DNA from: Ctenosaura bakeri
Lineage: Eukaryota > Chordata > Lepidosauria > Squamata > Iguanidae
Assembly (NCBI GenBank): GCA_948474755.1
Contig: CAOLHI010000078.1
Location: 744,001-808,000, forward strand
Length of the DNA stretch: 64,000 nucleotides
Direction: 5' to 3'
A model generated the notes under the pieces. It did not search any database. It was not told the origin of the DNA and saw only the letters and a program-made list of their open reading frames with translations. Position numbers and translations under genes: made by a program. Shown here in pieces: positions 1-64,000 of this stretch; position 1 is the stretch's first letter; each line of letters opens with the position of its first letter.

Positions 1-3000
1 TTATATCATTTCAACTGCAGGACAGGGATCTCACAGAACTGAATCTTTCCCCATACCAAAATAAATAAATAAAAGGAAATCCTTCCGCCTAGACAGCTAA
101 GTGCCAAGAAACTTTGCTTACTTCTTCACAGTTTCATTTTCTACTTTACAGGCAGATCTTTAAAAAATTAGTTTTTGATACCACAGTTCCCAAAATCTCC
201 CAGCCAATATAGTCAGTGAGCTTACTGGCTAAGAGTAACATTTCCAAGCTGTGATTGTAGGATGTATGACAAGTGTTGGCACATATTATATGCCAGCACA
301 ATGGCAGTTCTGGCACCTGTTGAAAACCTTTTTGTTTACATTGGCACTTGGCAGCTTTTAACACTAGCCCTTTTGATTTTAGTTTTAGTTTGATTTTAGT
401 TTGGATTAAATCACTGGTGCCAGGGTGTTGGCTTTTAGTACAGCTATATATTGTACCTTGTTTCGTACTGTTCAATTTTTGTTTTCTTGTTCAATTTTTA
501 TTTTCTTAGAGCACATGATAACCTTTCCAAGGTGAGAACAGCAAGTGTGTATGAAAAATGCAAAATAAAGCGACATAAGTACTCTTACTTCACAAAGTTT
601 GTACGCTGGTTGCTCAAGCATTGTACATAGCAACATGATTAACAGCCTCCAAACCCTCCTTTTTCATTTATGCCAATTTTTTTTAACCTTAAGAGACTGT
701 TGGCTGCTAACTCTTCTTAATGGTGAATGGAGATTTGGTTCCAATGAGATGAGAGCAGCACTGTGTTTACTGGAACCTAATGGTGCAGTCTGTTCATCTT
801 CTGGAGGTTGTATTGATAATGAATGATTATTTCAGTGTACTGTGTGACACGTATTCCAATTCTATGTATGTTTACACAAATGTAATTCCCATGGCACTTA
901 ATGGGGTGCACTCCTAGATGTGCCTATAGGTTTGCTACATTCATGCCTAAGCAACACCAGGAAGAATTCAATCCTGACAAGACAATATTTTTCTATCTCC
1001 AGAACAGAATATATTACTTAAATCTTGGTCCTTTGTGGGTTTTGTTTGGTACTGGTGTTATCTACATCTTGAAGCTGAGATCTACACAGTGAAGCACTGC
1101 AATCTTTAGTACAGTCTGGAAATTCAAATGGCCTTCTGCTCCTGGATGACAGACAAAGAACTATTACAGTTGTGCAGAAAGCGTTTACTTCTGTGGAATG
1201 AGTTTGCTACAATTCTTTGCCAGCTGTTCAAGACTGAGAAGGAAACAGACTTACTGAGGTCTAAAGAGACGCAATGCGGGTATAACACACGCAGAGAGAG
1301 CAATGGGAGGGTCCGTGTCAGTACTGCATGCACATAGCAGCACTTCTCCAAGCTTTTCAGACTGAGGGCTCAGTGCTGCAGCACATCATCAGAAGCCTGG
1401 AACAGAACAAAATGGACCTTCACCCCAGTCCATCCCCATGGAAAGTCAGTTGTGTAATCTTGTGTAGGCCAAAGGGCGTGGTTGGTTCAGATGTTAGTGT
1501 CACCAGTAATTCAGCTCTGAGTTTTAGTTTGAACCTTCAGCGTGCAGAACCACATTCCCAAATTTGTTGCAGCACCCACAACAGCTCATGTAAAGTTTAG
1601 ACTAAAATCCAAAGTGGATTAATTACCCTACTGACATGACACCCTATGTCCCTCTGAGGCCATATGCAGCAGGATATGGTGGGCTAAGGTTTAGACACAC
1701 ACCCATCTCAGAGTACAGGAATGGGGAGGCTTAACTCTTCCATGCCTGCATAGGGAGGTCTCATTACATCTCTCCCTCTCTGCTGGTTGGTGCTGGAAAC
1801 AGCTTGCCTCAATGCCAATCTCCTTGGCATGGAAAGGGCAGACAACTTAAATGATGAGAAAGACAGGCAGGGGTAACTCTTTCTCTGGTGACCCCTCTGT
1901 TTAAACTGTGCTCCACGTGTCCTGGAACTGAGCAATGGGGGCTGCAAGGGCAGCTTGGAAGGCCCTGTAGGGCTTGTAGATAGTTTCCATTGGTCACATG
2001 TGGCTCACACATATGCAGATTCTCCTCACATGGTGGACTAGGACAGATATCAGCCATGGGACAAGTATGAGGAATGCTGAGACATCATATCCAGCCCTTT
2101 AAGTTAGATATGCTTGGGCAGCTCTTTTCATGCATGATTGATGAGATGGCCAGAAGGCCCTGGTAAATTTGGGACAAGCAGGTGGGGAAAGCCAAATGTT
2201 GAATAATGTTATATTCTGTCCTTTTCCCTTGTGCAAAGGCAGCATCAGCCGGATAGAGAAGTGACTTTCAAATGGTCTGTTGTCTATGGGCCTCCCAAAG
2301 TAGTGGATGGTGCCATCTTGAACAGTAATGCTGGGCCTTTGTGAGGAGATTATTTCTTGCCTATCAAAGAATAATAGAATCTAGGTTAGCTTCTGACACT
2401 ATGCAGAGTATTTCAGTTGCTAAATGAGCCTCTGACACTGATGGCTGAATTTGGCTCTTTCTCTAAAACAATTCTCTTGTTGTCGTCCACTGTGTATAGC
2501 TAGAAATACAACATAACAATGAATTGTACCAACAATGAATCTCTAGTATGGCTTGTGATGTGAACTCAAAAGATAAGTCGCAGGTGCTTTTTTATTATGG
2601 GAAAAAATTAGGTCTTCTTTCTTTTCTTGCCTCCCTCCTTCTGTCACCTCTGTTTTGTAAACTGTCACTATGACTCAGGACATGAAATAGTCTTGGGGCG
2701 GGGGGAGTCTAATAGGTACTTGGTGAGCTCATAAGTGAGATCAGCAGAAGAAGTTATTTTTCTGAATGTTGCTGGAAGTGAACCATCTTCCCTATTTGTC
2801 TGAGTTGCCCTCTTAGGGAGAATCCTACGAACTCTCTCTGACTGCTGTGTCTAAGAAAAACATGCCTACCAGTCAACAACGAAACCACTAAAAACCCTTC
2901 TGAATTCCCTCATGGTGGTGGTGGAAGGAAATAATGTTGGTTGTGTTGAGATATTTTGCCACCTAAAGCCGAGCATCAGTTAAAGTCCTCTTCCCACCAA

Positions 3001-3633
3001 AAGCAAGATGCAGAGCAGAAATCTCCACAAACACCACTCCCACTCCTGTCAGTAAAAACACAACAATCATAACAATGTAAGTGGTCAACCATTTGACACC
3101 ATTTCAGTGCATACTCTGCTGCCTTAGGCTTGCCTGGTTTTGTTCTCTCTTGGTCACCACATTTGCTCCCAACTCCTTTAAGACAGCATCATTTTGTCTA
3201 AGATCACATAGCCATGGCTTGAGGGTATGAATTTGAAACTAGATCTTCATGGGCCAAATGTAGCCCCTATGAGGTTTTTATTATTTGTTTTGCTAATTGC
3301 CATGAGGTTGGCTTCTACTGATGACAAGCCTATGAATGAGGGACTTCCAGGACAACCTGTCTTCAATGGGCCTGCTCAGATCCTGCAGACTCAGAGCTGT
3401 AGCTTCCTTGATTGAGACTATCCATCTGTTTTCATCTTTTCCTACTGCCTCCCATTTTATCAAGCATTATCATCTTTTTTCATGATATATCATCTCATGA
3501 TAAATTCAAAGTATGATAGTCTCAGTTGGGCCAATTTGGCTTTTAAGGAGAGTCTTGGCTCCATTTGCTCTCACAGCTATTTTTGGCCATTGTGGCCAAA
3601 AATGTGCATACAGAATGCTCCTCCAGCACCGAG
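1..3633. other. upstream intergenic DNA, no gene recognised
   Basis: AT-rich sequence with only short open frames that match nothing I recognise. In mammals SEPTIN7 lies upstream of EEPD1 in the same orientation, so 3'UTR sequence of that gene could lie near the left edge, for example around 480-1100 where AATAAA-type signals occur. That is inference from synteny; I see no coding exon. A short perfect hairpin around 3580-3601 (TTTTGGCCA...TGGCCAAAA) precedes the first transposon-like element. Confidence 0.4.
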
Positions 3634-4034
3634 GCCCTTTCCTCACCTTACGTTATCTCATCATCCTGGAGTTGCGATCCTTGCAGCGCCTTTGCCAGTA
3701 AGGGAGCACGATGGGGAAGCTCCCCTCTGCACTAGACTGGCTCCCTGTGGAAGGGAGCGTGAGGGACATGCCTCTTCTTTCTGCAGCACAGCCAGGCTCT
3801 TTCCTATGCTGCCCTGGGGCAGGAAGCACCTCCTGCCACCAGGGCAGGTAAGCGCAGGACCATCACACATTTGGAGGCCATTGATGGAGAAAATCCATCA
3901 ATGATTTACCCCACTATTGTGCTGGCTGGTGACGGGATAAGGATGGCTCCGCAATGATGTCTTGTGGAAGCATCATCACAGTTCCATTCCTCTCCGCTCC
4001 CAATGCCAGGATGCAAAATCCATGCAGAAAGGGC
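3634..4034 (+). mobile_element. non-autonomous DNA transposon, GCCCTTT-ended family, copy 1
   Basis: The element starts GCCCTTTCCTCACCTTAC and ends GCAGAAAGGGC, so the ends are short inverted repeats. The flanking 5-mers are CCGAG (3629-3633) and CCAAA (4035-4039), a 5-bp target duplication differing by two G/A transitions. The interior is GC-rich and shares blocks (GCACAGCC-AGGC-TT-CC..., GGGGCAGGAA...) with the copies at 4196-4663 and 6826-7222. No transposase reading frame is present. Confidence 0.6.
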
Positions 4035-4195
4035 CCAAATGTCAAATGAGTTCATTTTCTTCCTGTCAGTTTGCTTCACTATCCAGTTTTTACAGCCTTA
4101 AGTAGAATGGCATGGACAATCTTGATTTTACTATTTAATGATGGATCTTTACACTTCAAGATCTTAACTAGTTTCCTTATAGCTGCCTTTCTAAG

Positions 4196-4663
4196 GCCCT
4201 TTTCGCACCTTACCTGGTGCCACTGGTGTCGTGGGGGGATCACGCAAAAAGCCTCGTCTGGGAGGCACTCTCGTCCCCTCTGCTTTCCCTCCACACCAGC
4301 TCTGTGCTGGCCGGAAGGAAGGAGCATGAGCGCTCCACCCCTTCCTTCCTTCCTTCCTTCCTTCCTTCCTTCCTTCCTTCCTTCCCAGTGCAGCCGGATA
4401 CTTTCCCAGGCTGTGCTGGGGCAGGAAATGTGATGGCCGTGCATCCAGAGCCTCCACACGCAAGGTAAGTATGTATGGGGCATGGGAGGGACACACGATC
4501 GTGCATCATTTTCGGCAACAAGCCGAAAATGATATAATGCGCAATCGCCACGTAATGGCCTTGGGAGCATTGCACGATTGCGAGGATGTCATGTGGAACG
4601 GTCCTCACAATCGCGTGATGCTCCTGAGACCATTTTGCAACAGGACTGGCATGTGAAAAGGCC
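4196..4663 (+). mobile_element. non-autonomous DNA transposon, GCCCTTT-ended family, copy 2
   Basis: The left end GCCCTTTTCGCACCTTACC is mirrored by GTGAAAAGGCC at the right end. Flanking 5-mers CTAAG (4191-4195) and CCAAG (4664-4668) agree at 4 of 5 bases. Inside are a (CCTT)n run, a hairpin TTTCGGCAACAAGCCGAAA near 4508-4528, and a longer imperfect inverted repeat with arms 4564-4586 and 4602-4623. The same interior, in the opposite direction, occurs at 6826-7222. No coding capacity. Confidence 0.65.
4340..4386. repeat. (CCTT)n microsatellite
   Basis: About twelve uninterrupted CTTC/CCTT units inside the transposon-like element. It generates spurious GRKE-repeat open frames on the other strand. 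Confidence 0.95.
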
Positions 4664-5087
4664 CCAAGTTACTAGCTGATAATGTGACTATACTGTCTAC
4701 CATCCCCTGACAGTACTGTCCTACAAACCCAGTTGCCTACCCAGATGCAAGAGGAATGTGTAACAGAGTGGCCTCTGAGGTGAAGATTATTTGGGGGTTG
4801 GGAATAGGAAGTGGAAGTGAATCTTCACCCTCCTCCCTGAATTCATTCACAAAGTTGCTCTTCAAGCAACCCAGTGGCCTCTTCTCCTTGTTCCTCTTCT
4901 GTTTGATGAAAGTAGCTCAACTGGCAGCTGATTGATGAGACTGTAGGACTGACACATATCCATCCTGTTGGGTTATGGGCCTCACAATGCCAACTCCTCA
5001 CATCCAATTACCTATTTTTATTTTTTAAAATCCAAGTAGGGGACCCAGTTTGCAGTTCTCAGGGGAGAGATTCCCATCAAATGTAAA

Positions 5088-5156
5088 ACAAGCAAGACCA
5101 AAAAAAACAAAACAAAACAAAAAAAAGAAAGAAAACAAGCAAGACTAAAAAAAAAA
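5088..5156. repeat. A-rich low-complexity tract with short direct repeat
   Basis: Runs of CAAAA and poly-A. The word ACAAGCAAGAC occurs on both sides (about 5088 and 5136), which could be a retroposon tail or slippage. No element body is recognisable. Confidence 0.5.
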
Positions 5157-6029
5157 AGCCACGTATTTTCTGATGTAACATCACTTTATTCTAATAGTCC
5201 AACAGATATGGGTAGCTGTGCTTAGGTCACAGTTTTGAACAGTAAATCATTATTATATGGGTTTTGAGATCTAAGGGTTGCCTTTACAATCTCCACTAAA
5301 ATTTTGCCACATTACTGAAAAACATGTTAATTTCTGCTTTCAACTGCTGGAACCACACAGAACACAAACCACCGTCCAGTGATTAAAAGCAATTCCTGTC
5401 GGCAAAGAATATTACATGCAATTAGTATGACTTCAGAATCATATTAATTAATTAGCTTGTACCCACTCAGAAATGTGAAAATACAGTGCATTATAACATA
5501 AATTATAACACTTAACATTTACCATACTCATTTCCCACTCACTGATTCTTTCCTCCTATTCTGCAATTTCTGTCAGAGCAACAAGTAGGGTGGTTCCCCC
5601 TCCCTTTTTTTTTATGTGTGTTTTGGCAAGGGATCTGGAAGGGATGTGAATAATTAAATTATACTGTTCAATTTGGGCTTCCCCCCAAATAAAAGTCATT
5701 ATTCAAGGCCAACCAATGATGGTAACAAACACGGAACCTCACTTCCTGGAATTTCTTTGAAAAGATACAAAGTGGCAGGTAATATTGGCTGGCTGCAGCC
5801 TTGCTGGGTTTTTTCTTCTTCTTCAATGTGACATGCTATTCACCAATAGGCTTACATCCTCAAACTACATCAGATATTAATCTGCAACCATGTAATAGTA
5901 ACAGATATCACATCTTTTGCATCTTACTCTTTGTCCGAGACACCCAGGGAATCAGGCATGAAGTTATCCTATTTTATCCTTAAAACAAACTCTTAGTCAA
6001 AGCCACGCTCAGTAAACTGCACAGCTGAG

Positions 6030-6275
6030 TTATTGTTGTTATTGTTGTTGTGTGCCTTCAAATCATTTCCTTCTTATGGTGACCCTATGGAGAACTTATC
6101 ACAGCAAAATATTTTTGCAAGATTTATTCAAAGGGAGTTTGTCATTGCTTTCCTCCAAGGCTGAGAGTGTGTGATTTGTCCAAGGTCACCCAGTGGGTTT
6201 CCATGGCCAAGTGAGAATTTGAACCCAGATCTTCAGAGTTTTAGTTCAACACTCAAACCTGTACACCACACTGGG
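6030..6275 (-). mobile_element. Sauria SINE (tRNA-derived, Bov-B-type tail)
   Basis: Read on the minus strand this has the layout of Sauria SINEs: a tRNA-like head (here at the right, ending CACCACACTGG), the conserved core CAAGGTCACCCAGTGGGTTT, the CAAGATTTATTCA block, and a 3' tail of TGAAGGCACACAACAACAATAA type, here TTATTGTTGTTATTGTTGTTGTGTGCC. It is full length but diverged. Such SINEs are widespread in squamates and use Bov-B LINE machinery. Confidence 0.85.
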
Positions 6276-6347
6276 GCCATTTCCACACTACACTGTTATA
6301 GTGCTATGATTCCACTTTCAACATCCTATGGAATCCTGGCTCTCTTT
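6276..6347 (+). mobile_element. half copy of the GCCATTTCC foldback MITE
   Basis: This starts GCCATTTCCACACTACACTG directly after the SINE head and runs through the left arm (ATTCCACTTTCAACATCC, GGAATCCTGG), then stops. The right arm is missing, so no target duplication can be read. Confidence 0.75.
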
Positions 6348-6825
6348 CAATCCAGAGATGAAGGGGACTGTAACCAAGGTGACTTGATACATTCTTCTGC
6401 CTTGAGGCAAAGAAAGATACAGTGTTCTCTCACCTTCTTATACACACAGAAGCAGACTGGACTGATACTTGAATGTGAATTCTACACCAGTGTTTAGACC
6501 ATATCCTCCACTGAATATGAGGCAACAGGCTAATATAAGGGGTGCAGGGCAGGACACGTGGCACACAGAACTCCAGTATCTTGTCACTGATTTATACTTC
6601 CAGCATCTGTTGCTTGAGGGGGTTACTTTCTTCTAGTTAATGGTAGGCCATGCTTTTAGAGCACTGAGGCTGATATATAAACACTCTCCTTGTATCTCGT
6701 ACCTCTTTATCTTTGGTTTCTGCCGCTTTCCAGCTCCATAAGTCAATAGCTTGTGCTCGCAAAGGTACTCTGCTGAATGGATATTGTCTGGCCCTACTGA
6801 ACGGATATTGTTTAGCCATGCTAAA

Positions 6826-7222
6826 GAGCCCCTCGAGCATTGCGCAATTGTGAGGAGTGATCTGCATGATGCACTCACAATTGCGCAATGCTCCAGGTAG
6901 GGCAGGCACCACTCACACACTTTTACATTTTTGGTTTTCAGCCGAAAATGGTGCTCGACCGTGCATTGCTCCAGGGTCCCATGTGCACTTGCTGTGCGTG
7001 CAGAGCCTCCAGAGCTGTGGCGGATGCGCTTCCTGCTCCAGCACAGCCTGGGAAACTCCCAGGCTGCGCTGCAGAAGGAAGAGGCGGGGCTCTTGCGCTA
7101 CCTGCTCGGGAGTGGGCACCTTGTGCATTGCTGAAGCAGCAAGGATGTGAGAGCCTCTCGCTGGAGGCTGCCTGCGCGATCCCTGCACCCCAGCGCTGAA
7201 AAAAGGTAAGATGCGGAAAGGA
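6826..7222 (-). mobile_element. non-autonomous DNA transposon, GCCCTTT-ended family, copy 3 (inverted)
   Basis: The interior is homologous to the reverse complement of 4196-4663: GCAGAGCCTCC, CTCCAGCACAGCCTGGGAAA and CAGGCTGCGCTGCAG all find counterparts there. The end near 7205-7222 (GGTAAGATGCGGAAAGGA) is the complement of the family's TTTCGCACCTTACC end. The left edge is uncertain. It holds a perfect 20-bp inverted repeat (arms 6835-6854 and 6874-6893). Confidence 0.5.
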
Positions 7223-8161
7223 AACTCCTGCCAAGCTCCAGAACGAATTTGCTTTTTTAAAAAAATAATAATGAGGGGATCAACAAAGGGATAAGTGCAC
7301 ACGCAAAATTGCAAAATAAAAATGCCAAAGAGTTTGGTGAGGCGGAGAGGCAAGTCAGGCTCAGACAATATTTGATTTCCTAGGTCTGTCCTTTGAACTG
7401 GAAAGTCAGGATTAAGCTGTGCTCAACCAATGCCCAAAACATCTGCTGTGAGTTTGGTCTTCTATTACACATCTGTCATGAAGTCCAGTTTTACCCACTA
7501 CACAATAGCTAGGTAATATGTGACCCCTGGGACAGTCTGTGTCCCTCTGTGGGTGTGAGGGGCTGCTAGTCCTGTTCACCAAATATTGCTGCCAAAAGTT
7601 GGTAGTAAATGGGGGGGCACTCTTTAGCATTTTCTGCTTGATTTAAAGGAGTTTCCTTGATTTGTTGAACGCATGTTTGCTTGTATAGTTTGCAGTAGAT
7701 TTCACAGGGTGAGAAATCGGCCCCTGGACCCAATGACGTTTCCCATCCCTGCCCTACACAATTCACTTCAGTGATTCCTTTCCATTCCTTATAGCTAGTG
7801 ACTCTGAGAGTAAGATTTTTAGCCATTTTGGTGGAAATGTGCATGTTTTTCTGTTTTAAAATTTGACAGTAGCTAAGCCCACATGACGCATTTCGTAAAT
7901 ATATAATAGCTTTACTGTGTGGATGTTCAGTTACTTCAAAGGCATGGAGATACGCTTGCACTGGTTACTACTTTGCCTCCAGTTTATACCTGCTCAGCAA
8001 TAACTAGTTTGCAAAGATCGTTCAGTAGCACTGCTCAGTCAAAATCCAATTTAATTTAGCCCTGAGAAAACCAACAGCAGCCCAGGTGGATAATTTGAGG
8101 ATAGAAACCATCCTCTCAAGTTCTTCTGCTCCATAGTCTCTTATAACTGTAGCAAACAGAG

Positions 8162-8339
8162 GCCATTTCCGCACTAGCCTGTTATAGCGCGATGATTCCA
8201 CTTTCAACATCCTCCGGAATCCTGGGGTTTGCAGTTTCGGGAGGGGCCAGCTGGCCCCTCCCGAAACTGCAAACCCCAGGATTTCGGAGGATGTTGAAAG
8301 TGGAATCATTGCGCTATAACAGGCTAGTGCGGAAATGGT
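8162..8339. mobile_element. foldback MITE, GCCATTTCC family, full copy
   Basis: Almost the whole element is one palindrome. It begins GCCATTTCCGCACTAGCCTG and ends with the complement, centred at about 8250 on GGCCAGCTGGCC. A perfect 5-bp target duplication CAGAG flanks it (8157-8161 and 8340-8344). At 178 bp with no open frame it must have moved with a transposase supplied elsewhere. I cannot assign the superfamily from a 5-bp duplication and these termini alone. Confidence 0.9.
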
Positions 8340-8516
8340 CAGAGTCAGCGATTTTCACCGCCTGATGCAAAGGAGAAGGTGGGAGCCAACCAGAAAGCCA
8401 GTTAAATACTGGTATAGAAGTAGCATCCTCCCTTCAGCCTGGGGGAGAAGGCCATTTTAAGAAAACTGAGGCAGGCCGTAGATTGCTCTAGCCTTCAATA
8501 CAGAGGGAAACAGGCT

Positions 8517-8647
8517 GCATTTCCGCACTAGCCTGTTATAGCGCGATGATTCCGCTTTCAACATCCTCTGGAATCCTGGGGTTTGCCGTTTGGAGAGGGG
8601 CCGGCGGGATGGAATAATAGCGCTAGAACAGGCTGGTGCGAAACGGC
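8517..8647. mobile_element. foldback MITE, GCCATTTCC family, internally deleted
   Basis: The left arm is nearly intact from GCATTTCCGCAC through GGAATCCTGGGGTTTGC. The right arm is shortened to GGAATAATAGCGCTAGAACAGG and ends GCGAAACGGC. No clear target duplication. Confidence 0.8.
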
Positions 8648-8676
8648 CCGGATTGGGCGCCTGTGAGAGGACCCCG

Positions 8677-8840
8677 GCCATTTCCGCACTAGCCTGTTAT
8701 AGCGCGATGATTCCACTTTCAACATCCTCTGGCATCCTGGGGTTTGCAGTTTCGGGAGGGGCCGAAACTGCAAACCCCAGGATGCCAGAGGATGTTGAAA
8801 GTGGAATCATCGCGCTATAACAGGCTAGTGCGGAAATGGC
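8677..8840. mobile_element. foldback MITE, GCCATTTCC family, full copy at EEPD1 promoter edge
   Basis: A near-perfect palindrome of 164 bp with the same arms as 8162-8339. The 5-bp target duplication CCCCG is perfect (8672-8676 and 8841-8845). Its right end is the left border of the CpG island, so the insertion went into GC-rich promoter-flanking DNA. Confidence 0.92.
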
Positions 8841-9928
8841 CCCCGCTGGCCCTTTCCACGCGCTCCGCCAGAGGGGCCCCGCGGGGCGCGCCCACGGCTC
8901 GCCCTCCCAGCCGCCGCCAGAGCCGCGCGCAGGCCCCGCCCCGCCGCCCAGAAGGGGCGGGCCGGCGGTTCTCTGCGGCCGCCTCCCCCGCCGCGCGCTC
9001 CAGCCTCCGGCGCATAGCGAGTCCGGCACGCCGGCGAGAGGAGGGGAGCCGCGCCGTGCTCCTGCTTTGCTCGCCCCGCAGCCGCTCTCGCTCCTCCGGC
9101 GGACCGAGGACGGCTTGGAACTCCGGCGGGGCGCCGCGGAGCTATTCCCCGGCCAGAGGTTGGAGGGAGGCTCGGGGAGGAGGAGGAGGTGGACGGCGAC
9201 GGCGAGCGTTGTTTTGGTTCCTTCCTCCTTTCCTCCCCCGTCGCCTGGGCTTCGGAGGCGCGACGGGGTCGGGGAAGCGCCTGGCGGAGGAAGGAAGGCG
9301 GGCGGGCGGGCGGGCGGGCGAGACAGAGTCCCGTGTGAAGGGGGCGCGCGCGGGAGAGGAGCCGCGGAACCCTCCCGAGGCTCGGATGCCGCCCCAGCGG
9401 GATGCTCCGGGGAGGACAGCCTTTTTTGCCCGCTGAGGGGTGTCGCTCCCGTTGCACCGCAGGCGCTTGCTAGGGTCCGGTCCCGTTGTCCCTCCAGCCG
9501 TGGGACGCCCTGACAGAAAGGAGGGGGGCGAGAGAGGTCTCCTCACGGGGGAAGAGCGAGAGGAAGGGGCGCCCCGTGGACTCTCAGGTTCTGCGGCTGC
9601 CCTGCCTGCCTCGCTCCCTGCGTGTGTGTAGAATATTTTTAACTGTCTCCTCCTTGGCTTGGCTGAGGGGCCGGGTAGGAGTCCCGCGGCTGCCCGGTGT
9701 GCCTTGGAAGCCCGGTGTTTACAGCCCCTCCCTCCCTCCCGTGATGAGAGATTGGCTGCCGGGTTTCTCAATGAGACGCTCCCCGCTTTGCTTGTCTCCT
9801 GAAGTTGCCCGTCTCGTTGCCATTTCGACTTGAGGAGCTGGGGCAACCCGGCGTGGCGCCGCTGCTGCGAGGTGACACAGTCCCCGCAGAGCTCGGCAAA
9901 AGGCACCTGAGCGGGGGCGCAGAGCAAC
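8841..9928 (+). promoter_or_regulatory. EEPD1: CpG-island promoter and 5' leader of EEPD1
   Basis: This is the only long, strongly CpG-rich unique stretch in the window. It has GC boxes (CCCCGCC near 8934, GGGGCGGG at 8954-8961), a short GGGC repeat at 9299-9320 and no convincing TATA box, as expected of a housekeeping-type promoter. It runs directly into the EEPD1 start codon. The transcription start cannot be placed by eye. An upstream non-coding exon joined by splicing to the coding exon is possible. Open frames through this stretch on both strands reflect high GC, not genes. Confidence 0.8.
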
Positions 9929-10779
9929 ATGGGGGGCAACCTCGGCTGTCACCGCTCCATCCCCCGAGACCCTTCCGACCTGTGCCACAGCCGCAAGTTT
10001 AGCGCGGCCTGCAACTTCAGCCACATCCTGGTCAACCAGGAGAGGCTGAACATCAACACGGCCACCGAGGAGGAGCTCATGACTCTGCCGGGGGTCACCA
10101 GGATGGTGGCCCAGAACATCGTGGAGTATCGGGAGTACATCGGGGGCTTCAAGAAAGTGGAGGACTTGGCCTTGGTGAGTGGGGTGGGAGCGGCCAAGCT
10201 GGAGCAGGTGAAGTTCGAGATCTGCGTGAGCAGCAAAGGCAGCTCGGCCCAGCACTCGCCCAGCTCCTTGAGGAAAGACCAGAATCTCGACCACCTTTCG
10301 GCCGCAAAGATCAACATCAACACGGCCACACCTGCTCAGCTCATGAGCATCCGTGGCATCACTGAGAAGATAGCGAATGGCATCGTGGAGTACCGCAAAG
10401 AGCATGGCCCTTTCAAAAGCATTGAAGACCTGGTCAAAATGGACTGTATCAACTCTTCCTTTTTGGACAGAATCCGACACCAGATATTTGCAGAGCGGTC
10501 CAGGCCACCTTCAACAAATACCAATGGTGGCCTCAATTTCATCGTCAAGCCTCACCCAAGCCCCACTTCTCTAAGCCTGCAGAGTGAGGATTTGGATTTT
10601 CCGCCGGGAGGACCGACTCAGATCATCTCCACGCGGCCCACAGTGGAAATGTTTGCAGGACTGAGGGACGGGAAGCCTGTAGTGAGAGTGGCTACTTGGA
10701 ATCTGCAAAACTGCTCTGTTGAGAAAGCTAATAATCCTGGTGTGCGGGAAGTTGTGTGCATGACCCTTCTGGAGAACAG
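9929..10779 (+). CDS. EEPD1: EEPD1, first coding exon (partial gene)
   Basis: This encodes residues 1-283 plus two bases of the next codon of endonuclease/exonuclease/phosphatase family domain-containing protein 1. EEPD1 is a 5' endonuclease reported to act at stalled replication forks and also to sit at the plasma membrane. The start MGGNLGCHRS has a Gly2 for N-myristoylation and a nearby Cys7. Two ComEA-like helix-hairpin-helix units follow, beginning LNINTATEEELMTLPGV (about 40-95) and ININTATPAQLMSIRGI (about 128-183), then a Ser/Pro-rich linker. The EEP nuclease fold opens at RVATWNLQN (about 253). The exon ends CTGGAGAACAG followed by donor GTATGG at 10780, a phase-2 junction. No stops or frameshifts. 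The rest of the nuclease domain lies in exons beyond the window. Confidence 0.97.
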
Positions 10780-11140
10780 GTATGGGGTTCTTTGCAAATG
10801 TGTTGGACAGTCATTCAGTATTTGTCTTTTCCCTGTTGTTCCCCAACCCACCACATCATTGTTGCTTGCTTCACTTCCTGCATATACATTCTGATTAGTA
10901 AGTTAACACCTGACAGTTAATTGATATCTGCTTGTAATCACTGCTGCCCATTGCTTTGTGATGACTTAAATCACACTCAGCCTTTGAGTGTGACAAACAA
11001 GGATAAACCTTAGGATAAAGTCACCAGAAGTCAATGTCAACGTGAAGGCCTTAACAACAAGAAAAGGATTTAAGCAAACAAAATATGTCTGAATAAATTA
11101 ATTGTGCCCTTTGATCTATAAGAACACGCGTCTGGAATGG

Positions 11141-11250
11141 GGCATGTGTGGCTGTCCAGATGTTGGACTTCAGCTCCCAACCCTCACCACTGGCAGTGCT
11201 GGTTAAGGCTTTTGGAAGCTGCAGTCCAACAGCATCTGAGGACAACACAC
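11141..11250. repeat. snap-back MITE fragment, CCAGATGTTGGACT type
   Basis: CCAGATGTTGGACTTCAGCTCCCA at the left is mirrored by CTGCAGTCCAACAGCATCTG at the right. This inverted unit is scattered through the window (also near 14280-14360, 30545-30655, 48440-48480, 49125-49215, 50555-50650 and 60840-60930), all diverged. Confidence 0.65.
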
Positions 11251-13449
11251 TCTCCTTCGCAATGATAGATAAACTTGTTAAGCTTTATCTGTAGAACCAT
11301 AGTGGTGCCGCCATTGTACGTAATCAGTGAAAACATATGCCCTATGCTACATTCTGTCTAATGTCACAGCCTGTCATTTTAATCTGTTCATTTAATTTAA
11401 ACTTTGAAATAGAAAAGATTGTAGGTCAGAAACATAGCCATCTGGGCGTACATCCCACTAATAAGAGCTATAAACAGAATAATATCTATTTCTAGTGCAT
11501 GTTACTTGGATCGCTCACCTGCGGGAATTTTGTTCTGTTGAGAAGAAGATGACCACTTAATTGCACGGGGTGATATTTAGCACCTAAGATAAGTAGGATC
11601 ACTGCTTCTAAAACAGGCTTGGGGTTGGCCCTGTCATTAGGCAGTCAGATGACTGCCTCAGGCAGCAAGTTTTGGGTGTCATGAGCAGGCAGCAAATTGT
11701 TAGTATTTTACTTGGTTGTTACAGTATCTCTTGCCCTCAGAGAATGGCAGTGGTGCTCTTGAGATTTTCCGCCTCACGGGCCAAAATACCTACCCTGGCT
11801 TTGGGTCCTGTGCATCTTGATTTTCAGAGGCAGGAGAGCAGGGAGTTTTCGATCGGGTCAGGCAGCAGAATGACTTGGGCCAACCGTGCAGGTTTCTTTC
11901 TTTCACTGTCTGCTTTTCCTTTCTTCATGGCTCTTCCTTGAAGCACAGTCCACATTTCCTTTGATAGTAAAGGTTGATTTTGTTTTTGTTTGATTTAAAA
12001 CAGAAGGAAAGTGGGGCAAAATTCAAAGTTTAAAATTTAAAACTTAATTCATTGGCTATTTCTGTCAGGAAGTTTGATTATTAAAACCTCAAATCTGAAC
12101 ACTTCTAGTAAGTCCTGTTGATTTCCATGGTTGGTAACCATGGAACCATGGTTCCATGGTTAGGTTGGTAGACTGAACAAGGATATGGTCATAAATAGGA
12201 GTAGAAAAAAATGTGTGATTATTTGTTCTTAGGTTAAAAAACAAGTTTCCTGACTGTTGGGAAACCCTGCCAGGAAGAATAACAGACCAGTGAGAATTTT
12301 GTGCTGCTTTCTTGTGGCATTCAACATTGTGAAGTTTCCTATGCAGGAAAACAGGTTTTCTGAGCAGAAAACTGGTTTTCTTTTCTTCACCAATAAGTGA
12401 CTAACTAACTAAATTAGTAAGTAAGTGTATTTCTTTTCAAAATGACTCCTTTGCATTACTTTGGGGATAGTTGAATACAGAGAGAATACTGCAGGGGGAT
12501 ATTTGTTTTTTCATGTAGCAAGGAGAAAAGTGCTATAAATGTCCTTCCTCAAAAGCTGTCAACAAAACAACAGAAGAGGATTTTCACCCCTAGAAGTGGT
12601 CACTAGCTACTTGCAGTGTGGCCACACTAGCTGCTTAACATTGTAAATCTTCTGTGTTTGTTTACTGACTTCAGCGCTAGTCCATTCCTCTGTACAAAAC
12701 TGGATTCATTTGTAGAAGAAGCAAATCTCTGCTTTTAACCCTGAATTTGCCTCAGTAATGTTAAAAAAGCAAAAGGTGAGGAATCAAATATAAAGAGCAG
12801 AAGAGGTGTTTATGGGGAGGATGCAAGTGAATCTCTCCCCATGTTCTTAGTTTTCCAGTCTGTCTCCCAGTGTTTATTTTCTGTCAGCTCCATTACTCAA
12901 AGTGAGCATGGCTCGGACAAAAACATCTCTGAAGTTGGGCAGATGGAGATGGATTCTGCACTCCTCACCCATATACCCCCTTTACTTTTTAAACCAGTAC
13001 CTTTTCTCCTGCTTTCTAGTGATTGGAACAGATCTAGGATTAGACGCACAGATTCCTCACTAGAGCCTATGTGTATAACTTGTTCATATGGCAGTCTGTT
13101 ATGTCTGTGGTCATCCAAAACTACTCTCCTGTTGACTACTGTGTGAATCAGCCATGTTCAACCACCACATAAGTGACTGTGACATATACAAAGGTTTGTT
13201 TTTTTATGGTCTTAGTTCATTAGTGCTCATGTTTAAATTTGTCTTAAGGCTTTTATGGGAGGGAAATGGGCCAATTTGCATTTCCTATAAAACTTAAATT
13301 CTCTTGGCAGTATTCTAGATCATGTATTCTGGGTAAGGACTTTGGCTGGAGTTTTGAACAATCATGATAAAGTTACTGTGGCCACTTTTTCTTTAACTGA
13401 TAGCATCTTGTGCAGTATTTTAGATGTATGCAGTTTCTCCAAGAAACAT

Positions 13450-13640
13450 AGAAAACTGCTTTGTACAAAATCATTCCATTGGCCCATCTAACTTAGTTTG
13501 TGTGTTCTAACTGGCAAAGCTTCTCTGGTGTTTCAGACAGGGTTTTTTTTCTGACCTTACCTGGAAATGCCAGGGACACAATTTGCAATTTTTTGCGTGC
13601 AGCACATGTATTCTACCACTGAGCTAAGTCCCCTTCTTCT
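13450..13640. repeat. old tRNA-like retroposon fragment
   Basis: The block CATTGGCCCATCTAACTTAG, then ACCTGGAAATGCCAGGGACA, then ATTCTACCACTGAGCTAA is a common dispersed reptile repeat with a tRNA-like end. A shorter relative lies at about 57070-57135. Family name not assigned. Confidence 0.5.
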
Positions 13641-14259
13641 CATGTATACGTTTCCATGGCAAACTTTGCTTGAAAACAGTGCTATGCTCATCCAAAGTCT
13701 AGTAAAAGCTGACCTCATTATTGTTGATACTGAAAAAAATGCTACTTGTCATATCATTTTTTTCCACCTCCTCATGAAATAAAACTTAATTCATTTCAGG
13801 AAAAGTGACTCCTAAAGTAGATGCCGTAAGAAAAAAATGTTTATTACAGTCGCGACTGCCCAAGTTTCTGGGGAAAGTATGCAAAAAAGAAAAGCCTATT
13901 ATTTAAGGTAGATGTGATTTCAATCCCATAGTTTACTACATGTTACTAAAGTTGCTTTATTTTTATTTTTTTATCCACACTGCAACTTGAAAAGTAATTG
14001 CTGTTTGTACATCTGCAGTGCAGAGATCAAACTCTCTTTGTTAGATCATGTTGCAGTACATATTGTTTTTTTCACAAGATTGATGGAGCAATAAGAAGCT
14101 TCTGTCTGTTGGATGAAGATGAAGCAATGAGCTTGCATTTGATAATGAAGCTTGTGCTAAGATATTCTTATTTTGCAACAGATTGCTATTGATGATTTCA
14201 AATGTACGAAAGTGATTTGTAGGCAGCAACCTAATTTGAGAACTTTTCCCAAGAGCAGA

Positions 14260-14375
14260 GCTTGGGGAAGTTACTCTAGGACTACAACTCCCAGAATCCT
14301 CCAACCAACCAAAAGTCCTCAGCATGGCCACTGACCATGCTGGCTGGGAGATTCTTGAAGCTGTAGTAAAAATGT
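14260..14375. repeat. snap-back MITE fragment, GACTACAACTCCCAGAATCC type
   Basis: AGGACTACAACTCCCAGAAT faces GCTGGCTGGGAGATTCTTGAAGCTGTAGT, an inverted arrangement with arms decayed by several mismatches. Confidence 0.6.
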
Positions 14376-14429
14376 AATGTTTCCAAGCTCTGTCTCAAGA
14401 TTATTGTTCTGGGTTGCAATTTAGCACTA

Positions 14430-14893
14430 CAGTTGACCCCACACATTTGCAGATTTACCTTCTATAAATGTGATTATTCTTGCAAGTTCAGGCACTTCTT
14501 TTCCAGGGAAACCATCTCTCTCAGCAGCTCCAATCAGGTTATGCAGCCTTTTAAAAACCCACCTCTGGTCCTCCTCCTCCTCCTCCATCAGCCGCTGCCT
14601 GACCAGCTAAGGACAGCTTGCAGCCTGATTTCTTAGGACCACCAACCCTCTCTCGATGCCCTCACATACCCAAAGAAGGAGATGGGCAAGAGGGAGGAAG
14701 TATAGGGTAACCGTGCCATCTCTCCATCCTTTCTTCTCCTTTTCTTCACCTGGTTTGGACCTTGGGTACCTATTTTTCCCAGCATGCCTTGGCCCCCTTC
14801 CCACAGACACACATCCATTTTGATATTTGCAGTTTTCTCACTTTTGTGAGGGGTTTTGTGCCCCTAACCCTAGTGAATGTGGAGGGCTGACTG
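14430..14893. mobile_element. Tigger/pogo-like non-autonomous mariner element
   Basis: The left end CAGTTGACCCCACACATTTGC and right end GTGAATGTGGAGGGCTGACTG are inverted repeats flanked on each side by TA (14428-14429 and 14894-14895), the Tc1/mariner target duplication. CAGTTGACCC-type termini are typical of the Tigger/pogo branch. The 464-bp body has no transposase frame. Confidence 0.75.
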
Positions 14894-14895
14894 TA

Positions 14896-17800
14896 TTGAT
14901 TATATATATTGCAACCAAGTTAGGAATGACTGTACGTGTTTCTGACACAGTACAGGAATTTTAACTGAAGATCACATCTCAATCTTATATTCATTTCCAG
15001 CTTCAACAGTGCATGTTATTTTATTATTCCAAATTTGGAGAAAGATGATACTTGAGAATTTTATGTATTTTAATTTATTAATTATATTGTCACCCTGCCT
15101 TTCTTCCAATTAACTCAAAGGGTTGCATATGGAGTTTTCTCTTTTTTGTCCTTCCATTTTCACAAGAACCCTGTGAGGTTGTTTAGTCTGAAGGACAATG
15201 CTGCTCCTGAAATCATCCAGCTTAGTGGCTGAGGGAGCATTTAAACTTTGTTCTCTTCACTTTCTTTTAAAGATAAACTTCAGGTGATAATCAGGAGTAG
15301 AAATCCACATGATCATAGTGCACTCCAGACGTAGGTTCCTGACACTTCTTGACTCCAGTGTTATCAGTGAGATCCAAAGGTGAATGTTAAAGTGACTCAT
15401 CAAGGTCACTTAATGCTTATGATTTGTCTAAGTGCCTCGTAGATACAAAGAATGTGAAGCCTTTTCACTGGCATGCCCTTAGCTGTCATTATAACACATT
15501 TGCCTTTCTGCAAATTCCTCTGCAACTGATGGTCATGTTTCAATGACAGTATATGTCGGAGGTGCACAACATGGAGCCTCAGGGTGCCACCTGGCCCTTG
15601 GCTGCTCAGTGCAACCCTGTGTATTTCTCCCCACTCCCCAGATCATAATTTGGGTGGCAAGGAGTGAGGGAAACGCTGCTGTGGTGCTTCTATTTGCATA
15701 GCTGGCAGAGTGACCTCAGTTTGCGGAAAAGGTTAAAGTCCCTCCCAACCCTAGTAACCTTTTTCTGAAATTTCTGTTTTCTGCTTTGTGTATATATATG
15801 CCTTCAGGTTACCTGTTGAGTTATGGCACTCCCATGAATTTCATAAAAGGAGTGGACTTGGTGGAAATTGCTGAGGGGATAGCCTTTCATCTTCACCCCT
15901 CTGGAGGTCCCTAGATTTTGGAAAGTGGGGAAGAGTGAGGTGAATGTATATGTATGGAGATTTGGAGTGTGATAATATGTGGGTGTACATAGAAATGCAA
16001 CTCTTGACCTCCCAGGTAACCTCAGGTGTGGTCCCCAGGGCTGAAAAGTTGTGCTTCTTTGATGTATATAGACCACTGCTGTCTTGATTTCTATTTTCTA
16101 TGAGAGCTGGTGCTTACAGCTTATGCATATTTAATACAGTTATTCTTAGGTTCCAGAGCTGCAACTACCCCTCAAGGCAGAAGCTCTGCTTACAGTATGT
16201 TACCTTTAAATGAGCTTGCTTGGAGACTGGCTTGGAGCTGAAGACAAAGGAGGGAGGGCTGCTAGGTTAGGTGGTTTCTGCTACCTGAAGTAGAGAAGTC
16301 TAGATCTACACAGCTCACTGGCTGTCCTGAAGTGAAGGAAACAGATCCTTCTGATCTTTAGGTGCAGAAGTATTCTAGAATATTTGCTCAATTTATATGT
16401 ATAGTGGATCTTTAAAAATCCAGTTATGTTCCATTTTCTTCCCCCCTTCAGTTGTGTTATCTCTTTTGAAAAGCACTTTCATTCCCTATGAATGAATATG
16501 CTAGGTTTCACAATCTTTACTCTCTCTCTCTTTTTAATGAATCATTTCCATCTCTTTAAAATAGTGGGTGGCTAACTTTGCTTCATTATTCTTGGTAGCT
16601 ACAATTTCAGTATTTAACACATAGCAGGCGTTGGTATTTTAGAGGCTGTAGGTTTGCTGCTTGAGTTGCTATCCTGGAGTAAACTTCTGAACTACTGGCT
16701 TCATTGGATAATTTTCTCATTCTGAAGATTACTGAGGAATTTGTCTTTCATGGGACAGGATATTTACAGCTTAGTGCGGACATCAGTGTTTTTTAATCAC
16801 CCTCTTGTCTTTTATTGATATTTATATTCTGTCTAGTCATTTTTGCTGAGACTTGAGGGAAACTTATTAAAGAGATGTTGAGAAGAATTTGGTTGGTGAA
16901 TGAGAACTATTGCTATAACTTTGGGTTTAATCCAGACTTAATCATATTTATATTCGTTGAAATAAATGGGACTTTGACATACTGACTTCTAAGCCCTATT
17001 AATTTCTTTTATAAGTGTGTCAAACAGACACATGTAATGCATTGTGCTGTAGTATTGCCCCATAAGAGAAAGGGAAAAGATGTTTGTCATTTTAGGACAC
17101 ATCTACACTATGGATTTTAATTGGTTTCACACTCTTTTGACTATATTGGTAACTCTGCAAGAACCAAGGGCACTGAAAGCTTTGAGTGATGTGATTAAAG
17201 AACTGCAGTACACAGGCCTGCCATACCACCATAGATTCCAGGCCTGTATGGTCAAGAGCCATAACAGTAAAACAGATTTGAGGCTGGCTTTAATATTTTG
17301 TATTGCAGGAGAGGCCTTTAGCACCTTGAAAAGAAAATGTCCATGTGTGGAGTACTGGTCTTTGGCGGGGACTGATATTCTCTCCATTTTGAAAGAGCAT
17401 CTTCACAATTTGGGAAGATAATTCTTCTATATTTAAAATGGAGCCTTTCCCCCCTTTTTGATAGAGTGACTGTGCGTTGTGTAGCTTCTGTTACTAATAA
17501 ATGGCAATGGTAATAAATAGTTTTTCTTGCATTCATATTTTGGGGACTTAAAATAAGCATATCCTATAATTACAGCCCTCATGCGATGTCATGTTGGAAA
17601 TGAATTCTTTGAGCCAAATGTTCAAGTTAAGATATCATAAGCATCCTGTCATAAAGTTCACACAACAAGGGGTGTGCAGTGCTATGTGCAGTCTGGGATT
17701 TTAAAATAGATGCCCTGTGCCCCAAAAAAGCTGAATTGTGCCAGTGTCGCAGACTCTATAGCTTTTTTTTAAGTGTCTGTATGATTCAGTTTCCTGAACC

Positions 17801-19782
17801 ATGTAGCAAGGAGTGAACTTTTTGTGCTGAATACTGAAGAACACTGCAAGACCCCAAAGAAACCTGTATCTAACCACCTACTGAAATGAAGTCCATGTAC
17901 GTGTAGTAGCATCTGCTAATATTCCTCACTGGTTATCTGTATCTCATTTCCTTCCTTCCATCAGTTCCTCTCCCCTGTGGGGCATGGACTTGTCTTTTTG
18001 CTTATCGTATTCTATAAAGGACCATGTATTGCTGCAGCACTGTATAAAAATAAGACTGCTGTTTTTAGCACTGAAATTTTACCAGGTATTGTCCATGCTT
18101 TTTCAAGCTTGATTTCAGATTTTGGTTTTCCTTGGTTTTTGCAAAAGATGACAAAAAGCTGTGACTCCTAGATTGTTAAAGGTTGAATTTTGACCAGTTT
18201 GGCCAAATGTTGTGATTAGTTTGGCTAAATGTTGTGATTGCAGCATTCTGGAAAGATGCTAAAAGATTTGAATGTTTGGAGCTTTCCCAAGTACTTGTTG
18301 GACTGAGATGCATGCAGTAAACCCATTTACAAGCTCTCACTTCCCCAGGGATTTCTACCACTTTGCTCCAATAACTTGTGGTGAAAGAATTGCCATATTG
18401 AATATCCCTAAATTTGTTTGGTGTATCTGTTCTTAAGAGATACTTTGAAAAGCACTCATAGAAGAAAAGAAAAAAGAAAAATATGTCTCCTCTGTCCCTT
18501 TAATGTCCTCTCAACAGTCCAGGAAGTTAGGTACATGATCTGTGAGGCTGAGAGAAATTAAGCTGGCTAAAGGTTTTCTCCATGAGGCCACACAGACACA
18601 CACAGCCACCTAAAGAGTGAAGGGCAAAGTCCAGCTGTCTTGTGCATTCTCTTGCAAGAAAAATGGTTTCCATCAGGGTTTTAGGAGCCAGTTGTAGGAG
18701 TAAGCAATGTAGTCTGCCAACACATTAAAACTTCCCTTTACAAACTTGATGTCTAGAAATATGTAGGTGTATTCTTGTTCTAAGGCAAGGGCTAATATTC
18801 TCAGTCCATGGAGAGCTGCATTCTAAATACTCTCTTTCTTCCACCCCCATAATGGATGTTGAGGGAGAAAGAGTTCTGTGCATTGGAAACAGTGTGAATC
18901 TGGTGCTAATCCAACCACCTCTATGAAGTCTCAAAGCATCAACAAACACTGTATGTTTTTGTTGGTTTATTTTTGTATGCTGAGCTCTTTGGTGGCTTGG
19001 CAAAGCTGTTAGGTGTGTCTGTTTTGTTCCTTATCTCTTCCTTTATCTCTCTGTATATTTTCATGAACCCATTCTAATAATATACTGGAGTAAGTCCAAG
19101 ACAAACTCTGCTGTAATAAAAGAACAGGAAAAAAAGTACAGCCCTAATATGAGTTGAGTATACAGAGAAATGTGAGTTTACATGGAAATGGGTAACTTCA
19201 AAAGTCTGCAAAACATGATACATGAGTCAATGTCACCAATATTCAAGCCAGAGTGTATTTTCTATAATCCTATCAAAACGCAAAGAACATACTCAAAATG
19301 CATTCTGCCAATAGTAAGATTGGAAGAGGAGAAAATTATAATTATAATCTTTAAAGACTTGGGCTGTCTGAAGACTTTAAGCACTTTGGAGCAGAACTAA
19401 AGTGGCAGAGGGTTAATAATGAGAGGAGCAGTAGCCATAGGACAAAGAAAAGAAGCTGTCTTAGGGAACATAAACTAACCAGTGTAATCTATAATCATTA
19501 ACCAGTGCAATCTGTCCCATACTTCAGATAAGCAATTTACATGTTTCCAAAATTTTTCTCAGTGACCTTGAGCACTAGAGACTTGTTTGTTTATGGTAGT
19601 TCAGTCTCAGGAGATGCTACATTCTGGGTCAGGTGCCGTCATCCATGTTTGTATAGTGAAGCTGTTTCGATCTGCTGTTTTAACATGTAGCTGTGGGCTA
19701 TTGAGGTTGAAATCCTATGTGCACTTCACTTGTAAATCCTACTGAATTTAATGGGACTTGCTTCAGAGAAGATACGTACCAG
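14896..19782. other. intronic stretch without recognised elements
   Basis: AT-rich intron. Short frames here (for example 17080-17421 and 18725-19003) have no recognisable domains and no splice-site support. Fragments such as GAAATAAATGGGACTTTGACAT near 16960 and AATTTAATGGGACTTGCTTC near 19745 resemble very old dispersed repeats. Confidence 0.5.
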
Positions 19783-20207
19783 GTTGTTGTTGTTGTATGT
19801 GCCATCAAGTAATTTCTGACTTATGACTACCCTAAAGTGAGCCTGTAATAGGATTTTCTTGATAGAACTTGTTCAGAGGAGCTTTGCCCTTGCTTTCCTC
19901 TGAGATTGAGAGAATGTGACTTGCTCAAGGTCACCCACTGGGTTTACATGCCTGAGTGGAGATTTGAACTGTGGTCTCCCAGAATCCTGGACCATTTCCG
20001 CACTAGACTGTTATAGTGCTGTTACTCCATTTTCAACATCCTATGGAATCCTGGGCTTTGCAGTTTAGGGAAGGGCCTCAAAGGCCCCTCCCTAAACTGC
20101 AAAACCCAGGATTCCATAGGATGTTGAAAGTGGAGTAATAACATTATAACAGTCTAGTGCAGAAATGGCCCTAATCCAAACTGAAACCATTACATCACAC
20201 TGGCTCT
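19783..20207 (-). mobile_element. Sauria SINE interrupted by a MITE
   Basis: Minus-strand SINE with tail TTGTTGTTGTTGTATGTGCC at the left, core GGTCACCCACTGGGTTTACAT in the middle and tRNA-like head at the right (CATCACACTGGCTCT). The head is split at AGAATCCTGG / CCTAATCCAAAC by the 179-bp MITE at 19991-20169. Confidence 0.88.
19991..20169. mobile_element. foldback MITE, GCCATTTCC family, nested in Sauria SINE
   Basis: This begins ACCATTTCCGCACTAGACTG and ends AGTGCAGAAATGGC with long complementary arms meeting near 20080. The flanking 5-mers CCTGG and CCTAA agree at 3 of 5 positions. The SINE consensus reads through as AGAATCCTAATCC once the element is ignored, which fits a 5-bp duplication with later change. 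Confidence 0.9.
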
Positions 20208-21351
20208 TATATCAGATTATACTGTCCATGTTATATGAACTTCTCTGCTTGTGAATCTGCAGTGAAAGGTAGGTGTTTCTCCTTCTTTAAGGTTCCTGGA
20301 CTGCTGTGTTGAATCTTAGCCTATTATTTCTCCTTTTTCTATGGTATTTTGGCCATCTTTCTGTTGTTGGGAGAGCTTAAAAACAGGCAATGCCTATTGT
20401 TATCAAGCCAGCCTTTGCTTTTTGTATGTGCCAGTTTGCCTTACAAAGCAAGAACTACCAGTAATGATTCTGTACAACAGACAAATCAGAAGCAGATTTT
20501 GCATGGTATATCATGTAACCAATGCATTATTGTAAAACCACTCTCATTGATCAATAAATTATTCTCAGAGAGTGACATCTGAGTAGACTTGGAAAGCTTG
20601 CCGTTTTCACCTCTCTTGAACTTGGGGAGGATCAAAGGTGCACAAATCCAGTTGCCACAGGAAACAGGATTCTCTTCCTCCCGTGTATACTGCCTATTCT
20701 TAGTCCTTATTTCCTTCCTTAATTAGAGCCAGGGCTTCTCACGGCATATCTGCAGCTCTTGGCTCTGGAATATATGCAGTAATGACGGGAATAAGACTTG
20801 TCAACAAGCAGACAGAGAAGACACTTCTTGTCAGTTGTATCTAGGACAGTGCTTGAGAGATTGGGATAAGTGACTTTGGTCTCTAGGAGAATTCAGACAT
20901 ACCTTTTCATGGCATGCTGGTTTTAGGTGTCTGCTCTACTTCATTTTGTGGATCTGAGGGAGGATGGAGATTATGTTAGTGAACCACCACCCTGCCGTTC
21001 AGCAGTCTCACTATTTGTGGTAGTGCAGGTAATCTTGGAACTGGTGTTGAGAGCACCAAGGCTGGCAGTCTCAGGAAACTTCCACTCCCACATCAAGGCT
21101 ACCTTGTCTGGGGAAGATCAGGTTTAATGAGTGCCATGACAACCATGAGACCTTTTCAAGTGATTTGGGGCTCAGCACTGAGACCAGCACTGAGTCACAA
21201 TTTGGATCTGTTCTGGTCAACAGTGGGCCATGTTTAAGGAAGCCACCTGTACCTCCATTGACACTGACTGGTAAGAAATAGATCAGTTTGGACCATTAGA
21301 CTATCTTCAGTGTCTGCTGGGATGGAGGAGCTATTTTGATGGTGCCCATCC

Positions 21352-21996
21352 TTTTTTTTTTTATAAATATTTTTATTGCCAAAAACACATACACAAGTAT
21401 CAGCGTAGGACAAGGAAACAAATCTTATAGACACATCTAAACAACAATATAAAATAGGAAAAGCAGAGGAGGGTGTAGCAAAAAATACAACAATTACTAC
21501 AATACAAGAGAACTTCCACCTGGAATGAAAGTCTCAATACAGAGAAAATATTAACCTCTCCATTGTAAGAAAAGGGAAAATACTACTTAGCCAAAGATAA
21601 ATAACCTTGAATCATCACCAACAGTCAATACATCCTATTATCAAACAGCTAATTAATCTTGAAACTATTACTATTAATAGCGCATACCCCTTTTCCTATA
21701 TACTATAATGGTAACAGTATTGTTGTACTTCCCTAGTCGTTCTAAGAGAAGAAGGCAACAGGCAACTTGTCTTCTACTTCTTTATCCTCCCACTGCATTG
21801 GTGTCCGAGGAGTATAGTAATAATAAATAAGTAGTGATAAAAATATCACCAATCAAGCCCAACAGAGAAAAAAATCTATTAAACCTTATACACACATCAG
21901 AAGAGAACATTTGGATTACAGTTCTATATAAGTAACTAATTTGGGTTGTTAGTGGGTCAACATTGAAAAGCAGGTATCGAGATTATTTAGTTTGGA
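21352..21996 (-). mobile_element. L1 3' end (5'-truncated)
   Basis: A poly-T run at 21352 is the poly-A tail of a minus-strand retroposon. The AT-rich body resembles the 3' region of the other L1s here. A near-identical target duplication GGTGCCCAT occurs at 21341-21349 and 22000-22008. No coding sequence of ORF2 reaches this copy. Confidence 0.7.
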
Positions 21997-22214
21997 GAGG
22001 GTGCCCATTCTTGAAGACCAGTGAATCTAGATTAGTGTTCTCAATTTTTGGTATTCTAAACATTCTGGATTTCAGTTTCCAGAAGCTCTAGCCGTATAGC
22101 CAGTGGTCAGGGCTTCAGGGAGTTAAGTCCAAAACATCTGGAAGGTAATGGTGGTAACAACTATCTAAGAGGTTTTCTGAATTCTATAAGGGAAGACTTT
22201 GCCTGAAGTCCTGA

Positions 22215-22388
22215 GAGAGAATTCGTCTCCCACCGCTCCCACGTGACCACGGGTGGCGGGGGGACGGCCTTTGCCACCCTCCCGCGAGAGGAGAGTGCGA
22301 CATTCGGGTGACGGGGAGGGGCGGGGCTTGCAGGCGCTATGTAAGGCTGTCCCGCCTCTCCCTCAGCCTCTCCGGTGCTTTGCTCCGC
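22215..22388. other. isolated GC-rich, CpG-dense patch in the intron
   Basis: About 170 bp with many CpGs, a GGGGCGGGG box near 22318 and CACGTG-like CCACGTGACCACG near 22238, in an otherwise AT-rich intron. It runs without a gap into a Sauria-type SINE tail at 22389. It could be the 5' part of a composite retroposon or a small regulatory CpG island. No open frame is convincing. Confidence 0.45.
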
Positions 22389-22507
22389 CTCAGAGGAGGA
22401 CAAAGGCAAATCCCCTCTGAACAAATCTTGCCAAGAAAATCCTGTGATTGATTTGCCATAGGGTTGTCATAAATTGGGAGTGACTTGAAGGCACATAACA
22501 ACAATAG
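22389..22507 (+). mobile_element. Sauria SINE 3' half
   Basis: CCTCAGAGGAGG, CTCTGAACAAATCTTGCCAA and GACTTGAAGGCACATAACAA are the core-to-tail parts of a Sauria SINE in plus orientation, ending in ACAACAA. The tRNA-like head is absent and replaced by the CpG-rich patch. Confidence 0.8.
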
Positions 22508-22820
22508 CATTAAAGGAAGACAGAAGCCTAAGTGACAGAGTTGAAAAAGTGGAGATTTCTGGCAGAAATGTAATTTGAAATAAGATCAGAAAGCATATTA
22601 TGTGACAAAGAGACAGAATAGTTTATGAGAAAAGGATCATTCTGATCTTCAAGTTTTATCCTCTGAAGATCTATTATTTATGTCTAGCCTTCCTCACTCT
22701 TTCCCCATTTTCTTTCCTCTGTCGAGTACTAGGTTGTTGTGGCAAGCATCCAAAATACTGTGTAAGGACTTTGGGATGAACTGAGCTAGCTTTTAACAGC
22801 AATGTTGCTGGAACTGAACT

Positions 22821-23034
22821 ATTGTTGTGTGCCTTTAAGTAGTTTCCAGTGTATGGAAGGCAAACTTGTCAGGATTTTCTTGCCAAGATTTGTTCAGAGG
22901 AGGTTTATTTGCCTTTGCCTTCCTCTGAGGCTGAGAGAATGTGGCTTGCCCAAGGTCTCCATAGGCAAGTGGGGATTTAAGCCCTGGTCTCCAGAGTCAT
23001 AGTCTAACACTCAAACCACTCCAGCACATTGGAC
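22821..23034 (-). mobile_element. Sauria SINE
   Basis: Minus-strand copy with tail ATTGTTGTGTGCCTTTAAGT at the left, TTGCCAAGATTTGTTCAGAG, CTTGCCCAAGGTCTCC, and a tRNA-like head (CTGGTCTCCAGAGTC, CACTCAAACCACTCC) at the right. Full length with a small deletion in the core. Confidence 0.85.
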
Positions 23035-23559
23035 CTTAGAACTGAACTATGGTTGTGGTGAAAAATACCTTTCTGATGCTTCATGTTGACTTAATGATAT
23101 GCATCTTTCTGTAGAAGACAGAGAACACAGATGTGTTTTTGCTACTAGTGCAGTACATTGTTTCCAAGTTTTATAATTCTAGAATGAATTGTAATTCTGG
23201 TTTTACCATTCTAGATGCATACCTGTGTTTGTGCGCTCTTGCGCGCTTTTCTCTCTCACTCACACACACACACACACTTAATCACCTAATTGTTATCTTA
23301 TAATGAATACAGGAGAAATCATGTGGAAGGCAGAACAGAGTTCTCTGTTGCTTCACAAAGCAGATCTAGGAATGATGGCTAGCAATTGTGCAGAGTGGGG
23401 AGGGGAGCATAATGCAGTTAGAAATAGAAGTACTTAGTAATAGTGTGAGCTATTTGACAGCAGTGGATTGCCATCTCTTGGGATAGTTACATGCTGCATT
23501 ACAAAACTTGCACTGAACAGATGTGCAGAAAATGGATGGACTGAGCAAAGAACAGAATG

Positions 23560-24245
23560 ACTGAAGTAGATCATCTTGAAGCTGGTGTGACTTTGCACTC
23601 ACAAAGCCCTCCTGGCCTCCGGCAGTTTGTAGGGGGGAGGGATCATGACTTGCCTTGGACCACCTTGAAGCTACCTCCCAACTCAGTCAGGGCTGACCTC
23701 CTGCAGTGAGGTGGCTTTATGCAAGTGGAAGTGAATTTGCAGCTTCCTCAGCCTGGGAGGGCTCCTTGCTGCTCTGTACATCCCTTCAGCACTGGGAGCT
23801 TCCCAGATGCCTGGGTGTGAGAGCTGTTGTCTCTAAGGATCCTCCAGAACTGAGGAAAATAGTGAGCTGTGGGTAAAGCTGTGTTGGTCACTTCTTACAG
23901 CAGTCCTGAAACCTATACAATCTATATTGTACAACCTATATTATTTATATTATTGCATGTTGGATTTATTATTTATATCTGTATAGTGCATTTTTTATAG
24001 GTTGTACAGCATATATTCCTTTTCAGGACAGTTTATTCATGTAGGAGACTTTCCTGTTCTTGGTTTGTTTTGTTGTCCACTTCTTAAAGTTGGCACGGCT
24101 TTGCATCCATAGGCCTTCCTGGCCTCTCGCAGTTTGCGAGGAGGGTGCAGTGGGGTGTTTCTCTCCTTGCTTGCTAATGATATAGTGAGACAGGAACAAG
24201 GACCAAAAGCACACATCTCCTTCACTCCCTTTGTGTGCCAGCATT
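23560..24245. repeat. composite unit with direct repeats and central AT-rich palindrome
   Basis: Similar blocks lie at 23594-23640 (CCTCCTGGCCTCCGGCAGTTTG) and 24110-24140 (CTTCCTGGCCTCTCGCAGTTTG). Between them is an imperfect palindrome at about 23897-24032, starting GTCCTGAAACCTATACAATC and ending in the complementary CCTTTTCAGGAC. Family not recognised. Confidence 0.45.
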
Positions 24246-24508
24246 GCCTTCAGTGCTGGCCTATTTAAACTAGTGTTGCCTGTTACTGGTGAAACAAGGA
24301 AATGTGATTCAGTATCATTCTACTAGCCAGTGTCTTAAACTAGTTTAAGTTTAAAGCCTTGGTTAGTAGATTGATTTTAAACCAGTTTTCCATTTCTTTG
24401 GTTATGAAAAGAGCTGCACAGAAATGAAGTAAAGGGAGGAAGTGGTGTTGAGAGTGGGCTTATTCTGCACAAAATGGCTCACTATTTGTAATATCACCTC
24501 TTTTGTGC

Positions 24509-24757
24509 TGCTTCAGAGACTAGAACACAAACCAATGGATTCAAACTGCATTAAAAGAGATTGCACCTAAAATATTAGGAAGAACATCTTTAAGAACTGT
24601 TTGATGGTGAAATAGGTTGCCTCAGGGTTGTGTGTGAACTCTTCTTCTTTGGAGGTCTGTAAACAAGGTATTTTTCAGGGGTGCTTGGGTTGTGTATTCC
24701 TGCATCACAGAGGTTTGGCTCAGTCCTTGTATCCCCTTCCAACTCTGTGAAGTGTAA
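24509..24757 (+). mobile_element. CR1 LINE 3' tail, very degraded
   Basis: CAGAGACTAGAACACAAACC, AATGGATTCAAACTGCA and the end CCCCTTCCAACTCTGTGA follow the 3' end of CR1 ORF2 and its UTR, with many changes. 5'-truncated as usual for CR1. Confidence 0.7.
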
Positions 24758-26564
24758 TTTTGGGAAAAAAGGGGAAAAAACAAAGGGGAAGGGGAATAAC
24801 GAGTAATAAAAAAAAGACATGTAAATGTCTGTGAGAAGCTTTTGCATGATAGAACTGGATGGCTTTTAAACCTGCTCTTGTGACATCATTTTGCATTATG
24901 AAGTCATCTGGCATTCATTGTTTAGGGTAGAAATTAGTAATTGGCTAGTAAGGAATGGAAAGTGTAAGAGCTGTACAAGACCATTCATTTAGGTGGAGTA
25001 GAAGAGAACTTTTTAGAAGACTGTCTCTAAGTCTACTTACAGAACTGACTGTCCCAAAATATACTAAATATAAGTCCCCCTGAACTTGGTGCATCTTAAA
25101 ATTTTAAGATTGATACCCTAATACTAATTGTATCTTTTTGGATGAAAGCACAGTATTGCTTCCTCTAAATGTGAACAGAGGTGGTCAAATGCCAGCAAGG
25201 AAGGAGGGCAAAATGAAGACAATGAGAAAGGAGAGTTGGAGGAAGGGTCAGTGGAGGAATACTTTAGTTGGGCTTGGTATGGTTTATGGAATCAGGGAAA
25301 ACAACGTGGCTGGAACCCTGAGCAGGAGCACTTCAGGGTGTAAGGTACACTGCAGCACTTCATTGTTGCACAGCAACTGAACAGTCTAATTCTTGTAAGC
25401 ACCCAAAGGCCACCAGTTGTATTTGTCTGTTTCTGCAAATATGCCTCAGAGGTACCATGGACATGTTGTAAGTCTATAGAGGGTCAGAAGTTTTGATCTT
25501 GTGATGACTGTCATATAGAGGTATTGGTGACAGTGAGAACAGATCTTTGCAAAAGGGGAGGTGGCGACGGTCAGTTGAAATGTCTTACTCATTAGATGAA
25601 TGTACAGTATTGTAAGCAATACTAAGGTAAGTGTGGCTGTCATTGGAAGGTGTGTCTTGATTGGCCCAGAACTCTCCTGTTTGTGCATATATTGATATAT
25701 GCAAAGTGCTCCTTTGCATGGTTGCTGAGTGTACAACGGGGACTGGCATAGCAAGGCTTTGTTGCCTCTGTATATGCTCACTTGACAATAACAAGCCATA
25801 TCTTTTTCTCTTCTGCACAACCATTAAAAGTAGACACCCCTCTTTTTTTATCTACGCTAACAGTAGTAGAGTAAAACCATCTATCTCTAGACCTTTTTTC
25901 TGTATCTTCACATGTCAGGAACACATTTCTCTTGAAAAACTGAGAAGCCTGTTTGTCTCCTAGAAAGCAAGGCTTATTGAATTTAGTAGGGCTTCCTCTT
26001 AGGTGAATGCATATAGATTTCTGTCAAACAGATCCAGACAGTAGTATGATTTTTCCCCACTTAGGAAATATTAGTATGGTAGCAAAGGTCAGAGGGATGG
26101 AAAGGGTGGAGGCTAATTTTGTTCCTGTCATTGTTACCCTAGTATCACCAGTTTCTTAAAAATCCAGTGACATTAATGACTGAAGATTCACTTTTTAAAA
26201 TGAAATATAAAGGCAAAAATAGAAATGTTGGTTGATGACATTTGGTTTTGTAAAAGGAAATACTATGGGGAATTCCCTGTGTTTCATTATTAAAGAAAGC
26301 TTAACCATAATGTTTTCAGCAGGGGCTCACTCATAGGTTCTTACTCCTAGATAACTATTAATTGTATCATAGTCTTACAGTGAAAACTTGTGAGGGTCTG
26401 CTGAGAAGCAAGTCCTGTTGAGTTCAGTAAACTGTGTAGGATTGCAGCCTTATAGTATAGTTGTGTGGGAATGTCCAGCTGTTATTGGATTACAACTCTC
26501 ATCATTCGTTGGTAACATAGCTAATGGTGAGCTTTAATGTTAGTCTCACTATCTTCTGCACTAT

Positions 26565-27097
26565 TCAGGCCTCATCTGGAGTACTGTGTTCAGTTCTGTG
26601 TGCCTCACCTTAAGAAGGATATGGGCAAGTTGGAGCAGGTTCAAAAAAGGGCAACGAGAATGATACGTGATATGGAGAATAAAGCATATGACGAAAGACT
26701 GAAAACCTTTTTTTCCCCCAGCTTGGTGAAGAGAAGATTGAGGGGTCACATGAATTGCACTCTTTAAATACTTCAAGAGCTGTCACAGAGTGGAAGGGGC
26801 ATCCCTCTTCTCTGCTGCTGCAGAGGATAGGACCAGGTCTAATGGTTTGAAATTACAGGAGAGTAGATTTTGATTGTACATTAGAAGGAAATTCTTGACA
26901 GTGAGAGTGGTTCAGCAGTGGAACCAATTGCCTAGAGAAGTGGTAGGGTCTACTTCTTTGAACATCTTCAGAAATTGTCTGGACAGCTACCTGCTTGGAA
27001 TGCTTTAGTTTTGGAGATCCAGCACTGAGCAGGGGGTTGGACTTGATTGCCCAGGAAGGGGGTTGCCCATGAAGCCCATTCCAACTCTATGATTTTA
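26565..27097 (+). mobile_element. CR1 LINE 3' end
   Basis: Starts in the last part of the reverse transcriptase reading frame: GGCCTCATCTGGAGTACTGT corresponds to the PHLEYCVQF-type motif seen in translation at 26562-26600. It continues through the AGGGCAACGAGAATGAT region to CCATTCCAACTCTATGATTT. One frame carries HLEYCVQFCVPHLKKDMGKL before frameshifts break it. An old, dead copy. Confidence 0.88.
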
Positions 27098-27147
27098 TTA
27101 ATCCTCCATTTAAATATTTGGGATTGATTCCATGGTAACTAAACATT

Positions 27148-27318
27148 CTGAAGGCAGCAGACCCCATCTGTTATTAGACATTGAGCAGGGTCAGCCCTGG
27201 TTATATGTGGAAGGGAGATAGCCAGAGAATACCCATTGCTGTACTCAAAGGAAGGCAGCAGCAAACCTCCTCTGAGTAAATCTTGTTAAGAAAACTCTAG
27301 AATAATGTCCCCATAAAT
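27148..27318 (+). mobile_element. 5S rRNA-derived SINE, first unit
   Basis: GCAGGGTCAGCCCTGGTTAT and the following GGGAGATAGCCAGAGAATACC match the internal promoter half of 5S rRNA with SINE-type decay. A CTCTGAGTAAATCTTGTTAA block shared with Sauria SINE tails follows. A second, better preserved unit begins ten bases later. Confidence 0.65.
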
Positions 27319-27327
27319 CAAATGATT

Positions 27328-27557
27328 ACACTGAAGGTACCAGATCTTGTCTGATCTTGGAAGCTAAGTGGAATTAGCTCTGGTTAGTATTGGATGGGAG
27401 AGCACCAAGGAATACCAGGTGCTCTAGGTTATATTTCAGAGTAAGGAACTAAAAAAACCACCTCTGAGTATTCCTTGCCTTAAAAAAACGCACAAAACTA
27501 TGAAATTCATGGGTCGCGATAAGTTGACAGGCAACTTAAAGGCACACACACACGTTA
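27328..27557 (+). mobile_element. 5S rRNA-derived SINE, second unit with Bov-B-type tail
   Basis: The head CAGATCTTGTCTGATCTTGG, AAGCTAAGTGGAATTAGCTC, TGGATGGGAGAGCACCAAGG, AATACCAGGTGCT is clearly 5S rRNA. The body goes on to TTGACAGGCAACTTAAAGGC and a CACACACA end, the tail form used by Bov-B-mobilised SINEs. It is a retroposon, not a 5S gene: several bases of the internal promoter are changed and the tail is fused on. Confidence 0.85.
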
Positions 27558-30544
27558 GATTTAACTTGAAGCTGAATTAACAACAGAGCAACTGGAAATT
27601 GCAGCATTATACTCTGTTTACTTCTTCTGTGTTTAATTCATTTGGGTTAGCTAAGAACAGTTTGAAAAGAATAAATGAGACAAATGGTTTGAAAGGAATT
27701 TTTCAGTATAAATAAATCACTAATAAATCAAGATTCTTGAAGAACACTGAACAGATTGTTCCTGAACAGTTCCTGGATTAAAAAATGATGTTTTTTCTAC
27801 ATAATTGAGCTGGTATGCCAGTCGTCTCTCTGAGCCTCATTCCGTATGTAAATGGGATTGAAAGCTTGTAACCACAGGCTACTTGAAGAAGGGAAGAAGG
27901 TAAATCTGTTAAATCTGCAGTTGAGTGGGTTACTCTCAAGTACCATCCTAAGAAGGCAGCTGATTGTTTGTGAAGCTTATTCCCTACACATTAGCACATG
28001 CCTGTGGTTTGCAGAATATGACATATGCATGCTGTTTTGCTGTCTCCACATCTCTGGCTAGGTCTGTTCCAGGCATTTCCCACAATAATTCCTGGTCAGT
28101 GACCTCAGCAGGGGCTGGTTGATGTAAAGGCTTAGTGTGTCCCTCCTGAACTCAAAGCACCCTGATGTTATCATTGTACATGCAGCAGTTGCTGACTTCA
28201 GAAAAGTTGTGTGTGTGTATGTTTAACAAACAGAGACAAATCTAGCACTATTGTCATGACTACTGAATTGCCATTGTTTTGTAACAAGGAAATCTGGCCC
28301 TTGCTTTTGACAGAAAAATTATATTTTTTGAAATCATCTCTGTTTTGTTGTTTTATGTAAATCATCTCTTTAATACTGAAAGAGGTGACTTAGCTTTAGT
28401 TACTTGTGTATCTTTAATATTTTGATTATTTACAATCTCTTTCTCTTGCTTCCTTTTCTTACTGTAACACAAAAAAGTGCACTGCTAAAATTTTGCATGG
28501 TGGCAGTAATTTTAGCTTCGAAAGAAGAGTAGCACTTGGCTAAATAGTTCCTTGAATTTTAAACAGGGAGCAGGCACTCTTGCACTCCACTTTGCTAGTG
28601 GTACTATCATGAGGCTGTCAGGGAGGTGTGAAACTGGTTTCTGTGGAAATACAAAAGCATGTTGCATCAAGAGATGACTAAGCATTTAACTTTATTTTTA
28701 TAAACAGCCTGTGGGTAACTATGGGACAGTCCAAACAGCTTTAACAGAGATTATGGTGGTTGTTGGGAAAAGTAATATTTAACATACTTGGCTTCTTGCT
28801 TTTCAAATAAGCGCCAAGCACCTAAACCTGTTTTTCTGGGTAGATGTACATGCCATTGCCTGGATCACTCCAAACCAGATGCTGTTGTCAGTGACAGTGG
28901 ACAAAAGCATGTGGACACTCCTTCTTCCACTCTTGTGTCTTGACTCCTCTCATATTTTCCTGGTTCCAGAGCCTGTGTAAGCTGTGTGTGGAACACTTGG
29001 CCAGCTGCCCTGGGAAGGAGCTGGCTCCTTTTAAAAATTGATTTGATCTGTAGTGGGTGGACAAGTAGCATTGGATGGACAATTAGTATTGTAATACCCT
29101 ACAATCCCCCTACAAAATATCCTGGCTGGGGCATTCTGGGAGTTGTAGTTCCAAAAAAGTAGTTTTCTAGTCTGCGGCACTAACACTAGCTTTACCTTCA
29201 AACCATGGTTTGCAAAATGATTTCAGAAAATGGATTAGAGTCTAATTTAAGACAACTGTTACTACAATTTACACACTTTGGGCTTCATAGCAAGCTATGA
29301 TTGGAGAAATTAAAAGAGACAAGGGAGGGATCAGCTTGCTAGAAAATAAGGAAAATTCATGGCACTTTGCTGGTTCTCCATAATTTTGTTTGGAGGATTG
29401 CTGTGGTGATCAGTGAAATGAATTATCTGTGAATTAATGAACAGAGAGATCTGGGTTCTAATTTGGACTTCATATCATCTCAAGGCCCCTGGATATGCTA
29501 CCAAGGATTCATTTGTTTGCCCATCTTGCAGTATGAAGTAATAATATGGTTTTTGCTATAACAAATTGTTTTTATAATTTTGTGACTTCTTGCTTGGTCT
29601 TTTTTCCTGTTGTGGTTTTAAAGTGTGATTTATTTCTATACTTTTTTACATGAGCTGCCTGGAGTTCTTGACAGTGATATGGAAAAATGTAAGGTGTAAA
29701 TACATAACTAAAATAAATTTAAGACAGATAGTGTGAATTGGAGTTTACTGGCAGATATGGCATACATTTCTCAAGCACCCTCAGATCTTACACAAATTAA
29801 GTCACTACATACAATATTCAGCCTCAGTATTAAGCCCCTGCACTCAATATTATATCACATCCTACAGACTGAAAAGCAGCTTTGCAGGAATTGAAGGGCA
29901 TGCCTAGGGTGTGACTAGGTTTACTGACCATCTGTGGATGTATTGATTCCATGTGACTTGAATCTTGTTCACTTGGTTGATTGAAGGCTGAACTGCATGT
30001 GACAAACATTTCTGTAGTTTGCCTTCTTTGGTTATTGTTGTTTTAAGAAGCAGATGCAGGAACAGAGAGCCAAGAAAATGGCTCTTCCTGTCATTTTGTT
30101 GTTCAGAAATCCACCTAGTCCTAGCAGCTTTGTCAGCCTCAGGAGAAAACTGAAGGAACCCTGTGTGTTTTTCCCAATAGAGAGAAAAGCAGCTGAGGGG
30201 AAAGATAATATGGAGTAGGCAAATGGAAGAAAAGAGAAATTGAGTGTCCCCAAAATATACTGATCTCTTCCTCCCAGTTTTAGTATCTTATTGCTAATTT
30301 TCATTTAAAAAGAAATCTTTTTGGTAGGAAGGATTACAGAATATCACTTTGCACGGGTCCAGTACAGATTTGGAGCTGGCCTCGGAATTGCTGATCTAAT
30401 GCAGTGACATGCTTTGTATGCATAACATTCAGCACCTTGCATTTCCTGTTAATCTGGGATAGCAAGATTGGGAACACCCTCTGCCTAAAACTTTGGAGAA
30501 CCTCTGCCAGTTGGAGTAAATGAACCAATAGTTGGAGCTAGGAA

Positions 30545-30655
30545 AAAGTTAGTTCTTTGGATGACAACTCCCTGAATCCCAGCCAGCCAGCATGTCCAGT
30601 GGCCGTGCTGTCTGGACCATGTTGTGGAAGTTGTAGTCCAGAAACTCTGCTAAGG
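30545..30655. repeat. snap-back MITE fragment
   Basis: GGATGACAACTCCCTGAATCCCAGCC faces GGACCATGTTGTGGAAGTTGTAGTCC, an imperfect inverted repeat of the dispersed ACTACAACTCCCA type. Confidence 0.6.
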
Positions 30656-31552
30656 TCTGGTTTCAGGATAAGGCAACTTCTTGTGGAGGGATGGTTGAGT
30701 AAAGGATGAAGTGTGAGCAAAGAAAAAATTTCAGTTTGGCCAAGTTCTTGGCATAATCTGTATGAGCATTTCGTCTTTACAGATTGATCCATTTTCAGCA
30801 TTTACAAATCAATTTTTGAAAATTGCTCTCCCTCTGGTACACAGAACTGTATGCTCAGCTTGCAGGCAGCATGGAATATTTTGGTGTTGGCTGAAAAGCA
30901 AAGAACCCATATACCAGTCGAAGATTTGCTTAGCAACAAGTTAAAATAGATCAGAAGTTGTACTTGAACCTTTGGATCCATTTCTAGCTGTGCTTCTTTT
31001 TTTGTATAGAATTGGGTGTATAATCCTTAGAAAAACACTCTTTTATGTATGAATACTATGTCAGTGAAGCAGTTTGTTTTCTTTAGAAACCAAACTCTTA
31101 GAAGATCCAGCTGATTTTAGTCTTTCTGTGTTTGAAAATTGACTTTTCCCCAGGTGTCTTCTGCTTAAACAAACACGGTTCCTCTAAGGATGTGCCTCTA
31201 AATAGTCAAACAATAACAGTTAAAGAAACTCTTAAGTTCCTTTTGATGAAAGCAGCTGTAGTGTGCAATTTCTAGCAAAATGATGGGGATGTATAGGGAG
31301 AGATTGCTAGCCAAATTTCCTTTTAACAGTGCCATAACAAGGAGTTCAACAGGTAGAGCTTTCCAACTTTATCTCCACACTGTGTCAGGCTCGATGTCTT
31401 TGTACTGTTCCCTATGAGTGAGTGAGTTTGTTTGTTATAAGGAGAGTTGGTGTCCAGCCTGTAGCTAATGGACCACGTATTACTGACTGACTCTAATAGC
31501 CAGTGCTTGTGTTGGTGCAGTTAGTCACAACTGTTAACTTCATCAGTTAAGG

Positions 31553-31978
31553 CAGAGCTTTCCAAACTTTTCATGCTGGTGACACACTTTTTAGACATGA
31601 ATCATTTTACAACACAGTAATCCAGTGTTATGTATTGTAAATAAATAAATAAAGCATGAAGTATAAATCATATATTTTTAAAAATATAATGAAGATATGC
31701 TGTGTCCCCTTACATTTCATTCTTACAAGTTATTTATGTGTCCATAGTAACTAGCAAACCAGAGGTTAAACCAACTAACTGCCAGCCTTCCCGGGGTCTT
31801 TCTCAGCCTAGGGCGGCAGCAGCAGCAGCAGCAGTGAGAGAGGCAGTCCTTTTACTCGAGCTGGGCCCGCTGCTGCCGCCCTCACCGGGGTATTTCTCGG
31901 CCTGGGGTGGCAGCGACACATGTACACACTGCAGCCGACACACTAACGTGTCGCAACAAACAAGTTTGGAAAGCTCTG
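31553..31978. mobile_element. hAT-type non-autonomous transposon
   Basis: The left end CAGAGCTTTCCAAACTTTTC and right end AAGTTTGGAAAGCTCTG are inverted repeats, flanked by a perfect 8-bp target duplication AGTTAAGG (31545-31552 and 31979-31986), the hAT signature. The 426-bp interior has an (AAAT)n run and a (CAG)n tract near 31813-31835 in a GC-rich block. No transposase. Confidence 0.9.
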
Positions 31979-32705
31979 AGTTAAGGGGATAGGAGAAAGA
32001 GGTAGTGATTCAACTGAGACCTCACCTCATCACTTGATTTCCTCTTGAAGTCTCAAAGAAAAATTACAATGGTGGTAACCTACCTTAGATCTCTGCCTGT
32101 GTAATCAGCATATCCAGGGCCCAGACCTCATCCCAGTTGATTGATAAAGTAAATAGAGAGAAAGACGGTGTTGAGGATTGAGGTCAGCTACTCTCCCCTC
32201 CGTTTTAAAGGGGAATGTCATGCACATGGGGTCTGTGGTTGTTAGTCACAGGATATGGAAGCATTTCTTTTTATTTTTATTTAACTGTTAAATTAATTAA
32301 AACATTTAACTCTGCCCTTCAGCTCAAAAGACTACCAGAGCCTTTGTACTACAATGCTCAGAATGCCTTCGCCAGCTTAATCAGGGGCCATGCTGGATGG
32401 AGGACTTTAAGAGATATAGTCCCAAAAGGTATCTGTAAAGTGAAAGGACTCGCACAGCTCATTTTCCATGCACTTTTTTTTAGCAGATTGTGTGGATGAA
32501 TAATTTTATTTATGTTTATATTTTCATCCAATTAAAATATTCTCATGCAGCCTCTGAATATATGCAGTTTGCCATTGTGGCTCACAATGTTTAAAAAGTA
32601 GCAAACATACAATAACAAGAGAAACAGATAATAAAGGAGGAATACCATGATAAATCTGAAACAACCACAAGATTTCCGTGGAGCATTTGGAACATCCCTC
32701 AAGAC

Positions 32706-33733
32706 CAGCGGTTCTCAACCTGTGGGTTGCGACCCCTTTCGGGGGTCGAACGACCCTTTCACAGGGGTCACCTAAGACTATCGGAAAATATGTATTTCTG
32801 ATGGTCTTAGGCTCCATTTCCTCCTCGGTGGTGGTGCGCAAGTGCGAGCCACGCACTCGGGTCCTCCTACCCACTTTGGCGGGAGCACCTCCCGCCAAAG
32901 GGGGCAGGAGGATGCGAGCACATGGCTTGTGCTTGCGCACCACCACTCCTGGGCCTTTTCCACACGTTACCTTATTGTGGAGGTGGGGGGTGCCATTCGT
33001 GCAAGCAGGGTCTTGCTCGAGGCGCTCTCTTCACTGCTCCTTCATCCTGCAGCTGGCTTCCTGGTCGCGCGGCCGCCCTGCCCCTTCCTTCCGCAGTGCA
33101 CTCGCATCCTCCTGCCCCCTTTGGTGGGAGCATGTGCGGCCACAGCATCACCACAACAGGAGAGGTGGTGCACAAGTGCAAGCCACGCGCTCGCATCCTC
33201 CTGCCCCCTGTTCAGAAGGGACTGAAATCGCTATCCTTCTCTGCTACCGGGAGAACCTCCCATCTGACGGGCCAGCTTGGGGAGGCGGCAGCAGCACAGG
33301 GGGCAGGTCCCCTCCTCGCCATGGCCCCTGCCCCACTAGCCATGGAGGGGACGCTGCAGAAGGGCCGGGGGGCCGCAAGGCGGCACTTTTCCAGGGGGCG
33401 AGCTGTGCCCATCACAAAAGACATAGGCGCTGGGATTCCTCCCCCCTCCAGCCAGGGTCAACACTCTGGAAACTTTTCCCACACTGCCCCCCCCAGCAGA
33501 AACGAGAGTGAAGCAGAAGCAGAGCCCGGGGGGGGGTTTCTCGGAGTTTTTTCCCGGGGGAGACGCGTGGCTCCTCTTTCCCTCCCTGCCCACCCCCCTG
33601 TTCCTGTCCAGCGAGGCGGCCTTTGCCAGGGGGGAAGCATCGTAAATAATAAATAAATAATTTTATGGTTGGGGGTCACCACATGAGGAACTGTATTAAA
33701 GGATCACAGCATTAGGAGGGTTGAGAACCACTG
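32706..33733. mobile_element. SPIN-type hAT transposon with GC-rich internal cargo
   Basis: The ends CAGCGGTTCTCAACCTGTGG and GGTTGAGAACCACTG are those of the SPIN (Space Invader) hAT family, and a perfect 8-bp duplication CTCAAGAC flanks them (32698-32705 and 33734-33741). The first 110 and last 90 bp follow SPIN non-autonomous elements. The middle (about 32815-33640) is GC-rich and foreign to SPIN: a roughly 120-bp inverted repeat centred near 32886, a block from 32957 that begins like the GCCCTTT-ended elements at 4196, and a repeated CGCATCCTCCTGCCCCC word. Open frames across it are GC artefacts. Confidence 0.9.
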
Positions 33734-34477
33734 CTCAAGACCATTAAAAACTTGGGTAAATAAAACTGTTTGATATGTGACACTTAAACACCATAAGATC
33801 TGGAGCCAAATAAATGGAGAAGAGGACGGACATTGCTGGGTTGTGTATCACAAGGCTGTGGTCCTTGTTATTCACCCACTAGACCTCATAAAATGGGAGC
33901 AATCAGAGATAAGTCTGATAAAGAAAGCAACTGAGCACAGTTTCGTACAGAGCTGACCCAGGTCACTCTTTTCACAACTTAGTTACTAAAGTTTTACAAA
34001 CAGTTTAAACCAGGAGCTCATTTTATTTTATGGGAATCTATCCATCTTCTGTGAAGAAAGTACAGGTATCCTTGATTAGTGTCTTCTGCCAATGGCTCTA
34101 TGAGTACATGCATATGGCTCCTTCTTGACCAATGAACTCAAGCAGCATCTACTTCAAAGATGATGTCCACTTCTTACAAAAGACTAGCGTATATACCCAC
34201 CATTGCCTGGGATTTTATTTTCTCATAGGTAATACTGGTTCAAAAGATTTGAAATCCTGTGTCTCTAATTCCCCAAACCATCTTGTCCAGTACCTGTAAT
34301 TTTTCCCCATATTCCCCAATCCGATATGTACTCAGAGTTATTAACATACCCAGGTTGGGTTCTTGAGGGAATATGCTGTTCCCCTCCTTGCTGCTAGGCC
34401 TCATCTCTATAGCAGCTGGCCTATTCAAGACAGTCATAGTTGACTGAGGCCCAAGAGCATTCTGGCTGAGCATTCTA

Positions 34478-34512
34478 AAGGCCCCTCCCTAAACTGCAAA
34501 CCCCAGGACTCT
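34478..34512 (-). mobile_element. fragment of GCCATTTCC foldback MITE
   Basis: AGGCCCCTCCCTAAACTGCA followed by AACCCCAGGA is the right-arm core of the family seen at 19991-20169. Only about 35 bp remains. Confidence 0.6.
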
Positions 34513-34739
34513 TCTTAGGCAGCCAGTCAAATGAGGTCTTCACCTGACATACCCAATCATATAAGGTCTTCTCCTAACACAGACAAACAAACTTTGACTT
34601 TTATATATTAGATGGCAACATCAGGAGAGGAACCATAATTTTGAAAGGAAATCTTTTCCACAAAAGACAGAGGACAAGTAATAACCAACAACACATTCCA
34701 TCTGCGGTAGATTTCCATCCAGCATTTCCTAACAATTAG

Positions 34740-35345
34740 AGAAAGATGTCTGTTGTTAGCAAATTCTGAACATCTTGTTAGCGTCATCAGCAAGCCCGTC
34801 CTTATAACTTTCCACCTGCCACCAAATCTACAGAGATTGCTGGTAAAAGTTGTCATGAAAAACAGGCAGCAATCTAGGATTGCACCTTGTGATTCAAAGC
34901 ATTGTCTCACCTGTAAGTATCTTAAGCAGACTGTCACTTTTAGGAGTACAGTGACTTGGCAGGACCTACTATATTAAACAACACATCACTTGCCAGAGCT
35001 GTAATCTTATTTGTGTGATTGAATGAAGGCATACAGGATGTCATCTGCAATATGTGGGAAAAGCAACTACAGATGTATGTGTTTCAGGAACCACAGGTTT
35101 GCAATCCTGTCCAGGAAGCTGTAGCAACCAGTCGCCAGGCATTTCAACTTGCAACATCATAGCTTCTCTGATTTCTCTCCTTTTGCTACTGAGGTTCTAC
35201 CTCCTTCAGGCATTTTGAATAAAAGTGAGAATTTTTGGATTCTTACACTTAAGACCCTAAATCTTAGATGCCATTCAGTTTCATCTTTAGCAACTGAAGA
35301 AGGCAGAAGCCAAAACATTTGGCTTATTTTATAGTTCCGGTTGTT
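34740..35345 (+). pseudogene. Penelope-like retroelement remnant (RT end and GIY-YIG region)
   Basis: Translation of 34753-34975 gives a PPNLQRLLVKVVM motif followed by a Cys pattern (CDSKHCLTCKYL) typical of the linker between reverse transcriptase and GIY-YIG nuclease in Penelope-like elements. Further on, broken frames contain NHRFAILSRKL, PVARHFNLQHHSFSDF and NFWILTLKTLNLR, which match the C-terminal GIY-YIG part of vertebrate copies. There are several stops and frameshifts (for example near 34977 and 35120). 5' parts are missing or too decayed to follow. Confidence 0.75.
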
Positions 35346-37874
35346 ACTCATTTCATATATATATGAAATCCACACATTTTTTCCTTTTTTTCACAAATGA
35401 TGCTAGTACAAAAGTGCTGCTTTGAGATCACCAGGTACCAGACAGTATATGAATGAGAACAAAGCTGAAGTCTTACTTCTGTGTTTGCCTGGTTATAGTT
35501 TAGAATGAAATTTGACTTATCGTGACAGAAGGTTATGGAAGGGCAAGAGTATTTTTTGCTTTTATTTTGAACTGCTTTGTTGTACAAATAATACTGTACA
35601 TGGGCTTCCAAAGTACAAAGAAAATTGCTTTCTTTTCATAATATTCCAGATAGGCTTTCCTTATAACTTCCTTGTATTCAGTTATATAATTTTTTACTTC
35701 CTGGGCTTTTTGCAGATGTATGTATGCTAACAGAATTGCTCATATGGAGCAGTGCCCTCTCTTGTTGGAACAATTTAGAAGTATATGCTAGAGTACAAAG
35801 TCTTTCATCTTAGACCATGCACTTTTAGTGACTTACTTACTAGATCTGAGCCAAATGCAAAAGCCATTATTTCCCATAATATTGTGGCAGCATAGTCTAA
35901 CTTTTCATAAACCACCCACTTTTTCTTAAAAGCACTAAATTTACACTGTGTGAACATTAGCACATAACAGATCATTTTTTAAGTTAATCATATATATATG
36001 TGCATGCCTGTGGAAGCAAATATTAAGCACAGTATAACATGAAGTAACTCACGTATAAAACAGCATGTTATCATTGTATTTCATAAAAACATTTAAAAAC
36101 AACAGGGATAATTTTGTTTAAGGGATACTGGGCTTGTTCCCTTCCCTGTTGTTCTTGCTGGAGTAGCGTAATGTCTTCATGGTCATGGTGGAACCAGTGG
36201 GTGCGGCATTAGGAAAGGGTGGTCTGGAAAATAGTGCCTTAATCCTGTTATCCCCAAACTGTTGGTTCTATCGCAGTCTTGCTTCGTTCTATCTACCCTA
36301 GGAGTTCTTGCATGAGTATTATCAAATGATCTTCATGGGACTTGCATATTGAAGCCTTCTAATGTAGGCTTATATCTTTTTCTGTTAACACATAAATATT
36401 AGATAATCTTTTAACAGCTTACTATATCTTCACGCATTGCACTGTAACTTTTACCCTATTCCTCCCCCCAGCCCTCCTCTGTCTTTTTCTGATGGTAATC
36501 ATGCTAATAAATCTTGCACAGCCATTGCCTCCTGAGTATTCTTGAAATGTTTTCTTGGAACAATGATTACTGGTTACCAATCCTTCCCCCTCCCCTCCAA
36601 AAAATCTTCAAATTAATAGATGAGAACAGGAGCAGAAAGGCATAACAGAATTTCTGCTTTATAGGCACTTAAGTATGGAACAGCCATGGTGGATACAAAT
36701 AATGAGATAGAGTGTTCTAACTGTTCCCTGTGAGGAGGGAATGAATCTATTGTTGGGATCAGAAAAAGAATTCTTGTTTTAATTCTACTTTGCGTGTCTG
36801 TAACTGGTACCTCTGTGGCTAAATTACATGCTTGCTAGTAGGATCTACTGTGTTAGGTTTGCAAATAAATCCATCCCAAAGTAGGCACAAGAGATGCACT
36901 GGTGTATCTGTTCATGCATCTATATTACTCATTTTTGGTAAATCATTTTTCTGTAAGGAAGAAGTCCTACAACTATTTTCCATCTTACAAAATCTTCCTG
37001 GCCTGAGAAGCTGGATAGAATTCTTACTGTTCACAATCAATATTTCTTTACTGGGTAAAGGGAAAAAAGTGTCTTAATGTATCTCAGTTTCCAGAAATAT
37101 CCTGATCTATAGTGTTTACCACTAGCATCATTCACATTAAAAGAGGAAAACTCTGTTTAATTGTTTATTTGCATTATGAAAGAGCTCTACTAGCAGTCTA
37201 TTGGCTTTTGAATTCAATTCAAGGTTCTCATGCTGACTTCCAAAGCCCTGAACAGCCTGGGGCTCAAAACTCTGCAGAAGCACCTCTTCCTGTTGTAACT
37301 TAAAATCATCAGGGTAGCCTGTTTTTCAAATATGAGAGTATACTGTGTGTCAGCAAGGAAGCTTTCTTGCATGTGAAACTCCCAGGTATAAAATGTTCTG
37401 GGGACTGATGTGGACCCTTAACAGTTTCAGAGTCATCACAAAACCTTTTTGTTTGCCCAGACATTTTAATAGATTTCTCTTGTCTCTTTTCACTGTCTGA
37501 TTTACTTTCAAACAAGGGTAAAGAGGCTTGCAGAGGCTTGATTCCATTTGTAAATAAGGTGCATGGCAGTGAATGTCTTAAGGGAAAACTGTACCAGCAC
37601 ATTCAGCAGTAGGGGCACTGGGGGGGGGGCTGCAGGGCCTTAGGGGCACCCAGTGAGCTGCATGTTACTATGAGGCAACATATTGTTACATCTTTGATTA
37701 TGGAGTTATTACTGATTATGGATTATGGAATTATTATTATTCTTTTAATCAAATTTTATTCTTTCAATGATACTCATACTCCAGCTTAGTATCTGTAAGG
37801 ATAAAGGGTGGTTTTAAATGTTTTAATCAATAAAATGGTGAAATTTTAGCTGCCTGCTCTGCAAATAAAACCAT

Positions 37875-38184
37875 TGTTGCACAAAAATAGAGATCGAGAC
37901 CCATGGAGTGGAACTTCAAAGTTTATTCAGCTGGCTGGGCCTCAGTGGAATCGCTTCCAAAGACAGAGCGCCCCCCCTTCATCAATTCACAACGCTTTAT
38001 ACAATTTTTGCACAGTGTTATCTTTAGTATAGTGTCATCATGTTCACATAAGGCACCAGATGTGTTGTACAAATCTGATTGGTTACTCTACATAATACAA
38101 TAGACCATTCTGTGACTGTGCATTCTTTAATGTTGCAAGTAGAACTTCTACTCTACTTTGTTTCTTTTTCCCTATTCCTCCTCA
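37875..38184 (-). repeat. 3' LTR of the provirus
   Basis: 310 bp, in provirus orientation TGAGGAGGAATAG to TGCAACA. It holds a CCAAT motif (seen as ATTGG near 38078), a TATA-like TGTATAA region, and an AATAAA polyadenylation signal (seen as TTTATT near 37921) about 45 bp before the end. It matches the split 5' LTR throughout. Confidence 0.92.
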
Positions 38185-38197
38185 TTTCCCCCCTTTT
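38185..38197 (-). promoter_or_regulatory. polypurine tract
   Basis: AAAAGGGGGGAAA on the minus strand directly abuts the TG of the 3' LTR, the usual primer site for plus-strand DNA synthesis. Confidence 0.88.
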
Positions 38198-38739
38198 ATG
38201 CTAGATTCTACATGGCAATTTAAGCATAATTACTTGGTTTGGGCCATTAAGCCTTGCATGTGTGAGCTTGGCCCATGAGAACATACCCAGCAATCACTGA
38301 CATTCAGGGTGCTCAAGATCTGATTGACTCACTGGTGAAACCGATTCACTTCCCAGCCTCCCTGACGCAACATCACTCCCATCACAAGCAACAATCCCTA
38401 TATCCACATATCATCCAGACCTGCAATACCACTGTCTGAAGTTATACAATATATAACCAAGGCCTGCCGCTGCCCCTATACCTCCTCCAACCCACAATAT
38501 TGTTTCCCACATTCAGGATCTGGCCGTAAGTAGAGCAGTGCATCCCTGGTAGCAACTGCAGTAGGGCCTTGTCCCAATCTTCTTTCCTCTCCAGATGGGG
38601 ATCTGGCCATGCGCCGGGTGTTCAGCTTCCCAGAACGTGAACACAGCAAAGCCTAGTGCCTGTCTTCCTTACTGCTTTCTGGTGGTGATCTTCATCTTCA
38701 AGGGTTGCCCTATGATAAGGGCAGCAGTCCAGTCAGTAT
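38198..38739 (-). other. provirus 3' region, env not recognisable
   Basis: About 540 bp between the integrase end and the polypurine tract. A broken frame contains a short hydrophobic GGGIGAAAGLGYILYNF-like stretch that could be the last piece of an envelope transmembrane protein, but I cannot confirm it. A complete env would need over 1.5 kb, so env is deleted. Confidence 0.5.
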
Positions 38740-39620
38740 GGGCCCTTTTTATCCTAGTGTAATGCACCCAAGGCATCTACCCTGCTACCTTCACTGTGGT
38801 GGGAGTTGTCAGTAAGGCCCCCTCCACCCGGGGCTGAGTAGCTCTACTTTCCAATCCTTCACCCATACTTCATCTCCTGGTTGGAAGGGATGTGCCTGAG
38901 TCTGTAGGAAGGGAAGATGCTGCTCTAACGTTTACTCCCTCATTTTACTCAGGGGTTTCCCTAAGGCGCTAACCTCCTCCTGTAGGGCCATATTCCCCAA
39001 TTCCTTTGTATCTTCCCTCAACCCACTCAAAATAGTAGGGGGTGTCCATACATCAACTCGAAAGAGGACCGTGCTGTAGTTCGATGTGGGGTGCACCTTA
39101 TCCTGAAATGGGCTATGGGTAGAGCACCCAGCCACTTCAATCTTGTTTCTTGGAACAATTTGGACAACTGTATCTTTAGGGTTCGATTCATCCTTTCCAC
39201 CTTCCCTGAACTCTGGGGTCAGTAAGTACAGTGTAGCTTCCAGGCGATTCCCAGAGCGGTGGTTAATTCTTAGATGATCTTGTGGACGAATGTGGGTCCA
39301 TTATCTGAGCCTATATGATGTGGCAATCTGTGTTGGGGAATGATATCTTGGAGCAGGGCTCGTATGACCTCCCACGTTTTCTCGGAGCGGGTGGGGTAAG
39401 CTTCCAGCCATCCAGTGTAAGTACAAACAAAGACTAGGAGGTAGTGATAGGCTCCGGCTCGGGGCAATTCAGTGAAATCTACTACCATCGACTCGAAGGG
39501 GCTGCTTCCTTGATACTGTTGTCCTTCCGCCATCTTAGGTCCCTGTCGGGGATTAATTTTGGCGCACAGCTGACACCTTGAGGAGGCCAGGGCAGCAAAT
39601 CCATGTATCCCATTAAGATA
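38740..39620 (-). pseudogene. retroviral integrase remnant (pol)
   Basis: The frame begins inside the zinc-binding domain (CQLCAKINPRQG supplies the Cys pair; the His pair is missing because the NuMA segment joins here). The catalytic core follows with aspartates in VVDFTELPRAG and IGSDNGPTF. After a stop just past HKII (about 39270) the third acidic residue is present in SSGKVERMNRTL. The C-terminal domain follows in pieces (LTTPTTVKVAG, PWVHYTRIKRA) with further stops. The IN protein joined viral DNA to host DNA; this copy is inactive. Best family match by motif order and spacing is gammaretroviral. Confidence 0.9.
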
Positions 39621-41285
39621 GACTTTCCTTTTCCAGCAGCTGCCTTTGCATGATGGACATCTCCTGCACCAGGCTGTTGACCAGGCTGGCCTTCCTCTTG
39701 GATTCCTGGAGGCACCGTGACATTTGCTCCTTTGAGCTCTCCTCCGGCTTGCCCGAGGTGCAGAGGTGCACAGAGAAGCCAGCTCCTTCTCGGCTCTCGA
39801 CACGGCCTCTCTGCTTTGGGCCAGTGGCTCTCCCTTCTCAAGGAGGTCCCTCTTCAGCTTCTCCACAGCAACCTCCTGCGTGAACCTGGAAGCTCCAGCA
39901 GCTTCTCCAACTCAGAGGCTCGCTGCTTGCGCTGCACCACCTACTGCTTTACAGCTTCCATCTCCATTTGCCGCTCTTGCCCCGAGGCTGCCACGGCCTT
40001 CTCCAGTTTGGCAAGGGTGCTCTGGTGCTCCTTGCACTGCTGCTCCAGCTTCCCCATCTGGCCGTGCAGTGCCTCACACTCCTTCAGCTGTTTCTCATAG
40101 AGCTCCTGGCTGGAAGCACACTCCCGTTCCCGAAGGCGCTTCTCCTCCTCCAGGTTTTTCAGGGAGAGGTCCTTGGAGTGCACCAGGGACTTGATACTCT
40201 TCAGCTCTGCTTCTTGGGTCCTGGCCACCTCCAGGAAGCCCTGCAGCTCATTCTGCATTTTGGCTTCCCTCTCCTTCAGTGCCTCCACGGAAGCCAGCTC
40301 CCCTTTCAGCTTGCTGATGGTCTTCTGCAGGTCCCTCAGCTTCTCGCTGTGAGAGATGTTCTTCAGGCGCAGTTCCTCCAGCTCCCTCTCTTTCTCCTCA
40401 ACCAGCTCCTGGGCTCTGGCCACTTCTTCCTGGAGGCCAGAGACCTCCACGCGGTGCTCATTGGTGAGGTTCTACAGCTGGACCTCCAGCACTGCCTTGC
40501 CAGCCTTTTCTGTGGCTAGCTCTGCCCTGGCTTGCTCCTCCTCCCCTGCCAGCCGCTTCGCTTCCTCATCGTGCAGAGCTATCTCCCGTTTCTGCTGCGT
40601 GGCCTCCTCTAACTTGCTCTCCAGCGACTTCACCTGGGTAGAGAGCTGCTTCACTTCGTGCTCCTTCTCCTTCAGGGAAGACCTGATACTGGAGAGGCTC
40701 AACTGGTCTTTATGGCTATGCTCACCCAGTTGCTTCACTCTGGCCTCCAGCTCTGCTCTCTTGAGTTTCTCCTCGACCAGGTCTCTGGTGGCAGCTTCAT
40801 GGGCCTGCGCTGCTTCACGCCCACCATTTTTTGCTTTTGCTGCATTCTGGGCCGCTTCTTGGTGATCAGCCGCTATTTCCTCCTGCAAAGAGGCAGTCTC
40901 AGCTCTGAGCTTCTCCTTGGCACCCTCTGCCACCTTGGCCTGGGAATGTGCAAGAGACAAACTGGCCTGAAGCTCAGTCAGAGCTTCTTCATGTGTGGTA
41001 CTCAGGTGCCTCATCTGCATTTCCACTTCTGCCACCTTCACTTGCTCAACCTGCAATTTCTGCAGGAGCTGCTTCCGATCCCTGCTTAGGGCTTGGACTT
41101 TCTCTTCCAGCCTCCCGCACTCACCTGTCTCCCCTCTGGCAGCAGAGGACAATTCTGCCAGCTGCTGCTGAAGCTCCAGGACTTTGGTCCTGGATTCTTC
41201 CCCAGCTGCTGCATCTGACCTTCCAGTGCCAGTCTCTTGGCCTTCTCCTCATCCATCTCCTGCTCCTTCCTCTTCCCTGCTTAGA
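39621..41285 (-). pseudogene. NUMA1: NUMA1 central coiled-coil segment captured inside provirus
   Basis: Some 550 residues of Glu/Lys/Leu/Gln heptads run without hydrophobic or viral motifs between gag and integrase. They are collinear with the central coiled coil of NuMA, the dynein-binding spindle-pole protein. Diagnostic stretches are ELEARVKQLGEH, ATEKAGKAVLEVQL then NLTNEHRVEVSGLQEEV, DLQKTISKLKGELA, MGKLEQQCKEHQ, and at the end SKRKASLVNSLVQEMS then RQLLEKE. Relative to the human protein about 180 residues appear missing between the first two motifs. Breaks: stop at 40472-40474 (CAG to TAG type), stop at 39941-39943, frameshifts near 41195, 39870 and 39760. No poly-A or target duplication flanks the segment. 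In mammals this part of NUMA1 is one large exon, so absence of introns does not prove an mRNA origin. Confidence 0.87.
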
Positions 41286-42480
41286 GCCACCCTTCTGAGT
41301 GTTCAGTGCGGCTGCCAACAACTCCACCTTCTTATGCATTCGCCTATCCTTCTCTTGTTTCTCTTCTTGATCTCTATTCACGTACACCTTCTGGGCAATC
41401 TCCAACAGTTGACTCAAATTCATACCTGCAAATCCTTCCTACTTCTGAAGTTTCTTCCTAATATCAGGATAACTTTGGGGCATGAAAGCCAAGTTCACAG
41501 TTTGCTGTTTACCCGGATCATCAGGATTCACAGGGGTAAACTGCCTGTAGGCATTAAATAGCCTTTCCAGTTATGTCCCCGGAGGTTCGGTGGGCCCCTG
41601 AAGAACCTCCAAAACCTTGGACATGTTAACAGGTCTCTTCATTCCTTCCCTCATGGAGCATAGCCGTTTGGTCTGGGTTATTTGGATCCCAACCTGGATT
41701 GGCTAAGGGAACTCTCCTCCTCATCCATTGCTCAGGGTTTGCCTCTCGAAGGGGGGGATGACCTGTTCTGGGCTATCCGTTCGGCGTGTTGAATTATCCT
41801 TCTCTGCTCTTCAGTAGTGAACAAGGTCATTAACAATTGTTGGCAATCTTGCCAATTTGGAATGTGGAAGGCCATGATACTGGAGTAAGGTTCTATTATT
41901 TCCTGAGGCTTATCGGTATGAGTAGCATAGTGTGTCTTCCAATTAAGGAGGTCTGACGTGGTGAAGGCAGTATATTGATAACTTTGCACTCGCCTGTAGC
42001 CTCCTTCTTGCTGGGCATCGGAGACCAGCTGGCTATCCTGTCTAAGTGGAGCCACTACCTCCTCTTCATCCCCTTCCTCTTTGTCTTGGGCCTCACAAAG
42101 GGGCTTCTCTTGAATTCTTTTAATCTCCTTGGCCTTTATCTTTGGCCCAGTTCTGAGATCATAAGCATCAGATGGACTAAGGGGGGTGGATCCCCCTTTC
42201 AGGTCTGACAAATCTGGATATAGAGCAGGGGGTGATGGCGGCAATGGTACTTTTTCTGTGTTTTTTCTTTCTTTCATCAGCACAATAACTTTACAGCATT
42301 GTTCCTTACATTTTGCAAGCCGGGGGGGATTCGGTTACTACTATGTCCCATGCATCTATATAGGGATACTGGTCTGGGTGTCCAGGGTTCCTTGCCATCA
42401 CTGCATACACAGCCCCACCTTGAATGATGGCCATTCTACCTCACACAAGCTTCGCAGCCTGTGATAATGGGGCTTCCCAT
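41285..42480 (-). pseudogene. retroviral gag remnant (matrix, linker, capsid)
   Basis: On the minus strand: a matrix piece (PDQYPYIDAWDIVVTE, about 42390-42330), a Pro-rich linker (PLPPSPPALYPDL), the capsid N-terminal part with FTTSDLLNWK and DCQQLLMTLFTTEEQ (41732-42283), then in another frame the major homology region (EVLQGPTEPPGT, a TAA stop at 41571-41573, LERLFNAYRQF) and the capsid end GFAGMNLSQLLEIAQKVYVN followed by a charged helix (about 41423-41290). The order and motifs are gammaretroviral. The nucleocapsid Cys-His box is missing: the frame changes to NuMA just where NC should begin, and gag and NuMA are now in different frames. Confidence 0.9.
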
Positions 42481-43873
42481 TATCTAGACTTTGGCTGAAG
42501 GGGGATACTTCCTCTTCAGGTAAGCCAAGGGTTAATGAGGTGTTGGGGTTAGGTTACACTTTTTATTGTGGGCCAGCCTCACAAGTCATGGGGAGAGAAT
42601 TGCCCAATCAAGGGGAAAGAAGTGGGCATCTTTGAGATGCTTTGAGATGCTTTGATGGAGAAGTTATAAAAATCCTTGAGAGGCCACGTGGGAGAGAAAC
42701 AACAACAACAAAACCTCCTGGAGATAAAATCTGTGCCAGTCGCAGGCTGCTCCAAAGAGTACCTATTGCCAGATACCCAGAAAAGAAGAAGAGCCCTTCT
42801 CTTCCCCCTCTTGCCTCAGTGAGACTCAATGGGGTGCCAGTCTGCAACATTCACTTCATCAGTAAGTACTTAGAGCAAATTCCAGCCAGCTCTGACTGGT
42901 CAGCACTGACTGTAGAAAGTAAGGGGGGAAATGCCAACTGCTTACTCAGAAGCACAATGACAGAGTTTTGCAGCTTTAAAAATTCATCTCCCCTGTAAAT
43001 GCAGGAAAAGGAAAATCCAGAAATCACTCATTCCTAAAGAGTGGCTTTGTATGACCAGGGCAGCCATCCTCTGCTACCAAAATTCCCCCTCTTTCTCCCC
43101 CCTCCCTGCTACAAGGAGGAAGAAAAAGGGGGAAAAAAAAACCTCGAAAGCTGGTTTAGACAAACAATGCTGCTTTGCCCACTCCCCCCTCCTCCCTCTT
43201 GCTTGATTCCTTGCAGGACACAAAGGGACACAGAGAGAGAAAACCGAGAAGCCTGCTTTCTGTAATTTAACCCTTAACTCTCCAGTCTAAACCCTTTCTT
43301 GAAGTTTTTCAACATACATTGGAGTGGTGTTTGTCGGCTACCGCCCCCACCCATTTTCCTCCCCATTGGTAACAACACACAGTAGGCTGGGGGGGTTGGA
43401 CTGTAGGTAAGGGGTCCCAACAGTCCAACACAACAGGGTTTAGACAGTCACACACACACACCAACCTAGGCACCTGGACTCTCAACAGTATGCACTAGGA
43501 ATTGCGATGCCAGTCACACGTTCTTTCACCCAAACAACACGGCCACCCTCCTTTTCCCGTTCTCCTAAGGAATCCTGCGGTTTCAGTAGCCCCCCTCTGG
43601 GGCCACTCTACTAGGGCAGGTCCCAAGGGGGTGATCAAGCCCCTTTTCTCCCCTTTTCACACACTTTGCAGGGAGGCACTTACCTAAGGCCGTGTCTATG
43701 TTGAATTTCCAAACCATCGTGGGTTCCCAAGCTGGCAAACTGATCCCTTGGTCCAGCGCCCTTACGAGGAGGACCGTCTGACTAAGCGTTGGGGGCGCTC
43801 AAGGTCCCTGTTGGTGGGGCACAGATACCGGGGAGGCGGTGGCCGCTTAAGTGGGCAAAAGGCCGCTCAGATC
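42481..43873 (-). other. provirus 5' leader
   Basis: About 1.4 kb between the primer-binding site and gag matrix, long for this virus type. It is rich in C/T runs and short CA repeats (near 43450) and has no coding match. It would include any packaging signal; I cannot point to one. Confidence 0.5.
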
Positions 43874-43891
43874 CCAGATAACAAGCCCCCA
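43874..43891 (-). promoter_or_regulatory. primer-binding site, tRNA-Pro-like
   Basis: Minus strand TGGGGGCTTGTTATCTGG starts five bases (TTTTC) after the LTR end TGCAACA. The first eight bases TGGGGGCT equal the complement of the tRNA-Pro 3' end used by many gammaretroviruses; later bases are diverged. Confidence 0.75.
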
Positions 43892-43896
43892 GAAAA

Positions 43897-46386
43897 TGTT
43901 GCAGAAAAATAGAGATCGAGACCCACGGAGTGGAAATTCAAAGTTTATTCAGCCAGCTGGGCCTTGGTGGAATTGCTTCCAAAGACCGAGCGCTCCGCCT
44001 TCAATTCACAACACTATACAGTTTTTGCACAGTGTTATCTTTAGTATAGTGTCATCATGTTCACATTTTTTTATTTTTTTTATTTTTATTGATTGTAAGA
44101 AAAAAAAGCAAAACAAAAAAGTAAAACACCATGTGATACATATAATAGTGAAACAAAGAAATTTCATCAAAAACAAGCTTACATTATTATTTCTCTCTAA
44201 TACCATTACAATCATAAACTTATTCAGCTTATTCTATATCATACTACTTGTATACTTTTGTTACCTATCTCTAGATCTCATTCTCATTATACTCATTATT
44301 ATTATAATAATTTCATTCTTAATTCTATATTTTTCCCTTACATTTAATCTATTGCTATTACTAAATATAATCTTATTACTTAACATATCAAACTATCTCT
44401 AAAGGTAAACCCACTCCCCAAAGCCGATTATGTTTCAACTTACCTTTTTTTTTGTTTTACAAAAAAATTAAACAACACAAATCCAATATAAAAAATATCC
44501 CACATAATTAACAAAAAAGTGAATAAACCCACCCCCAGAGCCAACTTTTTATTGAATCCAGTTTCCAAAATTGCCATTCTTCTTGTGAAAGGGTAGCTTT
44601 ACCATCTCTTATCAAAGCTTTTTCCAAAAATATTTTCCAAATTTCTTCAAAATCATACCCTTTTACAAGACCTTTCATAAATCTAATTCTACAAGTTAAT
44701 TTATCATTAATTGCAATTTTCCACACTTCTTTATACCATTCCTCTATTTGAAGTTTTTCATTTGTTTTCCATTTTTTTGCTATTATTAACCTCGCTGCAG
44801 TGAACAAATTTGTTATTAATTCCTTCATTACCTGGGCACACTCAACCTTATTATATATAGACAACAACCCTATATTTGGACATATTGGTATCTCAACTCC
44901 TATTATCTCTTTTCTCTCTTTAAAAACCTTTTGCCAAAATTCCATTACCTTATTACAATTCCATCACATATGCATATATGTACCGATTTCTTGACATCCT
45001 CTCCAGCATAGTCTTGAATATTTCTCATCTATCTGATTTAGTTTTACTGGCGTCAAATACCATTTCCAAACTATTTTATAATAATTCTCTTTTATTCTTA
45101 TAGATAATCTTTTTAAATGACGCTGTTTCCAATTTTTTCTCCATTCTTGTATATCTATATTTTGTGATGTCTCTTCCTCCCACATTTTTCTAAGGTAATC
45201 CTCTTCTTGTTCTTTTGCCAATATTTTATATATTTCACTTATAATACTCTTTAATATTTCATTTTCTTGCATATTTTTTCTTTGAATAATAATTTGTTCA
45301 AATTTAGTATATTCTTTAAAATCTTTAACATATCTTTTCATACTCTTTGTCCATAGCTCTAACTGTATGTAATTTAACCAAGATATTTTAGTTTCCTGCA
45401 ATCTCTCTTTCATTCTATCTTTATTAATCATTATTTTCATCCAATCTTTTAATCTATATATTTTTTGTTTTTTATTTCTTTCTCTATTATTTCTCTTAAA
45501 TTTGTTGGAAATTTTTCCATCATTACTATTGGAGTTAATGTTGATATATTCGGTAACAATTTTCTTTTATTTTTCTTCCATATTTCTATTATATTTTTTA
45601 TAAAAGGATTTTCTATCTTTTCTATTTCTTTCTTTGAAAAATTCCTAAAAAATATATTTTCCAATTTCATCTCGATATTCATATCTTCTATCTCTAACCA
45701 TTCTAAATCACCTTTTCCTGAGACTCCTTCTATAATATACCTCACTTGATTTCCATAGTAATACCATTTTAAATTTGGAAGTCCTAGGCCACCTTCTTTT
45801 CGACTTTTGTACCAATATTTCTTGTTAATCCTCACTCTCTTATACCCATTACAAAAATTATTTAATAACTTTTGCCACTCTTTTAATTCTTCCTCTGATA
45901 CTTTTATTGGTAACATCCTAAACAAAAAAATAATTTTAGGTAATATTTTCATTTTTACCACTGCTATTCTTCCAAACCATGATAACTTTATATTTTTATA
46001 ATCCTCTAATTTCCATTTAATTTCTAATTTTAATTTCTTGTAATTTTTTTCCTGTAGTCCTTGTAAATTTTTTGTAATATCTATTCCTAAATATTTAATT
46101 GATTCTTTTACTTTAAGTAACATTCTTTTATTACTTACCAAATTTTGTACTTCTTCTTTAGTATAATTAAACAACATTATTTCTGATTTGGCCCAATTTA
46201 TTTCTAATCCTGCCTTCTCCCCAAACTCTTTTAAAGTCATCATGTTCACATAAGGCACCAGATGTGTTGTACAGATCTGATTGGTTACTCTACATAATAC
46301 CATAGACCATTCTATGGCTGTGCATTCTTTAATGTTGCAAGTCGAACTTCTACTCTACTTTGTTTCTTTTTCCTTATTCCTCCTCA
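43897..46386 (-). repeat. 5' LTR of the provirus, split by L1
   Basis: The two LTR parts are 43897-44066 and 46252-46386, together about 305 bp and colinear with 37875-38184. The break is the L1 insertion with a 16-bp duplicated target. The AATAAA and CCAAT motifs are kept. Confidence 0.92.
44067..46235 (-). mobile_element. 5'-truncated L1 inserted in the LTR
   Basis: The 16-bp target duplication GTCATCATGTTCACAT is perfect at 44051-44066 and 46236-46251. A poly-A tail (poly-T at 44067-44095) lies at the left. It carries only the C-terminal third of ORF2, from after the RT palm (GLEINWAKSEIMLF, SIKYLGIDITK, RIAVVKMKILPKIIFLF) to the C-terminal Cys-rich motif (CWRGCQEIGTYMH). Stops at about 45449, 44961 and elsewhere make it dead. 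5' truncation is typical of target-primed reverse transcription. Confidence 0.93.
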
Positions 46387-47597
46387 CCATTGGATTGCTG
46401 CATTATTGATTGAGTGAAACCTTTTTTTACAATAAACTGGCAAAGAGGTGCAGAGCCTTCATTCTGTAAATGGTTGTTGTCTGACTGTCAGCTAAATGAG
46501 TATCTGGAATTATGGAGTTAGGGGACTAAGACTTGCATTGTAAGCTAAGGTTGTTATAAACAACAGACATGGATTTCTGTCACTTCCAGACTTCTCCCTG
46601 CCTCCCCCACCCTTGTTGTTTTCCTTACCATCAAGTCTGAAGAAGTTGGCTGCACTCCTTATTACACTCCTTAAGTGTTTTGTGAGAAAATGGGTGTTTC
46701 TAATATAAAAGCTATGCTGTCATTTTAGTTTGTATGAACAGGGTGCTCCCTCCCCATGTATATTATTTCTCCAAACTTGGAAATCCTGGTCTGAATGCAA
46801 TTAAGAGATTTTAATCAGTGCAGAGAAAGCCTGTCCTTGGTTTTGTTTTTTAAACATTAACTGACTAGCTTTTCCCTGTTGATGTATCTAAAAACAACTC
46901 TTTCTGCTGAGATTTTGACACCAGCAGGGTGTGAGTTCAGCCACCATAACCAAGCCCACACATGCAAGCTTAATCTGTCTCTTACACTGCAGCACAGAAT
47001 GTAACAAGCACCAGTTTCTTGCTGTAAGAAGTATTTGAAACATAAATTTAATCGTTTTATACTTTTCTGAATAGAAGAAAGCATGTCTCTGTTGAATAGC
47101 AGAGAAAATGAACTATACTATCCATCTTATTTATCTCAAATAATATTTTTCTCTGCAAGCTTTCTTTTTTTAAAATTAGGAAAACATGTCTATCTTGTGT
47201 TTGCATTTAACAGAAATTCTGGCCTGCAGAATGGAAATTATCAGTGGCATGCCTGAGTAGAAGGTGGAACAGTGTGCTAACAACCCCTCCCACTGCACCC
47301 CACATCCACAGGGCAGTTGCTGTAAGGGAGAAAGAAAAGAAGACACAGCCACTGTCAGCGGTACTAAGCAGCCAGACTTCTCTCTTCTGTCTCAGCTGAC
47401 ACAGCTGAGACACCAACACCTTTTAGCTGCTCCTCTCTTAGGATTGTTCTCCATTTCAGAAGGGCCATTCAGAACTAGCGCTTGAGCTTGTTTTTCTCTC
47501 TCTCCCTCCCTATCCCTTTTCCTAGGGTACACCATGCCTTTCCTAGAATGTAAGCCCCAGAAGCTGTCATACTTTTATTGATTTGTAAGCTGCTCAT

Positions 47598-47795
47598 GAG
47601 AGCCAGTGGTTTAAGAGTTGGCCTAGAACTCTGAGAGACGAGGATTCAGATTCTCACTCTGCCATGGATATGCACTGGGCAAGCCACACTCCCTCAGCCT
47701 TAGAGGAAGGTGACAGAAACTCCTCTCAGTAAATCTTGCCAAGAAAACCCTAGGATAGGATGTCTAGAAGTTAGAGTCAACTTGAAGGCAGAGAG
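47598..47795 (+). mobile_element. Sauria SINE
   Basis: Plus orientation: head GAGAGCCAGTGGTTTAAGAG, core GGGCAAGCCACACTCCCTCAG, then AATCTTGCCAAGAAAACCCT and tail TCAACTTGAAGGCAGAGAG. The final ACAACAA repeat has been lost. Confidence 0.82.
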
Positions 47796-50554
47796 CTTTC
47801 TTTTAAAAAGCTTTTAAAACAAATGTCCGAGTACATGACAATCCAATTGGAGACCTATGGCCTGCATTCTGGAAGCAGTGCTGCAACAATAGCTACAATG
47901 AAACAGAGAAAGCTTGTTAGGAGGCACAGTGACTTACTGGGAGCACACAGGCTTTGACATTGGTTGGGCAATATGTTACACTTTGTAACCTATTTCCATT
48001 TCAAGCAAGGCTGCAAAATATTTTGCACGTAGACACGATGAAAGCTGCTAGCATTGGGTCAGATGAGTTGTTTTCATGGTGCTCCCTGAGAACTTAACAG
48101 AAGTCTCCTCAGTCCAGTAGACAGACTTAACCAAGCAGTTCTTGGCAGGCAGCATTGCTTGGGTTATGAGCCCTCATTGGGTGAAAGAACAGTAGTTTTT
48201 TCTCCACAACTATAATGTGATAAACCTGCAATACTAGTCCATATTCTGCCCACTCTTATTTTAAAAAGTGAAGCAACTCTCTGAGATTGGCATGTCTCTC
48301 CTTCTCTTAATATAATCAGGGACACCCAATGAGCTTCAGACTTTGAACCTGGATTTTCCACATGTAACCAAAATATTGCCTTTATAAGACTCCAGGTTCC
48401 AGTTTTCAACTTCGTCATTTAAGGCGATGGTATGCAACTTATGGTCTTCCAGATGTTGTTGGAGTGCAGCTCCCATCAGGTTAAGACAGTGAAGGTAAAG
48501 GTGAAGATGCTGGGAAGCAGAGCTCATTGACATTGGAAGGGCCAAAATTTGCTTGTCTCTGATATATGAGATTTGAGAATAGCTCTAGAAATCTCTGTCT
48601 AAGGCACTGAAGTCCTGGATTTGAGACTTGCAGATAGTAAGTAGTTGAACCTCATGAGTCGGCTTTCAAAGCCTCATGTTCTTTAAATGTGATGCTAGAT
48701 TACAACTCTTGCCGGATTAGGAAATAATGAATTAAAACAGCATGGTGTGAATTATTTTCTCAGGCAAGTAGAGTGTCATGAAAATACATTTAAGAAGTAA
48801 CATAATGAATAGTAATAGTGTTATCTGCTTTGCTACAAAGAGTCATATATGGAACTCTTTTTGAAAGTTATTTTTGAAGAGCTTTTTTGGGGAATATTTA
48901 GAGGCATTTTGGTAGGAATTGTTCGTATTTTATGCTAGTCTCTCTTATCCATGACATTTGAAAGGTGAGTGAACAATATGCATGTGGCTGGGAGTAGGTG
49001 GAAGTAGAAATAAGGGAAGAGGCACATCAGGTCAGTTACAAATGATCCCATTCCAGATCAGTGGCAAAACGTAACAGCCCAAGTTGTGAGATCCTGTGTT
49101 TAAGGACAGACACATTCAACTTAACGATTTCCAGATGTGCTGGACTACAAATCCCACCATTTGCAATTAGCAATTGGATTGTGGGATTTTTACACATCTT
49201 GAAAGTGCCACATTGGGAAAGGCAATTTAAATTCTAAAAAGAACATTTTTGAGGGAATCAAAACAAAATGTGTCACTTATGGCAATAATGCCACTCAGGG
49301 TGTTTGATGTTTGTTTGTCATTTCTATGGTTTCTACTACTAATGTCTGCAATTAACATAATGGCAACTCAAAATTCCTCACCCCTTAACATAGATGGATT
49401 TGATTTTTGAGCTCTTGATTAACATAACGTATTACTTCTTTTTTATTGTTGTACCAATCTCTTCTCCCAATGATGACTACAGCTGAGTTGGAGGATGATG
49501 GGGTCTATAGTTCAATGTTATGTGGGGAGCAGGCTACTATAGAGCATAGTTCTTTATCCTAATGAGATGGTTTGGAAGATTCTTCTTGTTTGTTGAAAGA
49601 ACGTTGAGCAATCTTAACATCAGTATTGCTCAATTCCTTTTAATAAATTGAAGGGACTCCTTTGTGCATGTCACGGAACTTCTCAGCAACTCTTATCCTT
49701 TCTAGACTGAAAACAAAACAAACACGTTCCTCTTCTTTCTCAGCAAGGATTCCTAGTAACCCCTATGAAGTCTGTTTGGAGTTTTGCCCATCTTTGAGTT
49801 ACTTGAGTTCAATGAACTTACTGTTTGCAAAGTTCATTCTGGTCTGAATATACTCCTCGGGGAATTTTTACTGGTGTGCATGATAAGACATGAGCAGGGC
49901 AAAGGGGAGAAAGAACATGTGCCATATTGTGCATTTATTATTTGTTTTATAGAACAGATTGTGTTCTCACTTTAAAGTACTCCAAAATCTTAAATAAAAC
50001 ATAGGAGTTTAGATTTTGAATGAATATTTTGACAGAAAGTAGATTATTGTTATGGGACTGACATACAGTAGTCTTGCTTGCTTGCTTGCTGAAAACTGGG
50101 CCACATCAGCACATTTTCCTGGAACCAAGGTGATGTGACATCATTTCCAACTTTGGTTTTGGCTTATTATGGGCTATTTGGGCAGTTATGGTGGTGAGGA
50201 AAGCAAAATTGCTATGTTTTGGTCTGATTTACAGAGCTATTTTGGGGTATAAACTTGCTTCTACAATTGAAGAGGGGTGATCTGAGGGCTTTGTGAGGAT
50301 CCTGGGTGAGATGGGGCTACAAAAATTGTGTTAGATGGGCTTTCTGCTGTTCATGGACCATACTTTCCCACTCCTGTATTACAGGGGCACCCCAGATTTC
50401 AAACAACTCTGTCCAGCTGTAAATACATTTTTTTAAAATCATTTGTGCCAATTTTTAGTTAATGTCTTGTTCTTCAAGTTTATGCAACTAGCAATATTAT
50501 CTTGCTGGATTATAAATTCCAGTTTGTCACACATGGTATCCACTTAAAGCCTGG

Positions 50555-50650
50555 GTGGTCCTCCAGATGTTGTTGCACTGCCATTCCCATCATCTCTAAT
50601 TAGCTCAAGCAATGATGAGGAATGCTGGGACTTGTAATCAAAAAGCATGC
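50555..50650. repeat. snap-back MITE fragment
   Basis: CCTCCAGATGTTGTTGCACTGCCATTCCCATC faces GGAATGCTGGGACTTGTAATC, the same dispersed inverted unit as at 11141-11250. Confidence 0.6.
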
Positions 50651-51786
50651 TTTGAGTGGAAGACTGTGGTTATTCGGTTCACATAGGTTAAAGAGCTGAA
50701 GCTGAGGCAGTGAGCTAAAGATTCCTTTTATCTAAAATGACTCCAGTTCAAGTGTATCATGGTTATGTGATAGTGCATCTAGCTGGTTGTCATGGCCATG
50801 TGTTGCCATTTTTGTAGCATGGTTGTTATTTATGTGAGGAAAGCAGGAAGTCTCTCATATCTACATCTAACGAGCAGATAAGAAGGATGCTCTTCTTGAT
50901 CATGTGTGAAAATCTGCCAATTTGTGCTGAGGTAGACTGTGTCATGTGTCCAGTGAGATACTCATATGACTTTTGCATCAGCAGAATTAAGTGGTAAAGC
51001 ACTCCTTGGATTTCATCACTTTAAGATTCAGAGGTTGGAATGGAGGAAGAGAAGAGTCTAATCCCATCTTCACACCAAATATAAAATAAAATGTTGTACA
51101 TAGAAGAACATTGTGGCTGGCATATATCCTATTTTTGTACACACACACACATACACACGTATACATGGCTACCTGTGGACATGCAGCCTATGAAGCAAAA
51201 TTCAAGAAAAACATTACCACTTACTTGACTTCCTTTGTGATGTTCATTCTAAGCTGAGTTGGGTAGTGGAGAACATTGTTTGATCCATATATTACAAATG
51301 AAAATTTTTAGTACTATATTGTTTTTTTAAATATTTTTATTAATGTTTCAACAAAATAAAAAAAAATAATACTATGTACAGTTTACAAGCATGCTTTGTA
51401 CGTTCGTTCTTCTTTCATGTTCCTTTAACAGAGCAAACAATTAGTCTCATGTAATTACCTTTGTCTTCTATTACCTTTAATATTATCTCTTAAGATTTTC
51501 TCAGAGTAAACTTATCCGATCCTTTTTCTAGAATAAATAATAAAATTAAGTAAATAAATAAATTTACCTAATAGCCACTGTTGTCTCCTCAATTATAAAC
51601 TTGAATATGGCTTATGTTTCATGCACAATTAAATAAGCATGCCAAACTTATCATCTAAGTTATGTGATCAGGATAGCTTCAACCATTTTCCTGATACCTT
51701 TAATCCCCTTTAATCCTCTTAATTCAGATTTATCTCACCGTTATTCCAGATACTGCTATTCAAAACTACTGACTTTCCCCCTTCTA

Positions 51787-54700
51787 TCATGACTTTCTCC
51801 AATTCTGAAGGAACAAGTTTACTGGGGCCCATTCTCTCTCTATTTTTTCCTCTGTTTGTCCCCTTAATCTTTGAGTCAGGTTATCTGCAAGTTTCATTTC
51901 GTCCAATTTTTGGATCCAGGATTCAATGTTTGGTATTTCTTGTTTTTTCCACAACCAAGCATATTCTAATCTGGCAAGAGTTATCATATACAACAGGATC
52001 TTAGCATATTTTTTCTTGATATTAGAGTCTATCATATGTAACATATTTAATAAGTATATTTCAGGTTCTTTCACAAATTCGATTTGTAATATTTCTTCTA
52101 TTTTCTTGTGTATATCGTTCCAGTATTTTCTTGCTTTTTCGCAGGTCCACCAAATGTGGTATGTCGTGCCCACACCCAATTGACATTTCCAGCATTTCCC
52201 TAAGCCAATCTTATAAATCTTTTGAAGTTTACAAGGGGTCATGTACCATCTATGGAAGCTCTTCAAGTAATTTTCCTTAATATTTTGAGCTGCTGTGAAT
52301 TTTTGTGTTAGCTTCCAGCTTTCTTGCCAATGTTCAAGCTCTATTGTATGGTCAATGTTCTGAGCCCATTTAATCATTACTTTTTTTACTGTCTCTTGTA
52401 CAATAGTAGTGACTTGTATAGTTTAGTGATTATGTGTGCCGGGTTTTCTCTTAATATTTTGATTATTTCATGTTGTTCTTTCAAATTAAAGCTGTATAGT
52501 TTCTGATTGGTGTGGAATCTCTCCATTAATTGTCTATGAGGGAACCAATTCAGAATTATCCCTTCCTCTTCCAATTCTGTTCTGTCCTTGATTTTTGTGG
52601 TTCCATTTATTTGTTTAATAATTAGGTCCTCATATCTAATCCATTTTCTTGTAGTTTTCCATTTTCCATAAAACGCTTCTTGTGGGGAGGCCCACCCTGG
52701 TATCGAATTTATGAATACTCTTTTATAGTTGTTCCATACTAGCAGGAGAGATTTTCTGATGTAGTGATGTGCAAAGTCTTTGTCAATCTTAGCTTTGTCA
52801 TAAGATAAATAAGCGTGCCATCCCATTCTTGTATCAGCTCCCTCTAATGTTAACAATCGTTCATTACTTAAGTTTATCCAATCGACAATCCAGGAAAGTG
52901 CGGCTGCTTCATAATAGGTATAAAAGTCTGGGACTCCTGCCCCACCTCTTAATGTTAAATCCGTTAGTATTTTCCAACTAACTTGCAGTTTCTTCCCTTC
53001 CCAAACAAATTTAGTTATGTCTTTTTGCCACTGCCTAAAAGGTGTTTTGTTACTTATAATAGGTAGATTTTGAAATATAAACATCATTTTTGGTAGCATG
53101 CTCATTTTGATAGTAGCTAATCTTCCCGTAAACGAAAATTTCTGTTTTGTCCAATCTTCCAATTCCTTCTTAATTTCTTTCCATTTTTTTCCATAATTGT
53201 TTTCATAAAGTTCATTATTTTGTTTCAAGATCCAGATTCCTAAATATTTAATTTTCTTAGTTATTTTATAACCTCAGTTAATTTCTCTTCTTCTTTTTTG
53301 GTTATATTTTTAGTCAAGATTGCAGTTTTTTCTTTATTTGCCTTAAATGGTTCACCAAATTCATTCATCAGGGTATTAAGCCGGTTAATACTTCTTAAGG
53401 GGTCATCTAAGAACAGTGCAAGATCATCGGCAAAGGCTTTCAATTTGAATTGATATTTTGAAGTTGTAAGGCTTTCACTTCTTTATCATTTCATATTGCG
53501 TTATTTAATATCTCCATTGATGTTCTAAACAAAAGCAGAGAGAGTGGACATCCCTGTCTCGTCCCTTTCTTAACTGTAATTGAATTTGTTTTTTCTCTGT
53601 TAATTATCAGTTGTGTTGATTGGTGTTCATAGATTGCCTCTATCCAAGCCATGAATTTAGGACCAACTTCCATCTTCCGAAGTACCACTTTTAAGAATGG
53701 CCATTTGAGCGTGTCAGATGCCTTTTCGGCATCTACAAATATCATTGCTAATTTCTTTTCGTTATGGTTCTCGTAATGCTCAATGATATTGATTACTGTT
53801 CTTATGTTGTCTCTTAAGGATCTTTTTGGAAGAAACCCGTTTTGATCTTTGTGAATTATTTCTGGAAGTACGCATTTTAGTCTGTCAGCTAATATCGCTG
53901 CAAAGATCTTATAGTCGGTATTTAATAGGGATATCAGTCGGTAATTTTTCACGTCTGTATGATCCTTACCTTCTTTAGGAATAAGCGTTATATTTGCCTT
54001 ATTCCAAGATTGCAGCATTCCAGTATGCAAAATTTCATTAATTGTTTTTTGTAACAGAAATGAAAGTTCATATTCAAATGTCTTGTAAAATGCTGCCGAA
54101 AAGCCATCTGACCCTGGAACTTTGTGTTGTTTCAACCGCTTTATTGCGTCAGTTATCTCAACCATAGATACTGAACGGTTGAGTATAACCTGTTTTTCTT
54201 CAGAAATCTTCTTTCTGCTGCTTTTTTCCAAATATTTATTTTTTCTATCTCCTCTTGCGAGGGTGGTTTTGCATTAAAAAGTTTTTTGTAGTACTTGAAA
54301 AAAGTTTGTTTGATGCCTTCTTGGTGTGTAATTTTTACATTTCCTTTTTTGATCTCCAGGATCATTTTCCTTTTTTTTCTTTCTGCAATTTATATGCTAG
54401 CCATTTTGATGGTTTATTGGCCTGTTCAAAGAACGTTTGCCTTGCCTGCCTGATTTGGTGTTCTGTTTCCTGAAGGTTCTCTTCATTTAGTAATAATGGT
54501 AGCTGTTTAAATTCCTTAACCAACCTTCCATTTGTTGGTTTTTTTCTTAGTTGTTTTTTTACTTCCTTCATTTGGTCTAGGATTCTTTGCATTTTTTCAT
54601 TTTTCTTTTTCCTTATTTCCGAGTTCCATTTTATAAAGAGACCCCTGAATACCGCTTTGCTGGCATCCCAAGTCCACTTCATAGCGACATCTGGTGTAGT

Positions 54701-55525
54701 ATTTTCTTGAAAATAATTATTGATTTCTGTCCTTGCTCGATGAACATATTCCTCTTTATGTAGTACCTCTTCATTTAATCTCCAAAATCGCTTGGTTACT
54801 TTTTGTTTCAACTCTATTTGAACGGGATTGTGATCAGAACATGGTTTAGGCAAAACCTCCATTTTGATTGTTTTACATAAAAGATTTTGGGATGCTAAAA
54901 TGATGTTGATTTGAGACATTGTCTTATGACGCTCCGAATAAAATGTGAAGCCAGGGGTATTCCCGTTTTTATATCTCCATACATCTAAAAGAGAAAAGTT
55001 GTCCATCATTGAGAAGAAACTTTTTGGCAGCTTCCCGTTGTTTCGCATCAATTTTTTCTCGGCTGATCTATCATTGACAGGATTAATAACCCCATTCATG
55101 TCCCCCAGAATCACGACACTATCTTGATTGGAGTTTTGCATATAGTTAATGAGTTCCTGCTGTATTTTTTGAAAGAAGTCTCCTTTTGCTTCGTTTGGTG
55201 CGTATACACCAATGATCAAGATTTTATTCAAGGAAGTATTAATTTCGACGCCAATATATTGTCCATTTTTATCTTTGAACATTTCTTTTGCAGGATATTT
55301 GGTATTTATGTAGATTATTACCCCTCTTTTCTTTTTCTCAATGGTTGATGCGAAACACTGAGCCAATTTAGGGCTTCTTACATATTTCAAATCTTTAGTT
55401 CTTATTCTTACTAACTGCAGACTAATAATATCAAGATGTTGTTTTTCTAAGTAATGGAATATTTGTCTTCTTTTAAAGTCCGAATTTATCCCTTTAACAT
55501 TCCAGGATTGGATTTTGATTGTCAT
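51787..55525 (-). pseudogene. L1 ORF2 (endonuclease and reverse transcriptase), inactivated
   Basis: Starts MTIKIQSWNVKGINSDFKRR at 55525. The APE-like endonuclease keeps VILGDMNG and CSDHNPVQIEL, but where LQE is expected the copy reads IISLQLVRIR, so the catalytic Glu is lost. The RT domain has KVPGSDGFSAAFYK, YRLISLLNTDYKIF, KKGTRQGCPLS, and FADD in KAFADDLALFL. The end has the Cys-His motif CWKCQLGVGTTYHIWWTC. Frame breaks lie near 54362, 54220, 53490, 53445, 53245 and 52380. The intact product would be about 1,240 residues. Confidence 0.92.
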
Positions 55526-55534
55526 GGTGGTATT

Positions 55535-55683
55535 TTACGATTCTGTTTCTTCTAATTCCTCTTCTTCTTCTGTCTCTTGTACCTCACCTTCCGATCCATA
55601 TTCAATCTCTCCTATCGATGCTTTAACCCTAGGCTCTGGTTGATTGTCTTCTGTTAAATTGGTCTCCTCCGGTCTTTTCTTAT
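55535..55683 (-). pseudogene. L1 ORF1 C-terminal end
   Basis: A minus-strand frame directly before ORF2 reads KKRPEETNLTEDNQPEPRV and ends in an acidic tail EVQETEEEEELEETES before TAA. A spacer of about nine bases (AATACCACC) separates this stop from the ORF2 ATG, the usual L1 arrangement. The RNA-binding and coiled-coil parts are cut off. Confidence 0.75.
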
Positions 55684-56459
55684 GGCTTTATATTACATTT
55701 AACAGAATGAAAGTTTTGCTGAAGGAAGAGGAGGCGCATTGCCACTCTGTGTTCCACCTGCCATGGGACATACCTGTTGTCAAATCACACGGGACTTGTG
55801 TTGTTGCTGTTAGGCTACTCTCCATTTGCTAAGAGAGCTGCAGTGATACTGCTTACTATCTCTTTGGGAGAATGGAATCTTGATGAGTTACAGAGCTGCT
55901 GTGTAGATGGTAATGGATGCCAATTGTGTATGTGTACATGAAATGATACCTTCAGTTACATAGACTCTGTGTGCCCACTCTAGGGGACAGGCAAGTTTGG
56001 AGACTGAGGTCCACCATTCTGCTACTAGCAGATATCCAGCTTCAGGATGATGGTGATAACACAACTAACCACAACATAGGACACCATCCCATGTTTCCTA
56101 AAATAGAAAGCCTTTAGCGCAACATATTAAACTCATATTTCTTTTAAAAGAATAACTAAAGATGCTTTAGGTCTCTCTTAGTAAAGTTGTTATTTTAATA
56201 GTGTAGTTGGCCATTTTCATCTAGAACTATGGCAGAGTAGCCCAGGTTAATTATCACATCTCTTGCCTCTCTCACTTATCAAAGTTTAATACAGGGTTTA
56301 TCTCAGTGGGGGAGGTTAGAAACCGTTACCAGAGGATCCCCCCTCCTTTATTACTGAGAAACAGGTTGTATGACAGGTGGAATGGAAGGAGTCATGAGTG
56401 TCCCTCTTGAGAGCATAGGTGAAGCTTGATGTTTAAAGTGGGTGTATACTACAAACATC

Positions 56460-56716
56460 ATGGAATCATAAAATTGGAAAAGACCACAAAAGACATTGAA
56501 TCCAGCCCCCTGCCATGCAGGAATACAACATCAAAGCATTCCCAACAGATGGCCATCCAACCTTTGTTTAAAACCCCACATAAGGAGACTCCACCACATT
56601 CCAAGGCAGCATATGCCACTGACAAGCTGCTCTTACCATCAGGAATTTCTTCCTAATGTTTAGGTGGAATTTCTTTTCCTGAAGTTTGAAGCCATTACTC
56701 TGTGACCTAGCCTCTG
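56460..56716 (-). mobile_element. CR1 LINE 3' end
   Basis: Starts CATGGAATCATAAAATTGGA, the complement of the CR1 terminal CCAACTCTATGATTCT region, and includes CCCCCTGCCATGCAGGAATA and AGGAATTTCTTCCTAATGTT, matching the reverse of the tail at 59057-59430. Old copy. Confidence 0.85.
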
Positions 56717-57012
56717 AAGCTGTGATTCCACTCTAACTGCTGTGCCTCCATCCTATGAAATTCTGTAATTTGTAGTTTTGTGACGCCAGAGAACTCCTGG
56801 GTTAAGAATTCTAAGTGCAGAGTCGAAGGCTTTCACGGCCAGAACTCATTGGTTCTTGTGGGGTTTTCAGGCTTTGAGACCGTGTTGAAAAACCCACAAG
56901 AACCAATTCTAAGTGCCCTCCCTAAAATACAGATCCCAGAATTCCATAGGATGGAAACCAGCAATTAAAGCGGAATAATAGTGCTGTACTTGTGTAGTGT
57001 GGATGGGCCCCT
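56717..57012. mobile_element. second MITE family with nested 86-bp insert
   Basis: The left arm TGTGATTCCACTCTAACTGC, CATCCTATGAAATTCTGTAA pairs with the right arm CCCAGAATTCCATAGGATGG, AATTAAAGCGGAATAATAGT and ends near TGTGTAGTGTGGATGGGCCC. This is the common reptile ATCCACACT-ended palindromic MITE. The centre is split by an 86-bp element at 56819-56904. Confidence 0.72.
56819..56904. mobile_element. 86-bp insert with 12-bp target duplication and internal hairpin
   Basis: Starts AGAGTCGAAGGCTTTCACGG and ends CCCACAAGAACC. AATTCTAAGTGC flanks it on both sides (56807-56818 and 56905-56916). Arms at 56848-56868 and 56887-56907 form a 21-bp stem with one mismatch. The GTCGAAGGCTTTCA head is a widely dispersed sequence in reptile genomes; I cannot name its family with confidence. 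Confidence 0.65.
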
Positions 57013-58730
57013 GGTATTGTTGACATTGACTGGCACTGGGCTTTCAGAATTTCAGGTGAGAGTATTTCTGGTCCTCACTGAAGATGCCTGGGGTTGAACC
57101 TGGTACCTTCTGTACAATGAGCTGTGGCCCTCTCCCAGAGACTTGTAAGAATAGAAGTCCTTTTGATGATGACAAAAAGTGCCCATCCATACAGAATGAC
57201 TGTCTGTAGACAAGGAATACTGTTTTAAGTTTCTACCATAGATACTTCCCATCTGTGTTGCAGAAATCCAAGATCTAGCATCATCTTCTGGTAGTAAGCA
57301 GCTTGAATTTTTGCCTGGACTCTTTGACCTTGATCATATAGCATTAACACAGAAGTAACTGCAAGAGTGGTTAGTAATGCTGTCATCTTCAAACATTTTC
57401 TTGGCAGTGTTATTGTTTTAATCTAATTCTTATAATCTTCCAGTTAACATGGAGTTGTAGCCCAAAAAATTAACTTTGATCAATATGATTTTGTAGATTC
57501 AGCCCACCTTTGCATCTTACAGACTTGATGGAAAAATAAAATGGTCCTCTGGATTAGAATGATAGAAAAAGCTGAGCTATTCCTTTAAACTTTCAATCAA
57601 AACCACTTGTCATTTGGCAAGCAACATTAATGTGTGTAGCACAGAATAGTAGCTGTGGGAGACTATCTCTACTCTCAGATCTGAGGCTTCAGATTCCACA
57701 TAGCCCCATTAAGCTCATCATTATTGAGGCAAGAAGAACAGCTGCATCCCAGTGGGGAGAATCATCTTGTTTACTTTGTGGTTTTTAGAAATTATAATAG
57801 GGCATTCAGAATGGCCACAAGTTTAATTTTCCCCACCATGGCTTTTAACGATGATGCAGCTTCCCACATGAAACTAATAAGATGCTTGTGAAATTACAAA
57901 ATTCTGCCTAACAACTTGAGACAGATGGCCTAATTTAAAAAAGAAAAAGGCATTTGTGTGATTCCTCAAAGCGGCTTTAAAAGAGCCTGTCGGCAAATTA
58001 GGAAGGAGAAGTAGATGGGTGCTGATGTCCAGTTTCAGCTTTTAATTATGCTTCAGACATGTTCCAGCTGTAATTTCATCCTGGTATGTGTCCTGCAGCC
58101 CTACTTACTTTGTCTACAGTGTTTGTGCTTTTAGTTTTCATTTTCATCAGAAATGTGCATAGGACTTTCCAGGAAGCTGGTCAGGCTCTGGCCTGAGAAA
58201 TGTCAGAGAGTTTTGGAAAATTCTCTGACCACCTTGTTGGCGGTTTTTCATATAGTATGTTCCCAGAGCTTGAACAGGTTCCAGTTTTTGACTGTAATTC
58301 TAGGAATCCACAGTCCTGCTCAAGACTATGTAGGCTTGTCTGCTTTTCTTTCTTTTGATAAATTTAAAAGAAAAAAGGCTATGTAGACTGAGATGTTGGG
58401 GGAGCTATAGTCCAAAAACAGAACTTTTCCCAGTTGTTGTATGTGGTATGAAAAAAACCCCATCTATAGGTTTTAAGGATTCCTGATAGCAACAAGATAC
58501 TACATACACATTGGAAATGGTGACAGCATCAGCTTCTAGCTTTTTCAGGTAGCTATCTGGTCCCTAATGGTACAGTACTTCTGAAATTAAAATTGTGGCT
58601 AGACCCAAATGTCCAGTTCTACGCAGGACATTGCTGCTGCACGATGACAAGTGAGCCTAGCAGGACCCACTAGTGCAATTGACTGATTACCAGGAGGGAT
58701 TTGGATCCAGTTCAGATCCAGAGACAAGCC

Positions 58731-58945
58731 CTGGTGGCACAGTGAATAAATGCTGGTACTGCAGCCACAACATTGTGAATTCCATCCTGAAGGGCTCTGG
58801 GTTGACTCAGCCTTCCATCCTTCTGCAGGTCGGTAAAATGAGTATTCAGCTTGTTGGGGGCAATTAGCTAGACACATTGTAAACCACTTAGGGAGTGCTT
58901 TGCACTGATAAGTGATACAGAAGTGTAACTGCTATTGCTACTGCA
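58731..58945 (+). mobile_element. tRNA-derived SINE (non-Sauria type)
   Basis: The head CCCTGGTGGCACAGTGAATA, AATGCTGGTACTGCAGCC, with the second box region GAATTCCATCC, is tRNA-like. The body GGTCGGTAAAATGAGTATTC, GTAAACCACTTAGGGAGTGC ends in a TGCTATTGCTACTGC repeat. It differs from Sauria SINEs in body and tail. Confidence 0.8.
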
Positions 58946-59056
58946 CAGCAAAGCACACAAAATGTGTTTATAGTGATCTCGTCAAAGTGAACATCAGATA
59001 TAACCTAGCCTTCACTGTTTTATTGAGCTATTTTATCCTTATAAGTGAATGAAGTC

Positions 59057-59430
59057 TGCAGAAGAGAAGGTTAAGAGGGGACATGATAGCCATGTTTAAA
59101 TATTTGAAGGGTTGCCACGTAGAGGAAGGAGAGGGCTTGTTTTCTGCTGCTCCAGAGACCAGGACAAGGAGCAATGGATTCAAGCTGCAGGAAAGGAGAT
59201 TCCACCTGAACCTCAGGAAGAACTTCCTGACAGTCAGGGCTGTCTGGCAGTGGAATATGCTGCCTCGGAGTGTAGTGGAGGCTCCTTCCTTGGAGGTTTT
59301 TAAGCAGAGGCTTGATGGCCATCTGTCGGGATTGCTTTGAGGGTGTTCCTGCATGGCAGGGGGTTGGACTGGATGGCATGTGTGGTCTCTTCCAACTCTA
59401 GATTTCTATGATTCTATGATTCTATGAAGT
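59057..59430 (+). mobile_element. CR1 LINE 3' end, relatively young
   Basis: A frame at 59083-59340 reads MIAMFKYLKGCHVEEGEG and KNFLTVRAVWQWNMLPRSVV, the last residues of CR1 ORF2, uninterrupted to its stop. It is followed by GGGGGTTGGACTGGATGG and terminal ATTCTATGATTCTATGA repeats. 5'-truncated; no flanking duplication, as usual for CR1. Confidence 0.93.
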
Positions 59431-60839
59431 GATTCATATGACTTGAGGAATTTGTGTCTGACTGAGTCAGAATGATGCAGAGGAACCGTGTTGAGCTTGG
59501 TTGTCAAAAATGCACATTAATATCTCTGTCCAGATGTGGAGCCCACTGTGCATAGTTTGCTGGGATTTCTTCTCTCCTACCCTAGTTTACTGTCATAGTT
59601 GAGGCTGCCACTTTTTCCTGTAGCTTCCACAGGAGGCAACAGAGAGTAGTTGTGTGCACACTTTGCTCTCATCTTAAGAACATGTGTCCCCTTTCAAGTG
59701 CTTTTATGCCACACTGCTGTCAACACCATGGGAGTTTGGTCAATTTATGTGTTGTTGTTTTTAAATGGTAAGCCCTGAAAAATCAGTAAAGTACTGTATT
59801 TATTCTACTAAAAAATGCTAGAACAATTATAGCAATCTGTAGTTGATTTTTTCACTATCTCTGCTTTTTTATCCAGACTTAGGTTTTCCATATAAACATG
59901 TCTTGGAGCCATGGTTGTGGCTTCACCATGAGCACATGAATTCACTTCTGTTATCACTTCACAAGATGAGCAGCAAAGAGTTCCATGGTACATCCTGCAT
60001 GGAAATAAGCTCAGTAGAAGGAGACTGCAATTTGTGAATTAGCCCTTAAACATTTGCTAGTGGTAGGAAGCATGGCATAGCAGTTTTGCCCTGAAAAGAT
60101 GGTACTGTCTATAATCTATAATGTGCAAATGGGTTAAAAACTGTTACAAATTAATAGGAAATGTGTGTTTCTCACTGAAAAAGCTGAATAGGATTTAGCT
60201 TAAGCACTCCGTGAAAGTAGGGAATCTGACAACCTTAAATTACATTTGATTGCTTTCAGGGTTTAAATCTGTTTGGCAAGGATGCAGAACTAAGCTCCTC
60301 AGATGATAAACCCCTAAGAGAAACAATCCCCTGCTATTTCTGGGTTCCTTCCATAGTCCTGTAGTTTTATTTTTAGTTGCAGTTTATGTGAAGGCATAGT
60401 AGAAAATCATTGGGCTTTTTTTTTTTTCCTTTAAAAATGTCTGTCCTCCCTCACTCTTCCACAAAATCAGTGAGGCTGCACTGGAACAGTGAGACAAAAA
60501 TCCAACGGAGGCACCAAAGAACAATCCACAGGAGAGATTAAAAGCACAAAGCAAAGGAGTCCAACAGAATAGGTTATCTATTTGCAAAATAATGGTATCC
60601 TATGTTTTCCAGATCAGACCAGTAGGAGTAGAAATCTGCTGATTCCTGATTTGCAAACCAACATCCTGTTTACACTAGGCATGTAGCTCCAAATCCAGTT
60701 GCTGTACCCAACTAAAGTAAACCCACTGAAACAACTGCTGAATTAGAGATCTATGTTTGTGCAAATCCCATTGATTCAGATGGTCTACCCTAGTTGAGAT
60801 TAGCACTGGGGTTTAGGCCAGGGCTAGATAACAGCAGGC

Positions 60840-60930
60840 CTTCAGATGCTGTACTGCTACTTTGACCATTCTTCACCATTGGTTGTGCTGGCTAGGGCTC
60901 CCGGGAATTGCAGCCCTACAATATTTGGAG
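60840..60930. repeat. snap-back MITE fragment
   Basis: CAGATGCTGTACTGCTACTTTG faces GGGAATTGCAGCCCTACAA around GGTTGTGCTGGCTAGGGC; same dispersed family as 11141-11250. Confidence 0.5.
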
Positions 60931-62848
60931 GACCATGTGATCATCACTCTGGTCATTGAATTCAAGAGTATCTTGAAAAGGCTTGCATATATTGGTTAGG
61001 ACAGACTTCACCAATGCAGTTAAATTTGACTTATTAGCATGTGCTGTTTTCTTGAATACATCTATATTCATCAGATGGTGTACTGGCAGTTTGATTCAGA
61101 TAGTGTATAGGCAATTCTTAACAAGCAGCATATGTAAGAACTTTGCATAGTTGCACAGCTTTCTATTTTCTCTCTCTCTCTCTCCAAATCCCCATTTTGA
61201 CAGAAAGGCAAAGAAAAAAAAATAGATACAGACAAGTCTCAATTTATGTGGAGTTGTGTTCCTGGCCTTGTGATGTAAGTTGAAATGGATGTATACTGGG
61301 AAAACCATTTCCATAGAGATGGGTGAGGGATGTGTTCCTACAGAGCTGAAGTAGCTGCAAAGTTAGTAATTTTATTCAACCCACCACCAATTATAAAGAA
61401 TTGTGAAGCGTAAAATATCAGAACTCACCTTTTCAGACTAGATGTTCAGATGTTCTCCAGAGGGACCAGAAGAGGCAATAATTGCTGATACCAGGTGGAC
61501 TCGGCTGGGGTGAACTGGCTTACCATTAGATGATAGTTCCTCTTCAGAGGACCATACAGACAGAGAGTAACTGGTGAGAATTAATTTCTGCTGCTGTTCC
61601 TTCTTCAGCAGGCTTTCCAGGTAGAAAAAGCATATGAAGAGAGAGAAAGAGAGGAATCACATCTCCTGCTGTGCCCTGTCCAGAGGCTTACCAAGTAATG
61701 AAAGCAAACTCTAGTTGCTCATCCCCTATTAAAGCAAGCAGGGAGAACCCCTTTGTGCCAAAGCAGAATTCCAAAATACTGGTTTCATTCTTCCCCCACA
61801 CCCCACAAGCAGGCAAAGAGAAGCCCTTCCTTCTAGCAATGTCAAGACTGCAGTTGCTTTCTCCCCTTCCCTACTTCTCAAACCTAGGCAGGTAAAAGAA
61901 AACCAGTCTGGTCACCTTTTCTTATTTCTCAAAACTACATGCCTAAACCCCATACAGCATTGCACTCTCTCTCTCTAGCTCTTTCTCCTTGTTCCCTCAC
62001 CTGTTCCTTCTTGCTCTCCTGCCTTGCTCAGCTGCACAGGTACACTGGGAGTGCTGTGCATTGTAGGTGAGAATTTTGTTTTGTTTATTTCTGGAGAAAT
62101 TTTGAAATATTAAAAAATAGGCTAGCACAAATTGAAGCTCTCTTGAAAACAAATCCTTCTTTGGGACTCCTAATTATTTTTTTCCACCCCTACCCTGCTC
62201 TGAATTCGATGGATCCCAGTGACTCACCACAGTGATTCCCTGTGTGTTGATCTCTTCTTCCCACTCCCTGCCACTTCAATTGGGTCAGCTATCTAGTTGT
62301 TCTTGGGGATCAGCTTGCATGCCTGCTCCAAAGGCATAAGGAAATGTACTTTACCCTGTTCCAGAGACAGAGAACCCTTTCCAGGTCAAGGGCCACATGT
62401 CCTCAGAAGGAGAACCTAGCCTGGCCCCTTCCCTTTTGTCCTTCTAATGTTGGCAGGCTTGTTGTAACTGATCAGTTGCTAAGAACTGGTCCTTAGATGG
62501 GTGGATGCTGTATTTGTATTTTCTAATTGCTATGCTTAAAAAAAAAACCTTGCTTTTAATTTAATTGTGTTTTAATATTGCAATTCATTAAATTGTATTT
62601 TAGGATGGCACATTATTGAGTGTTCAGTTGTACCTGTTTTAGTTATTCTGTGTACCATCTTGGGCCACAATTCTGGGAGAAAAGTGGGAAATACATTGAA
62701 TGGATAGATGGGTGGATAGAAGATGTGCAGTTGGGGAAAGACAGAATAAGGGGAAGTTGAAGCCAAAGGTGGATGAGACCAAAACTAAGAGTCAATGGGA
62801 CCACTTAATTTTGTCTCTTTCTGCAACCCCTATTGTCTCTGCCACCCC

Positions 62849-62868
62849 CTTCCTTCCTTCCTTCCTTC

Positions 62869-62916
<48 letters not shown>

Positions 62917-62932
62917 TTCTTTCTTTCTTTCT
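62849..62932. repeat. (TTCC)n then (TTTC)n microsatellite
   Basis: About five CTTC units pass into about fifteen TTTC units with one TTCTTC interruption. The flanking open frames on both strands are repeat artefacts. Confidence 0.95.
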
Positions 62933-64000
62933 CCGCATGTTTCCTTCGCCCTTTTTTGTTACTATTTTAATGTTCCTAATATAAGTAAATCCCACATTGA
63001 GTGTTTATCTGCTTGAAAGGAGTGGAAACTGTTTTTTCACACTTGGAATCATTCTGACAGGCACTCCAATCCTGTAGCCTACTTTTGATGCTCACTGTGA
63101 AGTGAGGGTTTTCTCTCATGCAAGACTGAGAAACCTTCCCAGATGTTTTCAGCAGCTCTTACAATCCTTGATCTTGATCTGTGCAAGCTTGGGATTTAGG
63201 GGCTAAAATCAAAAAATCTAGAAGTCCATAGGTTCCTCATTCCTGCCTTTGTGTAAATCCAGGTGAGATCCTGTGCACTTTTTTGGCAGAATTAAATCTG
63301 GCACTATTATTATTTCTGCAAAGTTTTCTTGGAGCTCAGTACTATCATTTAGGTACAGCATGAAAGGAATTCCAGGCAGTTAGTTTCCTGATACATAAGC
63401 CTGAGACAAAATGTACTGAGCACAAGGAGGAGTAATATTCTTCTATTTTGGGCAATCAGACACATAAGGGACTTACATTTCAACTGTACGCATTTTAAAA
63501 AAAATTAAATTACTGTTATCATATTAACTGTCTACTTGCTCTTGAAATGAAGAAGAAATGAATTGGCATTGGACCAAAAAATAATCCTTCCTCTTGTTTC
63601 ATTAATGCAGTCTGTGGAGTGAGACTGGGCACAATGTTTTTAAACTTCATTAATGTGGAAACGGAAGACTCAAGAAAATTTGGAATGAAAAGAGCTGTTG
63701 GGTGGGAGTGAGTCAGAAGCCACATATTATCCTCAACCAGCAAAATAAATTACTTTGTGATTGATGAACAAAAAAAAAGGTCCTATATCATACATGAAGG
63801 ATTAATATCAAGAACCCTTACAAATACTGTCATGGTGAAACATATTGTGTGCTGTTTCTATCGCTGTACTGAAAAATGACCCAGATGTTCTAACAGGAAT
63901 AATCACAGAGCAAAAAATCAGAATTGTTGGATATATTAGTTAATGTATTGCCTAAAACAAAATGATGAGTTCTTTTGCTCCTTCACTAAACTTTCCACCT
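62933..64000. other. intron sequence to window end
   Basis: AT-rich, no recognised element or exon. Confidence 0.5.

What the first reader, a model, noticed from the sequence alone, without database searches (positions are those of the whole stretch)
39621..41285. A retrovirus-like provirus carries a captured piece of the host spindle gene NUMA1
Seen: between the end of capsid and the middle of the integrase zinc domain, about 1.65 kb encodes a long coiled coil collinear with central NuMA, ending SLVNSLVQEMS...RQLLEKE. It stands exactly where NC, protease, RT and RNase H should be. Known: acute transforming retroviruses acquire host mRNA by copy-choice during reverse transcription and lose pol and env in the process. 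Inference: this is a fossil of a NUMA1-transducing reptile gammaretrovirus. NuMA's coiled coil can act as a dimerisation partner (NUMA1-RARA fusions in human leukaemia), so a gag-NuMA product could have had a cellular effect. I know of no described NUMA1-transducing retrovirus, but could not search.
Basis: partly seen in the sequence, partly recalled or inferred. Interest (0 to 1): 0.95.

Follow-up and report, generated by a model that had tools for sequence, protein, structure and literature searches.

The report
Lizard retrovirus family carrying host NUMA1
An old retrovirus fossil in what appears to be a lizard genome carries a 1.6-kb piece of the host's own cell-division gene NUMA1 where its polymerase genes should be, and other copies in the same genome share the same two joins, so the hybrid was copied and spread like a virus rather than being a one-off accident or an assembly error.

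Summary
Window 39625-41263 (- strand) is NUMA1 coiled coil inside a provirus (37875-46386) with two LTRs and a 4-bp target duplication, between gag and the middle of the integrase zinc domain. The same genome holds the open NUMA1 exon it came from (92% DNA identity); the captured stretch lies inside that one exon. The decisive test is positive: of 20 window-like loci, 19 have both junctions, base-exact, and 12 of 15 copies with both LTRs examined have their own, different 4-bp duplication. In NUMA1-free relatives the breakpoints hold NC and RNase H/integrase, and both joins fall in short virus-NUMA1 homology (8 of 8 and 16 of 18 bases in the best relative), as template switching predicts. A more diverged group B (17 loci) carries a shortened NUMA1. 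Some copies of both groups also carry a linker histone H1 piece, a second captured host gene. Best reading: a helper-dependent, host-transducing ERV family with NUMA1 as passenger. RNA-level switching and the helper are inferred.

The parts
37871..37874 (.). target site duplication CCAT, left side
   Evidence: same 4 bases at 46387-46390
37875..38184 (-). 3' LTR (TGAGGAGG...ACA)
   Evidence: 40 of 208 candidate places scored in the genome, 82-100%
38185..38200 (-). polypurine tract next to U3
   Evidence: read from sequence; label by recall
38201..38780 (-). region between integrase and LTR; no env match in the pieces scanned
   Evidence: not every frame scanned
38780..39624 (-). integrase from the middle of the zinc domain to the C-terminal domain, broken by stops and a frame change
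   Evidence: rve 4.4e-12, MLVIN_C 5.9e-7; frames
39625..41263 (-). captured NUMA1 coiled coil (Sceloporus NUMA1 about aa 684-1232); 2 stops and 3 frame changes in this copy
41264..42283 (-). gag p12/capsid region, broken
   Evidence: Gag_p30 5.5e-13 and 2.9e-12 for a second piece; PDB capsid p30 8.5e-14
42309..42553 (-). gag matrix remains
   Evidence: Gag_MA 0.0011 and 0.08, both below Pfam's cut-off
42554..43896 (-). leader; primer-binding-site-like stretch at 43871-43891 (proline tRNA-like, label by recall)
   Evidence: sequence; not tested further
43897..44066 (-). 5' LTR, inner part
44067..46235 (-). later LINE insert inside the 5' LTR; 16-bp duplication 44051-44066 / 46236-46251
   Evidence: weak RVT_1 0.0021 in ORF 45449-46303
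46236..46386 (-). 5' LTR, outer part
46387..46390 (.). target site duplication CCAT, right side

Best explanation
This is one copy of a multi-copy family of defective, gammaretrovirus-like endogenous proviruses that took up about 1.64 kb of the host's own NUMA1 by two template switches of reverse transcriptase: from viral integrase sequence to NUMA1 within an 18-base near-homology, and from NUMA1 back to viral sequence at an 8-base homology at the start of NC. This replaced what in NUMA1-free relatives is up to about 2.85 kb of NC, protease, RT, RNase H and the start of integrase. The hybrid (window copy) kept LTRs, leader, gag up to capsid and part of integrase, but no protease or RT; it was packaged, reverse transcribed and integrated many times, presumably with enzymes of related NUMA1-free proviruses. 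NUMA1 is best read as a passenger. Shown: content, junctions, copies, integrations, what relatives hold at the breakpoints, neutral divergence. Inferred: that the switch was at the RNA level, and helper mobilisation.
For: NUMA1 identity. 63 matches on 39 contigs (40 of 92 candidates scored): 21 window-like loci (A), 17 diverged (B), 1 host gene (my grouping). Of 20 A loci tested, 5' junction with zero net indel in 20 of 20, 3' in 19 of 19 where present. Matching 4-bp duplication beside an LTR-like start in 11 of 14 other copies with both LTRs fetched, plus the window; the 12 tetramers all differ. Integrase search: 24 of 40 scored places have no NUMA1 hit beside them; 2 of these 24 read: no NUMA1, RNase H-like sequence before integrase (RNase_H 9.4e-5 and 0.0025, under Pfam's cut-off). 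Gag ends of 4 NUMA1-free relatives read on into a CCHC-like zinc-knuckle pattern, in one frame in 3 of 4 (pattern by recall, one has Y for H). Of 15 NUMA1-free loci with both gag and integrase hits, 7 have 2.82-2.88 kb between them. 3' join: C543 and NUMA1 share 16 of 18 bases (2 of 483 18-mers of that piece do as well); 18 of 19 copies have the NUMA1 base at the first and the viral base at the second differing position. 5' join: C6019 and NUMA1 share GCAGGAGA.
Against: Only 1 of 4 relatives shows the 8-base 5' homology in full, and of two relatives at the 3' side the second (C1810) is 4 of 18 bases away. The exon is single, so a DNA-level origin is not excluded. Intact helpers were not looked for. 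Between the window and 9 of 17 group B loci compared, integrase differs by 21-25% but NUMA1 40617-40201 by 11-15%; one capture with simple descent does not explain that, and recombination between backbones is my added assumption. C4431 has no matching duplication, and C994 and C4194 show a matching 4-mer beside a start that is not LTR-like, so chance matches occur. NUMA1-free status of most relatives rests on a capped search. Genome counts are lower bounds.
Confidence: 0.9

Rival explanations
1. The hybrid arose by DNA recombination (a provirus near or in NUMA1, then deletions) and was only later copied by reverse transcription.
For: The captured part lies in one exon, so there is no splice trace; short homology also serves DNA end joining.
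Against: It needs two DNA joins; homology at both ends is what copy-choice gives.
Confidence: 0.12
2. NUMA1 entered this one provirus after integration (retrocopy insertion or gap repair), or the join is an assembly error.
Against: Both junctions base-exact at 18 further loci, with their own target duplications where these could be read (C4431 is an exception); no LINE-type duplication at the NUMA1 ends (the one 10-bp repeat lies inside NUMA1 and is also in the host gene).
Confidence: 0.01
3. The NUMA1 piece (and histone H1) gave the virus an advantage as protein, at least early on.
For: Differences near the root of group A have a low N:S ratio (majority 13:25, fixed 8:11); the window copy has 2 stops where 2.2 are expected since integration, so its frame may have been open when it integrated.
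Against: Root differences include host NUMA1's own constrained change; changes within A are neutral (shared 126:55, private 331:155); A-B divergence is flat over codon positions.155/.127/.155; stops in 8 of 9 and 9 of 10 covered group B copies and a 4-bp deletion in 17 of 17; out of Gag's frame.
Confidence: 0.07
4. Groups A and B took up NUMA1 separately.
For: Viral parts more diverged than NUMA1; no derived residue shared by A and B against host and outgroups (0 sites).
Against: Four B loci (L028, L078, L080, L082) keep gag up to 41293 beside NUMA1 exon base 45-47, the same neighbourhood as in A; 0 sites favour an older B capture.
Confidence: 0.2

Closest known systems
Crocodilian CrocERV29 and CrocERV31 (KIT-ligand and nectin3 captures; PMC4299795, passages seen)
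   Same: reptile endogenous retroviruses carrying host mRNA-derived genes in several copies
   Different: there the ORFs are reported under purifying selection or conserved and sit between pol and env or replace env; here a partial NUMA1 rod replaces most of pol, is out of Gag's frame and diverges neutrally
Acute transforming retroviruses (v-src, v-sis: PMC13297096, passages seen; gag-onc layout from recall)
   Same: host sequence between viral genes at the cost of pol and env, so a helper is needed
   Different: no evidence of a selected or fused protein; spread in the germ line
LTR-mediated retrocopies by template switching (PMC5408686, passages seen)
   Same: cellular RNA joined into an LTR element at microsimilarities
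   Different: here the chimera became an amplified family with sublineages
Retroviruses with two captured genes, such as avian erythroblastosis virus (recall only)
   Same: two host genes in one element (H1 and NUMA1 in some copies)
   Different: endogenous, no transformation known; the window copy has NUMA1 only

Membership tests
gammaretrovirus-like (class I) ERV | p30-type capsid | tested here: met
   Gag_p30 5.5e-13 and 2.9e-12
gammaretrovirus-like (class I) ERV | MLV-type integrase C-terminal domain | tested here: met
   MLVIN_C 29.5 bits, cut-off 29.2
gammaretrovirus-like (class I) ERV | 4-bp target duplication (recall) | tested here: met
   12 of 15 copies with both LTRs
gammaretrovirus-like (class I) ERV | position in an RT tree | not tested
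host-gene-transducing retrovirus | host gene segment inside the provirus, source gene elsewhere in the genome | tested here: met
   L010: 1246-codon open stretch of NUMA1
host-gene-transducing retrovirus | same junctions in independent integrations | tested here: met
host-gene-transducing retrovirus | captured part in frame with Gag, or under selection | tested here: not met
   the earliest phase cannot be tested
LINE-made processed pseudogene | target duplication and poly-A around the NUMA1 part | tested here: not met
non-autonomous LTR element | lacks protease and RT, moved in trans | tested here: inconclusive
   no match in the pieces scanned; movement in trans inferred

The most novel reading that the evidence does not exclude
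A retroviral lineage repeatedly loaded with host mitotic and chromatin genes (NUMA1 rod, histone H1, perhaps the unidentified 500-bp piece of group B), whose host cassette moved between diverged viral backbones by recombination, and which once gained something from it in the germ line (as protein early on, or as RNA matching host NUMA1 and H1) before it decayed to a passenger.
Probability: 0.1. Interest if true: 0.92.

Novelty: new variant of a known kind. Interest (0 to 1): 0.8.

Why it matters
Host-gene capture by retroviruses is known mostly from tumour viruses, where strong selection picks oncogenes. Here a capture can be followed through dozens of copies with the host gene, NUMA1-free relatives and both breakpoints in one genome, and the captured gene looks unselected. 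That makes the neutral rate and route of gene capture by endogenous retroviruses testable, and shows that such hybrids can found lasting germ-line families. My searches found no paper on a NUMA1-carrying retrovirus: searches returned no paper;'s 2,974 loose matches I saw 15 listings (open-licence PMC only).

Tried and rejected
Post-integration insertion and assembly error: rejected by shared junctions. Gag-NuMA oncoprotein: not supported. Viral-contig scans with one NUMA1, one integrase and one gag piece gave nothing. PDB search with a NUMA1 piece gave nothing. The first protein search gave nothing; candidates are limited by query length, so it was no test. Rfam: none at gathering threshold. 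The capsid-tail piece had no significant PDB match; its frame was later supported by NC in relatives. The unidentified group B piece had no Pfam match above the cut-offs in the frames tried. Two genome searches for that piece (83, 85) and one for the H1 piece (121) did not complete. The name Pleurodonta is recalled; the taxonomy tool had no entry.

Rows left out: C994 (58 LTR sites, K2P 0.017) and C4194 (182 sites, 0.022) are not in the 12-copy age range; C420, C1560 and C462 had one LTR in the fetched pieces, C18 none; C75 (L087) was not in the junction test nor; Phrynosoma, turtles, bird and crocodilian were left out of the first invariant-site count (captured copy 6 of 71 changed; up to 7 of 79 in some living squamates, so that count does not set it apart).

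Full report
What is there. The element runs on the - strand. LTRs are at 37875-38184 and 43897-46386; the second is split by a later LINE insert (44067-46235) with its own 16-bp duplication. The provirus is flanked by CCAT on both sides. Gag (Gag_p30 strongly, Gag_MA weakly) and integrase (rve, MLVIN_C) are recognised. Between them lie 1639 bp of NUMA1.

NUMA1 identity. Five pieces in three frames align in order to recalled human NuMA, each above its 200 shuffles. A database search gave 84 proteins at E<=1e-10, NUMA1 in the named rows, best Sceloporus undulatus at 74%. The window's own assembly (G000, 1.9 Gb, 8006 contigs) has the source gene: L010, a 1246-codon open stretch that matches Sceloporus NUMA1 aa 354-1510 in one piece. 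The captured stretch is inside this one exon, so absence of introns says nothing on RNA or DNA origin. A protein tree joins the captured copy and the host's gene at 100% support, inside the group with Anolis and Phrynosomatidae (100%); the host branch is 0.014, the captured branch 0.097, their common stem 0.058. So the gene was taken from this host's own lineage, well after its split from those families.

Shared junctions. The NUMA1 query found 63 matches on 39 contigs (40 of 92 candidates scored, so lower bounds): the host gene, 21 window-like loci (group A) and 17 diverged loci (group B; grouping). Of 20 group A loci tested, the 5' junction has zero net indel in 20 of 20 and the 3' junction in 19 of 19 where that part exists (at C4666 the two ends are parted by an insertion). 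Of 14 other copies with both LTRs in the fetched pieces, 11 have a matching 4-bp duplication beside an LTR-like start (two of these starts, C19 and C1478, differ somewhat); C4431 has none; C994 and C4194 have incomplete LTRs and a matching 4-mer only beside a start that is not LTR-like, so chance matches happen. With the window that is 12 of 15, and the 12 tetramers all differ. These are separate integrations.

Breakpoints. Integrase DNA finds 40 scored places of 196 candidates, 24 of them without a NUMA1 hit beside them. Of these 24 I read two (C1810, C543): no NUMA1, RNase H-like sequence followed by the integrase zinc region (RNase_H E 9.4e-5 and 0.0025, under the cut-off). Gag-end DNA gives 41 matches, 40 of 146 candidates scored; four NUMA1-free ones read on into a CCHC-like zinc knuckle, without a frame change in three (pattern by recall). 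Fifteen NUMA1-free loci have both hits: 7 with 2.82-2.88 kb between them (C3513, C54, C5184, C2368, C3371, C1095, C3138), C375 with 2.66, C4897 with 3.67, and 6 with 1.2-1.8 kb (C6019, C1155, C543, C1686, C3161, C1242) (coordinates). At the 3' join C543 and NUMA1 share 16 of 18 bases, and 18 of 19 copies have the NUMA1 base at the first and the viral base at the second differing position, so the switch lies inside the homology; the other relative read, C1810, is 4 bases away. At the 5' join C6019 and NUMA1 share GCAGGAGA; three other relatives match it less well.

Was it a gene? At the join NUMA1 is in another frame than Gag/NC in the window, and with zero net indel the same holds for the 20 loci. 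Private changes among 20 group A copies are neutral (331 N, 155 S, 28 stops, 22 expected), changes shared by some copies too (126 N, 55 S, 7 stops, 6.8 expected); those near the family root are not (13:25 and 8:11), but they include the host gene's own constrained change. Group B has stops at two NUMA1 codons in 8 of 9 and 9 of 10 covered copies, none of 19 covered group A copies, and a 4-bp deletion in 17 of 17. One stop shared by 8 of 20 A and 4 of 17 B copies is at a CGA codon and probably recurrent. A-B divergence is .155.127 and .155 at the three codon positions. In the window copy 2 stops are seen where 2.2 are expected since integration, so its frame may have been open when it integrated. 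I read NUMA1 as a passenger; the earliest phase cannot be tested.

Age. The window's LTR distance is 0.072 (21 of 307); 12 other copies give 0.014-0.078. At assumed rates of 0.8-2.2e-9 the window copy would be 45-16 million years old. NUMA1 terminal branches in the DNA tree are often longer than half the LTR distance, so the copies are not clock-like.

Group B and histone H1. Group B keeps parts of NUMA1 exon 14-304 and 659-1085 (several copies less), then in the five copies looked at about 500 bp of unidentified DNA, then integrase. For 9 of 17 loci compared with the window, NUMA1 differs by 11-15% (40617-40201; 11-20% in the shorter 5' piece), integrase by 21-25%; the cassette may have moved between backbones. 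Three group A loci (C4130, C1560, C947) and 11 of 17 group B loci have a linker histone H1 match upstream of NUMA1 by tblastn at E<=1e-4, some of them short; the piece in L003 gives Linker_histone 4e-16 and PDB Histone H1.2 3e-31. In L003, L009 and L025 it lies after gag 42025 and before 41345, where the window has capsid. The window has none. So this ERV group captured at least two host genes.

Papers. Crocodilian ERVs with KIT-ligand and nectin3 (PMC4299795, passages) are the closest published case I found; template switching into LTR elements is described in PMC5408686 (passages). PMC13297096 was seen in passages. No paper held the full term sets; I saw 15 listings of 2,974.

Noticed in passing
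L003:1133-1378 (+); also L009, L025 and 11 of 17 group B loci: Linker histone H1 globular domain inside sister proviruses, upstream of NUMA1: a second captured host gene.
   Followed up: partly
L074 (- strand reading) 2142-2646, L028 (- strand reading) 1920-2424, also L076, L078, L082: About 500 bp of unidentified DNA between NUMA1 and integrase, 87-92% alike between L074 and the other four, no Pfam match above cut-off; perhaps a third captured piece.
   Followed up: partly
window 9929-10894 (+): Helix-hairpin-helix coding exon, probably EEPD1 (name by recall; HHH_3 1.9e-42); whether the provirus lies in one of its introns was not tested.
   Followed up: no
window 51787-55525 (-): Broken LINE with endonuclease and RT pieces (RVT_1 8.8e-24).
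   Followed up: no
window 44067-46235: LINE insert inside the provirus's 5' LTR with a 16-bp duplication, so younger than the provirus.
   Followed up: partly
window 18214-18300 (+): tRNA-Ser-like gene (GGA anticodon) by ARAGORN.
   Followed up: no
G000 C6019, C1155, C543, C1686, C3161, C1242: NUMA1-free relatives with only 1.2-1.8 kb between gag and integrase: perhaps another pol-deleted kind of element.
   Followed up: no
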